The position numbers and the translations under genes are program-made. Of a stretch of 64,000 bases of DNA, positions 1 to 64,000 are shown in pieces. The DNA is taken from contig JAMXDE010000057.1 in assembly GCA_026770025.1 (NCBI GenBank), positions 1 through 64,000 on the forward strand, in the 5' to 3' direction. This DNA comes from Craspedostauros australis. Taxonomy: Eukaryota; Bacillariophyta; Bacillariophyceae; Mastogloiales; Achnanthaceae. The notes beneath the pieces were generated by a model. That model made no database searches and had not been told where the DNA came from. It saw only the letters and a list, made by a program, of their open reading frames with translations. Every line of letters begins with the position of its first letter. Within the stretch, counting starts at the first letter, position 1.

Positions 1-1300
1 CCATCGTTGGTTTGCTCGCGCATTGATCATTTACATGCAAGTTCTAGAGAGACACATTGGGAATGTTTGGTGGAGCCGGGCCAGTGTGTATTGAGCCAAT
101 TCTGCACAATGTACAAAGTTCCGGCACTAAGGCACTATGCCCCGGACGGCTTAAATATCTTCCACCATTGAGTCGCTGGTGCCTTCGGCATGCCTTTCAT
201 CTCACCCTATGTAGCATACATCATGCGTATAGAAGCCTGTGTTCACGTCATTCGTGCACGGTCCAAGCGTTTCAAACCGCCTCGCAGCATTCAAGATGTG
301 TGAACGAACGATTTATCAACTTCATAAACAGTACCAAGCATGATCAAACCATGTGGCTTTGACGCGACGGAAAACGACACAACGCTCAATATATCGAGCT
401 TAGGAGATATTCAGGGTGGCCTGGAATCGTATCTGTTGGTGCCGAGTCTGTCGTCGGTTGCGAAGTCGTTTCGAACAAAACGCAAATGGAAATTCGAAAG
501 GTTTCGAAGTCATGCCAGTCTATTTTTACGGTTTGGCCAAACTGCTAAAAAGAGAGTCTGTCGCAGTAGACATGCTCATGATTGAGCGTGTTTGGTGTGT
601 GCCACGTCATTTTATCTCGGACTAACTAGGGTTCTTCATGAGATACTATGATTGAGGTGGTGGAGTTACGGCCCCGATACATTCTTAAAACACGAAGGCA
701 TGGTACTTTTCGAAGTGTTGACCCGAAAATTCGAAAAGAAGAGAATGCTCAAATCTGAAGCAGGGCAGAATTGCCCCGAAAGACCCAACAGCTCAAGGAG
801 CCCTATTGAACATGTCGATGAGATCGCGAGGGACACTGCGAGAACGAGCTGATGGTGGTCTCGAAGAGTGCCTCTGGAGCACGAGCCGCTCTCAGCACCT
901 CAAAAACTTGCACTGCCAAAATGGAGCTTTGAGCCGGATCGCGTACGAGCCAGAGTACGTCGAAGTGTTGTTCCCTCGCCGACCGCGTGGACGCAAAGAA
1001 GTCTGTGTTACCGATTTCACTGCACGCGTGTCCGCCACGTCTTCCTCCGTGTTTGGCATGGGCGTTTCCGCTCTGGTCGTGAGGTCAACACAAACTTTCA
1101 AGCAGTGATGGCGATCGCGACATGTTAATACAAGAAAGCCTGACGATGTCCCTTGGCTTCGGATGTACTAAATGACATGACAAGGGGAACCGAGGGCACA
1201 CGTCGTGGTGAGAAGAGAAATTACATATTGCACTAATGAATAAGGAATAGCAAAGCGGCATACGAACACGAATTCGTTCACGGAATGTGCACGCTGTTTC
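1..1300. other. Intergenic, no supported gene
   Basis: I see no conserved protein, RNA gene or repeat array here. Open frames are at most about 100 codons, overlap on both strands and have no recognisable motif. Confidence 0.6.
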
Positions 1301-4300
1301 CGCAGAAAGAAAACGGGAACACGCGAGGACTGACGGACAATCGACATCGTGAGTTGTGCGCGATCCCGGTTGACGCGGACAACACCCAAAGAAAGATCAT
1401 AAAATCACTCACCAACATTCACCGAAATATCATCACCAGTACGAATATGATGGCAGAAAACAACCACATCTACAGACCAACACCATGGCGGTCAGCATCA
1501 CAAGAACCGACGGATGCTTCAGAGCATGAGATTGGTGGGCGACCATGTTCGGTAGACATGCCGAGAGATCAAGCTGCGCTTCGATGCATTTGACACCATT
1601 GTCACCAAACAACAACGGCAAGCTCGGCAGCATCAGCAGCCACAAGAAAGACGACGCCCATCCAAGGTCGAAAGTTGCTCAATCTGGCGACTCTGCCAGC
1701 ATTCCAATCAGCCAGCAGGAAAACACAAACCGATGCCAGCGCGGTATGACAACAGCTCGAAAACCATCCTCAAAGTCGTTTCAAGACCAATCCGCCCCAA
1801 TTCCTGCCGTCTTCGGATCCGGCGGAGGGTGGAACAGGCAAGTCGAATCTCCTCGAAGAGTTCTTTGACGATTTCAAGATCAAGCTGGCGGGTGGCTGTT
1901 GATACAAAACAGTTCAGTGTCGTGAGGACACAGCGGCCGGCAAAGCCAACGAAGCAGCATCAGGATGTGCATCAAGAACACCACGAACACCACGACGACA
2001 AGTGTACAATCTGAGGGCAAGCTCGACCAAGAGTACAGCGGCATGAAAAACCCATACGTCGCCCCTTGTCCAAGCAATACACCAGCTTCGTCCAGCAGCT
2101 GGAAGCAAGGCCCAACACACATAATGAAGTACTTTCAGCACAAAGATGCCGCTGGGCGTCCATCGATGATTGCAAGGTGACCTCACCAAGGTTCATCCAG
2201 CATGGCGGTACTCCTGCACTCCCATGTCGCCGCTTCGCCCCAACGATGCCACGCAAAGATCATCACGAAGATATCGCACCAATGCTGGCGACACATGGAA
2301 GAGCGTCAATACCTCTTCGTCCAGCTCATCAAAATCATCTCGTCAGAAGCAGACGTTGAGGCAGAAGAGACGCAGTACGTTGAGGCAGACGTTTGAAGCC
2401 GACGCTACGGCAGGGACGCGGAAGTTACGACACAAGCACCCCGGCACACACAACCGAACAGAGGCACCAATTCCGATGCATCCTGTTCCTTGATGACCTG
2501 CTAGTGGGCCTCGCTCCGCCACCTCACTTTCTCTCTTCGCTTCCATGGACCCATCCATCACCAAACATTAATGCTCCCATTGCCGGACCGTGACGGAAGG
2601 ATGAGATCGACAATCGCCATCATGACGACGAGGATCAATCGACATCGATGATCCCGCATCCTCCCCCATCGAACAAGACGGACCCAGACCAGCCGCATCA
2701 ACCTTTCCCACCCACCACACTCCCCGCTTCCTGAAGATGGTGGGCACACTCGAGGACATGCCGCGCTTACGATCCCACCATGTCCCAGTGAAGCTTCGGA
2801 ACATGACGTGGCAGAGGCTCACCCCAATGATGTCGTCTTATTGCTTGACTCGCGACCAAGTCATCAGGACCTTGTCCTTGCCAAAGCTACACCACAAGAC
2901 GACTGGGAAACCCATTATACTCGTTCAAGTTGGAGGGCGCTGCAGCGAGAAAACCGCATCATCTACGAGACATTTGTTTTGCACGTGGAGAGGAGTATGG
3001 GGGAGCCGATGGGCACGACACCAGGACAAGTCCAGGAGCTGATGCACAGTGCTTAACAGCAGCCGTCGAGATCGCATGACGACGAACGATCGCTCCTGAC
3101 CATGTCCGTTGCGGAAACGTCGAGGATCTCATCACCTCCAAGATGAAGTACTCCCCAGACCCTGCAGAGCTGCTCACAGTGGCATCCTACATCCATGTCC
3201 CAATTTGAGCTTTCGACGCTGCAGGCTGTCTGGAACGAGTCATCAAGCGATCTCATCGGCATGTACGACGGAGATCTCGATATGCCTGGGGCGGCGAGAC
3301 AGATCTTTGGTTCTGCGCCAGATGGAGATCAGGAACCTCGACTCCTTCTGGACAAGGCAGTTCTCGAAGGGCTGCTGACCAAACAACATCGTCGGCGCAA
3401 GCTACCGCTTCGCTCATGATCGCATCAAGCAGGGCGGCTCGCAAGTCATCCCAGACGGAGAGCCCGCGGACAAAGCTCCGCAGGGCCATCGGGCGCAGCA
3501 TCCTCAACATGTACAAATCGGTTCAGCAGCTCTCAGGCGGCACTGCTACGGCCAAGCCATATTCCAGAACGATGACGGTCTGCTCTTAATCGGGCTGATC
3601 ATCTCACATGTGCCGACCAAGGATACTCTGTTTCTGTCAACCTCAACCTCCAAGTCGGCGAGGATACCGCACTGGCCAGAGCGCGCTTTCCCTGGCCGCA
3701 TCCTACTGGAGAGGCCCTCCTACCATGGCTTCCAGCTGTTCACAACACCAAAGCGAGCACTCTCCACCGGCATCCTCATGCCTGTCCCGTGCAGAGGAAG
3801 AGCGGAGGACGCCCTTGGCAACTACGATGTCGCCACGTCAATGTTCAAATCGTCTGAAACGAGCGAAGGGACGCTGGAGGAACGAATTCCCATGTACATA
3901 CGATGGCCGACATCCTCGCCCGTCAGCACCAGCATGACAAGGCAGCGAAGTGCTGGTTGGCGTGCCCAGGAGGCTCAAGAATCTTCCCCAAGAGGTTGGT
4001 TCGTTCTTCAACCGTTGCCAAGGACTCGGGCGCTTCATGAGCAATTCATCAAGGGGCACAGAGCGACGAGACGATCTGAATATCACGCTGATGACTGATC
4101 TGTCAGAGATGGGGAATGAATATTCTGAGCGAGTTGCAATGCAAGCCTTCTTCATCAAGAACCATATTGCTGTCCTTGTCTGCATAGGCAAGCAAACTCC
4201 GTATGCTCAAGAAGGGTGGGCTGACTCCATATGCAGCTCCAGCGTCTCGTTCGTTATGGTATAATCATCCAAACCATGAATGTGTCCGACACCGCGTTCG

Positions 4301-5450
4301 GCTGGCCTGTGTCTTTGCCAGGAAGCCTAATCGAGGCAACGAATGGGACTGCAGCTTGGGAGGCCGCAATAGTCCTGGCCGTGCATCTACTCTTGGAGTA
4401 GACCTCCAAGGAAAAGCAAGTCAAGGATCTGGGCTTGGATACAGATCGTCCATGCAAGTCGGTGACGTCGAGAGCCAGCCTTCTTCAATTGGTACATCCC
4501 GTCCAATCGCATCGCGCAATCATGCGCGAAGCCAAGGAGTACCATGTCTTATCGATCCAACGGATGACGGGGTCCAACTCCCTGTCATGGAGGGGTATGG
4601 CAGGCGAGAAGCCCATCAATTGGGTTGACGTCCGAAACTTCGGGGCACGATCAGGAAGTCGTGAAGCTCCCAATGACACCTACTTTTTGACGGCCGGCTA
4701 TGCTGCCGAGGCTTCGAGTGGCCGTCTACTTTCAACAGTAACGACGTTTGCTGGTGAGCTTGCCGACAGATTCGAGAAGCTCGAGGTGGACAAGGCAAAA
4801 CCTACAACGTCCATCGTGCCCCAGCTACTTTTCGTGGGTCTCGCAAGAGCCGCGGGCTGTTACCGAAGTACGAACAAGAAGAAGCACCTGAAAAGACTCC
4901 AACAGAAGGTTCCAGGAATTCAAAGCCTCGTACGTCACAGAGGGCTGAACTGAACCATCCCACCACAGTCTCTTGTTGACGGCGCAACTCAAGGCTGTCA
5001 CGGCCCTCACACAGGCGCAAGATCAAGGATGCGTTCGACTCCCATCGCTACGCCCAAGGCTGGTTGCATGCGATGTAGGCCTTGCTTCGGAACTGGCGGT
5101 AACATTCCGTCGCATGGGTGTGAAAGGGTTGGCACAACGTACTTCATGTAAGCTACCATCCCAATACAGCCTTTGGGGTTGTAAGGCCAAGGTCGACGAC
5201 ATCAAAAGCGCCGTAGAAGTACCTCGCTCTGAGGCATCTCGCGAAGGGTGGATCCAACAACTGATGTCGGGAGGCTGACCATCCCAATTATTGGCTTCAA
5301 CCAAGGGAGTATCATCGAACGACACCATTGGAGGAGAGTGGAGTGTTGCATCCACGTCGCCACATCCGAGCTTTGGGAGGTGCATCAAGCCGTGATATGC
5401 TGTTCCGTCCAGAAGGCACCTGTACGGATCAAGACGATTATATCTCCATG
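1300..5450 (+). other. Decayed coding-like region of unknown family
   Basis: This stretch reads like former plus-strand coding sequence. Protein-like runs of 50-170 residues succeed each other in changing frames. One short run near 1825 looks like a P-loop core (GGTGKS). The longest piece is about 172 codons at 4435-4953 and has no motif I recognise. No part is an intact gene and I cannot assign a family. An old mobile element or a dead multidomain gene are both possible. The protein-like look is a subjective judgement that rests on composition, not on homology. Confidence 0.3.
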
Positions 5451-6684
5451 CTCGTGACGATGAATGAGAGATGGTGATGTTGGTACGGCGCCTGGAAATA
5501 GCGTACTAACACGCATAGAATGAAATTAAATTCCAATTTTGACATGACGGTTTATGAGGACGTAAGCAGAGTGAGTGAATAGAAGCATAGCATTGTGTAA
5601 TACCTGCAACCCGGCACGAGCCACTTTTTCTGTTTTCAGCAATTCGAAACCGGATGGCGTCATTGCCAGGGCCGCAAGAGAATCAATCATGTTGATTCTC
5701 GTCGTCAGGTTGCGTGTAATGGCGGTGTCCGAAGCGAAGTGGCATGTGGCGTCGACTGTCATGCGCTAGGATCTAGATGGCGTCGTGTGATGCTTATTCG
5801 TTCGATGTTCGTGGTCGCATCCCTTTGTGGTACCTGTGTACCAGTACGAGTATGTGCCTGTGAGCCTTGTTAAATGGTGTACAGGTGGCGGTATGGTACG
5901 AAGGTGGAGGTGTGCCTGTGGATGCGGTGTCTCGTCATCGTTCCCGTTGTGGTATGATTGAGCCATGGCATCCGTGTGGAGCACGTAGGAGTAGGGGCAG
6001 CGGATGTTCTTTCGTGTATCAATACCAGTGAATGCAGCAATGGATAGAGTTGCTCGTGCATAGAGCACTCAATGGATCGTACTTCACTTTGCAGGAACCG
6101 CCTCTGCGAATGCACTTGTGGCGTGTGTGAATTGCGCGGTTGCGATTTGCGTTCAAGAGAGAGTATCGATAAGTTCAACAACTATTCTATTCTGAAATAC
6201 TTGTATGTACTTGTATCTTGTTGAATGTGATGGGCGAGTGACGCGTTGATGAGCGTCGTGTTTATTCGTAACAACAAGAGCTTTGTACTGTGGCATGCTG
6301 TACGACCTATGCTGTATTGATATCCCCTCGTCGATGATTCGGATCGTTCCGAAAAATCAAGGAAGGATTGGCTGAGGGGCATCACGACCCTTTTCATTCC
6401 GCGAATGGTGGTATGTGTCCATTGGTATCTGATGATGGAAACCCTGCTGAATTTCGACGTTGATTGAATGGATCACGTGGCGCTGATACCGGCAATCAAT
6501 CGTGACCTCTATGTCGCTCCGATCCTTCCTTGGCACACACTGGATGACACGCTGCCAGAGAAGCGAGTCGGTGTTGGTGCCGCCCATCTCCGGCTGTTGC
6601 CCTATTGTCGAGTATCTTACATATTGCGGTGCGTTGTGCTCGGTCGTTTTTTTTTGTCGTCGGTTGGTTGTTGCTGGCTGGCAC
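5450..6684. other. Intergenic, 3' flank of the ZIP locus
   Basis: No gene is supported. A short AT-rich patch with two CTATTCTA-like words lies near 6181-6200, similar to patches near the 3' ends of other genes in this window. The reading frame that carries the last conserved ZIP helix stays open down to 6357, but the translation there is not ZIP-like. Confidence 0.5.
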
Positions 6685-8461
6685 TTAGACGACAAACAAA
6701 CGAGGGAGGCGGCCATGAGCGCCATTCCTCCGATGAAAGAATGCGTGACCACGGTGTCCTCCGGGTCGTAGAGTGGCGGTTGGCAATGAGCTCGCGACGC
6801 TGATGATGACCATCATGCCACCGACGAGACCGAAGAGAACGGCGTAGAGGGTGTCAGAGAAGGCGTTGGCGAGGATGGCCCATCCCAGAAGGGCCGCGAC
6901 GAACTCGGACGCGCCGGAGAGCAGGGCCCACAGGAATGCGTTGACGCGGTTTCCGGTGGCGTAGTAGATTGGGAGGGGCGACGCAGAGACCCTCTGGGAT
7001 GTTGTGGATGGCGATGGCGAATGCGAGGATGGCGCCGACCGTTGGATCGTCCAACGCGGCAACGAATGTGGCCAGTCCCTCTGGGAAATTGTGCAGACCG
7101 ATGGCGAGTGCCGTATTGATGCCCATTCGGACGAGACGCTCCTGGGCCCCTCGAGCGGCTTAGCGCCGTCAGTTCCATCGGGTTCGTCGTTTCCTGCGTT
7201 TTCGTTCGCGACTACCGTTGTTGGTTCCTGCGCTGGCGCTGGCGTTGGCGTTTCATTGTCATTGTCGTCCCCGTTATCGTCGTCGCTGTTTGCATCCTTG
7301 GCCTCCAATTCTTGGCCCATTTTCTGTATCTTTTCAAGATCGCCAACTGGATCATTGCTGCAGCATGGAGCGCCTATTGTGGTATTGCTGTCGGCTGGCT
7401 GATTGGCTGACGTAGCACCAGGAGTTTCATGTTGATGCACATGCTCAGGCTGTTCTGGGTATTCATGATGGTGATGCTCTCCGCCCATCAGCTTCATCAC
7501 GACGCTGTTGAGAGCCTGGGAGTTAGTGGAAATAATCATGAGTGGAATAATCATGAGGGCATGGATCCGAGGAGGTGAAGGGATGGTTGCAGAGATGAAG
7601 ATGGAGGAGGTGAATGAGGAGCACCCATTCATCACAACCAAAATTCGATTTCAGCATGGGGACGAAAAGGTATGATCAGGAACATATGCCGAACCGAACC
7701 GACCGATGCACGAGCACGATGGGGCAGTTGCGAGTCGTGAAGCCGAAGATCAAAATTGAAGGAATGGAGATTGACAGCGTGAGCGGGAATGAACTTGAGG
7801 CATTGATGTTGAAGTGAATGATCGAGGAGTGCACAGGCTGAGTCTGGCCTTGCTCCATCACGGTCGGCATGATTGGCATAGACCTGCGAATGCAGATGCC
7901 AATGGAAATGAGCTTCTCTGTCGTGCTTCGGCAAGCGCAAACGTCGGCACGCTGGACATTGGGCAGTGGCCCATGCCTCGCTGCCACTCCGGCTGTTGGA
8001 ATAGATTGGAATAGATTGAATTGGACCAATCAGAGAGGCGAGAGTGAAGGCAAGAGACCAATGCAACAATGCGGTGAATGCGAACTCTTCAACTCCTGCC
8101 AACGAAGCCAATGTCCAACCGGAGCGCACGCCTGAGAATGCATGAATGCCCGATTGCATGGAATGAAGGAACTCACGATCATGGAGATGACACCACCGAA
8201 GAAGCAGAGGGTGGAGTAGAGGTAGGCATCGCTCTCGCTGAAGCCAGCATCCTCGAAGCTGGCGGTGGACTTGGTGAAGATCTCGACGAAGGAGACGTAG
8301 CTCATGACGCCAGCCGAGAATCCTAGCGACGAGGCCAGCACGCGACGTGACGTCATCTTGACGAGCGCCGGGAAGAAGACGACGGCCGCGCCGACGGCGG
8401 TCGAAGCTCCTGCTCCGAAGACCAGGGCCAGCGCCACTCCAACGTTCTCGTTTCTGCCCAT
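6685..8461 (-). pseudogene. ZIP family zinc/iron transporter, frame-broken
   Basis: ZIP transporters move Zn, Fe or Mn into the cytosol across a membrane. Exon 1 (8461-8177, 95 codons from ATG) encodes two hydrophobic helices. A GTGAGT donor opens a 661-bp intron (8176-7516) that ends in CCCAG with a CTAAC branch-like word. Exon 2 starts ALNSVVMKLMGG and has a His-rich loop (GEHHHHEYPE..), an acidic loop, then the ZIP signature helices: [16 protein letters not shown] and [14 protein letters not shown], which hold the metal-binding H/N-x-PE motifs. The later blocks [22 protein letters not shown] and YDPEDTVVTHSFIGG are all present but lie in different frames. Breaks fall near 7145, 6975, 6792 and 6772, the second in a C run. 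Other genes in the window are open for 900 or more codons, so a decaying gene is more likely than random assembly error, though base-calling errors are possible. Family call is firm; status as a pseudogene is inference. Confidence 0.75.
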
Positions 8462-9670
8462 CTTGTGTGCTTGCTGTTGCTGTTGTTGCTGCCGTTCTGT
8501 GTGTTCTGTGACTCTCGCAGCTGCGAATTGTGACTGGTTGGATGTGAGTGGTGAGTTGTCAGGTGTGAAGTTTGGAATGTGTGGTGTTGTGATGTGTGGT
8601 GTTGTGATGTGGAGTGGTGTGGTGTGGTGTGGTGTGGAGTCGACGAGAGTATAGTCTGCCACTCTGGGAGGGTTCGACAACAGAATCGGGACAATGTGGT
8701 TGTAGGAGTAGCGGCAAAAGAGATAACGAGAGAGGTGGCAAAAGAGGTGGCACAAGAGGTGGCACAAGAGGTGGCACAAGGAGCGGCGGCAGCCTGATCC
8801 TTCACTTTGGGTGTCAACAACGTTGTTGTCCTGCGAGGAGTGAAAGAGCTTCAATAGCCGAAATCTGGATTCCGCCTCTCCGCCTTGGATGCCGCAAGTT
8901 CCTTGTTGGTGTGAGTGAGCGTCGGCACCTTCGCTCGTGCTTGTTGTCGTTGTTGTCTGCACCAGCGTGTGTCTCGCGAGGAGCGGTGAGACACGATTCC
9001 AGTGCAATGACATGCGTTGCGTGATGTGCGCGGAGCCATCGGATTTGCCATGGTTTCGCCTTCCTCCGGTCACAGAAAGGGTCGGCTGTGTCAGAGGGAT
9101 GACAGAAAATCAGCCGTTGCGACCAATGCGCACCGACTGTCCTTGCACTGGCGCTACCACTCGTGCAGCCGGTTGTCACACATCAACACGAACAACGATC
9201 AGGAAAGATCGCATCAACTTGAACATTTCGGCAGCTTGGAAGACCTGTATGCGACACTATTGCGACATGTGTACGACACCAATAATGTGGTTGGTTGGTT
9301 CCACAACAAATGGAGAAAGCAACACGAACGAATCAAAGGTGACAATGCTTCCACGTGGAGTCGATACAACGCATGGTACTGTGACCCCTCCGACTAAGTA
9401 CCGAAACTCGCGCCAACTCCAACGAAAGCTCCCGAACAAAAGCACAACAACATCGGCATCTCGTCATCGCCATCTCTCCAAGCGCAAACAGAACGAAGAA
9501 TCAGGATCTTGAATGAGCGTGGTGCCAGCAATGCGCATTCTTCATCACACTCCACAGGCAGCCTGGTGACCCAACAGCATCGAAAGAAAGGAGGCCGGCA
9601 TTCGCCGAGGAGGGGAGGATCGCAAAAGAGTAGAAGAAGAGGAGGAAGAGGCATCTCTTCTCCCTCCACC
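8462..9670. other. Divergent intergenic region with simple repeats
   Basis: This lies between the ZIP gene (minus) and the DUF1995-like gene (plus), so it should hold both promoters. It contains GTGGT-rich simple sequence (about 8579-8640) and a 12-bp tandem repeat (8731-8778). The open frames seen here use non-ATG starts or follow the repeats, and I do not accept them as genes. Confidence 0.5.
8731..8778. repeat. 12-bp tandem repeat, 4 copies
   Basis: The unit AGAGGTGGCACA (first copy ending AAA) is repeated four times without gaps. It lies about 300 bp upstream of the ZIP start codon, probably in its 5' flank. Confidence 0.85.
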
Positions 9671-11362
9671 ATGGTGTCAACGATGCATCGGTTACCGTTG
9701 CTTGCGCTCTTTCTGGCTTCGTTGGGGTTTGATTTGGCAGAGGCCTTCGGTCTTCCAGCGGCGAATGATGGTGGCAGCACTTGCGGAGGAAGGATGGGAG
9801 GGAGACAATCCTCCTTCCATCCACAGTCACAACCATTGCGACCATCGAAACCACAGCCACCACAACCACAATTGCAGTGGCAGTCGCAGTCATCACCATT
9901 CCGAGCATACGGCGACGGATCGATGAGACGGAACCGCAGCTCCAGGTTATTCTCGTCGCCGCTGCCATCATCGATGGACGATGATCGACGACCGCAACGT
10001 CCCGTCACGCCCAACAGCGCCGCACGGACGAACAACTGGGGCATCATCCGAGAGGACGCCACCGAGACGTCGATCGACTTCCCCTCCACGGCAGAGACGG
10101 TCGTCGACGATGCCTTCCGCGCCATCGCCGGCATTCTGCACGACAGGCAGATGGCCGATCCCAACGTCTTCGGCAACACCATGGCCAAGAACGTCCTCGA
10201 CTATCGTCCCGTGCGGCGCAACCATGATGCGGGACGCATGGGCATCGAGCTCGATGGCACCAAGATGCTCTTTGCCAACGATCCGCGCGTGTCGCCGGAC
10301 AGAGCGCTAAGGCGCGTGTCCTTGATGCTGGCGGCCAAGCTATCCGTCAATGACAATTGGCGGGAGTTCGAAGACAACACCGGGAAGGCTGGTCAAACCG
10401 CGAAAAAGAACAAGAAGAAGAAGAAGAAATCGACGACGGCGAAGGCTAACAGCGAAAATACCGGCAGCCGTCCCGTTGCGCTGTACTTCAACACGGTCAA
10501 GCAGGCTCTCATGGCGAGCAAGGAGTTAGCGCTGCTGCGGTATCAGGACATGCAGAAAGATGTCAGCAACGACGAAACAACTGATGGCAATGATGATGGC
10601 GAAATTGGAAAGGCCGAAGGTACGAGCAAGTCAAAAGATCAGCAAAAGGTCTCAATATACGACAACATATTCGTCGGCTGCGTCGGCGACGAGCTGCCGC
10701 AGGAAATGCGCCTCGACTTGAAGGCCCGCAAGAAATACGGGGGACTCCAGAAGGGTCTCATCGATGCCACCAAGGGCATCGTCGTTGTGGTCAAGCCGAC
10801 GGATTTCAATTCGGAATACAAACCGCCCGGGCCCGCCGCCGACGCGATCACCACATTCCAGGCTCTTTGCATGAAGACATCCGTCAATGAACTGCCCACC
10901 GTCGCCATATCACCGCGTTTCCTAGCGAACGAGGCGCCCGTCAGCGGCTGGGATCAGAGCGGGTACCAACGTTCTTCCATGTACGGTGGCATCGAACCTC
11001 CCAAGGGACCCACGCCTTGGATCATGCGAGATTTCACACCACCCGTCTACGCGTGGGTCACGGACGCGTTCAACGATGGAACAGGTTCCAGAATCCAACG
11101 TTCCAGCATCACCCGCAGTTCCAACGGCGGCGATGACATCGCGTGCGCCTTCACCAAAATCGCCTTCACGCATTCCGTCATGTTCACGCAGCACGTGTGG
11201 AGGATATACGCCGCCCGCGAATGCTTCAAGGGCAAGGCGCAGCTTCCGACGAGCCATCATTACTTGGCGAGCACCAGGAGCGCATCTGGCCGGCCCACTC
11301 GAGATATCCTGCAATACGTGATTGACAATGCCAACCTTTCTGTGGATGATGGCGAGACATGA
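9671..11362 (+). CDS. Plastid-targeted DUF1995-like protein
   Basis: This is a predicted 563-residue intronless protein. I chose the ATG at 9671 because the longer frame upstream begins with TTG, because its context is CACCATGG, and because a clean signal peptide follows (LPLLALFLASLGF) ending at AEA-F, the heterokont plastid motif with Phe at +1. The mature part starts with a Pro/Gln/Ser-rich transit-like stretch. The conserved body begins around IDFPSTAETVVDDAF, with later blocks GIVVVVKPTDFNSEY, PTVAISPRFL, PTPWIMRDFTPPVYAW and HVWRIYAAREC. This pattern resembles DUF1995 proteins of plant and algal chloroplasts (for example LPA3-like proteins). A Lys run and an acidic insert interrupt the domain. 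The plastid location is well supported by the motif; the family call is tentative and no reaction can be assigned. Confidence 0.7.
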   Translation: MVSTMHRLPLLALFLASLGFDLAEAFGLPAANDGGSTCGGRMGGRQSSFHPQSQPLRPSKPQPPQPQLQWQSQSSPFRAYGDGSMRRNRSSRLFSSPLPSSMDDDRRPQRPVTPNSAARTNNWGIIREDATETSIDFPSTAETVVDDAFRAIAGILHDRQMADPNVFGNTMAKNVLDYRPVRRNHDAGRMGIELDGTKMLFANDPRVSPDRALRRVSLMLAAKLSVNDNWREFEDNTGKAGQTAKKNKKKKKKSTTAKANSENTGSRPVALYFNTVKQALMASKELALLRYQDMQKDVSNDETTDGNDDGEIGKAEGTSKSKDQQKVSIYDNIFVGCVGDELPQEMRLDLKARKKYGGLQKGLIDATKGIVVVVKPTDFNSEYKPPGPAADAITTFQALCMKTSVNELPTVAISPRFLANEAPVSGWDQSGYQRSSMYGGIEPPKGPTPWIMRDFTPPVYAWVTDAFNDGTGSRIQRSSITRSSNGGDDIACAFTKIAFTHSVMFTQHVWRIYAARECFKGKAQLPTSHHYLASTRSASGRPTRDILQYVIDNANLSVDDGET

Positions 11363-11971
11363 CGCTCTGTCTTTGTGATAACGACGAGGATAAGTACAAG
11401 GATCGATGCCGCTAACTTCAAGTTCGTACAGAATGATGGGGCATCTATTTGCACCCCATCAAATCTCCAGTGCTCTCCGGAGACTACAGCCACAAAGCGA
11501 AAGTACGCGCAAGTGCAACCAATACTACAGGGTGTCCAATCATCTCCTGTGCTTGCGCAATTCCAATACGAATCCCAGTTAGAACCCAATAACGCCAGAG
11601 TAGAGTAGATTAGAGTAGAGCACATACACAGGCATTGTATGGTATCATACTTGCTCAGCCGGCTCAACCCTGCGGCGGCGTTGGTGCCTTGTCGCCGCTC
11701 ATCGAAGTATCGCCCTCTACGTGTCTAGTCTCAAGTGATAGCCTGTTCGTACGTTTTCTTGGTTGGTTGGTTGTGACACGTCACGCCCGACTTCAACCAC
11801 ACAAACAGATTCTCACTTTGGCGCATTCGCGTCTCCTTGATGGTTTCGCGTCTCTGACAGAACATCAAGAGCCCATCAACATCATCGACGAACGAAGTCG
11901 AAGATCAAAGCATCACACGCAGGCCCATCCCAATCGCAAGCAACAATCATCCATCCATCCATCCATCCACC
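11363..11971. other. Intergenic, 3' flank and 5' leader
   Basis: No gene is supported. A GAGTAGA repeat-like patch (11597-11620) lies about 235 bp after the upstream stop. A CCAT run (11950-11970) directly precedes the next start codon. Confidence 0.5.
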
Positions 11972-13108
11972 ATGCAACTCAGACAACGACGACAGCGGCA
12001 GTGCAGCCACATCCATTTCGGCTTGGCGATTGCGGTTGCGTTGTGCTGCGCGCGAACGGGCAATGCATCAACGCCATGCGCCTTCGCGGCAGGTGGCTTC
12101 GGCGGCGGCAAGTCCAGCAGCAAATCCAAGGGCAAGCAGAAGAAGAATCCCCGCAAGGGATTTGGCACAGCGACGGCGCCCAGCCAGGCAGAAGAGACGA
12201 TCGCACCCGTCGGTGCGCAAGCATCCGATGCTCCGAAGCTGGACAAATGGGGATTGCCGGAGATGACGCAAGATGATCTCTTCCCGCCAATGCCGGCTGG
12301 AACGGAGCTGCTGCCAGTTGAACAAGGGACAGGGTACAAGCTCGCAGACATGCAACTGTGCCTGCAGGATCATATCGACATGAAGCTGGACCGATGCTTT
12401 GATGAGGAAGGCGTGCAGAAGGGTGCATCGCAACGCTCGCCATGCCGATTGAACTTGCTTCACAGGTCTCCGCCGGTGCTTCAGATTGACAACTTCTTCA
12501 CGCCGCAAGAATGCAACGACATCAAGAGCTCCACGGACGGCGCGTACGAGGTGGGTTCTGCCACCTTCCAAGGCGCCTTGTCGACGCGCACATCCACGTC
12601 GTGGTTTTGCAACTACGATCAGGTCCCGGCACTCCTGGCCAAAGCAAATGGGCTCCTCAACATTCCCATCGAAGTCATGGAGGAGCCGCAGATCGTGCGG
12701 TACAAGCAAGGGCAGCAGTTCTCGTGGCATTACGACGAGGTGCCGAGGCTGCAGTTGTCGAATGGCGGACAGCGCTTGGCGACGCTGTTGGTGTACCTCA
12801 ATGACATGGAGGGCGGCGGTGGTGGCACGGTGTTCCGTGATTTGAAGTCCCCGGATGGAACGGAGTTGACCATGCAGCCGAAGGAAGGATCCGCCTTGCT
12901 CTTCTTCCCCTCGTTCGCAGATGGGCGGCCCGATGATCGCACACTGCACAAGGGCGATGTGATCGTTGGTGAGGATGAGAAGTGGATCATCCAGATGTGG
13001 ATCCACGAGCGGGACTACTCGGCCTCGTTGCCTCCGGGCAATTTGCAGCATGCGGCCCTTGGTGCCATCCAAGCCAAGCTCGAGGAATTGGGGTTGAACG
13101 ATGTATAA
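11972..13108 (+). CDS. Prolyl 4-hydroxylase-type 2-oxoglutarate/Fe(II) dioxygenase
   Basis: The 378-residue protein belongs to the P4H alpha-subunit-like family, which hydroxylates prolyl residues with Fe(II), O2 and 2-oxoglutarate. The catalytic domain spans about 165-350. It opens at PPVLQIDNFFTPQECNDI and has an STRTSTSWF strand. The iron ligands are H253 and D255 (SWHYDEVP) and H326 (TLHKGD), and K337 (EDEKWIIQMW) should bind 2-oxoglutarate. The block RLATLLVYLNDMEGGGGGTVF is typical of the family. The N-terminus is a signal peptide followed by CAF-AAGG and a very basic Gly/Ser/Lys stretch. That could be a heterokont plastid bipartite signal or simply ER import, the usual P4H site. The frame is whole, with no intron, and the start is an ATG. 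The enzyme class is firm; substrate and compartment are inference. Confidence 0.9.
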   Translation: MQLRQRRQRQCSHIHFGLAIAVALCCARTGNASTPCAFAAGGFGGGKSSSKSKGKQKKNPRKGFGTATAPSQAEETIAPVGAQASDAPKLDKWGLPEMTQDDLFPPMPAGTELLPVEQGTGYKLADMQLCLQDHIDMKLDRCFDEEGVQKGASQRSPCRLNLLHRSPPVLQIDNFFTPQECNDIKSSTDGAYEVGSATFQGALSTRTSTSWFCNYDQVPALLAKANGLLNIPIEVMEEPQIVRYKQGQQFSWHYDEVPRLQLSNGGQRLATLLVYLNDMEGGGGGTVFRDLKSPDGTELTMQPKEGSALLFFPSFADGRPDDRTLHKGDVIVGEDEKWIIQMWIHERDYSASLPPGNLQHAALGAIQAKLEELGLNDV

Positions 13109-15913
13109 ACCAACGGCGCGCGGTCTCCCTCCGCGACTCACGCACGGTGGAGTCGGCCATGGGTCGCATTGACTGACATGCGATGAGCTGAGTTGACTTG
13201 GATTGGATTGATCATGTCATTCGTGTGTTTGGTAGTCCGTTGTCCACTCCGTTCCAGCCACCTACCTGACGAGATTTACTTTGAGATTGTCAAGAGGCAA
13301 TTGGTGTGCGAGAGGAGTCACCAATCCGTAACAAAGAACACTCCTCATAGAGCATGGTATAGCATCGTACGACACAGGTGGGATGGAAAGTCACGTGCCC
13401 TGGAGGGCGTTGGTTCGCAAGCAGTGTCGAACACGCGGAGACCAAACCTCATAGCTCCACAACGCTGTTGCTGTTGCCACTACAGTCCCGTCATCGATCA
13501 CTGCTGTTCCCATGTCTTTTGGAGTATCTGGCAGCGTGCCCATGGAACATACGTACATACGAGTATGGCGCCATGTCAGACGTTTAGCAGGCAGCAACAG
13601 CCGCACACAAGACCTCCACGGCTTCAAACTGCGCACAACACGTCTAATTAGTCGAATCTCCATCGCACAGGCCTTGATGGCTCTATCGCGTGAGCAGGGG
13701 AGTTTCTGTGGCACGCCTGCGCCCTTGTTGCGCGATGATCGTGGATGACCAAGGGGGGCCTTTGCGCCATGCCAACGAACCGCCAACACTACACGCGCAA
13801 GTACGAGCTGGCTCGCTCATGGCGTGTGGTTTCGTCCCTGTGATCCGCACAGAGTTTGGGAAGAACAACAGAAGAGGCAGTCCCGATGTCGACGAATTTG
13901 TGACGCGGCCAAGCATCAGAAGCACATCGCACACAGCGTCAACCGCCAACACGGACATCATCCAGTTTCGCGTCTCCGGAGAGGAGTCAAAAGGCAAGAA
14001 AGCTCCTGTCATCGCGGGTCTCGGCCTCCCTTCTCCCGAAGACGCTCTTTCCTCCATCATCGTCGTGATGCTCTCTTGCGTGCGAGGAACAGTGGTACAC
14101 GATTCTGTTGTCATTCGCTGCGAAGGGTGGCTCGAGCTATCTGCGCCCGAAACGATGAATCGCAACGACACAGAAGGCATGGAACTGCGATGTGATGGAT
14201 GGATGTGAACAGCGCGAATCTCAACAGCGATCGGACTGATTGAACAAGTGTCATGACATCACGGCAGGGAGGATCCCTCGTTTCGGGGTGGCATCGCCCC
14301 TCTCTTGTGCTGTTGTCAGCTGTCTGCAGCATTCCGACGCGTATCTACGTCAGGTACGAGCGGGCATGTATGGTAAGCCATGACAGCGTGTCACCAAGAA
14401 ACGAGCAGGAGAGAAAGAGACAAAGCGCGCGTTCGTATGGGAAACACGAAGCCACGTCCAATACGGCTCCGTGTTGCCTCCTCTTTTCTGTTTCTCCTCA
14501 TGCAATCCAACCAACGTCCCTGCATGCGACGGTTTGAGAGTCCAACATGAACGGCACGGGATGACACGGCAGTATCTGCCATCAGACGCCCAGGGGCATG
14601 CCATGCGCAGGATTGTCGAACTGCGTCTTTCACAACCCTGGTTCAGCAATCCCGTAGAGAGCGATAGAAGAGCGTCGGCAACGCAGAGGAGACACATCTT
14701 CCGTCATCCAAACGCCGGTCCTCTTGCGTCGCACGCGGTGCGTACTCGTACCGTCTTTTTGTTTGGGGAAGGTGTTGCGTCGTGCGTACCATCGACATCG
14801 CAGAATTCGTGACCAACAACTACTCAAGCATCATTGAAGTGGAGTCATGCACTGTTGTTCCGCGGTTCGCGGGTCCCTCGAAGGAATAACGCCAGTACCA
14901 CTCGTGAACATGTGAGTCACAAACGAGACAGAAACAGCATCACAAATTGAATGGCCTCAAGACGGGGCTGGCTTCACAAGGACCAGGTTCAAGACAAAAC
15001 TCAACAAAAAGAAAACCCAAGGGAGAAAGGCGAACGGGCGCATTGGGACGGCAGGATGGTGTGCACACGAGTACGTACCTATGGTGTGAGCTTCATGCTT
15101 CCGCGCTTCCCATTCATCCACCCATCCATCCCGACCATGACTGAGCAATTGTTTTTAATCTATCACAAGCTTCCAATCCAAATGTCAGCAAGGAGCAACG
15201 CAAGACAGCGTCAGACAGCGAAGTTGGTGGAGGGGGCTTGCCAAGAGAGAAACAAAGGTCAAGACACTCGAGAACCGCGTGAAGTTACCGCCTCCGGACC
15301 GAACGCGTCCTGAACCGCCGAGCCGCCCAAAGCACAACAACGCGGATTCCATGGCCACGCACAACCAACACGACGAGCGCAACACAACACAGAACAGCAC
15401 GAGGCATCATACGAAGCCAACTCGAACCGCCACAATTCCAAACGCCCTCCTTGTCTTGCAATCAACAGGACCAACTCAAGCCAACCGTGCCATCGCAACC
15501 ACCTTGGTTGCCGCTGTGCGATCTACTACTACTCATCGTTGCTGTCGCTGTCGCTGTTCCTGGCGCCACAAACCATCAAGACAGGAAGCGCAGTCAGTGA
15601 GACATCCGAGCAGCTCAACTGTTCCGCACCAAAACAAAGCAGCGCACTCACCACAAATTCAATTCAACCGGATCAGCGAGCAATACAGCAACAGCTCCTC
15701 CTGCGCAAGACAGCCAGAAGCCATTGGACACAAGGACAGGGAAAGCGACCAAGTGAACCGCAAGCATTTGCAACTCTCTTGAGCGATACTCGCGAAAGCA
15801 CCAGAAGCGAAAAGCAGTGAAAGCAACATCAGCAGCATCAGCAGCATCAGCATCATCATCAGTGGCCATCGCCGACACCTCCCCACGAACACCAACGACG
15901 ACGACGGCACACA
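13109..15913. other. Long intergenic region, no supported gene
   Basis: About 2.8 kb without a convincing gene. Overlapping frames of 165-172 codons on both strands at 13683-14208 have no motif and cancel each other as evidence. The last 600 bp are rich in CAA/CAG/CAT triplets and probably form the 5' leader of the next gene. Confidence 0.5.
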
Positions 15914-16897
15914 ATGATGAACACAAGCGTAGCCAACCAGCACCCAATCACTTCCATTGGTGAATGCGACACTGATGCCTCTGACTACGATTCCGCATCT
16001 CCGACAAGTGTCAAGGAAGAGCTGTGCATATCAACGAAGGACAAGCGCAGCCTCAGCATCAATTCGAGATCTTACCTCGACGATGATGGCTCGGCGTCCA
16101 TTGCGACCAAGAGCACGTACTTCTCCTCCTTCTCCTCCACTGTTTCGTCGATCTGCCCGAGCAGATGCCAGAAGCTGACGAGAACAGTCCGATTTGCGCT
16201 GGGAGAAGCAGACGGAGACGAGCATCCACACCGCATGCATGATGCGCACAGGAAGCCAGGTCACACTCATCGCGGAGGATACGATCGAAATGATGATGGT
16301 GGTGGTGGGAAGGATGGCAGCAGTGCGCCGGATCGTGATTGGACCCATGCCAGCGCAAAACGCCACTACAACAGCAACAATAGCAGCAGTAACAGCGTGG
16401 ACAACGCATGCACAGGTTCCGCGACCAACCACACGCTGGTGTTGACGGAGGAAGATCGACGAAACGGGTGGTGGACGAAGGAAGAGCATGAGCGGAACTT
16501 CGAGCGAACCAAGCGCATCGTGTGCGAGCGTCGCAACAGACACGACGACGGCACAGACGAATTCGTCAAACTGTTCTCCATCTGCGCCACATGTCCCAAG
16601 AAGCTGAGGGAATTTGCATTCGCAGATCTGAACAAGCACAGAGACAACCGCGGTCTTGAGCGGTACATGCACGACGTGCTGTCGCGGTACAAGGGCGGCA
16701 TGATCAAGAGCATCCTCGAGATTCAATCCAAGCTGCCTCGGAGCCTCGATTCGGATGCGCGTGCGAAGCTCCTGGCCATCAAGTCCGCCCAGCTCAGCAA
16801 ACCGTCCAGGGCTCTGGCACGGTTCCTCGCCAAGCAGGATGAGCGGGAGGTTCTCGAGCACATCCAGGACGAATTCAACAAGGGCTCCTGTCGTTAG
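15914..16897 (+). CDS. RGLE-family conserved protein, copy 1
   Basis: The 327-residue protein starts at an ATG (ATGATG, either could serve). The N-terminal half is low-complexity, with a TRTVRFALGE block around 95-102. The C-terminal half holds the family core: NGWWTKEEHERNFERTK, then a RGLERYMHD motif, then GGMIKSILEIQSKLP, then a helical KPSRALARFLAKQDE tail. The same order (xVxFA, WW/WY, RGLE, closing helices) recurs at 18288 and 52372, so this is a lineage-specific family, expanded in diatoms as far as I recall. No catalytic motif, membrane segment or signal peptide is visible. A soluble, possibly regulatory protein is a guess. It forms a tandem pair with the gene at 18288, which suggests local duplication. 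Confidence 0.8.
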   Translation: MMNTSVANQHPITSIGECDTDASDYDSASPTSVKEELCISTKDKRSLSINSRSYLDDDGSASIATKSTYFSSFSSTVSSICPSRCQKLTRTVRFALGEADGDEHPHRMHDAHRKPGHTHRGGYDRNDDGGGGKDGSSAPDRDWTHASAKRHYNSNNSSSNSVDNACTGSATNHTLVLTEEDRRNGWWTKEEHERNFERTKRIVCERRNRHDDGTDEFVKLFSICATCPKKLREFAFADLNKHRDNRGLERYMHDVLSRYKGGMIKSILEIQSKLPRSLDSDARAKLLAIKSAQLSKPSRALARFLAKQDEREVLEHIQDEFNKGSCR

Positions 16898-18287
16898 CCG
16901 TGCCCCCATAGAACGGCGCATCGCATCGCATCGATCCCGGTGCGTGCCTCATTTTTTCACGCGAATCTGCATCCAATTTTGAAATCAATACACAGTACAA
17001 CCATGTAGAGCACATCTCCAATCCCAACCACAGACACAGCAACTACAGAAAGTACGACAATAACGCATAGCATACATTTCACAAGTCCATCTATCACACA
17101 AGCAGCAGCACTAGCAGACTGGATGAATGGATGACGATCGGGGTTCGAGGCTACGATTGGGGGCATGGTCGTACCATGCACTCCGCTCAACTCTCCGATC
17201 TCTTGTAATCTTTCAACGCGGAGAGGGGTACGATACACTCGTCATTCATGCTGGGAGAGGCGCATGGCTTCTGCCACGAAAGACTCGCTGGGACCTGGAC
17301 AGCTATACCATCGCAATATCAGTGCAAGTTCGCTCTCTTCTATTCAACTCTTCACACGCCTGGGCTCTACTCCGTGGCGCCCGCCTCTGCATGGAGCGCT
17401 GAGCCGTCATCCCGAATCATACCGCAAACAGGTAGAATAATATATCTCGATAGAATAGACTGCAGCAACTCGGAGTGGAGTGCCACACACTCTCTACTCG
17501 TATCATGACGATGCTGGCCTGGGCAGGAGTACATGGATCTAAGTATGGGGCACCCAGCAAGAGCTACCCGTCGGAGCGCAACCGTGGCGCAAGCACAACT
17601 ATGAGAATCTTGGCCTGGTTGCACGTCATCATCAATGTGTTTTGGTTGCGTGTCAAAATGCGGCCACGTTCTTCAGTAGTCGCTGCAGCGTAGATAGTGA
17701 AACGAAGCAAGATTGATGATTGTAATCGAATTAGTCTTCTATCAATAGTACTTCCAAAGCCTCTATCAATTGCAACCCGAACAGCAGCGCGCCGGACGAA
17801 CCTGTTGGCGATCATCTTTCCGCAAGACTGATCGCGGAAAAGGAAGACCACAGCAACGCACACGCCCACTTTCTGTCACACGCACACCATCCTACCGGCT
17901 CTACGTGTCACACACACAAACACACGTGCCATGCCACCTCTTCCCTCCGCCCAACCTCAATTGCCTCCAACACAACTCAAGAGACATCATCAGCAGCAAC
18001 ATCAGCAACATCAACAACATCACACCGTCAACAACACCAACACCAACACCATTGCCACCATCGCCATTAACGTCAACATCCACATCCACATCAACAGGAG
18101 GAAAGACGAGTGCGCCATCGTGTAAAACATCACTTTTCAAATTGACGCTTTCTGCAATCAACAACGTTTCCTCACATCCACAACGCTGTTGACATCGACA
18201 AACATTGTTGGGCAGCAAGAACAGAAGACCGCCGACGTTGGCATCGATCCATCCCGTACGGCACCATTCATACATTCATTACAACAG
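16898..18287. other. Intergenic between tandem paralogues
   Basis: No gene is supported. AT-rich words TAGAATAA and TAGAATAG lie at 17432-17460. From about 17960 the sequence becomes rich in CAA/CAT/CAC triplets, like the leader before copy 1, which fits a 5' untranslated leader. Confidence 0.5.
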
Positions 18288-19136
18288 ATGCCTGCGCTCG
18301 CGCCCATCAAGTTGACGATGATCGAAACCATCAGTTGCCTCAGCCCGAGGTACCCACAGTGCGTGGTTGCGCCGCGCCTTTGCTTGCCGCAAAAGCCGAA
18401 CGCCATCGAACCCTCTCACAGTATCATGTACGGTGGGATACGAAGGGTGCGTTTTGCAGATGAGGTCGGCCCATCGCTGTCATCGTCGTCGTCTTCAGAC
18501 TCGAAGACAGTGCAGAAGTACAAGCTGGAGCAACATTATCGCTATCACTATCAGAACCAGGCAATGATGGGATGCTATTCGACCAACGCCATGGTGGATG
18601 CCAAGGAGGCAACCAGCTGCACAGCACCGGACATCACCACCATGCTGGTGGGCTTGTCGTTGTCTGAGAAGTCTGCCAGATGGTGGTCGGACAAGGACAT
18701 CGAACGCACATGCATCATCGCCATGAAGGCTGCCAAGTTCTACTGCGAAAGAAGGAGGCCTTACATCACAAGCTACCTCACACTGTACGACAAGGTCCAC
18801 GACATGAGCAACGGAACGAATCTCGACCGCGAGCTGACATCAATCGCTTCGATCCTTGCGAAGGCGTCGGTGAGGGGACTGGAGCCGTTCATATTCCCCA
18901 CCACGTACCAAAGCAGGGGAGGGTTCGTGAAGCACCTGCTGGAAACACAGTCTCACTTCCCTCCGAACGTGGACCCTGCCGTGAAGCAACGGATGCTCAG
19001 CGCGAAGTCTGTGTACATGTCACAGCATGCCCGCAAGTTCGCCAGGTTATTCGGGGAAGGCGATGCGGCAGTGGCCGAGCAGATATACCGCGAGGACCTG
19101 CAACAGATAAGCAGCGTGTCCTCGTCGTCGAGGTGA
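18288..19136 (+). CDS. RGLE-family conserved protein, copy 2
   Basis: The 282-residue protein uses the ATG at 18288; the frame extends further upstream only from a TTG. It has the same layout as copy 1: RRVRFADEVG, then ARWWSDKDIERTC, then ASVRGLEPFIFP, then GGFVKHLLETQSHFP, then a helix SQHARKFARLFGE. Similarity to copy 1 is confined to these blocks, so the duplication is old or the family diverges fast. Function is unknown. The DNA transposon begins about 450 bp downstream. Confidence 0.8.
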   Translation: MPALAPIKLTMIETISCLSPRYPQCVVAPRLCLPQKPNAIEPSHSIMYGGIRRVRFADEVGPSLSSSSSSDSKTVQKYKLEQHYRYHYQNQAMMGCYSTNAMVDAKEATSCTAPDITTMLVGLSLSEKSARWWSDKDIERTCIIAMKAAKFYCERRRPYITSYLTLYDKVHDMSNGTNLDRELTSIASILAKASVRGLEPFIFPTTYQSRGGFVKHLLETQSHFPPNVDPAVKQRMLSAKSVYMSQHARKFARLFGEGDAAVAEQIYREDLQQISSVSSSSR

Positions 19137-19590
19137 TGCAAGCAAACAAGACAGTGTCGTGTCTCTGAAGAAGACCTCAGAACGAGACACGAGGAGCATC
19201 AATGACAAAGAGACAGACTAGACAAGGAACGACAACGGGACGCAGCACGGACTCAGAGTAGACAGCATGGTACAACGACAACGCTTCGGTTGTCTCTCTC
19301 ATGCCACACAATGCAGGAATGCCACTTCACACTCTGCTATTCGATGCCATGGTTGCGACGAATTCAGCACCAAAAAGCGCCGAGCAGACTTGAGCATTCA
19401 ATTCAGTGCTACTACATAAAGAGGAGGATACATACTCGTAAATACATAGATCTTACGCAATCAGAAGACGACCGTTGTTCATGGAATCAAGGACGAGTAG
19501 GTTTGACAGCAAATAGGACAGCCCTTTCGCATGCAGTAATGGCAGCAGTGCGTTCCAAACACCGGCTACTTCAGGAAGTACTGCATGCGA
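19137..19590. other. Intergenic, left flank of the transposon
   Basis: No gene is supported. It is the 3' flank of the RGLE copy 2 gene up to the first conserved word of the transposon's left end. Confidence 0.5.
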
Positions 19591-19700
19591 CTGATATCCA
19601 TGAGGACAGATTCTGTCTGGGGAGACCAAAAATGGCCATTTTGGGCTCAGGAGACAAAGTTACCCGGAGGTTCGCCAAAATCCGGTCTGAGGAGACAATT
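19591..19700 (+). repeat. Left terminal inverted repeat region
   Basis: It contains CTGATATCCAT (19591), GTCTGGGGAGAC (19615-19626), CTCAGGAGAC (19646) and GTCTGAGGAGAC (19685-19696). It pairs with 24773-24868 in reverse complement, at roughly 70 percent by eye over the inner block. The palindromic words could be transposase-binding sites. Confidence 0.65.
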
Positions 19701-19989
19701 TTCAGTTCCACGTGATAAATCTCCACGATAGGATTTTGCGGTCGAATACTTTGACTAAAAGAAACTCTGCCAGCTCTTCGTTCTGACATCTCCTCCTCCA
19801 AGATTTTCTTCATCGTCATTGTTTCTTCGCTTTCCTCCAGATGGCAACAACCCTCCCTCTCCAACCTCCTTGCCTGCTGTGGTTCATTTCATCCCATCAT
19901 CAACCTCGCACCTCCTTGCTTATCATTCGCAGCATCCCCCATACTGCCTTCTTCTTCCAGCTTGCCTTCTTCGATACGTCAACTTCATC

Positions 19990-22900
19990 ATGGCATCTTC
20001 TCTTCCGCCTGATGCTCCCAATGCCAATGACAACTTGCCCACAGCTTCCACTCCACTTGCAACAACCGGCCATGGCAATGTCTCTCCATCCCAGCAGCTT
20101 CATCCCTTTGGACAAGTTTTGGATGATGGAATGGGTGATGCAGGCAAACACACCCATGAAGAAGAAGGAGATGGCATCTGTGTCAACAGTGATGACGAGG
20201 GTGCGGTGCCTACAGTGGTGCCTCCAGATCCTGTTGGCGATTTTGGAGTCCAACCGTGCTCACTTCCTGGCTACAGCCATCGCATCGTCCTCCCTCCGAA
20301 GAAGGGGAGTAGGGAGATCTCTGTGGAGTGGAAGGTGCTCTCGGCCTACAAGCATGCAACAAAAGTAACTGTTGGAGAAGCGCACAAGCTTGCTCTTCTC
20401 CATGCAAAGGAAGAGATTCGTTCACTGCGAACAGCTGTCTTGCAGCGCTTCCCCAAGAGTCCTCCTGGGTCTCCACCATACGTGCCAACACCCCATGACT
20501 TGATCCACGATGTGCTGGGCCCCACATCTCCCATTTTCATCCGTGCATTTGGCCCAAGCGGGTTGGGTTTCTCATATCCTGAGTACATGGAGTTTCTCTT
20601 TGCCATCACATCACAGATGGTGGAAGGCTGCACCGTTCGTCGGCTCTACGATGGCAGCAACGCTGCCACGCTTCCCAGCTTTCCCACCAGACAGCACTAC
20701 GTCAATCTCTGGGACCGAATTCGACGCAATGGAAACCCTGTCTCTCGGAATGGTCATCGCTTTGTTTGGACCGAATTGGAAAGTGCTTTCAACTTGACGC
20801 TTGAGATTCTTTGTCTTCGTCATCGTTGCCCGAATCGGATCGTCACATTGGATGATGACAAGGTCCATTGCAGCAGCCGTGCGGAGAGCAGCTATCTGCT
20901 TGGCATGAGACATACTCATGCAAATCGTAATGGGTAAGTGACAAACAGCATTGTGTGTTTGTTGCAGAGGGGTGGCATCTCCATTTCATGTTTCAATTCC
21001 TCACCCCAGGTCTCTGTCTTGTTTCCGTCTTCTGCGTTCCTTCAGATTAACCCTGAACACTCTTGTCCAGTCTGCTTCTGGACTTGTTGTGGGGTTGGCC
21101 GCTTGCCGAGATGGGTTCGATGACGACACCTATCGGTTGTTCACCCAACTAAAAGAGCCAGATGGTTCTTTTCGAAATCTAACCCTCATGACAGATCGAG
21201 GATACAACTGCCACAGCACTACCGCCTTCCTCACTACCAGGGGTGCCAATCTGGAGGGTACACACATGCGAGCCGGATACCTACCATTCACCTTCGGCCC
21301 ATCCATTGGCAAGGGTACACTCCAGATGAATATTGGGAGGAAGGGGCCAAGGATGGTGCATAGCGCTGTCACCAACAGCATCGGCAAACGACAATTGACA
21401 TGCTATGGATACCGACTCAACGAACAAACTGTACTTGCACTCTCCACAAGATCGAGTGGCTTCGAGTGGGACCTCACCCTCAGCAATGCCAGTGACCAAC
21501 AAAAGTACCAAGACATGGTGGAGAACAAGCATGGGAACAATCCAAGATCCCCACACTACCCACACTTCTTCCAAACATGCACTGTCAATCCAACACGATC
21601 GTCGGCAGTCAGAGCTGCCATATCCCAAACTCCCCTTGGCACAACCGGTGTTGTGGCTGCCGCATCCAAGAATGTCAAACAGCGTTGGGCAGATATGGTG
21701 TGGGATCTGCCTGTGGATGGACTCACCTGTGGCCAGGGTGACCATCTGTGGTTCGTCCACCGCCGCTTTGCGTTCACAAGCACCTCCACCTACAGCATGA
21801 TACAGAAGGTGCTTGAAAGCGGAGAGTGGTGCAATGCTGACAACGCCACCCTATTCAATCAACCTGCATGGGAGTGCATTGGCCGCTACTTGGGATATGA
21901 CGTGCTTGGTCGGAAGGCGAAGTACCACAATGCGTTGCAAGCAGAAAAGGCGAGATTGCGCGCACTTGATTTATACTCCAAACTCACAACTCCCACCTTC
22001 GATTCCCGTCATGTTGAAATTGCACTTCTCTCCTCTCTCCGCGACGATGCCCCTGAAGAGGATGCCTTCCCTGACAAAGAGTTCATCGAACTCATGGTTA
22101 TGTTCTACCGCAGCAAGGCCCAGCGAAGCAGAGCCACACGATGCAAAATGCTCCGCACCATCCTCGCTGATGACGACAAGGTTCGACGGCGATTCGTGGC
22201 CATCAGCGACACCTCCCTCAAGAAAGACCTCAAGGCTCGTCTCCCCAAAACCAATGTGACGAAAATGCCACGAGAGAAGGTTGTGGAGAGATTGGTTGCC
22301 CTGGGGATGAAGGAGATCGAACAGGAGCCCGACCATCCATCCAGTTTCCAGGCGGGAAGCACCACTTCAGAGTGGATGCACAAGCTTGACCACGACCTCA
22401 CAACTCTCATGTTACAATCGTGGTTCATGAAGTCGGTTCGGGGCAAGGCCGGAAAGCTCGCCAAGCTAGGCCACAAAAACGAAGCTCCCCTCATGAAGCA
22501 GGCCCTCCACTGTGTTGGAGTGGGCGGCGAGGGAAGGCAAGTGAAGGCGACGTACCAAGTGGGGGTGGTGCGAAACACTGATGCACCATACGCCCGTGCC
22601 TCCGTCGACTTCCTTGCGATCATCGGTGATCCAGAGGACGACAGCGACGATGAAGTCTTTGTTGTGGAGATCAAGACTCGGGCAACGACAGACACAGAAG
22701 ACCTCGAAAGACGGCACCAGCGGAAGGCCGATTGGGAGCATGGGACGGAGGGAAAGAGCCATGTGTTCGTGGATCTCCAAGACGACAAATGGAGGGCATT
22801 GTTCGAAAAGAAATCAGAGATGATTCAACTGCTTCATCATGCCTTCGTCTTTGGGGTGACAGGTGCAATGATTGTAATTGGTACGTTCAAGCATGAAATG

Positions 22901-24403
22901 GATGGAGCTCCTGCCATGAATTTCGAAAGTCGATACGCGGTGCTCACTCAAACTGTTCTTGCTTTTCTCCTCTGATCCACTCGATCCCGCCTCCTCCTAC
23001 CATCAGGTGATGCAACCGCTAACACCATAAGATCAATGTCCACACAATTCAAACCTGATCTACTTCAATCATATGGAATCGTGCTACAAAATCTGTATGA
23101 GCTGAAGTTGGAGTTTGCATACGCGGACTCCGCTGCCGCATCCCGCGAGGCAGCGTCAGGCAAGACGCTGCGAAAGTATCTGAATTCGAAACGAAACCCC
23201 CACAGGGGCTCAACCGGGGGGCGACACATTGCGGCATTGACAGAAGAGGATGTATTCCACCAATTGATGATATGGAAGGCATGCCAGGAACTACCAATGC
23301 CGGTGCCAAAGGTTCACACCTTGGTTCCATCGTTTGTAGCTCGTTGGAATTCATTCAAGGGCGGCTCCGATTTAATCACCAGAATGGTGAGGCAGCACAA
23401 GGTGCAGCCGCCATTCGCAACCTTCCAATGCCAAGCTGTGGTACGGATTTTGGAAGTCATCCTTCTGTTTCTGCACAAGCTAATGCACTACTGTTGCACA
23501 GACGATGTTCACACGAATAGAGACCTGGAGAACGCAACGGTGCTGCAGACCTACCGTGACATGTTGAATCATCGCAGCAGTGTTGCTGACTCGTTGGAAA
23601 CATTGCAAAGGGCATTTGGAGTCATCGTCGCCCAAGCCGCTGGCAGCAACAGAGAAGCAGGTGATGGCGACGAACGCACAAACTGGTTTATTCAGGGAGC
23701 AATCAACAACACAGGAGACACAGATTCGGATACAGACAATCAAATCTACGATGGTAGACCAACTGTTGAAGGCGAGGAGAGGGACGGAAAGAGCATTCGG
23801 AACCTGCTGTCTGGGAATCCAGCTGCCCCAACACCCGCCATGGCTGCGCTCGAACGACGTCTCCGCACGGGCAGCCATGAGCCCATCTTTTGTGAAAACG
23901 TGAAGAAACCCTGCGTCGTATGTGGGGTTGTAACGAAATGGATGTGCATGCAGTGTCACTTTTTTGCCTGCGTGCCTCCCACTGCAAATCACAAGAGATG
24001 GGGAGATGCAAATGGAGTGCATACCAGCATCTCAATGTCAAATCTACGAAAGAAGGCAAACGAACGAATCATTGCAAGCAACACATGTTTCCGAATGCTC
24101 CACGGAAGCAACAGATCATGGACAAGGAAGACCAAGGCGGATTACACTGAGTGGAGTGCGAAGCAACCGAACAGGAAAGGAGGGAAGCGAAAGACTCCAT
24201 CAGCAGTGCAAACAAGCAAAGATATCCAATCGAGCCAAGGAAGGAAACGAGCGAAACCCTCACCCCAGACTCCTGCTGAGACTTCGCCAGCACTACAGAG
24301 ACGGCGGACGCGCTCGGAGACAACTCCACAACGACCGCGAACGCGCGCAGCAGCTCAACAAGGAAAGTACAGCCATGGGAATGGGTCGAGATGTAACATA
24401 TAG
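19990..24403 (+). CDS. Transposase: DDE core + PD-(D/E)XK nuclease + Cys finger
   Basis: The predicted spliced product has 1391 residues from exons 19990-20933, 21046-22880 and 23007-24403. Intron 1 (112 bp) has a GTAAGT donor and TTCAG acceptor and keeps the frame. Intron 2 (126 bp) has GTACGT and a pyrimidine-rich ACCATCAG; it removes an in-frame TGA at 22973. I took the ATG at 19990 because upstream extension uses only TTG. The DDE-like core has D288 (TLDDDK) and D365 (LMTDRGYN). These are 77 residues apart, close to the 78 between D268 and D346 of piggyBac; the third acid is unclear (E/D near WDLTLS). Next, D836 (ASVDFLAI) and E856/K858 (VFVVEIKTR) give a PD-(D/E)XK nuclease pattern. Last, C1229, C1232, C1240, C1243 and C1248 form a cysteine finger like the piggyBac C-terminal one, followed by a basic tail. 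Without intron 2 there would be two proteins, of 957 and 455 residues. Confidence 0.7.
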
Positions 24404-24772
24404 CAAAGTAATAACACACAAATGTCCATCAATATGGGGTGGTGTATTGTTCCTGTGAAGAGGCGTGGTCACAAATCATTGTGATGCAAGAGGAAGAACG
24501 CTGCGGAACGATCATGTCCTGTGAAGAGCGTGGAGGACATGGATAAGCATGCAATGAACATATGTATACGAAGAACTGTGATGAGATGCAAGTGGCTCAA
24601 TGCATCCAGGAGAAGCATTGAGCCATAGTAAACAGGAGGGCATGCCAGGATATTGTGAGAAATCGGAAAAAAACGATATGAGGGGGGGAAAAAGTGAGCG
24701 CGAACAAATAGTTTTAGTCGAGGTGGTCGAAGAAAATGCCATCGCGATAAAACGTCGCGTTGCTTGATTTTG

Positions 24773-24868
24773 GTCTGAGGAGACCGATTTTGGCACCCCT
24801 CGAATCCGCTTGGTCTCCTGAGACAATTTTGGACTTTTATCGTGGACGAATTTCTTTATGGATATTAG
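24773..24868 (-). repeat. Right terminal inverted repeat region
   Basis: It contains GTCTGAGGAGAC (24773-24784), GTCTCCTGAGAC (24813-24824) and ATGGATATTAG (24858-24868). Read on the minus strand it follows the order of the left end, with about 46 rather than 55 bases between the outer and inner words. Confidence 0.65.
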
Positions 24869-25748
24869 ACATAAGATACGGAGAGCAAACTAGCGCTGGG
24901 ATGAATGTAAACCTCGCCGATGCACCAGCATGAAAGGGCACCCGAACGATTGTTGTTGATGTCCACACTGAGACGAGTGGTGACACTTTTGGCGCAGAAG
25001 GTCCCGAATCCATTCATGAATGCAGAAACAATACGATCCGCAACGCTCGGAATAGGGAATGCGTGAACACAAGTGATGGGAATCAAATCAAACTAATCAA
25101 CGAATATAGTGATAGAGAAAAGAGGAGTCAACGACAATCTAATGCCCCGAAGTGAAGCACGCAGTTCAGCCAGGGCATCAAGGACAAGATACATAGTAAT
25201 GATACGCAACAAGTGAGAAAGATGCAGGGAACTTGCCACAACGGCAGCTTGCCGCCGAATAGATTTTCGGGAACACCGCAGAGAAAACCACGAGAAGGTG
25301 GCCGGTATGAAATCTCCCGAGCATTGATTTTCGCGCCCAAAAACATACCTGTGGAGATCGTATGGTATTCGAGCATGATACACTCACACTGGGATTGACA
25401 TCGATACAAGTTTGTTCAATGTGCCAGTATGGAAACCGGTGACCTATTCTCTCTCCAGAGAGAGAGAGAGGTGACTCGTCTGGCACAGTGTCCTCTGCAA
25501 GGGGAAGCATACTTGACATAGCTCGCAGTCGTACGTGGTAGCAGTCGACATTCAAAAGCAAATCAACAACCAGAGATACATCAAACCTCCACGACCAATT
25601 TCCGTCTCATAAAATACAACTCGACACAATCTCCAAACAACTATTCTATTCACACCAACACCAACACTAAGGCACAAGCACACAATACGTAAGACCAAAA
25701 CTACCACCCACACACATCGATTCATCCAACTCCAACAACCATTCAAAC
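24869..25748. other. Intergenic, 5' flank of the Cys-repeat gene
   Basis: No gene is supported. The last 150 bp are rich in CAA/CAC and precede the start codon like other leaders in this window. Confidence 0.5.
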
Positions 25749-27113
25749 ATGCCATTCATGAAGAAAGAAACCCTCGCTCTCGCTATCACGCAGAGCCTCA
25801 TCCTTGGCAATGTTACTGCATCATCCGAGGCGGACACTGCATCCAACGTGGATATCATCGCCGACATCCGCAACGCTCGCATCCAGAAGATGCAGCACAC
25901 ATCCACGAGCAAAAACCATGCTGTGGATACACAAAAGCAAGCCCTGGATAAGCTTGACTTGTTCTTGGCCCGCAAACCATGGAGCGAAAGCAATCACATC
26001 GCTTCTGAGACACGAAACACCACACCAAACACCAACCGACGCCCACGTTCCGTCTCCTCCCCCAACACCAACCACTACGTCGATCAAGGACGCCTGAGAG
26101 GAAGCGCAGGCGCGGCTGGTCCGAAACACGACTCTGGGGACGCCACCGCAAGTGCCGCAAGAGAGTCGCTGTTTGTGTCTCTCCGCCAGAAGACTGTCAA
26201 GACAAGCGGATCTGATGGACGCCAGCTCAAGGCATCCAAGGAATCGAAGCCACCTCGACCTGATGACGTGGACGAAGTTGACCCATGCTTCACTGGCACC
26301 TCAGACGAAGTCATCGCCAGCTGCGCCGCTGCCAACGCGACCTGCTGCGAGGCACCAGCAGACGACCAGAATCCTGCCTGCAGTTGGAGCGACGACGCCA
26401 ATGTCACGGTGTGTCCAAACTCTTGCAACGGCGATGGTGCCTGCTACTTCGACTCTAGCTCAGCAACGACCATCGAGATCGCTTCCTACTCTTGCAACGG
26501 CGAGATCGCATGTCACGGCATCGAAGTGGCAGTTCCCACATCGTCTTGCAACGGCGAGGCTGCTTGCTTTTTCAATACTGGTGAGATCGGTGAAGTATCC
26601 TGCAATGGTTACTTGGCGTGCTATCGTAACACTGGCAATGTGTCCAGCAGCGCGTGCTACGGCTACTTATCATGCACCGAAAACTCCGCGAGCATTGGAG
26701 AAGGATCGTGCTCTGGTGATTATTCATGCACAGTGAACGAAGGGACTGTGGGAGCGAACTCATGCGTCGGAGTCCGCTCATGCCTGAGCAATAAAGGAGC
26801 GGTCGACGATTCCGCTTGCTCTGGCGATCAGGCTTGCATTGTGAATGCCAATGCCATTGGCGAGGGTTCGTGCATCGAGAGTGACGCGTGTTCTTCCAAC
26901 AAGGCCGATGTTGGCAGCGCATCTTGCATTGGCATCCAGGCGTGCCTCATCAATAGGGGAACCATTGCAGACGACTCTTGTATTGGCAACAGTGCTTGCC
27001 TTGGCAACTCAGGAAGCATCGCAGACGAAGCCTGCGTCGGCCAATTCGCGTGTTCCTTCAACTCCTTGAACGTCGATGCGGGAGAATGCATTGGCAACAA
27101 CGCATGCTCATAG
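25749..27113 (+). CDS. Secreted cysteine-repeat protein
   Basis: The 454-residue protein starts at an ATG. A signal-peptide-like N-terminus (KKETLALAITQSLILGNVTA) is followed by a polar spacer and a Cys-rich block (DPCFTGT..CCEAP..). The last 225 residues are 13 tandem repeats of about 18 residues, of the form [SA]C-x-G-x-x-[AS]C-x-x-N-x-G-x-[IV]-(4). Each carries two cysteines spaced C-x5-C. The regular 18-residue period suggests a beta-solenoid, with stacked cysteines that may pair or bind metal. The repeats run right up to the stop, with no membrane anchor. An extracellular or cell-wall role is inference; I recall similar repeats in other diatom proteins but know no function. Confidence 0.85.
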   Translation: MPFMKKETLALAITQSLILGNVTASSEADTASNVDIIADIRNARIQKMQHTSTSKNHAVDTQKQALDKLDLFLARKPWSESNHIASETRNTTPNTNRRPRSVSSPNTNHYVDQGRLRGSAGAAGPKHDSGDATASAARESLFVSLRQKTVKTSGSDGRQLKASKESKPPRPDDVDEVDPCFTGTSDEVIASCAAANATCCEAPADDQNPACSWSDDANVTVCPNSCNGDGACYFDSSSATTIEIASYSCNGEIACHGIEVAVPTSSCNGEAACFFNTGEIGEVSCNGYLACYRNTGNVSSSACYGYLSCTENSASIGEGSCSGDYSCTVNEGTVGANSCVGVRSCLSNKGAVDDSACSGDQACIVNANAIGEGSCIESDACSSNKADVGSASCIGIQACLINRGTIADDSCIGNSACLGNSGSIADEACVGQFACSFNSLNVDAGECIGNNACS

Positions 27114-27670
27114 TAAATGCTAATCTTCCCCCTTGTCTTCGCGCGGAAGTTCGGACCATCCATGTGGCAAGAGCATCGCAGTGTCACGATCGCGCCTCAG
27201 GCCTGCCAATCACAATGCATCCGCCGAGACATGTTCGGGATGTGAAAAGGACACAGAAATAAAAGTGTAATAGCACCAAGATCCATCGTAACACCTCGCC
27301 GTTTCGCCAGAAGCAAAGGGCCGCTGTTGCATTTGATTGTGTGTCTTGAGTTGTTCCTGTCTCTTGTGGCGCGGTGACAGCAACACCAACACGATAGAAT
27401 CTGGATGCAGTCATGAGTGTGGATGATGTACGTGACTAAACATGCGAGACGTGTGAACAAAAATGGCGCAACGCAAGGAACTTGACACAACAACAACAAC
27501 AACAGCGAAGGGAGACAACACCATCTTCCGCCCTTGCGGCGTCTCAAACGACACAGCACAATGCAACACCATTAGATGCATGTTCGGACGAATCCTATTT
27601 TGTCTCATCTCATCTCATTCCATCACATCACATATCTTCAGTTCAATTCAGTCCAATTCAATTGAATCCA
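27114..27670. other. Intergenic, 5' flank of the ERF4-like gene
   Basis: No gene is supported. A GACACAACAACAACAACAAC stretch (from about 27484) extends the next reading frame upstream only from a TTG, so I treat it as leader. Confidence 0.5.
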
Positions 27671-28480
27671 ATGGCACGCATCGTCGTGCCGCAACGCGCC
27701 ATCCAAGGCGGTTTCGATTTCAAGTTCGAACCAGATCCGTTCGATGTCCCGCTGCACGGCATCCTCAATGCGACAGAGTACACGGACATCATCGAACAGC
27801 TCAACGATGCGTTGAAACCAGCCCGCAGCGGCCGCGCGGACGGCGTCCTCCTCATGGCGGGCCCGCTGCTGCTGCCGCTGGCCTTGTGGGGCGTGCGCCA
27901 CTCCAACCAAACGCGGCGCCGCAAGCGGCTGCTGGGCAAGTTCATCCGCGACTTCAACGAGCGCAATGAGACTTTGTGGATGCGATGGAACCGCGCATCG
28001 GAATCATACCTCAGCCTCGAGCGCAGATCGGCGCTGCAAAATGGGGACGTGCCGCATCGCGGCAGTGGCGAGGACATGCGCAGGCCGCATCATCCTATCG
28101 AGGTGGCGCATGCCGAGCTTGTGTCGGACGTCATTGCCAACGCGGAGCCGTTGCATGCGCAAGGTGTGGCTGCTCCAATGTCTGTGCAACCAGGAGTGCC
28201 GCAGCATCAGATGCAATCGCAGGCGCAGCCACAAATGATGATACAACCCCAGCTACAACCACAGATGCAGCCGCAGACGCGGATGCAGACGCAGATCCAT
28301 CAACAGCTGCAGCCGCAGCCCCCATATCTGCAACACAATCCTCAACCGTATCAACAACAGCAGCAGCAGCATCAACAGCAACAACAGCAACAGCAACAAC
28401 AGCAACAGCAACAGCAACAACAGCATCAACAACAACACCAGATCCAGCACACTCGCAATCGACAAGTCCAACTAATCTGA
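27671..28480 (+). CDS. Golgin-A7/ERF4-like protein with polyglutamine tail
   Basis: The 269-residue protein starts at the ATG at 27671. Residues 10-120 resemble the Golgin A7/ERF4 fold: GGFDFKFEPDPFDVPLHG, a helix EYTDIIEQLNDAL, a hydrophobic hairpin-like stretch at 57-74 (ADGVLLMAGPLLLPLALW), and RLLGKFIRDFNERNETLW, comparable in order to GOLGA7. Such proteins pair with DHHC palmitoyl-transferases at Golgi or ER membranes. The C-terminal 90 residues are Gln/Pro/Met-rich and end in about 30 near-continuous Gln encoded by mixed CAG/CAA, a length-unstable kind of sequence. The ERF4 call rests on pattern by eye and is moderate; a lineage-specific membrane protein is the alternative. Confidence 0.65.
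   Translation: MARIVVPQRAIQGGFDFKFEPDPFDVPLHGILNATEYTDIIEQLNDALKPARSGRADGVLLMAGPLLLPLALWGVRHSNQTRRRKRLLGKFIRDFNERNETLWMRWNRASESYLSLERRSALQNGDVPHRGSGEDMRRPHHPIEVAHAELVSDVIANAEPLHAQGVAAPMSVQPGVPQHQMQSQAQPQMMIQPQLQPQMQPQTRMQTQIHQQLQPQPPYLQHNPQPYQQQQQQHQQQQQQQQQQQQQQQQQHQQQHQIQHTRNRQVQLI
28352..28437 (+). repeat. CAG/CAA polyglutamine tract
   Basis: An imperfect CAA/CAG triplet array interrupted by CAT (His), inside the C-terminus of the ERF4-like gene. Confidence 0.9.
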
Positions 28481-29058
28481 CTTTGCGCAAAGGCTTTTGC
28501 CAATGGACAGTGAAACACATGCTCCTGTATGCCACATCAGAATAACACGTCACTTGCACCAACACCGATGTGGCAGGGTGATGGACAGGCAGGCCGCGTC
28601 AAACACCCAGCCATGTTTCCTACTTGCATTTTCATTAGAGTAGAGCATTATTATTCTATAGCAGACGACCTACAAAAGTGCCATGCTATTCATTGATTCG
28701 TTCCTCGTTTCCCAGAATGTATTGTGTATGTATTGATTTGCCAATTCTTGGCAGGCTGACCAACAACAGCACCCATCCACGGATGGTGGGTGCGTCGTCG
28801 ACCACCGTCATGGACAGGCCTTCAGCCTGCCGCTATCCACACCTCTATGTATGCTGCAATATTGCTGTGCACGACGGCACCCTCCGTTTGCACCTGCTTC
28901 TCCCGCCACCAGATACCACGTGCCAGAAGCATGCAACGACACGTTCACGCATGGGCATAAGAAATATCGCGGCAAATGTGGTGAATGGACAGAGCAGCAG
29001 TCGAGCCGCCGGGATGGCGGACGAACAAACGGATTGGATCCGTCCCACAACAACTCAC
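28481..29058. other. Intergenic, convergent 3' flanks
   Basis: No gene is supported. TTAGAGTAGAGC and TTATTCTATAG lie at 28635-28660, between the ends of two convergent genes. Confidence 0.5.
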
Positions 29059-30024
29059 TTACTCAAGGCGGCGCTTCTTCTTGTTCGTCTGCTCCTCCTT
29101 GACGACGTCGTCGAACTCCTGCTGCGCCTGCTGCTGCATGGTAACACGGGAGATCTTGGCCTCTTCGGCACGGCTGCGCTTGCGCTTGAGCTCGGCCTGG
29201 ATGACCTTGAGGCTCCTCTTCTTGGCCCGCAGTTGGTAGACCTCCTCCTGGAGGTCCTTCTTCATGGCCTTGAGCTCTTCCTCTTCGGCCTTGAGCTCCA
29301 CTTCTTCCGCATCGCCTTGAGCGGCGTGGGAGGAGCGCATGGATTCGACAGTGTTCTGCAGCTCCAGCTTACGGTCGGTGTAGTGCTGGTTCTTGGCCTT
29401 GACGAAGATTGGATCGAAGATGGCGCCTCCCAACTCGCTGCGCTCCTCCTTGACACCCCAGTAGGTCTTGGAGTCGGAAATTTCCGTGAGGAAGACGGAG
29501 AGCACGTCGCGGCGTCCAGACCAGCTGAGATTGAAGAAGAGGCCGGTCCAGGCCTGGAAGGCGACTTGCGTCAAAGTGTCGAGCTTGAACACCGTTCCGA
29601 TGGATTGCATCGCGTCATCCTTGTGGATCTTGGGGTTGTTGAGGAAGGAGGCGATCTCCTTCGTCTCGACGCGGCGGAAGGCGTAGAGATAGTGGAGGAC
29701 ACAGAGCTGGTCCTTCTGGGCCTTCTTCAATCGTTCCGCGGTGATGGGGCCGGAGCGGAAGATGTCCAGGGTGGGGATCTGGGGGATGAAGCTGGTCTTG
29801 TTCAAGCGAGACGCCACCTGGTCGTACAGGCGAGATGCGATGCTGCGTTCACCGCCGGTGGCCTTGGCGAGCTCTTCGGAGAGCTTGCTCTTGGTCGTAG
29901 TTGCATCGTCGTCTTCCTGATGTACGTCGATCACGGCAACTCCATTCTCGTCGCCATCATGATCCTCGTCGTCTTCGATGCTGCTATTGCTTGTTCGTTC
30001 GTGTCGTTTGTCCATGGACACCAT
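29059..30024 (-). CDS. Coiled-coil protein of unknown function
   Basis: A predicted 321-residue protein from the ATG at 30024. It has an acidic N-terminus (EDDEDHDGDENG), a globular middle (QDQ-type helices around LCVLHYLYAFRRVETKEIASF and LTQVAFQAWTGLFFNLSWSG), then a long charged coiled coil (about 215-300, for example VELKAEEEELKAMKKDLQEE). It ends in KKKRRLE, a possible nuclear signal. I do not recognise the family. The N-terminus is unsure. The frame continues upstream through CTGTCAG (near 30049), which could be a splice acceptor from an unseen first exon. The stop codon overlaps a strong donor-like word GAGTAAGTGAG, so an additional C-terminal exon cannot be excluded. Confidence 0.7.
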   Translation of the reverse strand: MVSMDKRHERTSNSSIEDDEDHDGDENGVAVIDVHQEDDDATTTKSKLSEELAKATGGERSIASRLYDQVASRLNKTSFIPQIPTLDIFRSGPITAERLKKAQKDQLCVLHYLYAFRRVETKEIASFLNNPKIHKDDAMQSIGTVFKLDTLTQVAFQAWTGLFFNLSWSGRRDVLSVFLTEISDSKTYWGVKEERSELGGAIFDPIFVKAKNQHYTDRKLELQNTVESMRSSHAAQGDAEEVELKAEEEELKAMKKDLQEEVYQLRAKKRSLKVIQAELKRKRSRAEEAKISRVTMQQQAQQEFDDVVKEEQTNKKKRRLE

Positions 30025-31922
30025 GACCTTTTCCAGAGCAGTGTTGAATGGCTGACAGAGAGGATGCGGTATGTAAACGTTTGGCACATTGTGATATGGC
30101 ATTGTAGCGCAATGTATTGTTTGATGGGTTGAGTGCGACGTAGTGCAAGATGATGTTGTTTGTGTTGACAAAAGTGCGACGTGGTGGACGAGAACAATGA
30201 GAATCGCGAAAAGAACAAACAAAGCCACGATAGGAATTGCAAACGAACAGAGAACATTCAAGGAACAGACGATGAGGCAGAAGGCATCAGCATTTTGTTG
30301 TTGCCGTTGTGTTTGTTGATGGTGGTGGTAACAATGACGATGACGATTGACGAAAGGGAGGAAGAGGGAGGCGTGTGAGCGACGGTCTCGTCGTAATGAA
30401 TGCAATGATGACGATGGGGATGAGAACGGCGGCAGTGGAGGTCACTGGACTCGCCTCGAAGTTCTTGTTTCGCAACGAACAATCATCAATGACCGTCGTG
30501 GATCCTGGTGTGTGGATGCACAACCTTTCCTCAATGGATCCATCCTGGGCGCAGCATCTATCACCATCATCATCCTCTGCTCCGTTCTGTTACGCAGTGC
30601 TGCCCGCGGCCCGTCTCCGCAAGCAGACAAGCAAAGAATCTTTGCCCATCCTTGCTTGCATTGCATCGCATGGCATCAACCTGCGACAAAGAACAGTTTC
30701 TCCAAACGCGATTCTTCTTGAGCGCGCAACTCACATCATTGCTGGTGTTGGATCCCTTCGTCAAGCCGGAGGAGCAGGAGACATCGTCTTCGTCGGATGA
30801 AGCAGCCATGTTGATTGTACGTGGTGAGGGTGTTGCGATGATGGGCATTGTTGGGTGTTGTCCGAGGCGGTGATGTCTGTGTTTCGGCAAAGCCTGGGTT
30901 TTGATGGTGAATTTTATGGGAAGAAGGAACACGCGAGGAAAGGAGGAAGCGATCATCAGAAATGTTCTGTTGCATCTCGCCTCCCCCCAACGTGACAGGC
31001 TCTTTGCACTTCAGCGTCTTCTTCGCTGACTTCCGTCTTCGTTGAACGACCCTGTATTGAAACGTGCTGCCGTGTTGCAGCAATCTCCGAGTGTCGATTG
31101 GTATCTTCTCTGATGTCGTCTTGGCGTCAACTTTCTGACTGCAATTTAACGGTTAACGTTCCTTCTGCAATTCCGAATCTGCTTTGTGACGTCATGATGA
31201 GAATTCTATCAACCAACAACACGAACGCTGCGCGAGTCTCTTCGTTGCAGTGGAGGGAAGATTGGTGTTCTGTTTTGCCGTCAACAATCGTGTTCGTGCA
31301 TCGTACACCACGCATCATTGATGCCATTGCGAAAGCTGTACAGAAGCATGCAGAGACAACGGATTAGTTCCGGACGAAGTGATGGGATGGGACGGTCGAG
31401 TAGAATAGACCAGAAAGGAGAGTAAAGAAATATAGTATTCTACTTCTTATAATAGGAGTTTAACGTTGTTGTGCATGCTCTCAAGAGTGTAGTATTGCTA
31501 ACTTTCTCACGGCCAGAGTGCAGTATTAGTATCATTAGATCGTAGGGGCGGGCGTCTTCGTTCTTCTTGGGAGAATCCTTGTCCGAGTTTGTGACCTGAT
31601 TTGCTTCCGCGTTCGTTGTGGTTCGGCGGCCATTTCCAAGTTTTCATAACCTTTGGTGTCACCACTTGCCGTGATTGCTGCTGGCTTTGTTGTGTTTGTT
31701 GTCGGTCCTCTTGTCTTCGTCTTTATCGTTGCTGTTGGTGCTGTCTTTGTGTACTTTCTGTGTTGCTTCGCCTGCCTTCCGATTTAATCGAAGGAGATCT
31801 GCGTTGTGCGATTGATTGGCCTTGTTGTCGCCATGAAATAGAAGGTTTGAGTATGAGTAGTCTTCCGTGTGCATATCCATGCGTGTCGCATACCACGGTT
31901 TGCCTGCCGAGCAGCGTCATGA
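30025..31922. other. Intergenic with one weak small frame
   Basis: The only candidate is a minus-strand ATG frame of about 80 codons at 30808-30570 (MAASSDEDDVSCSSGLTKGS..), with no motif. I leave it uncalled. AT-rich TAGAATAG and TATTCTA words lie at 31398-31450, in the 3' flank of the acidic repeat gene. Confidence 0.4.
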
Positions 31923-34655
31923 TTAGGTTCTGGCTTGCAAGTATATGCCAATGACGATGGCGGCGGCAACGACTGCGATTGCCATTGGCGGAATATCTGC
32001 GGTCTTCTTCGTGCTGCCCTCCGAGAAATCCAACGATCTGGTCGTGGGCTTGTCGTTGTCGTTGGCGTCTTCGGATGGGAGAGATAGATCTCGCGTCTTT
32101 GGTTTCTCTTCGACTACCGGTGGTTCGCTTTCGATGCGGCTTCCGTTCGCGGATTCTGTTGGTGGGGATGGAGTTGCCGCGGGAGACTTGAGTGCTTCGT
32201 CCACCTTTGGCTCCTGGGGCTCTTCAGGTACCTCTGCCTTGACGTCTTCCTGGGCATCGTCTGCTGCGGTGGCCTGCTCCTGCGCGGCATCATTGGATTC
32301 TGGTTCCGCAGGTGTGCTCGTCTCCTTGTTTTCACCGGCTGGTGCCGCATCTGTTTCTGCTGCTCCTTCTGCCTCTGTTGGCACGGTCGTGGTGGTGGTT
32401 GATGGGTCGGCAGTCACGTCCGCCTCCATGGCGGGGACTACTTCCCACGAGTCATCCTTCTCGAGGCTTGGCGTTTCTGCTGCGGTCTCAGCATTGTCCG
32501 CTGCATCTTGCGCGGTCTCGGTCTGAGCTGGTGTTGGCGCTTCGGTCACAACTGGCTCTGTCTCTGGCTCAGCTTCGGGCTCAGGTTCAGGCTTGACCTC
32601 GGGCGTGTCAGCTGCGTCTGGCTCGACCTCGGCTGCTTCTGCCTCGGATTTTGCCGGTGCGGCATCTTCCTTGGTGGTGTCTGCTGTTGTTTCCGTCTCG
32701 GCTTCGACTGGTGCTGCCTCTGTCGCTGGTTCGGGATCGGATGCAGCTGTGGCTTCCTTCTCCTCCTTCTCCTCTTCTTCCACTTGGACTGGACCCTCAA
32801 TGTTTGGCTCGGATTCAGCCTGAGCCGAAGGTTCATCTGCTGCTGCTGCTGGTTCGGTTTCGGCCACAACTGCCGACTTTTCTTCCTCCTTCACTGGCTC
32901 CTCAACCTGCGTCTCTTCCGCTTCTTCTAAGTCTGCCTCGGTCGAACTTGCCACTTCTTCCTTCGTTTCGGCAGGTGTTTCAACCGCTGGCTCAGTTTCA
33001 GCTTGAGCCTCAGCTTGAGCGGGTTCAATTTCCGCCGTTGGTGCTTCTGACTCGGCGTTGACTGGAGTCTCCGCCTCGTTGGTCACTTCTGGCTCGATTT
33101 CAGGCGCAGCCGATGCCTCTTCCTTGGTTTCAACTGGCTCTGGGGTGCTGTCGTTGGCCTCAACTGGAGCGTCCACGATTGGTTCGGACGCGGGTTCAAT
33201 TTCTGCCGTTGGTGTTTCTGGTTCTGGCACGGGCGTGACCGCTTCGTCTGTTGCTGCGTCAGGCGCAGGATCGGCTGGCTCCGCGTTGGTCTCCTCTGGA
33301 GTCTCCTCTGGAGTCTCCTCTGGAGTCTCGGTGGGTGGAGTCTTCACAGCTGCATCTGGCTCAGGCTCGGTCTCCTCTACCACTTCGGGCATAGTTGCTG
33401 GTTTGGCCTCTGATTCGACTTCTGCCATATCTGCTGTGGCTGGCGAGTCATCAGCAACTGAAGTGTCCACGGCCGGCTCAGGCTTTGGCGCGACCGCATC
33501 CTCTGTTGGTGTCTCTGCTTCAGGTTCGGTCGCCTTGACTGCCGCTGTGTTGGTTTCCACCGAAGTCTCCACCAGAGTCTCCGCGGCTGGCTCGGCCTCT
33601 TTTGGTGCTTCAGGTTCAACCTCAGATGATTCTGCAGTGTCCGCATTGGTCTCTGTCACGGACTCAGCAGCTGGAGTCTCTGCCGTGGGCTCGGTGTTAG
33701 TGGCAGTCTCCGTTGGCTCCTCTGCTTGTGGCTCAGACTGGACTGGCTCGGGCTTTTCTGCTTCCGCTGGCGTTTCTGTCTGTGGCTCGGTCTCAACCGG
33801 TACCGATGCGGCTCGTTCAGTCTCAACTGGAGTCTCCATTTCTGTTTCCAGCCCTGACTCGACCTCAGCTGTTGCGGCCGGCTCGGCTGTTGTGGTATCT
33901 GATGGTTCTGCCTTGGTTTCGACTGCAGCCTCAGTCTCAGCAACTGGCTCTTTCTCTGGTTCGTCTGGAGTTTCGACTGGAGCTTCAGCCGCAGCCTTGT
34001 CAGTCGCCTCAGGCTCAGCTGCAAGCACGTCTTCTGCCTTTGTCTCGATGTCCTCTGTTGAAGTAGCTTCAGTTGGAGAAGCTTCAGTTGGAGAAGCTTC
34101 GGTTGAAGCAGCTTCGGTTGATTGCGGATCGCTGACGGGGGCAGTGACCTCTTCTGGCTTGATGTCTGCTTGCTCCGTTGCTTCTGGCGCAGTCTCTGTC
34201 ACAGGATCATCCGAAGTCGCAGGAGCTTCGGACGACGCGACAGTTGTCGGTGCCACGCAGGCTGCGAGCGTGCCGGAGTCATTCATGTACTCGATGGCAT
34301 CGTAGTCACCGAGGAACGTGGTGGCGTCGCCTTCGACGAGAAAGACCTGCGGGTACTTGGCACGGATGCCGCTGATGGCAAAGAGCTCGCTGCGGCGGTC
34401 CTTGTTGGCAGGGTCGGCGGCATCCAGCGTTGTGGGTTCGATGTCGTGGGCCGCGAACATGGTCATGACGCGAGTTTGATTTGTGAGCTGTTGGCGGTTG
34501 CCGCTGGAGGGTGACATCAACACCAGGACGGTCTTCTTGTCCGATGACTGTGCTTGCGTCGCAGCGTCGGCATTTCCATCGTTCTTGTTGTCGGGCTTGG
34601 CATCGCTGGGCGATGGTTCCTCAACCAAGGCTGCTGGTTCATTCGCCGTGTCCAT
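31923..34655 (-). CDS. Tail-anchored glutaredoxin-fold protein with acidic repeats
   Basis: A predicted 910-residue intronless protein from the ATG at 34655. Upstream codons in the frame encode Gln/Thr repeats and are probably leader. Residues 42-132 form a thioredoxin/glutaredoxin-like domain of SH3BGR type: KTVLVLMSPSSGNRQQ, LDAADPANKDRRSELF, GIRAKYPQVFLV, FLGDYDAIEYMNDSG. No active-site CxxC is present, so redox catalysis is unlikely. About 740 residues of Glu/Ala/Pro/Thr/Val-rich repeats follow (PAAETPVETE-like). The protein ends with a hydrophobic segment (PPMAIAVVAAAIVIGIYL) and a short basic tail, a tail-anchor arrangement that puts the bulk in the cytosol. The repeats include exact short DNA duplications (12-bp units near 33297). 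Membrane identity and role are unknown. Confidence 0.8.
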   Translation of the reverse strand: MDTANEPAALVEEPSPSDAKPDNKNDGNADAATQAQSSDKKTVLVLMSPSSGNRQQLTNQTRVMTMFAAHDIEPTTLDAADPANKDRRSELFAISGIRAKYPQVFLVEGDATTFLGDYDAIEYMNDSGTLAACVAPTTVASSEAPATSDDPVTETAPEATEQADIKPEEVTAPVSDPQSTEAASTEASPTEASPTEATSTEDIETKAEDVLAAEPEATDKAAAEAPVETPDEPEKEPVAETEAAVETKAEPSDTTTAEPAATAEVESGLETEMETPVETERAASVPVETEPQTETPAEAEKPEPVQSEPQAEEPTETATNTEPTAETPAAESVTETNADTAESSEVEPEAPKEAEPAAETLVETSVETNTAAVKATEPEAETPTEDAVAPKPEPAVDTSVADDSPATADMAEVESEAKPATMPEVVEETEPEPDAAVKTPPTETPEETPEETPEETNAEPADPAPDAATDEAVTPVPEPETPTAEIEPASEPIVDAPVEANDSTPEPVETKEEASAAPEIEPEVTNEAETPVNAESEAPTAEIEPAQAEAQAETEPAVETPAETKEEVASSTEADLEEAEETQVEEPVKEEEKSAVVAETEPAAAADEPSAQAESEPNIEGPVQVEEEEKEEKEATAASDPEPATEAAPVEAETETTADTTKEDAAPAKSEAEAAEVEPDAADTPEVKPEPEPEAEPETEPVVTEAPTPAQTETAQDAADNAETAAETPSLEKDDSWEVVPAMEADVTADPSTTTTTVPTEAEGAAETDAAPAGENKETSTPAEPESNDAAQEQATAADDAQEDVKAEVPEEPQEPKVDEALKSPAATPSPPTESANGSRIESEPPVVEEKPKTRDLSLPSEDANDNDKPTTRSLDFSEGSTKKTADIPPMAIAVVAAAIVIGIYLQART
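33290..33337. repeat. 12-bp repeat inside the acidic repeat gene
   Basis: GTCTCCTCTGGA recurs about four times in tandem. It encodes TPEE units on the minus strand and marks recent repeat expansion. Confidence 0.8.
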
Positions 34656-36787
34656 GGTTGTTGGTTGTTGCTGGCTGTTAGTTGTTGCTGGTTGCTGGTT
34701 GCTGTTGGTTGTTACTGTCGCTGTTGGTTGTCGGTGTTCGTTTTTATGATGGGGGTGACGGTCACTGAACACGATCCATGAATCCACGAGGAACAGGGCA
34801 CGAGCCACGAGCAGAGTGATCCTGATGACGATGATGACGACGACAACAACGACGATGACGAGAGAGTTCGCTCACGGCAGCCAGTCCTGGCAGAATCACC
34901 GTGAGTGGAAATGGATCCGGTGAAACAAAGCGATCCAGACGCGGCGGACATCGCGGTTCCGTGTTTTCTTCTTTGGACTTCATGGAGCGGTCATCGAGAT
35001 CTTCGTTTTGGTATCTTGCGAGAAAATTCACTGTCAAACCTCAAGTCATCGTCTCGCAGGACTGAATCCACGTGAACGAATTCTTCTTTCCTTGTTTGCG
35101 TCGTTGGGTGTGACTGCGAGCAGACAAGCAAGCAACAGCCATGCCACTACTATCTTGATGAGTGTTGGAATACAAGCACGGTATTCACAAATAAACATTA
35201 TGAAAAGAAGAGGCAAGTATGTGCAGAGGAGAGCATGGTGTTCCATATCGTTGTTGATGGTTGGCTTGGCTTGGCTTGGACAAAGAGAAATGGAAAAGAA
35301 CGTCCTCCTTCGTCTCGAGCTGTTGGCTGTTCGACACTGTGCAACCTCAATGATCACCTCGTGGAACTCTACCAGTACTCCGTAATGGACCTTTCAGTGG
35401 CACATCATTCCACAATCAAGACAAGCATACATTCATCAACCATATAGAATACTATTTATACAACTTTTTCTGCTTGGGAGGTAGTATTGTATCTACGAGC
35501 CAGGACGCGTGGTAGCATAGGTACCGTGCTAACATTTTCGTCGATCTGCAAAGATCTTCGAGTCACATGGGTCGACCAGAACCGGGATTCACATCAGCGA
35601 CAAAAGAAACTTCTTGGAGGTTCTACAGTATTCCTGGAAATTCCTGCGTGGGAGTTCTGTGGGAGTCCGCGCCAGACTGATTCTGCGTTCCCCTCTGCGC
35701 TCGTTCGTTGGAGCGGCCCGTGCGTGGAACTGAAGATGGGACCTTACGACTATTCAACAATGCAGCTGTTCATGCATGATACCCAAGGAGGCTACTCAAG
35801 AGTATACTGAATCGTATGATCATATAATATAATATAATATAATATAATATAATATAATACTTGGTTTGGCTGAAGGCGTGTTCAGATGCTTGACCAATGC
35901 TACCCAAGGTTGGTCGACACGCTGATCCGGGTCTGACGCCATGCATCTGACCCCGGAGGATAATTGCGCGTCCATGTCGTGCGTTGCGGTTTGACTGCGA
36001 CGAAGATCCATTGCTGCCATCGGAGTCTTCGATGTCGACATCTATTTCACCTGCTCGGACGAGTACGAATGGGGCGCCTCTGCTTCCGCCATTTCAGCAT
36101 ACTCGTGCTTGTCAGAGCAGCGACATGGAGAACTTCTACACAACATGTCCATCAGAACATTGAGCAAGAAACATCAATCCTCACAAGCATAATCATCAGG
36201 TGCCAAGACTGTCGTACCGCTCGCATCATGTCATGTTGAGGAAAAAGAGCTCTGCGTTGCCTTCACTCATACGTTGATCCCATTGTGTCGCGCGCCGTAC
36301 ATGATGTTCCAATGGCGGTGACGCTGATGCTGGAACTGCGTCGCGCACAACGGGCGCGATGCCATGACGTGAAGATCATCCGCGCAGAGTCGCAAAATGC
36401 CACTGCGTAGCATTCGCGGCCGCACTTGTAGTGTTACATGTATGAGTACGCATGGTACTAGTGATGTTCTTTACGTGTAATATTGGTAAGACTGCAACGC
36501 AGCCTTTCTTTCCGAAGGGCCATGCATTGGCATCAATATGAATGTCGTTGCGCAAATCATCAAAACCACGAGATGTTCTGAAGGATGAATGCATGGGTGG
36601 GTGGACGGGCGTATGTGTGGATTGAAAACACCGGACCCGTTTTCCGTGTGCTCCTTTGGTTAGTGTCGGCAATGAACGACGCCTTCGTGAGGCATGCGGC
36701 ACTTGCCATCTTGGTCCGGCTGCCTGGTTGTCACCTCAGCGCAATACCCGCAGGTCCCCCGTCGCTGATGCCATCCATCGAGGTCAT
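34656..36787. other. Intergenic with a pentanucleotide microsatellite
   Basis: No gene is supported in this 2.1-kb gap. It has CATATAGAATACTATTTATAC at 35440-35460 and an ATAAT microsatellite at 35823-35859. Open frames are short, mostly non-ATG and without motifs. Confidence 0.5.
35823..35859. repeat. ATAAT microsatellite
   Basis: About 7.5 perfect tandem copies of the pentamer ATAAT. Confidence 0.95.
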
Positions 36788-39700
36788 TTAGCCGTCGTCT
36801 TGGTCCTCTTTCTCCTGCTTGAGGCGATCGATGTACCCGAGTTCCTTCTCTGTCTTACTCGTTTTTTTTCTTGGTCCGACCGAGAGTACAGCGTGCTGGC
36901 CATGTTTTGCGGTTGGGCCACGGCGCTTGCTCAACGCTTCCATCGGAGTCTTCAGGATACTGGACTTGTCCACCGCGAAAGGAATGTACGGAAAGTTTCT
37001 TCCTTCATTATCCCAAGGAACTGTGCCTTGTGTACCTGCAACGGTGTATACGCGGTCTCTACCAAAGAGAGGGTCCAGTGCCGGGCTCGCCACTGCGAGG
37101 GCACGTTCCAGGTAGTCTTTCTTGTTCGGACGCGTGTCCTGTGCGAGATCTCTGGATTGGATGCAGATCGATCGCACGCTGTAGCGTTTACCACCTACTT
37201 CGGTGGTCGGCGACTCCGCAAGGAAGGTGACGTACGCGTCTGCGAGCTCGCTGCTGTCGTCCGCAACGTGGATGAGTGGCAGGTAGAAGATCTTGTCCAC
37301 ACCTTCAAATATGCCGGCGTAGTTGACAAATCTTGTCGTCCCGTCGCTCTTGATTAATCGTGGGTTGAAGTCATGCATGTCAGAGGATTGTGTTTCGAGC
37401 TTCCGGATCTCGCTGAGGATGTGGAGTAGGTCCTCATCGACGAACATTGCATAATGGGATGCTAGCTCCTTTTTTATCTTCTTTGAACCAACGTCCGCCA
37501 GTGGAGTTGTTTGTAAGGTTCCGTTTTGGTCAAAGTGAGCCTTGTTCAGTTTGTGAAATTCAGCTTCCGCAGCTCCGTCGGCAGCAGCCTCGATGCGCGC
37601 CACGTCCACTTCTTCCTCCACGAAAGTCAGCGTGGACTTGTGGAAGTACACCGGAGGAATCTCGAAGTCTATGGAAAGTAGTGCCGGATGAGCATCCTTG
37701 AGAGACCAAAAGAGATCGCCGGCGCTTTTTGCCACAGGTTTCACGCCTGAAGTCGTTTCGCATGTGTAGTGGGACACCTGGTTGTTGTCCGACATGCATG
37801 CTTTTGTCCTCATCCCGACCTTGCTCAGAGCAGCAATGATGTCTGCTTCCTGCTGGACAACTGTGCCATGATCGTAACCCTCGGTGGGAGCAGCAAGGAC
37901 GCGCCCGTCCTCATCCTTCTTGACGACGGAGGACGCGGCGATGGCGGCCCCGACCAGCAGCGCGGTGAGGGTTTCAAAGCTGGCTGAGGTTGTTCCCAGG
38001 AACGATTTCTCCGCCGGAACTGCTGGGCCGCCTTGGATCAGCCAAAGGCACAGGAGCTGCATGGCATCACTGAGCTCGAATGGACTTGCCTGCGGCGTGC
38101 GGCCATTTGCCCCTGTGAATGGCTTCGCAGTCACCAAACCATACTCAAAGACCAACCGACGCATGACGGAACCGCCCTCGTCATTCCTGAAGTGTTGGAA
38201 GGTGATCCCGTAATCCATGTTCTTCAGTTGATCATCGTTGAGCGGTTGGCCGAAAGGTTGATCCTGTTGGAAAAGAACAACTGACAAAGCCTGAGATGCC
38301 GCGAGCCGTGCATGGTGCGGTTCGCACAATAGACAATCCATGCCATTGCTTGTCATGAAACGGTTGAAGGTGCGGGAAAGGATAGCATTCTGCTCGTATG
38401 CATTCTCACTTGATTTCTTTCCCTCACGTTCGTTGATGTCTTGTTGATATGCTGACTCGAGCATGTAGATTGAGATCATCCGCGCGTTGGAATCAACGAT
38501 GGCCTTGAGAAGAGGGAACTGCCGAAGCTCTGTGTACTTTGGTATGATGGTATTCGTGTCGTCTCTCGCGAATTCGCAGCGAAGAGTGTCGTAGACTTGG
38601 CCGGGGTTGGTTTTCGCAGAGGGCTGCAAGTGGATGAAGTTTGGAAGTGCAGATCCTGCGATCACTTGCGAGACGCCGATGCCTGCGACAGAGAATAGGA
38701 CTTCGATGTCAATGTGATTGAAGCGATGGGAGTATTTGCCTTCCTCCAGTATTTTCAGCATGTTCTCGGACTCCTGAAAGGACAGGCTCTGTTTTCTCCC
38801 ATACCACGAGGATTGTGTTGCTCCTGGTGGAAGGGGCTTGTCTTTCTCCATCAACTCTTTAGTACATTTGTACTGGATGAACTTCCCCAGCATCTTTCCA
38901 AAGTCTTTGTGGCTCTCAATGATGGCCCGGACAAAGTTTGGGGACCTGCTTGCTTCGTCAATCGCAACGACGATGAACAGTGTAGTCTGCTCTTCGATCT
39001 TACGATCCAACAGTCCCAGGAAGTCGACAAGCCTGTTGAAACTTTTTCGGTCTTGCATGAGGAATGAGTTGACTTGATTTGTGAGCTTCATCCAAGATTT
39101 ATTCATTCGGTCTGTCTTGACGTCGAGACCACTCGATGGAGCAAGAAGTTTCACATCGTCAGTGTTGAGAATGATAGTGAACAGAGCGTTTCTGGTGTAT
39201 GCGCTCGCCGCGAGCTCCACGGTCTTGCCGCTACCACTCTCCTGGTAGTACACATGAACGTTATTGTCCTTGTGGGTGCCTGTTGGTGTGGTTGGCGCCC
39301 TGATGAAGACTCGTTCCGGGAGCATGTCGCGATTTCCTCCATGTCGAAAGCTGGGCTTGCCGATGTAGTGTGCGTAGCCAGTAACTTGATTGCCGTGGCG
39401 TATCCAGGTGTTGTCCAGATCACGATATTCGGTTGTGATTCTCGAGGTGCATTGCAGACCTCGAAAGCCATTGTCATCCTTGTTGAAGACCTCCGATAAC
39501 AGTTTGAGGACTGATTGGCGTGGCTTCGCGGTATCGACGAGTTTGCTATCATCCTCGAATGTACGCGCAATGGAGACGACGCACTGGGGGATTGCTTTAT
39601 TGACACGAAGGAAGGCTGTGAGCCACTCTGCCACCGAGTTGGTGCGCCCCCAATCGATGTCGTTCGTAACCACCTCGTCCAGACGTGGAGCTTCGTGGCC

Positions 39701-39967
39701 ATTGCGCACCTGCCTCAAAATGCTGCGGCGGTAGTCGTCCCATTTCGAAACAATCTTAACATGTGCATTCCGAAGGTCGGTCTCGTTGAAGGCGGTCATG
39801 CCGGCCTTTTGCATGGACATGGTGGCACAGTCCATCAGATATGCTTGTGCCTTGGAGTCATCTTCCAAGTTCGACATGTTGGTCCAGAAAGCCATTGTGT
39901 TGAAGATTGGATTCAAGCGAGTAAGATTCTCCTTGTGCTTTTCCGTCGGCTGTCGAATGTCGCTCAT
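36788..39967 (-). CDS. Large intronless P-loop protein, unassigned
   Basis: The 1059-residue protein starts at an ATG and has no intron or break. Residues 242-249 (QESGSGKT) form a Walker A-like loop whose first Gly is Gln. LFIVVAIDEAS (330-340) is a Walker B-like strand. This order, a non-conserved N-terminal third, then a P-loop NTPase and a long C-terminal part with no known motif, recalls the NTPase module of Crinkler/RHS-type multicopy proteins. The match is by layout only. No signal peptide, membrane segment or nuclease signature is clear. The C-terminus is basic and polar (SVGPRKKTSKTEKELGY). It is isolated in a gene-poor stretch of about 6.7 kb, which fits a dispersed multicopy gene. 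Confidence in the gene is high, in any function low. Confidence 0.75.
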   Translation of the reverse strand: MSDIRQPTEKHKENLTRLNPIFNTMAFWTNMSNLEDDSKAQAYLMDCATMSMQKAGMTAFNETDLRNAHVKIVSKWDDYRRSILRQVRNGHEAPRLDEVVTNDIDWGRTNSVAEWLTAFLRVNKAIPQCVVSIARTFEDDSKLVDTAKPRQSVLKLLSEVFNKDDNGFRGLQCTSRITTEYRDLDNTWIRHGNQVTGYAHYIGKPSFRHGGNRDMLPERVFIRAPTTPTGTHKDNNVHVYYQESGSGKTVELAASAYTRNALFTIILNTDDVKLLAPSSGLDVKTDRMNKSWMKLTNQVNSFLMQDRKSFNRLVDFLGLLDRKIEEQTTLFIVVAIDEASRSPNFVRAIIESHKDFGKMLGKFIQYKCTKELMEKDKPLPPGATQSSWYGRKQSLSFQESENMLKILEEGKYSHRFNHIDIEVLFSVAGIGVSQVIAGSALPNFIHLQPSAKTNPGQVYDTLRCEFARDDTNTIIPKYTELRQFPLLKAIVDSNARMISIYMLESAYQQDINEREGKKSSENAYEQNAILSRTFNRFMTSNGMDCLLCEPHHARLAASQALSVVLFQQDQPFGQPLNDDQLKNMDYGITFQHFRNDEGGSVMRRLVFEYGLVTAKPFTGANGRTPQASPFELSDAMQLLCLWLIQGGPAVPAEKSFLGTTSASFETLTALLVGAAIAASSVVKKDEDGRVLAAPTEGYDHGTVVQQEADIIAALSKVGMRTKACMSDNNQVSHYTCETTSGVKPVAKSAGDLFWSLKDAHPALLSIDFEIPPVYFHKSTLTFVEEEVDVARIEAAADGAAEAEFHKLNKAHFDQNGTLQTTPLADVGSKKIKKELASHYAMFVDEDLLHILSEIRKLETQSSDMHDFNPRLIKSDGTTRFVNYAGIFEGVDKIFYLPLIHVADDSSELADAYVTFLAESPTTEVGGKRYSVRSICIQSRDLAQDTRPNKKDYLERALAVASPALDPLFGRDRVYTVAGTQGTVPWDNEGRNFPYIPFAVDKSSILKTPMEALSKRRGPTAKHGQHAVLSVGPRKKTSKTEKELGYIDRLKQEKEDQDDG

Positions 39968-41334
39968 CTTGCTGTTGACAACCGTTCAGCGAAAGTGATT
40001 GGAGGCGAAAGGGCAACAGCAACAAGAAACCGTGGAGTTCTGGTGTTAGTGTGAGTGTTGTTGTTGATGGTGCCGTCGATATCGACAACAATGTTTGATT
40101 CTGCTCACCTTGTCTTGTTTTGTTCTGCCTTTGTGAGGACTCCAGTCAAGCTCCGCTTAGCTTTGAATCCTTCGGTTGCCTTCGAATCACCTCGTCCTGT
40201 CGTGTCGTGTGGTGGCGTTGTGTGCAGTGGCAGTGGCAGCGGCGCTGTTCGGTACCTGCGATGAATCTATGTGTGTGCTTTCTCCGCTGCTCTCCGAGGT
40301 ACTCCTTGACCTATCAATACGAGTACTGAGGAGGTTGGAGAAGGCGTGGCCGGTTCTGATGGTTGAGTGGTGTGGGTGTGTTGATGTCGTTTGTGATGAT
40401 GTCGTTGATTATGATGAAAATGATGATGCTGATGATGGCCGTGCTCTCTTGGATGAGTTTGTGATTATGGAACGAGGAAAGCCTCGAGAGAGTGAATGCT
40501 GGGTGCGTATGATGAGACCAACAGTTTGTTGTTCTTGGTCTCCTCAACTTTTGTGTCTGTTGGAATCTTTTTGTGCGTTCCTGGTCAGTGCCAACCACAC
40601 AGATTAGACTCACAGAGCACTCAGGTTTTGTTTGCTGAACCAACCACACGGATGAGACTCACAGAACACTCAGGTTTTGCTGTGCTGTCGTTTTTCCGTG
40701 GCGTCTCCACCTTCCCCTTGGTGATGGTTGCTCTTGTCCATGTTCGACAGCGTGTTGTTTGGAATGCACGGCTCCACGGTGAGCATTGTTGGATGATGAA
40801 CTCGTTGGAGTTGCTGCCTCTACTCCGAAGAGAGAGAGCGAGAGAGAGAGGGCGAGGTTTCTGTGTGCCTTGTCTGGCACAAGATCCATCACCATCGTTT
40901 TGTGTTGTCTGACACGATCCATCACCATTGTTGTGCCTCGTCCACGCTGTTTTCGTCACATTGAATTCGGGACACGTTTCGTGTTCTCCAAACCCGGTTC
41001 TCCGATCCGATTGTTCTGATAGAGTCGACTGAATCATTCCGACATCTTTCTCCAACCACACAAAACGTCACGAGAAGAAGAATGCCAAACCACAACCCGA
41101 TCACGCGCATGTGCCGCGGCGATCATTCCTGCCACTGCTCACGTATCCAAACACAGCACAGTCCTCCTGTCGCTGTTGGTGCTGATGCCGATACCAATCC
41201 CAGCACGGACACACACACAGACACTCACACTCCATGAGAACACCCACAGCAACCTGACCGGCAGAACACAATTCGAGAAAAGGATTCTGCAAGCACACCA
41301 ACAGCCATCCATAAATTCGTCTATCAAAGCCACC
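39968..41334. other. Divergent intergenic region
   Basis: Lies between the P-loop gene (minus) and DapB (plus). An approximate 52-bp direct repeat is visible around 40600-40680: two stretches share ACCACACxGATxAGACTCACAGA followed by ACTCAGGTTTTG. No gene is supported. Confidence 0.5.
40595..40680. repeat. Short direct repeat, two copies
   Basis: CAACCACAC..GAT(T/G)AGACTCACAGA..ACTCAGGTTTTG occurs twice in tandem, at about 40595-40630 and 40642-40679. This is a local duplication of about 50 bp. Confidence 0.7.
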
Positions 41335-42342
41335 ATGTTTCGTCTGAGCAACCTCATCATCGCGCTTTCGCTTTCCACGGCGAGCGCCTTCCAGCATGTC
41401 GCCATCACAACGCAGCAACAGCAGCGATCGGCATCCACGGCAGTCTCCCGTCTGTCGATGGCCGCCGATGACACCGTCGATGCCTTCATCATGGTCAACG
41501 GCATGCCAGGACCCATGGCCACCGCGGCTGCCGAGGCCTGCCTGCGCAAGGGGTTGAAGCTGTCGCCCATCGCCATGACGGGACCCGACATCCCGGAATG
41601 CACCATCACCGTCAGTGACGACGTCTCCGGCAAGTCGTCCGATGTGCGCCTCATCCCCTCCAACCAGAAGGATGACATCAAGACCCGCATCGCGGACCTC
41701 AAGGAGAAGAAGTCGGCATCCGTGCTGGCCATCGATTACACGCATCCATCCGCCGTCAATTCCAACGCCTTGTTCTACGCCGAAAACGACGTGCCGTTCG
41801 TCATGGGCACGACGGGCGGAGACCGCGAGAAACTGCTGCAGGACATGGAATCGGCCAAGCACTTCGCCGTCATCGCGCCAAACATGGGCAAGCAGATCGT
41901 CGCCATGCAGGCCGCGTTGGAGGAGTTGGCCACGAAGTACCCTGCCGCCTTTGCGGGATACAAGCTGGAGGTCACGGAGAGCCACCAAAAGACCAAGGCC
42001 GACACATCCGGCACGGCCAAGGCCGTCATCGATTCTCTCAAGGTGCTCAGCGACAACGCTGACTACACCTACGACGATGTCGCCATGATCCGGGATGATG
42101 TCAAGTCAGTCGAGTTCGGCGTGCCCGCGGATGCCATCAATGGACATGCCTTCCACACGTACACCTTGACGAGTGCCGACAAGTCCGTGCAGTTTCAGTT
42201 GCAGCACAATGTCGCCGGAAGAACGGTCTACGCCGAAGGTACGGCAGATGCCGTCAAGTTCCTCGCTCAGAAGGTGCAGACGGAATCGGAGGGCAAGGTG
42301 TACAGCATGATCAACGTCTTGGAGGCCGGTGCTTTGGAGTAA
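41335..42342 (+). CDS. DAPB: 4-hydroxy-tetrahydrodipicolinate reductase, plastid form
   Basis: DapB reduces the tetrahydrodipicolinate precursor with NAD(P)H in the diaminopimelate route to lysine. The 335-residue protein starts at CACCATGTT. A signal peptide ends at ASA-F19, a textbook heterokont plastid signal, followed by a Ser/Gln-rich transit stretch. The nucleotide-binding strand is FIMVNGMPGPMA (51-62). Later blocks are LAIDYTHPSAVNSN (131-144), VMGTTGG (157-162), IAPNMGKQIVAM (180-191) and the catalytic ESHQKTKADTSGTAKA (215-230). The ESHQ..K.DTSGTAKA form is that of plant and algal DapB rather than the E. coli HHRHK form. There is no intron. Function and location are well supported. 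Confidence 0.95.
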   Translation: MFRLSNLIIALSLSTASAFQHVAITTQQQQRSASTAVSRLSMAADDTVDAFIMVNGMPGPMATAAAEACLRKGLKLSPIAMTGPDIPECTITVSDDVSGKSSDVRLIPSNQKDDIKTRIADLKEKKSASVLAIDYTHPSAVNSNALFYAENDVPFVMGTTGGDREKLLQDMESAKHFAVIAPNMGKQIVAMQAALEELATKYPAAFAGYKLEVTESHQKTKADTSGTAKAVIDSLKVLSDNADYTYDDVAMIRDDVKSVEFGVPADAINGHAFHTYTLTSADKSVQFQLQHNVAGRTVYAEGTADAVKFLAQKVQTESEGKVYSMINVLEAGALE

Positions 42343-43127
42343 GCTTGCATTGTGCTCTGCGTTGTTGTGCCCTGCTATGCTGGCGTATTCATCTTGCAAC
42401 ACGAATCAGAAATGGCAGGGTCGTCAGGTTGGATGGATTGAGATGGAGATGGAGATGCCATTGGATAGGAAAAGCCATTGCAGATGATACAGACGATCTG
42501 AACATGCTCACGCCAACGACTCAAGCTATCCCAATACAATATTATATTATACTATATGAACGTAGTGACAGGGACGCAAACGCACACTCTCCCTGTCTCT
42601 GCAGAGGATACGACTAGAGGATGTAGAATCGCAGGAGCATGCTGGACTGATCTCTCCTCGGGGAGTTAGACCATGCTCCTGGTTTGCCTCCGCCTGGCCT
42701 CCAACCGCACGCGTGTTTTGTTCAGAAGTGGTTCTCCTTTGGTGGAATCTTCGACATCACGCGAAAGGCTATTTCGGAACTGGGGTCGTGGAATTATCCT
42801 TAGCGTTAATCGACATTGCTTTAACGAGTCTTCAGTGATATTCTGTTCAGTACGGCCCATCACATCGCATTGCCAATGATCATGTTTCGAAACCGGTGAA
42901 GAACCACACCTTCACATTCTGTTCCACAGATTCAGCCACGTCCTCCATCGTTCACAAACCAAGCAACAATCCAAGCCACCAACGGACGTCAGTCTGCACG
43001 CTCCGGGCAGAGAGCTACTCGCATCACTGCCATCAGAATCATCACAAGCCCGACCATCGCATAATACTCACAGCATCACAAAGCGCAACATCAGATCACC
43101 ATCCAACGACGATTGCTGACCTTGACC
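42343..43127. other. Intergenic, no supported gene
   Basis: An AT-rich patch (AATATTATATTATACTATATG, 42538-42558) lies about 200 bp after the DapB stop and may mark its 3' end. Nothing else is recognised. Confidence 0.5.
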
Positions 43128-43682
43128 ATGGGATACTCTGACACCCTCGCCGACCCTGTCAATGCGACACCAATGCCGCAAACCCAGTTCGATGTCCAGG
43201 AGTACGATGTCACCGACTCCGGCTGCCAGACCTGCCTCTGCCTCACGTGCCCATTCCACTGTTTGGTCTTCGCCCCAGGCCTAATGGGCAAGAAGACCAT
43301 GACTTTGGAATCGGAGGAGGCCGTGCTCAACATCAACTGCCAGCCCTTCTGCAACATCGACACTCGCCGCCCCTACGGCGAGCTAGGCAGCGTCGACCAG
43401 CACCACTGCTTTTGCTGCACCGGCGTCTCGTCCGGTCTGACGGGCAACATGCCGATCTACATCGGCAGCGGCTGCGAAACCGAGCGCGTGGTGCAGATCG
43501 TGGCCGAGCTCAAGAAGCGCATGAAGGCGCGCGGTGACACGGGCCAGATCAAGCGCACCGAGATGACGTTGCAGGAGGTGCAGGCATTGCGCAGCGAGGT
43601 GGCGGAATTGAAGGGCGACATGAAGCTCATTCTGCGCGCGCTGAATGTGCCAGAGACACAGTCCATGGCGGACCGCATGTAA
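43128..43682 (+). CDS. Conserved cysteine-rich protein, unknown function
   Basis: The 184-residue protein uses the ATG at 43128 (GACCATGGG); the frame upstream begins only with TTG. Eleven cysteines cluster in motifs: GCQTCLCLTCPFHC (32-45), NCQPFC (70-75), HCFCC (93-97) and C116. Between them lie PGLMGKKTMTLESEE and RRPYGELGSVD. A C-terminal amphipathic helix (MTLQEVQALRSEVAELKGDM) looks like a short coiled coil. The motif spacing suggests a membrane-associated or metal-binding domain. I recall similar proteins in diatoms but no named function. No signal peptide is evident. Confidence 0.8.
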   Translation: MGYSDTLADPVNATPMPQTQFDVQEYDVTDSGCQTCLCLTCPFHCLVFAPGLMGKKTMTLESEEAVLNINCQPFCNIDTRRPYGELGSVDQHHCFCCTGVSSGLTGNMPIYIGSGCETERVVQIVAELKKRMKARGDTGQIKRTEMTLQEVQALRSEVAELKGDMKLILRALNVPETQSMADRM

Positions 43683-46589
43683 CGTCAACGATTTGGAACA
43701 GCTGCAGTACATATGTGTATGTGTATGTGTACCCGTCTGCCTGAATCCGGCACAATGCGGTGTAGCATCGCGTCACAAGCGAGACCCAATGCTACCGATG
43801 CGCACTCGTTTGGGCGCGGATTGGAAGATCTACGGCACGTGATATTATACGATGGAAGATGGTGAGAAATGTCGCAGACTCTCTGAATGCAAGGCGCTAG
43901 CTGGACATGTGTGCATCCAGCATGCGTTCTGTGTGATGAATGTTGTGCTGTGCTGGCGTGGAGGAATGTTACGATCTACGCATGCGCATTCTCCGGGCAG
44001 TGATAAGCCCAGCGGTGAGGAACGCGAGAGAGCAATGAAGGCGATGGTGATGCAGGGATACAGTGCGGCAACACGTGTGGACCATGTCTCATGCGAGCAC
44101 GACATGAGCTCTGAGGTCCATGGCTGGCGATGCTGAGGATGGTGGAGTGACAGGTTTCATCACGTCGATGAAAAGAAGCACAGCATGAATGTAGTGTAAT
44201 GTAATGTAGTGTAGTGGAAGATGAACCTTACATGCGTACTATACTCGTGTGGAGACATCAAGAATTCGAGGAGAGCACTATTGCACAAGCCAACTTTAGG
44301 AACCTAATGAGAGCATCAAAGGCAAACGCCAACGCTGACTTGAAGATTTTAGCGCTTGGGCCTTCACTCTGCATGATCAACCAACCCCATCCCCCTCCAA
44401 CCTCCCTCAGCGCAGGAGAAAGCTGAGTGATGTGACTTCCTTGGCACAGAATGCGATGGTTGATTTTGTTTGTGTTATGCAATGGGTAATGTGATAGAGT
44501 ACGACCTACTAGTAGTATATAGTAGATTATATAATAGAATATGTGATATAGTATAGTGCTTGTATTTGCACACGCCTTGGTCACAAAGAGTCACAATGTG
44601 CATTGGCCGGCTGCAGGCATCACGCGGCGACGGAAGATGCCGCCGCCAAATGCTGAAGCACGCCCTCCTCAATTTGAACAGGACCGTCATCGTTTCGCCA
44701 TGTCGCGACCAAAAACGGTATGACGACTGTCGTGGGAAGTTCTTACGGAAGACAAATTCAGCGGAGTCCGTTTCGATTTTTCCGCCGTGACATGGGCGCA
44801 GCGGCAGGCGAGCCATCGTCATGGGTCGGCGGGCACTTTTGTTGTTGTGCGGCATGGCAGATGGCCAATCGAGCTGCAACACAACACAACACAACACTAC
44901 TCTACACTTTTGTCCAGAGAGAGAGAGAGGATTTGCGAACGTGAAGTAAGTCTGTCCCAAATCCACGTACACACAGCATCATCATCATCGTATTCGTTGG
45001 ATACGACGCTCCATCGCTGGCTCCCTCCTGGAATACAGCAGCGATAGTGTCGAAGGCATCCGCAGCATTGCAGTCCACACTCCACGTGGCAATCTGCGCA
45101 CTTCGACTCGTGACAAGGAGAATCACACGCTGCAATGAAGATGCAACGATGACAGAAGCAAGATGCCAACAAGATGTGAGATCCGAGCGTGTCGGAAGCA
45201 GCCTTCTGCTCTCATCCGAGATGAAGGTGTTTGCGAAACTCCATCACCTGCTCCGTTACGAGTTGCGGGGTATGTACGACTACGAATGACCAACGTCTCC
45301 GCATCACGAACCAGAGCATCAGGCACGAATCACATCCACACGCATTTGTTCTGGACGTCTTGGCGGAAGAAGGAACCTCACGAGACACTCACTCATATTC
45401 ACGAAAGGATTCACACATAATACGTATAGCACCATAACGAGATACCGACATACAGACGAGAACATGGCCGTGGACACGTGCCGATACGACTGCTCTGCAC
45501 CTGCTGCCACCAGCGTCGTTTGCTGTGACTAACGAATGGCAGACAACACGCACTCCACATCTCCGTGTTTGTTGATGCCAACACCCCTTCACCGATCGTG
45601 GTAACGCACTCGTGCATCCGAAAATGTGAGGACCCATCCCACCAATTTTTGTTGGGTTTTTGGAATTTCCGTTGCACAAGATACCTCTTGATTCGTGGTT
45701 GCCTATGTGACACGCGCTTGCGCGCTCGTTGTGACCGTGACATCACAAATTTGGTTGGTTTGTGTCGATCGTTCCGTTATTTGGTTGCGGCCTGTATGGA
45801 CAATTTTTGTTGGCGGCACATGCAATGGTATTGTTGCGGTTGAATACGAAAATAGCGCCAGACAGACCCCAAGAATGGCAAGCCAACGCGCCGGCATGGC
45901 TGGCACTTGCGTCTGTTGCGCAATTTCTCGGTTGGTTGCCGTTATTCGGATTCCTCAGAGCAAACACAACCGACCCGCCGAACGACGAGGCACGAAACAA
46001 GACCAGGCAAGAAACGCAACACGGAAAGGCAGAAAAGCAGTTGCCCCGCTTCCAAGCAGAGCGAGACGAACCCCATCGTGGAGAAGGCTCCGAACAACCC
46101 AACGTGCCATCACTGCCCATACTTTGTGAAGTCAACGAAAGCGTCCCTGTCATCACAGTATTATCGAAAGAGACCAAAGTGGACACCCACCAACAAGAAC
46201 AGCACATACCGTTGACGCTGTTTCCGACCGCGATACCAAGACCAAGAGAGAAAGAAGAAGAAAGAGAGAGAGACAGACACAGAGTGCTTTACTTTGCTCT
46301 TACTCTTACTCCTCTTCTGCATCCACTCTCAAGCGCTCAAGACAGAGTCGCAGAATTGCGCGCCATTTGAGTGGTCCAACGATCAGAACCCACAGTTTCC
46401 AGCTCAGGAGACACACGCGCCTCTCTGTTCAGAGTGGTTGGCGACAAGCAGCAGACCAGCCGCAGCATCGTTCAATCCATTCCTCCATCGAATTAGCCAT
46501 CGAATCAGCCATTCGATTGCTCACAAATCGGCAGTAGAGCAATAGCAATAGCAAACACAGCAATAGCAAAGCAATTGAGCACGTTGACA
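43683..46589. other. Long intergenic region, no supported gene
   Basis: About 2.9 kb. An AT-rich cluster (44490-44565) holds many TAGTA/ATAGAATA words. A plus-strand frame of 202 codons at 45762 starts with GTG, has no motif, and overlaps the probable leader of the kinase-like gene. The remainder shows nothing I can support. Confidence 0.5.
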
Positions 46590-49165
46590 ATGGCGAACCC
46601 AAAACGCAACGACAGACAATGGAGCCTCGGCAGAGTCCCGTTGATCGTGGTTCCGGGCATCACCACCACGCCCCACAACACGGAAGGCGATGCGTGTCTC
46701 GATGACGACGAGCATGTCTCCAACCTCAACAGCAGCAGCAGCAGCGGAAGCGGAAGCAACCACGGACCCGACCCGCCGATGATGGTCATGTCGCCTCAGG
46801 AGAGCGTTTCCACGGCGACCTCCGCATCGTACGCAGCCTCGCGGCAGAGGCAATCGCCCTTCTGCGACCGGGGGCTCTCCGATCTGCAGCAGGGCTACTT
46901 GGGAGAGAATGAGCATTCGGAGACCCATCTGTTCTCGCTCGCCAACGCTGCCCATCATCCGCAGGAGCAGCAGCAGTATCCGCAGCAGCAATTGCAACAG
47001 CAACAGTTGCAACAGCAGCAGTATCATCCCTACGACAACAGCCGCGATCTGTCCGTGGAGTTCACAACCCCAAAGCCGCGAAGGGGAGTGCGACGACGCG
47101 ATGGAAGCACGGGCAGCATGAAGTCCCTGTCCTCGACTTCCTCCCGAGGCCGCAGGATGAAGCATTCCTACCATCCGGACGAGGCCTTCCACAGCTCCTT
47201 CCAATCCAACCGCATGCACTACTCCTCGCAAAAGTCCGCTGGCTACGATCCGCATCTGCACGTGTCGACGCCATTCACCGACAACAGCTCCGAGAGCTCC
47301 AGGGGCGAAGGCACCAGCCACTTCAGCTCGGAACGATCCAGGAACAAGCGCAGGTCGCGTCACATGGTCTCGCCGCTTCCATCTCCCGCCACGTCGTCCG
47401 CGTCATCGCTATCCAACGCCACCGTGTTCAAGAAGCGCCTCAGCGGACTGCAGCTCATGCTCTGGACGCTCTTCGTCGCTGCCGTCACCTCCTCCACCAT
47501 GCTCATCTCCACCAACACCACCATCACCAAGGAGGCGCTATACCCCGATGCGATGGAGCTCGCCATGGCCCCTCCCGTCATTCAACCGCAGCGCAACAAC
47601 CTCATGCATTCCGAAAGTGGATTGCGTGGCATGCTCGTGCAGAGCCGCACACATCGCGCCAATCACGGCGCCAAGCCCGCGCCAGAGAAGGAGAAGCAGC
47701 AGCACAAGAAGAAGGAGAAGAAAGAAAAGAAGAAGGAAAAGACAAAGGATAAGAAAAAGGACAAGAAGAAGAAGGAGAAGCCAGCACCGAAGGTTGTCCC
47801 CGTTATTCTCGGGTCGCTCCCAGTTGCGGTGCCACCATCGCTCGAAGCACCGGAGCAGTCAACCTTCGATACCTTCGATGCCGGCATGTACTCCCACGGC
47901 AAGTCGCATGGCCGTCGCGTCGTTGCGTTCAGCAATGCCAATGGCGAGTCTCTGCCAGACCCGCGCGAGATCACGATCTACCCCGCGGATTTCACCGACA
48001 ACACGCAGTATTACCCATTCTTCGATTCCGACGATGAACGTCTCTCGACGATGGAGATGCGCAGCCCCTACTCGGAGGGAGAATGCGTCCCGATGCAGGA
48101 ATGGCAGACGACGTTCCACCCCTCCTGCAACGGCATGCACGAACTCCAGCTGGATTCGATGGGTGCATCCAGCGGCGAGGAATTCCGCCTCTTTGGAACG
48201 AAGGGATTCTGGAGAAATGCCTGGCGGTTGGATTTGTTGGGCGAGGAAGATGTGGATACGGTCGTTCTCAAGACTCTCAGGTGAGTTTGGAATGGGCGCT
48301 GTTGTTGTTGAATGCATGCATGCATGAATGGATGGATCATTGTGGTGAGACTCACACGTTTGCTTTTTCTGTTTTTCATTCATGTGACAGGTACATGCAC
48401 AACTTTGAGGATGCGCACTTTGAGCATGACCGTGTCGACGCTGTCGCCATGGAACGCCTCACATCATCGGACCACGTGATTGACATCTTTGGTTTCTGCG
48501 GGCACTCCGTCATGACTGAATTCGCTGATGGAGCCAGCGTGGGGCAGTTGGCCGACAAGGCCAAGAAGGTACCGTTGGAACGGCTCAAGATTGCGCGCGA
48601 TATCGCGCACGGACTCGCTGATGTGCACGGCATTGACGGCGACGAAAACCCAACCTTCGTGCATCTCGACATCAACCCGGCCAACGTCGTCAGCGTCGGT
48701 GGCACGCTCAAATTGAACGATTTCAACATTGGCATCATCCGCAGATGGAACACGACGTCGGAGGAACCATGCGGCTTCCCAACGCAGTACCCGAATCCGC
48801 AGTGGAGATCGCCGGAGGAGGCGAGGAGCGAGCAGCATCTGACGGAGAAGGTGGACATCTTCTCCATGGGACATATCTTCTTCCGTTTGATCTGTGGCCA
48901 CCAGCCATGGAACAAGCTCGAGCCCGGTGGCAAGCCGGAGAAGGAGGAGATTAACGACAAGGTGCAACGTGGGGTCCTGCCATTCATCCCGGAGGACATC
49001 GTCAACTCGCAAGAAGCCGAGGTCATCGCCATCCGCGACGTCATGCTCCAATGCTATTCCTTCCATCCCAAGGAGCGACCGACGGCGCGGCAGATTGCAA
49101 ACACGCTGGACAAGGCCTTGGAGGCCTTGATGCCAAGTGCGGACGAGTCCGTTGATGCGGAGTAA
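46590..49165 (+). CDS. Membrane protein with atypical protein-kinase domain
   Basis: An 821-residue protein from exons 46590-48280 and 48391-49165. The 110-bp intron has a GTGAGT donor and TGTGACAG acceptor and falls inside the kinase domain. The N-terminal 285 residues are polar with Gln-rich runs, then one membrane helix (about 286-306, LQLMLWTLFVAAVTSSTML), then a Lys-rich stretch of KKEKKEKKKEK type. The kinase-like part starts near GTKGFWRNAW, with the ATP lysine K561 (VVLKTLR). The catalytic loop is HLDINPAN (H655, D657, N662), with Leu in place of the usual Arg. The metal motif is DFN (D674-N676) instead of DFG. WRSPEE replaces APE, followed by DIFSMGHIFF. The key Lys and Asp residues remain, so activity is possible. 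The start is ATG; the longer frame uses TTG. Confidence 0.85.
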
Positions 49166-49203
49166 TTGACATTGTACTTAAATGATAGGAAACCAACGCG
49201 AAT

Positions 49204-51675
49204 TTACTTCTTGCTGAGTAGACCGCGCGTGAAGTCACCGAATTTGTATCCGCCGTTGGATGCGCGGCCGTCGGATTCTTTACCTTTGCTCACGATCCGT
49301 CGTGTGAAGTCACCAAATCGATAAGGTTTGGCTTTCGGCTTGATTTCGGTGTCGTCGTTGCTGTTTGGTGGTGGTGCCTGGGTTGCTGGTGCCTGCGTTG
49401 CTGGTGCTTGTGTTGCTGGTGCTTGTGTTGCTGGTGCCGCCTCCATCTCCATTTGGGGTGGCGCTTCTTCTTTTGTTGCCTTGGGATCGGACGATGCCAG
49501 CTGGGATACGGCCATGGATCCTGCAACGATGGATCCAGCAGCCAACGCGAGGGGTGCACCCAGCACCAAGCCCGCGGCCGCCACTGCGCCGACACCCATA
49601 CCGACCTTGCTCATGTTGCTCTGTGCCTCCTTCTTCTCTTCATTGGTATCTTCCTTCTCCTCTTGCTGCTGCTTCATGGTCCTCGATCCTGCGACGCCGC
49701 CCAGCACCGAACCGGCCACGATCCCGACGGGACCAGCGATCGCCATGCCCGCAGCCGCACCGACACCGGATCCCACGACACCGGCGTACCGGCTGCTGCG
49801 TTCCTTCCAGGATTCTTCCTCCACCTTTTCAAGCGCCTTGTCCTGTTCGCGCAGCGCTTCGGCTTCTTGTGCAATACGTGCGGCTTCGTCGGGTTCGGCC
49901 TCATCGAAGATTTCGGATCCGATATCGCGGCATGATGCTTTGCGTTCGGAACGTTCCTTTTGTTGTTGCACGCGTGTGGAGATGCCGCGGGAGATGTCGC
50001 CGAGCTGATGGTGTGGCAAGAAGAGAGATGTGCAAATGAAATGGGTGGTGGAGACGAGTGATATGGGTGAGTCTGGTACCGCATGGAGGTTTGTGGAACC
50101 CTGCAAGTATGTTGCGCAAAACAACATAGCACACCACACCATGATTCGACATACCTTATAGCCTTGCTTGGTGTCTGCGCCACGCGCCTCCTTGCCCTTT
50201 TGCGACGCATCGACCAAGGTGTCTTTGAGGGCCACGGTCGCCACGGACACTGCCATGCCGACGGGCGTGACGAAGCTGGCACCGGTCGCCACGCAGCCCG
50301 CTGTAATGGCCAACGAATCGGATACCGACTGCCGGAAGGATGAGCTCCAGCGTTGCAGACGGCTGCTGTCGTTGCTGGATAGATTGGGATTGAAGGCGGG
50401 GACTTGGAACAAAGCATCTTGCGATGCATTGTGATAAATGCGAAAGACGTCGCCCAGCGTCTGCACGCCTCCTTCCAATTTGAGCGGATCTCTGCACGCC
50501 GGTGTCTCATTGTCCGTCGTATTTGGATTGGATTTCGATTCGCTGTCGACAGCGTTGGAGTTGCTGTTGTTGCTGTTTTCGTTCGTCGTGTTCGCAGTAC
50601 CGACCGCGTCGCTCCTGTCTTGATCCGTACCGTACTGCGGAAAGAGCGGCACGTAGAGCTTGGAATCCTCGACACTGCCATTCTTTGTGATCATGTCAAT
50701 TTGCAGCGTGCTGGCAGAAGGCGATTGGATCGTTCCGTCGGGCGTCGCGACGCGGTGCAGCCACGACAACCATCTCGCGAGGAACAAGTCTTGTTGCGTC
50801 GTGGTCTCGTGCTTCATCATGCGCGCAGCAGCCGCGCCGTCGATGTCCATGAGTGGGCAGGAGACTTGCAGATCGCAGAAGCGGAATTTGATGGCCGATG
50901 TGGATGATGTCGATGGTATCATGTCTGTCGCTTCCAATGAAGTGGAGAGAACGAGGTTGTGCCAAATGCGGTCAAAGCCATGCACCGCATCGAACTTGCA
51001 GAACGCCTTGATGTGCGATTGAGGCTTGCTGTTGGTGTTGTTGCTGTTGCCTGATGGATTGTTCACGACCGATGACATGTTGGTCTGTTCCAAGGTGAGC
51101 TGGAACTTTTGAAACGTCACTTTGCATCCATCGTCGGTTGATTTGCCAGCGACGGTGCCCGGATCGATCAAACCGACGTATCCAGACGTGCTGAGCAACG
51201 TCAAGAGGCACATGGAGGCAGACGCGTCGTCGATCGCATCCTCCCACGACCAATGGATGGAGCAGTTCTGAAAGACGGTCTGGAAGGTCTTCTTCATCAT
51301 GATGGCGGCGGGCGACGGCGATGACGACGACTTTGTCGACCAGCCCGACAGTCTCTGCGTGGTGCCACCTGCGGCCGCCGCCGTCGCCCACGGTGAGTCG
51401 GGTTGCTGCTCGAGGATGAGCAACGGCCCCCAGACGACCATCGAACCCGATGTCTCCGTCAGCATGCGGAATCGCAACGTGCTGATCAGATCCGTGTGGA
51501 CGGGCGATGTTGATACCGTTGATGCATCATGCTCGTTGGATGGTGGCTTCTGCGAAGGCGAAGAAGGAGCTGATTGCGAGGACGAGACCGAAGAAGACGT
51601 GGAAGACGGAAAGGTGAAGGCCCTCGTCAAGACCCGAATCAGACTGTCCACAGTCCTGCTGTCTTTCAACATCAT
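49204..51675 (-). CDS. Glycine-zipper protein with FGDFTR repeats
   Basis: A 773-residue protein from exons 51675-50155 and 50004-49204. The start is the first ATG; upstream codons include a GAT microsatellite read as Ile repeats. The N-terminal half has beta-rich blocks (LISTLRFRMLTETSGSMVVWGPLLIL, FCDLQVSCPLMD) of unknown family. Two glycine-zipper stretches follow: VVGSGVGAAAGMAIAGPVGIVAG and VGMGVGAVAAAGLVLGAPLALAAG. Such stretches insert in or pack against membranes. A fourfold APATQ repeat comes next, and the C-terminus carries two copies of a short motif (YRFGDFTRRIVSKGK and YKFGDFTRGLLSKK). The intron is 150 bp (50154-50005), GTATGT to CATCAG, a multiple of three with no stop. I know similar FGDFTR tails in diatom proteins but no function. 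The 3' end lies 38 bp from the kinase-like gene's stop. Confidence 0.8.
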   Translation of the reverse strand: MMLKDSRTVDSLIRVLTRAFTFPSSTSSSVSSSQSAPSSPSQKPPSNEHDASTVSTSPVHTDLISTLRFRMLTETSGSMVVWGPLLILEQQPDSPWATAAAAGGTTQRLSGWSTKSSSSPSPAAIMMKKTFQTVFQNCSIHWSWEDAIDDASASMCLLTLLSTSGYVGLIDPGTVAGKSTDDGCKVTFQKFQLTLEQTNMSSVVNNPSGNSNNTNSKPQSHIKAFCKFDAVHGFDRIWHNLVLSTSLEATDMIPSTSSTSAIKFRFCDLQVSCPLMDIDGAAAARMMKHETTTQQDLFLARWLSWLHRVATPDGTIQSPSASTLQIDMITKNGSVEDSKLYVPLFPQYGTDQDRSDAVGTANTTNENSNNSNSNAVDSESKSNPNTTDNETPACRDPLKLEGGVQTLGDVFRIYHNASQDALFQVPAFNPNLSSNDSSRLQRWSSSFRQSVSDSLAITAGCVATGASFVTPVGMAVSVATVALKDTLVDASQKGKEARGADTKQGYKVCRIMVWCAMLFCATYLQGSTNLHAVPDSPISLVSTTHFICTSLFLPHHQLGDISRGISTRVQQQKERSERKASCRDIGSEIFDEAEPDEAARIAQEAEALREQDKALEKVEEESWKERSSRYAGVVGSGVGAAAGMAIAGPVGIVAGSVLGGVAGSRTMKQQQEEKEDTNEEKKEAQSNMSKVGMGVGAVAAAGLVLGAPLALAAGSIVAGSMAVSQLASSDPKATKEEAPPQMEMEAAPATQAPATQAPATQAPATQAPPPNSNDDTEIKPKAKPYRFGDFTRRIVSKGKESDGRASNGGYKFGDFTRGLLSKK
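49380..49440. repeat. 15-bp tandem repeat (APATQ)
   Basis: About four copies of a 15-bp unit (GTTGCTGGTGCTTGT-like) encode APATQ on the minus strand. Confidence 0.85.
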
Positions 51676-52371
51676 CGTTGCTCTCGTCTTTTCTCTGCTT
51701 CTCTCTTTGTTCCGAACTGCGGAAGCGTCGTCAAATGCGTCGATTGTCGCAATTCTGGAGAGTGTCTTGCTGTGCTTGTTGCAGAGTGTGGGAACAATGG
51801 CGCCACCAGCGATGACGATGATGATGATGATGATGATGACAACGGTGATGTCGTGGAGGAATTGAAGCGCAAGGTGTTCTTTTTGGCACGTAATTCTGCG
51901 GCGAGTGAGTCGTGTGTCACGTTTCTTGTGGGTTCTTGATTCTGTTCGTGTTCTTCTTGTTTGACGACTCGCTGGACTAATCCATTCGAACCAACAGTGA
52001 TTCAGAAACACGTGACTGAAGATATGTTACGCGTTGGCAAACTAGAGAGTGAGAGGGTTGTTGGTGTTGACTTGTCGAGATGCACGTCTTGTCGCTCCGT
52101 GCTGTTCCATTCTATTATTACACAAGGCTTCTATCGGCATCATCATGCAGAGAATGGCGAAGACAGGGTCGTGTGTTTCTGTTTGGTTTCTAATCGTATG
52201 GTGGAATGCTTTGCGCTGTGTTAATCGTTAACTCATGTTTGGTGCATTCCTTTTCACGCTGCCATGCGACTCGTGTGGTACGGGTTCACGCGCGTGTTGA
52301 TTGGGATCGTTCGTGGCGCGATGCTGCCTCCGGATACTCTGTTTGCACGATCCACGCCAGAACTCGGATGC
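51676..52371. other. Intergenic with GAT microsatellite
   Basis: It holds a GAT/GAC triplet run (51811-51840) and otherwise no supported feature. It should contain the promoter of the glycine-zipper gene and the 3' end of the RGLE copy 3 gene. Confidence 0.5.
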
Positions 52372-53082
52372 TCAGAACAAAATCGACGAACCGCGCGTGT
52401 CCAGGAAGCCCCTCTTGAGCGCGGTGAGTCGGGACTGTTCCGAACTCTGGTGAGAAACACGACCGAGCATCTCGGCCGACGCATCCGCGCTCACATCGAA
52501 CATCATGTACAGCTGTCGCTGCGCTTGCAGGACGTTGTGGCGGTGGCGCAGACGTCGCTTCTTCGAGTCCTTGCAGACGAGCGCCGTGAGGTGGCCCTCC
52601 AATCCGCGCAGGCAGATGTCTTCGTACTGCGAGATGTCGCCGTTGTGCTTGCTGTAGATCTGGACGGTGCGGATGACGTCGTGTCGGCATCTGTGCAGGT
52701 CCATTGTGGAGTACCACGTGCTGGATGGCGTGGTTGCTGTTGTCTTTGTGTCCGTGCTGCTGTTGTCGCAGTTGTTGTTTTGGCATGCGGCGTCACTGTA
52801 TTCGATGACAACTGGTGCGAACGAGACGCTCTTCTTGGCAACGGTTCGTCTCAGCTTCTTGGCTGGTGACTGTTGTTGCTGCTGCTGCTTTGGTGCCTGT
52901 GTGGATGGAGCGGCGAAGAGCATGGCGTCGCCCAAGCGGCGCTTCTGGCCGACCTGCTGTCTCATGGTCAGCGGTTGATCAACTGATGTTGTTGCTGCGG
53001 AAGCTTCTTCTGGAAATTGCATGGGCTCGAATCTTGGGAAGACGAGAGCTGGTGGGTTCATCATGGACTGTGTGCAAAGCAT
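52372..53082 (-). CDS. RGLE-family conserved protein, copy 3
   Basis: The 236-residue protein starts at an ATG. Its layout follows the other two copies: low-complexity N-terminus, KSVSFAPVVIEYSD, WYSTMDLHRCRHDVI, then CLRGLEGHLT, then KKRRLRHRHNVLQAQRQL and helices ending ALKRGFLDTRGSSIL. This copy is the one closest to the form I remember as widespread in diatoms (VxFxxxV, WY, CLRGLE). It lies 33 kb from the tandem pair and on the other strand. No function is known; the Arg/Lys-rich segment may bind nucleic acid, which is a guess. Confidence 0.8.
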   Translation of the reverse strand: MLCTQSMMNPPALVFPRFEPMQFPEEASAATTSVDQPLTMRQQVGQKRRLGDAMLFAAPSTQAPKQQQQQQSPAKKLRRTVAKKSVSFAPVVIEYSDAACQNNNCDNSSTDTKTTATTPSSTWYSTMDLHRCRHDVIRTVQIYSKHNGDISQYEDICLRGLEGHLTALVCKDSKKRRLRHRHNVLQAQRQLYMMFDVSADASAEMLGRVSHQSSEQSRLTALKRGFLDTRGSSILF

Positions 53083-55594
53083 GTTTTAATGATGTGGTAG
53101 TAGGAGTGGTGGTGGTATAGTGGTATAGTGGATAGTAGATTGTGGATGATGTGCTGTTTGCTTTTGTGAGTTGGCTAGTTTTGTGAGGAAAGGATGAGCG
53201 GATGATGATGATGCTGGCGCATCAAAAACCTCTCTGTTGCTCTTCCTCTCTGCTCAGTTTTGGCTGTACGCAGGATCGACGTTCTTTTCCTTTGTTCTTC
53301 CCTCACGCTGTTCCGTCATGCTCTTCCTCCATTCCCTGTGTTGGTGTTGGTGTCTGTGTTCGTGGTCACCATCTCTGCATTTCCCCCATCACGCGTGCGC
53401 ACTTGTCGCTGCTTCTCTGCACCTCTGTGCGTTCTCCACTATTTTCGCTGTTCCTCGCATCGGTCTGTGCCAAACAAGACCGACCACGTCTGCTCATGGT
53501 CACGTTTACCAGTGCGCAACAGAGGCGACTTCGGGCCCAGTCAGCAACCGCCACCAGCCACCGCGATGATACTGGCGCATTCTGTGTGTCGCAAGCCGCG
53601 CACCTGTGCTGTTTCGCTTCACACACGTTTACCGGTGACCAGCCATGATGGAAGAACTTCGTGTACATTGCGTTCGTGGACCTTATATACGCTTGATGCG
53701 GCGAAGAAATCTAATAAGTAACATCACTTAACGATTTGACAACAGCGACACGACTATTATTATCACCAACCGCTAACCTGGGAATCATGGTACTCCGCAC
53801 AGCACTTTCCGGTGATACCAGTCAACATTGCATGGCACATCGGGTGATGGTCAGACGCAAACAGTAAGCACGCATCTCACCAGTTCGCACAAAGTACATG
53901 CGTGTCTCTCCTCTGTGTCATTTTCTCTGGCAATGTTCTCCATTTTGGTTTCTGCATGAACGAACCGTTTGGGTGTGCCAGCTGGTGCGAGGAAGTTGAC
54001 ACGCATCGAAGAAGTGAACAGACAGGGGAGAGATGGAGAAACAGCGCTGGCGACTCGGTAGAAGCAAGGGAGAGGAGACGTCGCCAACATCAACATCATT
54101 AGCAACAGCATCAGCAGCAAAATAATGGACGGTGCCCAGTATCATCATCATCATCTTGACCAGTATCGAAAAAGCGTCGTCTCGTAACCCGCGACACAAA
54201 AGAATGAACGCGCATCCGAGCCGCCCAGACAGGCATCCGCGGCGGAAATGATGAGACGGGATGGCATGAGCAAGAGCGCCAGACAATCGTGGTGTGATCA
54301 CAATCTGAGAGGAAGGATCGGTACTGGTGCCTGCGCATGCCCGACGACGATCAACTCCACCGCATGGCACAGTTTGATCGTGAAGGATTGGATGCCTTCA
54401 AGCGCCGTCGCATGCAACGGCAACAAGGCTTGGCAGAGGTTCTGGAATTCATGCACGGCTCATGCATCTCCAATGCTCGTGAAATGAACTATCATTCGAG
54501 CTTACGAAGTCATTCCATCGATCAGCGCGGATGAACGAAAGAGACTGATCCTTTTGGCATGAAACGGCCATTCCTGTTGACATTGGCGCCGATGATCTCC
54601 TGCATTCATCGGTGCTGCGATCGGATCGATCGTCATACTGGACTGGATTGCAGGACGCAGCGACAACCCATTGAGGCGCGCGAGATGACCTTGATGGATG
54701 GTTATCCGCGGCTGCCCGGACGTGCTTCTTGCCTTCCTTATCGTCAATACAAATGTGCATCAGCGACTGGTCGTTTGTACCGACACTGCCAAGTTGAGTG
54801 AGGCAACAGCCTGGCTATGCGTGAAGACTCTGCGTCGTCGCAATGAGGATGGGGGTATCCTCTGCCGGCGATGGATAGTTTTGTTGCCTCATGTCATCCT
54901 CAAGCACAGATCGTCACGAATGGAAGAGAGGGGATGAAGTCTCGCGTAAATCTGTCCATAGGTCGTAAAGCTATCTATCCTCAGTCGTCTACTCCGTTGG
55001 AGATGCAGCATCCGGCATGGTGGATGGGACATGGATGAGCACATGCTTCCTAACAGTTGGCCTCACGTGGCAAGCCCGTGCGCAATCATGCGATCACAGC
55101 AGAGCTTCCCGTCTCCTTCTGCTCGCACTCCGGCTGGAACCGGCAGGCATGATGCCTTGTGCATGGATAGCAACCAACAATTCCACCCATCCTGACCCAG
55201 TCGCAGAGTTGGAAACACTCGTGTGACCTGTGTTTCACACACAGTCCTCGTACTCTGCTTCTGTCCATGCCACAAACGGAAGATGAAGATGCAGATACCG
55301 AGGGTATCAAGAGGACAGGACCAAGGAATCATAAATCTCAACTCTCGCTCTATAAATCTGAAGACATAAAGGCATGAACCCGAGAGCAGAGAAGAGCAGA
55401 GTTGAGTACTGTGCCCTGCCATGATCTGCTATGCTCCTCGATGCATGTTTGCTTGGGGCACATTGATTGCGCACCGCGTTCTTCATTTCAGTGGCCAAGC
55501 CAAGAACACGTGGCAAGATGAGGTATCGAATGAGAAACCAACCCTGAATGGGGTCGCAGTGTGGCAATACACACGCACTGGTGCACACCACTGC
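53083..55594. other. Long intergenic region, no supported gene
   Basis: About 2.5 kb. The only ATG frame with a protein-like look is 65 codons at 54337-54534 (DDDQLHRMAQFDREGLDAFK..), without a motif. I do not call it. The strand before 53720 is probably the 5' flank of the RGLE copy 3 gene. Confidence 0.5.
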
Positions 55595-57832
55595 TCACTT
55601 CTTCCTCTTCCTCCGCGTCCCCTTGCGCCAACAGCTCTCGATGACACCCTTGGGCAGATTGTACGGCGAATCCTTGACGGCGCCGTGGCTCGATGCTTTC
55701 TCGTCCCCCGTCAACAAGGCCGTCAGCTGTTTCACCAAATTGCCCTGAAACAGCAATTCGACGCAACCCTTCTTCAGCGCTGGGCACCGTGCGAGTTCCG
55801 CCTCCGTCGCGACAAATGCCGAACACGCGAACCGCTTCGCGACGTCCTTCGAAAACAAGTGCGCATCGATGTGATACTCCTCCAATCCGCGCACGTACGT
55901 CACCAACTTTCGCGAATGACGCTTTTTTAATTTGACCTCGACCTTGGGCGGCGTGCCCTTGGCGAGATGCAGGATCTTGGAGTCTGGCATCGCGACGAGC
56001 GCGTAGGCCTTGCCGCATCCGCTGGTCCACAGTTTGGCGGCGTCTTTGCGCAAGATCGTTTCGGGGTAGGGATGCCGCCCGGTTTGACGTTGTGTCTTGT
56101 TGAGTTTGAACAAAACGTCCGTGAGGGGTCCATCGAGAATAATCCGTTCGGGCTGGATGGGATCGACCAATCCCTCGCGCGCGATGTAGGCCTCCAGCAC
56201 GTTGCGGGCCTCGGATGTCGTCAGCATGCCCGTGCCTTCGCGCTCCTCGCATGTGGCGTTGACGGCACGCACGTCATTGGCATCCAAGCGCAACAGCGCC
56301 GTCCAGCGCTTCGGCACGACGAAGAGATTGAGCACGAGCATCTTCTTGTCGTTGTTGGATGCAGCGGACTTTGATTCGACCGCGTCACGTTTGGAAAATC
56401 CGCGCAGATCCAGGTGCTGTCGTTCCACGCTGAGGAGCATGCCCATGGGATCCTTCGTGCCCTTGTCCGGTCCGACCTTGAGCAGTCCACGGGCGACCTG
56501 CTCCTTGAGGTAGGTTCCAAACTTTTTGTACTTGGTTGCCTTGAGCTGGATCGTGGTGCCTTCGGGTCGGTTGGGCAGGACGTGCCGCGAGTAGAATGTG
56601 GAGACGTTCATGGGGAGGTCGCTCGTCTTGAGTGCCACGAGCGCTTGGCAGACTGCCGCGTGCAGAACTTCTTCCGGTGTCGCAGCTGGTGCTTCATCTT
56701 GTTCTTCCTCTGCGTCAGTTTCTGCTGTTGCTGTTTCTGTTGTTTTTGCTCCGTCTTCTGCTGTCTCCGTATTTGCCTTTGATTCAGTTTGTGTTGTTGT
56801 TGGTGGTGGTAGTGGCGCTTGCGTTGATGGTTCATCAGTTGCAGATACCGCGCTGTCAGCACCATCTTTGACATCATCCCAGACCTTGGTGGATGGATCC
56901 GATTGCCCTTGATCTTGAACACCAGATTCTGATTTCTCCTGATTTGCCTCGTCGTCCTCTGCATCGCCGTCGCCTTCCTGCCGCTGCAAGGGATATACCA
57001 TCTTGCCATCCACGAAGCCAACGTTTCCGTAGTTGCCATCATCAAAGTGACCGCCACCTAATGGATTGATGACGCCGGTCTCCTTCGACACCATCCCTGT
57101 GACGGGCATCCCAGTCGCCGCCGCCGATTGATGCTGCTGCCAAAGGTCATCGCCGTAGGCATGCCATATCTTCACGCCGATGCCCTTCGTTTCGGGTCCG
57201 AATTCCTGCACATTCTGCAGTTCGCCGACGGCGAATGGAATGGGATTGTTCTGCACGCAGATGGGAACGATGGTTGGCATGGTTGGCATGGCGAGAGTCC
57301 CTCTCACCGCGCTGGCTGCCTGCGGCACAGATCGCATGCCCGCTTTCATCAAATCGGCGCCGGAACAGACGAACTGGGAGACGGGACGCGGCACCGTGAC
57401 GGCGTAGTTCGCAATGGGCACGACCGACGACAGGCTGGCAAGGACGACCGACCACAGAGCCACGGTGGGCGTCTCCTGCAGCAGCTTGGACTTCTCTTCC
57501 ATGGCCATCCACACGAACTGGGACGTGCGTTGGTAGGGCCAGGAGGCATCGTCGCTGGGCGCGCGCAGATAGAGCATCATCTTGCAGGCCTTGCGGTCCA
57601 GCAGGATGCAGCGCGCCAATAAGTTGGTGGGTTGCAGGATGCAGGCATCGAGGATGCTGCGCAGGGCGTCCTTGTCGGCCTCGCCATGAAGCTGCAGGAC
57701 ATTGTCGAAGTAGGCCTGCACGCGGTTGCGCAGCTGCTTCTTGTCCTTCTTGCCCAGCGGCACGTCCGCCCGCTTCTTTTTGCTGGGCTTGCCGCCTTTG
57801 CTGCCATGGCTGGATCCCTCCTTGCGGAACAT
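55595..57832 (-). CDS. EIF2D: Translation factor eIF2D (ligatin)
   Basis: eIF2D delivers or releases tRNA at the ribosomal P site and acts in non-canonical initiation and 40S recycling. The 745-residue protein starts at ATG 57832 (MFRKEGSS..). The N-terminal DUF1947/PUA part is seen in GGKPSKKKRADVPLGKKDKKQLR, VPICVQNNPIPFAVG and KIWHAYGDDLWQ. A conserved INPLGGGHFDDGNYGN follows, then an acidic, Thr-rich linker. Next is a winged-helix/SWIB-like region (TPEEVLHAAVCQALVALK, YKKFGTYLKEQVARGLL). The SUI1-like C-terminus carries KKRHSRKLVTYVRGLEEY, FACSAFVATE, LLFQGNLVKQL and YNLPKGVIESC. All parts are in the usual order and length (human eIF2D is slightly shorter). No intron is seen. Confidence 0.9.
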   Translation of the reverse strand: MFRKEGSSHGSKGGKPSKKKRADVPLGKKDKKQLRNRVQAYFDNVLQLHGEADKDALRSILDACILQPTNLLARCILLDRKACKMMLYLRAPSDDASWPYQRTSQFVWMAMEEKSKLLQETPTVALWSVVLASLSSVVPIANYAVTVPRPVSQFVCSGADLMKAGMRSVPQAASAVRGTLAMPTMPTIVPICVQNNPIPFAVGELQNVQEFGPETKGIGVKIWHAYGDDLWQQHQSAAATGMPVTGMVSKETGVINPLGGGHFDDGNYGNVGFVDGKMVYPLQRQEGDGDAEDDEANQEKSESGVQDQGQSDPSTKVWDDVKDGADSAVSATDEPSTQAPLPPPTTTQTESKANTETAEDGAKTTETATAETDAEEEQDEAPAATPEEVLHAAVCQALVALKTSDLPMNVSTFYSRHVLPNRPEGTTIQLKATKYKKFGTYLKEQVARGLLKVGPDKGTKDPMGMLLSVERQHLDLRGFSKRDAVESKSAASNNDKKMLVLNLFVVPKRWTALLRLDANDVRAVNATCEEREGTGMLTTSEARNVLEAYIAREGLVDPIQPERIILDGPLTDVLFKLNKTQRQTGRHPYPETILRKDAAKLWTSGCGKAYALVAMPDSKILHLAKGTPPKVEVKLKKRHSRKLVTYVRGLEEYHIDAHLFSKDVAKRFACSAFVATEAELARCPALKKGCVELLFQGNLVKQLTALLTGDEKASSHGAVKDSPYNLPKGVIESCWRKGTRRKRKK

Positions 57833-58204
57833 GGTTGTTGGATTGTTGGACTTTGTTGAGTTGAGTTGAGTCCAAGTTGGGCGAGTGGTGTTGTCGAAGT
57901 GCACAAGTCGTAGGAGCAACTGCTGCAGACGTGCGGCTATTGTTCTGTTGTGGCGTGCACTGGTTGAAGCTCTTGATCTTTTGTTGCGTGTTGTCCGAAG
58001 GCAATCTCCGACCAGTATCTTCGATTAATGCGATTAGTGAAAGGTGAGAAGCACGCGTATGTCAAATCTGGGGAGGATAGCGGGTTGGGGGAACACACTG
58101 CTTTCTCTCTCTCTCGCACTCGTAGTCTGTTAGCATTTAATATAATACATAACAGAAAACCCAAGACTGATGCTACGAGTAAGTACTCCGCTTGTGCTCA
58201 TAGT
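57833..58204. other. Short intergenic gap between tandem genes
   Basis: About 370 bp from the DDX31 stop to the eIF2D start on the minus strand. It has TTTAATATAATACATAAC (58136-58153), AT-rich, about 60 bp after the DDX31 stop. Confidence 0.5.
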
Positions 58205-61200
58205 CTAGAGCATGTCCATGGCACTGTTTTGGAGCTTGACCGCATTCGCCAGAAGCAGCTGCTTCGCGGATTGGAGCTTGCTGCTGTCCCGATTTCTGCT
58301 GCCGCCCTCTCTCTTCGGTTGCTGCTTTGTCGACGCGGACTTCTTCTGCTTCTTGTTGCTCGATCTCCTCTTCGTCGGCACATCGTCGTCGCCATCATCG
58401 TCACCATCCTCGCGGAATTGGAGCTTCGATGACGCATGGGCGTCACCGTCTTTACCGCCCCCTCCTCGTTGCTTCTGCCGGCTGGCCAGCGACTTGGGTG
58501 GTTCCTTCAGCGCGAACGATCGAGCCACGTGCCCCAGATGCAACGCACGGGCCGAAAAGATGTGGCGGATGGCCTTCTCCTTGGTGGGGTACGCACGGAT
58601 GTGCGAAATGTAGGCATCCCGGGCCATCTCCACCAGCAAACCTTCGCGTTTCATGTTCTCGGTGCGCTTGCGCTTCGGGGTCTCTCTGTACGCAGCCTTG
58701 ACGCGGGCATCGTCCTGCGCGACGCAATCCTCCAGCCGCCGTTGCAACTCACCGCAGAATGCTTCGCCGGATCGGCTTCCGCTTGACCTCTTCTTGTCGT
58801 GTGATGACGAGGCGGTCGATGATGACATTTTGGAGGCGATGCTAGACCCCGATGTGGCTGATGCAACAGCCGATGCATCCTTGTGCTTCTCACCGGATGA
58901 CCAGCCACTGTTCTCATTGCCGATGGCCGCCAAGTCGCCGCACTGCTTGGCGGCCTGGTTGAGCAGATTCGTCAGCGACAAGGCAGTCATCGTTGAGATG
59001 CCCCGTTGCTTGAGAGCGTCGAGGAATCCGCGTTCCGACGGCAACAGGAATAGGAGGGAATGTCCCGCACGTCCCGCACGAGCGACGCGGCCAGATCGGT
59101 GGACGTAGTCGGCGATCTCGCATGGCGGGTCGTACTGGACCGTCCAATCGACGTCCTTCAGGTTCAACCCTCGTGCCGCGACGTCGGTCGCCAGCAGGAT
59201 GGCGGACTTGGTCTTGCCGAATCGGCTGAGCACCTGCTGGCGTTGCGAGTGCTGAACGCTGCCGTGCAATCGAAAGATGGTGGATTTGGAGCCGAAGACA
59301 CCGGCTTGCTTGTCGTCGTTGAGATCGGAGTCTTCCTCCGCGTTGCTCATGATGCAGTCCATGGAGGCGAAGAGCTTGTGGTGATAGTCGACGCTGGCGC
59401 AGGTGTCCATGAAGACGACGACGCGTTCTTTGTTCGCTACGCGTTGCACGAGAAAAGCCACCAACGCACCCAGCCGGAGCTTCGCGCTGACCGTCAGATG
59501 CAGCTGCGCCAGTTGCCGCGGTAGCGATTCGGACACGGTGTCGGATGATTGTTGATGCTGTTGAACGTTCGAGCCCCCCTCCTGATTTCCTCTGGCCGAT
59601 TTGGCATTCTCCATGTTGGCTTGGCTGTCGGCCACGTTCTTGCCATGGCCCACCGCTGCAGCATGCTTGCCACCCTTGATCCACACCCATGCCTTGTCAC
59701 CACCCAGCATGCGCTCCTGCGCCAATGCTTGGACGGATTCCGTGACCGTGGCGGAGACCAAGGCCGATCGCAGATGCTGATCGGTGCGACCTTGATTCGC
59801 GCGTATCCTCTGCACAATTTGTCGCACCTGATCACCGAGGCCCATGTCGAGCAAACGATCCGCCTCGTCCAGCACCAGCCACTGCAGCTTGCCCTTCAAT
59901 CCAAGCAGCAACGACTCCGTCTTGCTGAGATGGTCCAGCAACCGACCCGGCGTCGCGACGATGACGCCAAGGCCCTTGCGGATTCGCGCCTTTTCCGATT
60001 TGCGCGTGTCGCCACCGGACAGGCAGCCGACGACCAACCAACCGAAGGATTTGCGACACACCATCTCCAGGACCTGGTTGGTTTGCGATGCGAGTTCGCG
60101 TGTGGGGCACAGGATGAGACATCGCGTGCCGATCATCTTGCGGTTCGATTTGTGCTTCTCGGTGGCCAGCGAGAGCATCTGCAGAATGGGCAACGCGTAC
60201 GCCAGCGTCTTTCCGGAGCCCGTTTCGGAATGGATCAAGAAGTTGGCCTGCTTGCGGGTGCTGTTCTTGGACGTCATTTCCTGAATCGCCCGGATCTGGA
60301 TCTTGGTGGGGCGCTCGAGTTGGAACTGCTGCGACTCCAAGGTCTGGATGAGGCGGCTGTGCAGACCGAGGTGCGACCATTCCGTGGCGTTCTGGAACAG
60401 ATGACTGGAGTTGTACGACCTGGCCTGCGCATCGGATGCACGTGCACCGGCTCTGCGATCCAATTCCAAGGGGCGTGCATGGAATTCGGCCATGTATTCG
60501 GCATGCTTCTCGTCCTCCTCGATGTTGCCTGTGGCATCCTGCTCCGCATCGACTGATGTTGCGTTGTTGGTAGAAATGGAGGGAGAGGCGTGGTTGGCGT
60601 TTTCCTCATCACCGTCGCTCACAACAGCGGTCTCATCAATCGCAGCGTCACCGATGACTTGCGAAGCATCGGTGGTGATACGTGTAGCGCCGTCACTGGT
60701 GTTGTTGCTGTTGCTTGCAGCCTTTTGCGCGTTGTATTCGTCAATCTTCATCTCATTGTCACGCTGCGATGCCAAGAGCGCGCCCAGGTCGAAATCATCG
60801 TCGGCAGGTCGCATGGGCAGGTCATCCGAGGCCGTGTTTGCTCGTGTGTCTGCTGTACCCGACGACGACGATAACGATGATGGCTGTGCTTGGACACTGT
60901 TGCCACCAGTCTCAGTGGGTTGTTTGGTTTCAGAGACAACGTCTTCGGCCACATCTTCGGCCTTGGCATTCTCCACACCGGATCTCTCCTCTTGGGCGGC
61001 CTCATCTCTTGTGATCGCCGCATCGTGTGGCTTGGTCGATTCCTTTCTTCGGCCGACCTCCTCGTTGTTGCCCCTGCTGCGTTGATCACGATCACGTTCC
61101 TGCTTGGCCTTCTTGGACTTCTTGGACTTCGCGCGACGCCGTTCGTACTTGCTGTTCTTCTTCTTCTTGATCGGCACCTTCTTTGTCTGCGCTGCCGTGG

Positions 61201-61234
61201 GCTTCACCGCAACGATGTTCAGATCGAACGTCAT
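58205..61234 (-). CDS. DDX31: DEAD-box RNA helicase DDX31/Dbp7
   Basis: Dbp7/DDX31 is a nucleolar ATP-dependent RNA helicase needed for 60S ribosome assembly. The 1009-residue protein uses ATG 61234; the frame before it begins with TTG. A Lys/Arg-rich N-terminus with a nucleolar-type signal is followed by the helicase core: Q-motif region RPTKIQIRAIQEM, motif I SETGSGKT (about 338), PTREL, GG, TPGRLLDHL, DEAD at 456-459, SAT, then LATDVAARGLNLKDVDW and HRSGRVARAG (about 715). A long insert (NMENAKSARGN..) separates the two RecA lobes. The C-terminus holds KEKAIRHIFSARALHLGHVARSFALKE, the DUF4217-like block of the Dbp7 group, and a basic tail. No intron is seen. It lies in tandem with eIF2D. 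Confidence 0.92.
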   Translation of the reverse strand: MTFDLNIVAVKPTAAQTKKVPIKKKKNSKYERRRAKSKKSKKAKQERDRDQRSRGNNEEVGRRKESTKPHDAAITRDEAAQEERSGVENAKAEDVAEDVVSETKQPTETGGNSVQAQPSSLSSSSGTADTRANTASDDLPMRPADDDFDLGALLASQRDNEMKIDEYNAQKAASNSNNTSDGATRITTDASQVIGDAAIDETAVVSDGDEENANHASPSISTNNATSVDAEQDATGNIEEDEKHAEYMAEFHARPLELDRRAGARASDAQARSYNSSHLFQNATEWSHLGLHSRLIQTLESQQFQLERPTKIQIRAIQEMTSKNSTRKQANFLIHSETGSGKTLAYALPILQMLSLATEKHKSNRKMIGTRCLILCPTRELASQTNQVLEMVCRKSFGWLVVGCLSGGDTRKSEKARIRKGLGVIVATPGRLLDHLSKTESLLLGLKGKLQWLVLDEADRLLDMGLGDQVRQIVQRIRANQGRTDQHLRSALVSATVTESVQALAQERMLGGDKAWVWIKGGKHAAAVGHGKNVADSQANMENAKSARGNQEGGSNVQQHQQSSDTVSESLPRQLAQLHLTVSAKLRLGALVAFLVQRVANKERVVVFMDTCASVDYHHKLFASMDCIMSNAEEDSDLNDDKQAGVFGSKSTIFRLHGSVQHSQRQQVLSRFGKTKSAILLATDVAARGLNLKDVDWTVQYDPPCEIADYVHRSGRVARAGRAGHSLLFLLPSERGFLDALKQRGISTMTALSLTNLLNQAAKQCGDLAAIGNENSGWSSGEKHKDASAVASATSGSSIASKMSSSTASSSHDKKRSSGSRSGEAFCGELQRRLEDCVAQDDARVKAAYRETPKRKRTENMKREGLLVEMARDAYISHIRAYPTKEKAIRHIFSARALHLGHVARSFALKEPPKSLASRQKQRGGGGKDGDAHASSKLQFREDGDDDGDDDVPTKRRSSNKKQKKSASTKQQPKREGGSRNRDSSKLQSAKQLLLANAVKLQNSAMDML

Positions 61235-62883
61235 GGCGTCCAGCTTGCTGCAGGTCAACTTGCGAAGGTCCCCGTGAGGATGTGTTGTGGCGAGCGTACT
61301 ACTCGTGGGACTCTGACCTGATCTCTGTTGAAGGTGTTATCGTTATCATTGTCGTTGCTGTCACGGCCATCATTGTTGTTGCGGCTACCGCTGTCGTCAT
61401 CGTGGATGGAGGTGAGTTTTGAAAGAAGAACACGGCTGCGGAAGTGGTTTTGGGAATTGGGTGGAGGAGGATGTGTTGGTCGAAGTGATCGGTGGAGAAC
61501 GATTTCAACGAAGGATTGGATCATGCGAATCGAAAAGGGGAGATTTCACGAAAAGGGGATCACAAACATGCGGTACTCAATTGCTCCGTGCCTGGCTCGT
61601 TGCGGTGCACTGACGTGCACGTCGAAACACGTTTCGAAATGGAAACAATCGCGAAGGGCCTAGAGCATCAAGCGCCACAACAAAGACACGAGTGTTTCCT
61701 CTAGCTTCGTGTGTAGACTGGCACAACCAACAGAATGCAGTCATCGCACTCGCGCCACCAAGGCTGCCGGATTGTGTACAGAGCAGAGTACTTGGCTCTG
61801 GTCTGCTCTACACTCTTAATGAGGAGAGAGACTGCTGGTTCGGGTGCTCATGCGTCGAAGAAAAGGGATCGAACTGCGAACACGAGCATCGTAGAATAGA
61901 TTGCAGCCCCATTCCCGATAACAGCGAAACGGCGGAGCTGAGACACTTACGATCTATTATACCAGTGTCACTATGGCAAAGTGGGGGAGTGACATCAAGG
62001 ATACGGGATATGGGATCGGGAGAACACAAGTGAAAGCACCATGTCGAGAAGTGGAGAGGTTCACAGCATGTTTGGCGTCATTAGCTCCAACCCGGTATCG
62101 GAAGATAGGTATTACGCTATTATCTATTCCAACCGCAAGAAGAACGGGAAGACGTAGACTAGACATATTCTACTCTCGAGTCCACTCTGGTCAGCTCTTG
62201 CTGACCGGTGTATGTCTATCTTTGTTCAGCAGCTCGTATGTACTCTATGACACATGTATCTGGTGCGAGTGTTACATTGTTTGGCGTGTTCGCTCATTCG
62301 AGGCCAGTCACCAAACCAGGTACTGTGCACTTGCGTGAATGACGAAAGGTTCGCACTACTCGCAACCAAGCGCGCCAAAACAAATGACCATGGACGCAAC
62401 AGAGAGAGAGAAAACGGTGCTGAACCAGGCCAAAACGTAACCTCGACACACACGCACAGCGAAAGAAATGTTGTTGGGGCTGCCGCGGCGATTTGCATGC
62501 AATGCCAGTACCGGCAACAACAACTTCGACACGTTGACAGCGTCACTCGCCACCGTTCCACGTTCCTCTGCAAAACTTCACGTCACCAGCTACCGCACCA
62601 CAGAGGTCATCCTGCTTCGAAACAGAATCACAAATAGAATCACAATCACAATCACAATCCCCACACAAGACGCATTTCAACTTCGCCAACAATCTGCGCA
62701 AGTCATACTCCACATTCCCACACTCACACTCACACTCACACTCACACTCACACTGTTACAAGATCAATTGCAACAACAGAGAGCAGTGGCACCAGACACG
62801 TACTCAACAAGCAACATACAATACATACTCTATTCAACATCACAGCAAGCACAGGCGCAAAAGGACAAACGCATTTGGCCATC
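61235..62883. other. Divergent intergenic region
   Basis: Lies between DDX31 (minus) and the HD-like gene (plus). GTAGAATAGATTG is at 61891 and a CACTCA microsatellite at 62719-62755. No gene is supported. Confidence 0.5.
62719..62755. repeat. CACTCA microsatellite
   Basis: About six tandem copies of a six-base unit (CACTCA), 130 bp upstream of the HD-like gene's start codon. Confidence 0.9.
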
Positions 62884-64000
62884 ATGATCAACGGGGACCA
62901 CATTGACGCCGTCGATGACTTCGGCACTCGACGTCAGAGCCGCCGGACAAGCGCGCTCACCGTCTTCATTCACAAGATGAAGATGTTCGGGACGCATGGA
63001 GCGGACGCAGCCGACACCAATGACGGCAACGCAGCGAAGGCCGGCACCAGCGAAGCAAACGCCGGCGGCAAGCGAAGCAGCTTCATCAGCAACGGCTCAG
63101 CCGCGAGCACGGCCGCTTCCACGGCTGCGCTTTCCGATCAGGACAGCCACCATCGACACAAGGAGGATGCATCGCTCTATCCCCGCACCTACCTGTCGCG
63201 TCTCATGCTGCAGATGAAGACCTGCCTGGAGGACTTGGATGCCGCGGACGTCACGTGGCCCAAGCTCGAGTCCATGGCCATCCTCATCCACGAGAGCATG
63301 TCCAGCTCCAGCCGCAACTACCACTCCGTGCAGCATGTCTTCGACATCTCCAAGAACCTCACCCACGATCCCATCGCGGTGCTGTCGGCATTCTTTCACG
63401 ATTGCATCTACTATCACGTCGATGGTGCGCTCACGCCGATCCAGGCCGACATCCTGCAGGGCGTCTTCACGTTGCAGCCCAACGGCAAGAAGGGCGTCAT
63501 CATCCAGGAACGCACCATCGACGACGACGGCGCTCGAGCCTTGGCATTGGTCGAGACCATCTTCGGCTTCCACCACCCCGGCCAGGAAGTCACGACGCAG
63601 CTCGGTCTCAACGAATTCCTCAGCGCCATCATCGCCGTGCGCAAATTGCAGGACCATCTCAGCTGGGAAATTCTGGCCCAGATCGCGTGCTGCATCGAGG
63701 CCACGATTCCATTCCGCAAGCCCCAGGATGGCAAGACGCCGTTGGACAACTTGCATGCCAATTTCCTCGCGGCGCGTTCCAAGTTCCAACTGGATCTATC
63801 CGACGAGCAATGCGTCGGAGCCGTGCAACGCGCAGTGCTGCTCTCCAACGAGGACGTCGGCAACTTCGGCACGGCGGATCGCCATTGGTTCCTCGACAAC
63901 ACGTGGAGCCTGCTGCCTGAAACCAACATGTCGTTGCGCAACCAGTACATTTACACGGTCCATCAATTTCAGAACGCCATCTTCAAGATGAACGGCTTCT
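62884..64000 (+). CDS. HD-domain-like protein, partial at window edge
   Basis: The frame is open from ATG 62884 to the end of the window (372 codons so far) with no stop. After a Ser/Ala-rich N-terminus (about 1-95) comes a helical domain with H147 and H151 (NYHSVQHVFDIS) and H172-D173 (LSAFFHDCIYYHV). This H..H..HD spacing is that of the HD phosphohydrolase superfamily, where the residues bind metal. The rest (LGLNEFLSAIIAVRKLQDHL, IACCIEATIPF, LSNEDVGNFG) resembles diatom proteins of this kind; the substrate is unknown. A cyclic-nucleotide or nucleotide phosphohydrolase is a guess. The C-terminus lies beyond this window. Confidence 0.8.
   Translation, partial: MINGDHIDAVDDFGTRRQSRRTSALTVFIHKMKMFGTHGADAADTNDGNAAKAGTSEANAGGKRSSFISNGSAASTAASTAALSDQDSHHRHKEDASLYPRTYLSRLMLQMKTCLEDLDAADVTWPKLESMAILIHESMSSSSRNYHSVQHVFDISKNLTHDPIAVLSAFFHDCIYYHVDGALTPIQADILQGVFTLQPNGKKGVIIQERTIDDDGARALALVETIFGFHHPGQEVTTQLGLNEFLSAIIAVRKLQDHLSWEILAQIACCIEATIPFRKPQDGKTPLDNLHANFLAARSKFQLDLSDEQCVGAVQRAVLLSNEDVGNFGTADRHWFLDNTWSLLPETNMSLRNQYIYTVHQFQNAIFKMNGF

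Follow-up and report, generated by a model that had tools for sequence, protein, structure and literature searches.

In piggyBac, a palindromic repeat at bp 17–33 of the transposon tip is the binding site of the finger dimer (PMC7351741). In the Dada transposons of Laccaria bicolor and Ectocarpus siliculosus that carry a DEDDy exonuclease, the exonuclease domain follows the second catalytic Asp and precedes the DxxH motif of the DDE transposase, according to PMC3706591. A search of a partial literature collection surfaced ISL2EU, Dada and KolobokP, and did not turn up a nuclease inside any piggyBac-like transposase. Here, a candidate for such an arrangement is described from Craspedostauros australis, in the first 64,000 nucleotides of contig JAMXDE010000057.1 (the window). 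It is best explained, with a probability of about 60%, as a cut-and-paste DNA transposon with one spliced gene, which encodes a piggyBac-like DDD transposase, a nested PD-(D/E)XK nuclease of the YqaJ/lambda-exonuclease type and a C-terminal Cys finger.

Element, Ends and Target Duplication

A 5.27-kb repeat spans positions 19,594–24,865 of the window and is bounded by a 4-bp target duplication, ATAT (19,594–19,597 on the left and 24,862–24,865 on the right). The transposon between the duplications is 5264 bp long (19,598–24,861, plus strand), and the homology among copies stops at these limits. The left tip CCATGAGGA (19,598–19,606, plus strand) is an inverted repeat of the right tip (24,853–24,861, minus strand), which reads CCATAAAGA from the right in the window copy. 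The tip inverted repeat is exact in several other copies. Genome-wide, ATAT precedes 24 of 25 exact left tips. Equal 4-mers flank both ends at all 17 sites read: 16 are ATAT and one is ATAG. L020, L021 and L025 were omitted from this count because of truncation, location at a contig end, or tandem arrangement. Uninterrupted paralogous (empty) sites were found for three of the 17 insertions, and the four empty sites read contain a single ATAT each. The first-pass annotation had considered the gene to be carried by a transposon, and this is borne out by the multi-copy repeat, its defined ends, the ATAT duplication and the empty sites.

Subterminal palindromes are seen at both ends. On the left side, they are GTCTGGGGAGAC at 19,615–19,626 (offset 18), a degenerate palindrome at 19,644–19,655 (offset 47) and GTCTGAGGAGAC at 19,685–19,696 (offset 88). 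On the right side, they are located at 24,773–24,784 (offset 78) and, as GTCTCCTGAGAC, at 24,813–24,824 (offset 38). The lineages of the window element, L030 and L031 have in common ATAT, tips starting with CC, and palindromes at matching offsets (left 18/19, 47 and 88; right 38 and 77–79). In the palindromes of L031, both halves are altered together. Judged by sequence, the ends of the window element are piggyBac-like, with palindromes from about bp 18 inward.

Gene Structure and Conservation

Three exons on the plus strand (19,990–20,933, 21,046–22,880 and 23,007–24,403) splice into 1391 amino acids. Exon 1 encodes the N-terminus, a helical region and D288; exon 2 encodes D365, the middle region and the nuclease; exon 3 encodes D1048, a linker, the Cys finger, the tail and the stop. 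Joining them reproduces exactly the initially annotated frame with D288, D365, D836, E856 and K858. Intron 1 (20,934–21,045, 112 nt) and intron 2 (22,881–23,006, 126 nt) are of the GT..AG type, and both are present and in frame in all six spliced members. Judged from the window alone, intron 1 might also be only 34 nt long, with an earlier acceptor; this version was rejected, as relatives favour the acceptor ending at 21,045. L040 contains a stop in exon 2.

The genome contains 11 full-length copies (95–100% identity) and 14 further copies with one common internal deletion. The stretch absent from these derivatives corresponds to 22,589–24,286 (breakpoints read in eight of the 14). The deletion takes out D836, E856, K858, D1048 and the finger, and keeps both element ends. 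The whole spliced frame is open in four full-length copies, while D288, D365, D1048, E794, D836, E856 and K858 are all kept in nine. The exceptions are L017, with K at 794, and L014, with a stop at 365 and an altered length. Pooled pN/pS is 0.27. In the nuclease region it is 0.117, the lowest value among the named domains except the short C-terminal tail. The protein is under purifying selection, which is strong on the nuclease region.

Divergent lineages in the same genome encode the same three-block protein. The core piece is adjoined by a nuclease piece in 20 of 22 deep loci; L042 is without the nuclease and exon 3. A chance open frame is ruled out by the conservation over lineages and by pN/pS. 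No relatives outside this genome were found in the viral and prokaryote contigs searched.

Transposase Core, Putative Nuclease Region and Cys Finger

D288 (codon at 20,851–20,853, plus strand) and D365 (21,194–21,196, plus strand) are proposed as the first and second catalytic Asp from the hhalign register. They are 77 residues apart. In a single alignment, D288 is paired with D1 and D365 with D2 of piggyBac, and both columns were D-paired in none of 200 shuffles. The counterpart of the D2 region in exon 2 of L041 matches PF01609 (DDE_Tnp_1) with E 1.3e-4; the score is 22.3 bits, where the cut-off is 23. D288, D365, D836, E856 and K858 are invariant over the seven lineages compared, wherever letters exist.

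D1048 (23,369–23,371, plus strand), in the KGGSD motif of exon 3, is proposed as the third catalytic Asp from the motif and the hhalign register, 683 residues from D365. KGGSD is invariant in all seven exon-3 rows and is similar to KGGVD, the third-Asp motif of the piggyBac in PDB. The pairing of D1048 with D3 of piggyBac was also obtained in two of 200 shuffles. Because the invariant KGGSD aligns with MGGVD of piggyBac, D1048 probably serves as the third Asp, with the nuclease probably nested between D2 and D3, not appended to a complete core. About 550 extra residues, including the putative nuclease, would then be located between D365 and D1048, followed by the Cys finger. The first-pass annotation had proposed a piggyBac-like core, a PD-(D/E)XK nuclease and a finger in one polypeptide. 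This combination is conserved over lineages, but the view of a nuclease added to a complete core gives way to one probably nested within it.

The YqaJ/RecE-like nuclease region corresponds to residues 765–926 (22,394–22,879, plus strand). E794, D836, E856, K858 and Q909 are invariant, and their order, E (in a helix), D, E-x-K and Q, is that of the YqaJ/lambda-exonuclease type. By hhalign, E794, D836, E856 and K858 fall on the YqaJ catalytic columns in one alignment. The score against YqaJ is marginal: 20.3, with a 95% level of 18.5 and a maximum of 24.3 in 200 shuffles. It is not specific, either, as the middle segment of the family scored 25.4. PHROG 434 (RecE-like exonuclease) was matched with E 0.0028 by one of four segments, that of L043, and not by the window segment. 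PF09588 had no match in the family pieces scanned, and a tblastn search of phages with the nuclease of L043 had no match at E below 0.5. A Viral_alk_exo Pfam match in L043 (E 0.15) is outside the nuclease region and is not believed. The order of elements in the structure model fits a restriction-endonuclease fold, at a low-confidence block pLDDT of 29–58. A separate nuclease gene, as in ISL2EU, was rejected, as the nuclease motifs share one exon with D365. The single YqaJ-family match of the genome is a stand-alone 363-aa ORF in L038 and was rejected as part of such an element.

The Cys finger extends from C1222 to H1255 (23,891–23,992, plus strand; from motif and hhalign register). It lies where a five-Cys finger had been annotated, but it contains six invariant Cys and one His (C1222, C1229, C1232, C1240, C1243, H1244 and C1248). 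C1240, C1243 and C1248 fall on the piggyBac finger by hhalign; Cys was at that column in nine of 200 shuffles. By motif and position, the C-terminal finger and the palindrome starting at about bp 18 seem to resemble those of piggyBac.

Comparisons with piggyBac Profiles and Structures

The DDD triad by register, the D1–D2 spacing in the range of about 75–78 and the GG-x-D third motif come with hhalign scores that are not significant. The whole protein scored 17.8 against piggyBac, not above the controls (median of 100 shuffles 19.4; reversed profile 23.2). The core (17.5), the D3 segment (17.5) and the finger (16.9) scored below the 95% levels of 200 shuffles, 20.7, 19.4 and 19.2, respectively. 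Homology to piggyBac is favoured only by the alignment register, not by the scores. The Pfam scan of the three window exons gave nothing at E up to 10. PF13843 (DDE_Tnp_1_7) was matched neither by these exons at E up to 10 nor by other family pieces scanned; as a control, L037, a piggyBac of the same genome, matches it at 5.9e-49. An ordinary piggyBac is ruled out: the element is not filed there because ATAT replaces TTAA and the Pfam piggyBac match is absent.

Structure prediction was the check suggested by the first-pass annotation. The AlphaFold models of exons 1–2 and exon 3, considered for an RNase-H fold and the helical DDBD of piggyBac, are of low confidence (mean pLDDT 50 and 34), and Foldseek with the former gave nothing at E ≤ 0.001. 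In PDB sequence searches with exon alignments, exon 3 gave chance-level matches only. The HDAC6 zinc finger in PDB matched the window finger at chance level (E 1.6). A TPGS1_C Pfam match in two of six exon-3 members (E 0.0039) is weak and not believed. No further piggyBac relatives for a deeper profile were found in phages or viral contigs.

Alternative Interpretations

The core could instead be complete in exons 1–2, where D547 (QGDH) would supply the third acid. The full RNase-H core would then be followed by the nuclease, KGGSD region and finger as appended domains. D547 is also invariant over the seven lineages, within a strongly conserved block, and the D365–D547 spacing of 182 residues is more usual than 683. 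However, D547 is unpaired with any piggyBac catalytic column in the alignments examined, while KGGSD is invariant, KGGVD-like and D3-paired; termination of the core at D547 is considered rather unlikely. The element might belong to a separate DDE/DDD superfamily, not close to piggyBac, which acquired similar ends and a similar finger and has an internal YqaJ-type nuclease all the same. The target ATAT, PF01609 as the only core Pfam match, the profile scores within the shuffle range, and the failure to match PF13843, which same-genome piggyBac elements match strongly, are in line with this. Against it, the triad register, the finger, the 4-bp palindromic duplication and the palindrome position all agree simultaneously with piggyBac, and such a separate origin appears doubtful, if somewhat less so than a core ending at D547.

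The least likely of these alternatives, and a distinctly improbable one, is that region 765–926 is a DNA-binding or structural domain, with the motif kept for fold reasons, and not an active PD-(D/E)XK nuclease. The marginal YqaJ score, exceeded by an unrelated segment, the low-confidence model and the unmatched PF09588 are compatible with such a domain. Yet none of the four catalytic-type residues varies over lineages, pN/pS is 0.117, and L043 matches PHROG 434; these facts argue for a nuclease.

Possible Mechanism and Significance

By analogy with piggyBac, the finger may bind the subterminal palindromes as a dimer. The DDD core would cut the element at its ends and join these to ATAT; 4-nt hairpins like those of piggyBac are the probable route. 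The deletion derivatives could be mobilised in trans. Less surely, the putative nuclease might process DNA ends within the same complex. It can be speculated that it resects the 5' strands of the donor break, in which case simple rejoining would be blocked, repair from the sister copy would be favoured and one copy would be gained. Alternatively, it might trim or open the transposon ends themselves. Neither role is favoured at even odds, donor-site resection being somewhat likelier than end trimming or opening.

The element may even represent a distinct DDD transposon lineage with ATAT as its target, in which a full YqaJ-type nuclease takes the position of the piggyBac insertion domain inside a split RNase-H core, and a single enzyme mobilises the element and also resects the break left behind, with repair biased to copy gain; taken as a whole, this is a tentative proposal and hardly a likely one. 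If the nesting is right, transposition and DNA-end processing are joined in one natural protein chain. After Dada, whose exonuclease is unrelated, it would be the second example of a nuclease located between D2 and the final acidic residue, and would suggest that nucleases are repeatedly accommodated at this position of the fold and that DDE transposons have a recurrent requirement for end processing. Whether an element-borne nuclease changes the repair of the donor break becomes directly testable. A piggyBac-like enzyme choosing ATAT would also be of interest to tool builders.

Comparison with Known Transposons

The likeness to piggyBac lies in the DDD triad, with a D1–D2 spacing of 77 residues against 75 in L034 of the same genome, in the WN/YN..KGG-x-D motif at the third Asp, and in the C-terminal Cys finger and the 4-bp palindromic duplication. 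The palindrome starts at about bp 18, and the site of the piggyBac finger dimer is given as bp 17–33 (PMC7351741). In contrast, the proposed D2 and D3 are 683 residues apart with a putative YqaJ-type nuclease between them, against 124 residues in L034. The window element duplicates ATAT and piggyBac TTAA, its tips start with CCA where the piggyBac oligonucleotide in PMC7351741 has CCC, and it has no PF13843 match.

Dada shares the position of an exonuclease inside the DDE transposase, after the second catalytic Asp, as described in PMC3706591. The exonuclease of Dada is a DEDDy 3'-5' exonuclease, whereas the putative nuclease of the window element is of the PD-(D/E)XK type. Dada generates 6–7-bp duplications in small RNA genes and is without terminal inverted repeats, while the window element has a 4-bp ATAT duplication and inverted tips. 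ISL2EU likewise combines a DDE transposase with a YqaJ-type nuclease in one element, in the account of PMC4482050, but its nuclease has its own ORF, its transposase is of the HTH/THAP type and its duplication is 2-bp AT; in the window element the nuclease shares one exon with D365 and the duplication is 4 bp. KolobokP is another eukaryotic transposon in which a transposase is accompanied by an acquired nuclease, according to PMC9587614. There, however, the nuclease is a homing endonuclease of the His-Me finger type whose coding sequence lies downstream of the transposase, and Kolobok has TTAA duplications and 5'-RR tips, in contrast to the ATAT duplications and CC tips of the window element.

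Copies and Target Site Duplications

The transposon occupies window 19598–24861 (+) and is flanked by ATAT at 19594–19597 and 24862–24865. A DNA search of the genome of C. australis (74.8 Mb, 90 contigs) with the 4,414-bp stretch 19990–24403 as the query revealed 11 full-query copies of 95–100% identity. Besides, one copy ends at a contig edge (91%), one is split on contig C8, and one is partial on C69. Another 14 copies are deletion derivatives without the counterpart of window 22589–24286; breakpoints were read in eight of them, on loci L022–L028. Among the fetched loci, homology extends as far as ~19594 and ~24865, and the flanks beyond vary by copy, except for a right flank common to L010 and L021.

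Equal 4-mers are seen at both tips in all 17 compared sites (ATAT in 16 and ATAG in one), a comparison excluding L020 (truncated), L021 (contig end), and L025 (tandem pair). Genome-wide, ATAT precedes 24 of 25 exact left tips. In a joined-flank search with the best 40 candidates scored, uninterrupted paralogous sites were found for at least three of the 17 insertions: at least one each for L027 and L011, and at least 38 for L019, which is inserted (C2:1740195) inside a multi-copy repeat. All four empty sites read, two of them from L019, contain a single ATAT at the element position. The 4-bp target duplication is genuine. At L025 (G000:C16:405596-415595), two deletion derivatives are arranged head to tail, and the one ATAT between them is common to both.

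Gene Structure and Lineages

The three exons (19990–20933, 21046–22880, and 23007–24403) are spliced into a 1391-aa product, in which D288, D365, D836, E856, and K858 are placed exactly as in the first-pass annotation. The two GT..AG introns are in frame and common to all six spliced members (the window, L030, L031, L039, L040, and L041). Identity is 44–57% across subfamilies and 93% between L039 and L040. The more distant L043 (~30% identity) has the same three blocks in the same order, and L042, a deep family member, has the first two blocks, followed by an N-run from ~4502. In 22 deep loci, the core matches that of L041 at 27–32% identity. The nuclease piece adjoins the core in 20 of these (not in C28:213421, which is L042 with its N-run, or C16:1211856), and an exon-3 piece is nearby in 20 (not in C28:213421 or C3:3614818).

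Premature stops are present in seven of the 11 full-length copies, and the frame is open in four. Five old exon-3 copies (C2:37679, C16:1387511, C62:97756, C17:102509, and C40:10047, for example) contain 9–10 TGA stops vs 1–2 TAG/TAA, a bias that would be consistent with C-to-T decay of CGA codons. C6:265545 (2 TGA, 2 TAG, 4 TAA) is contrary to this pattern. Outside the element, window 25749–27113 (+) is a 454-aa open frame with a short Cys motif repeated many times.

Transposase Core

A Pfam scan of the three window exons gave no match, and exon 2 of L041 matched PF01609 (DDE_Tnp_1) over the region of the second catalytic Asp (D2) with an E-value of 1.3e-4 and 22.3 bits (cut-off 23). Ordinary piggyBac-type elements are plentiful in this genome, some with frames near 870 aa; PF13843 matches number 160, with pieces of one element counted separately and some elements twice. 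The first-pass annotation had claimed a piggyBac-like core and finger. In hhalign comparisons with a local piggyBac profile from six PF13843 loci of this genome, the scores of the family lay among those of shuffled or reversed controls, which counts against that claim. The best local alignments place D288 on the first catalytic Asp and D365 on D2 together (both paired with Asp in 0/200 shuffles), D1048 on the third, D3 (2/200), and C1240, C1243, and C1248 on finger positions (with Cys at the column concerned in 9/200). Segment 140–255 is aligned on the N-terminal helical region, a match with no shuffle control behind it. At its third Asp, piggyBac in PDB has YN..KGGVD; the counterpart in all seven rows of our family is WN..KGGSD. 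Based on the alignment register and the KGGSD/KGGVD likeness, we propose D1048 as D3, with an insertion of ~550 residues separating it from D2. The D2–D3 spacing would then be 683 residues, in contrast to 124 in the piggyBac-type L034.

The model of exons 1–2, from a read-through L040 copy, has a mean pLDDT of 50 and pTM of 0.33; for the exon 3 model, the pLDDT is 34. Foldseek returned 408 matches at E <= 10, none at E <= 0.001.

Putative Nuclease Region

Residues 765–926 form the putative YqaJ/RecE-like nuclease region. E794, D836, E856, K858, and Q909 are invariant across the lineages with letters there; among the 11 full-length copies, E794 is lost in L017, and L014 is broken. The structural elements are predicted to run as helix (E794), strand, strand (D836), strand (E856), helix, helix (Q909), an order that would match the fold requirement, at a block pLDDT of 29–58. 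Against ten YqaJ/RecE-type proteins (nine from phages, one from this genome), GHxxE, SVD with SPD, and EIK are aligned. The score, 20.3, is marginal (200 shuffles: 95% 18.5, maximum 24.3), and the helical middle segment of the family scored higher, 25.4, so the YqaJ score by itself is weak proof. One of four scanned segments matched PHROG 434 (RecE-like exonuclease; E 0.0028), and the window segment had no match in the same scan.

With the 11 full-length copies pooled, the nuclease (765–930) has a pN/pS of 0.117. The values elsewhere are 0.224 (100–465), 0.284 (middle), 0.247 (D3 region), 0.293 (finger), 0.804 (linker), and 0.079 (tail). In the four open copies, pN/pS is 0.092 for the nuclease, 0.127 for 100–465, and 0.093 for the tail. 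In the comparison of L039 with the broken L040, the nuclease does not stand out (0.289 vs 0.176 for the core).

The sole YqaJ-family match found in this genome, L038 1267–2358 (-), is a stand-alone 363-aa ORF with an N-terminus judged hydrophobic by eye.

Terminal Sequences

The tips start with CCATGAGGA or CCATAAAGA in the window, CCACGAGGA in L030, and CCACGGTGA in L031; no comparable tips were seen within the L039 stretch examined. The outer 100 bp contain palindromes, GTCTnnnGAGAC for the window and L030 and GCGTCAGGACGC for L031, at like offsets in all three (left 18/19, 47, and 88; right 38 and 77–79); the left +47 palindrome has a degenerate form in the window and a hybrid one in L031. 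Across the 64-kb window, the motif has four occurrences (five strand matches), every one of them inside these element ends (100 shuffles: mean 0.58, at most 4). Both halves of the L031 palindrome are altered in concert, as might be expected if a symmetric dimer reads these sites. According to PMC7351741, tip bp 17–33 of piggyBac contain a palindromic 19-bp internal repeat bound by a dimer of the cysteine-rich domain.

Possible Mechanism

The element inserts into ATAT, and derivatives without the nuclease motif, D1048, and the finger have spread; these derivatives probably depend on proteins supplied in trans. In piggyBac, as described in the same paper (PMC7351741), the 3'-OH attacks four nucleotides into the flank, and a hairpin, a 4-nt overhang, and seamless repair follow. 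This pathway could be transferred to ATAT unchanged. YqaJ-type exonucleases have 5'-3' activity. A nuclease of this type in the same complex might strip complementary overhangs and also resect the donor, and repair from the sister would then be favoured. We prefer this reading, at a probability of about 40%. It is only somewhat less likely that the nuclease trims the ends or processes the hairpin.

Comparison with Known Systems

In the literature, covered in part and outside Repbase, no piggyBac-like element with an internal nuclease was found. The YqaJ protein of ISL2EU comes from a separate ORF, according to PMC4482050. In the Dada elements of Laccaria and Ectocarpus, a DEDDy exonuclease sits between D2 and DxxH (PMC3706591), a real precedent for a nested nuclease.
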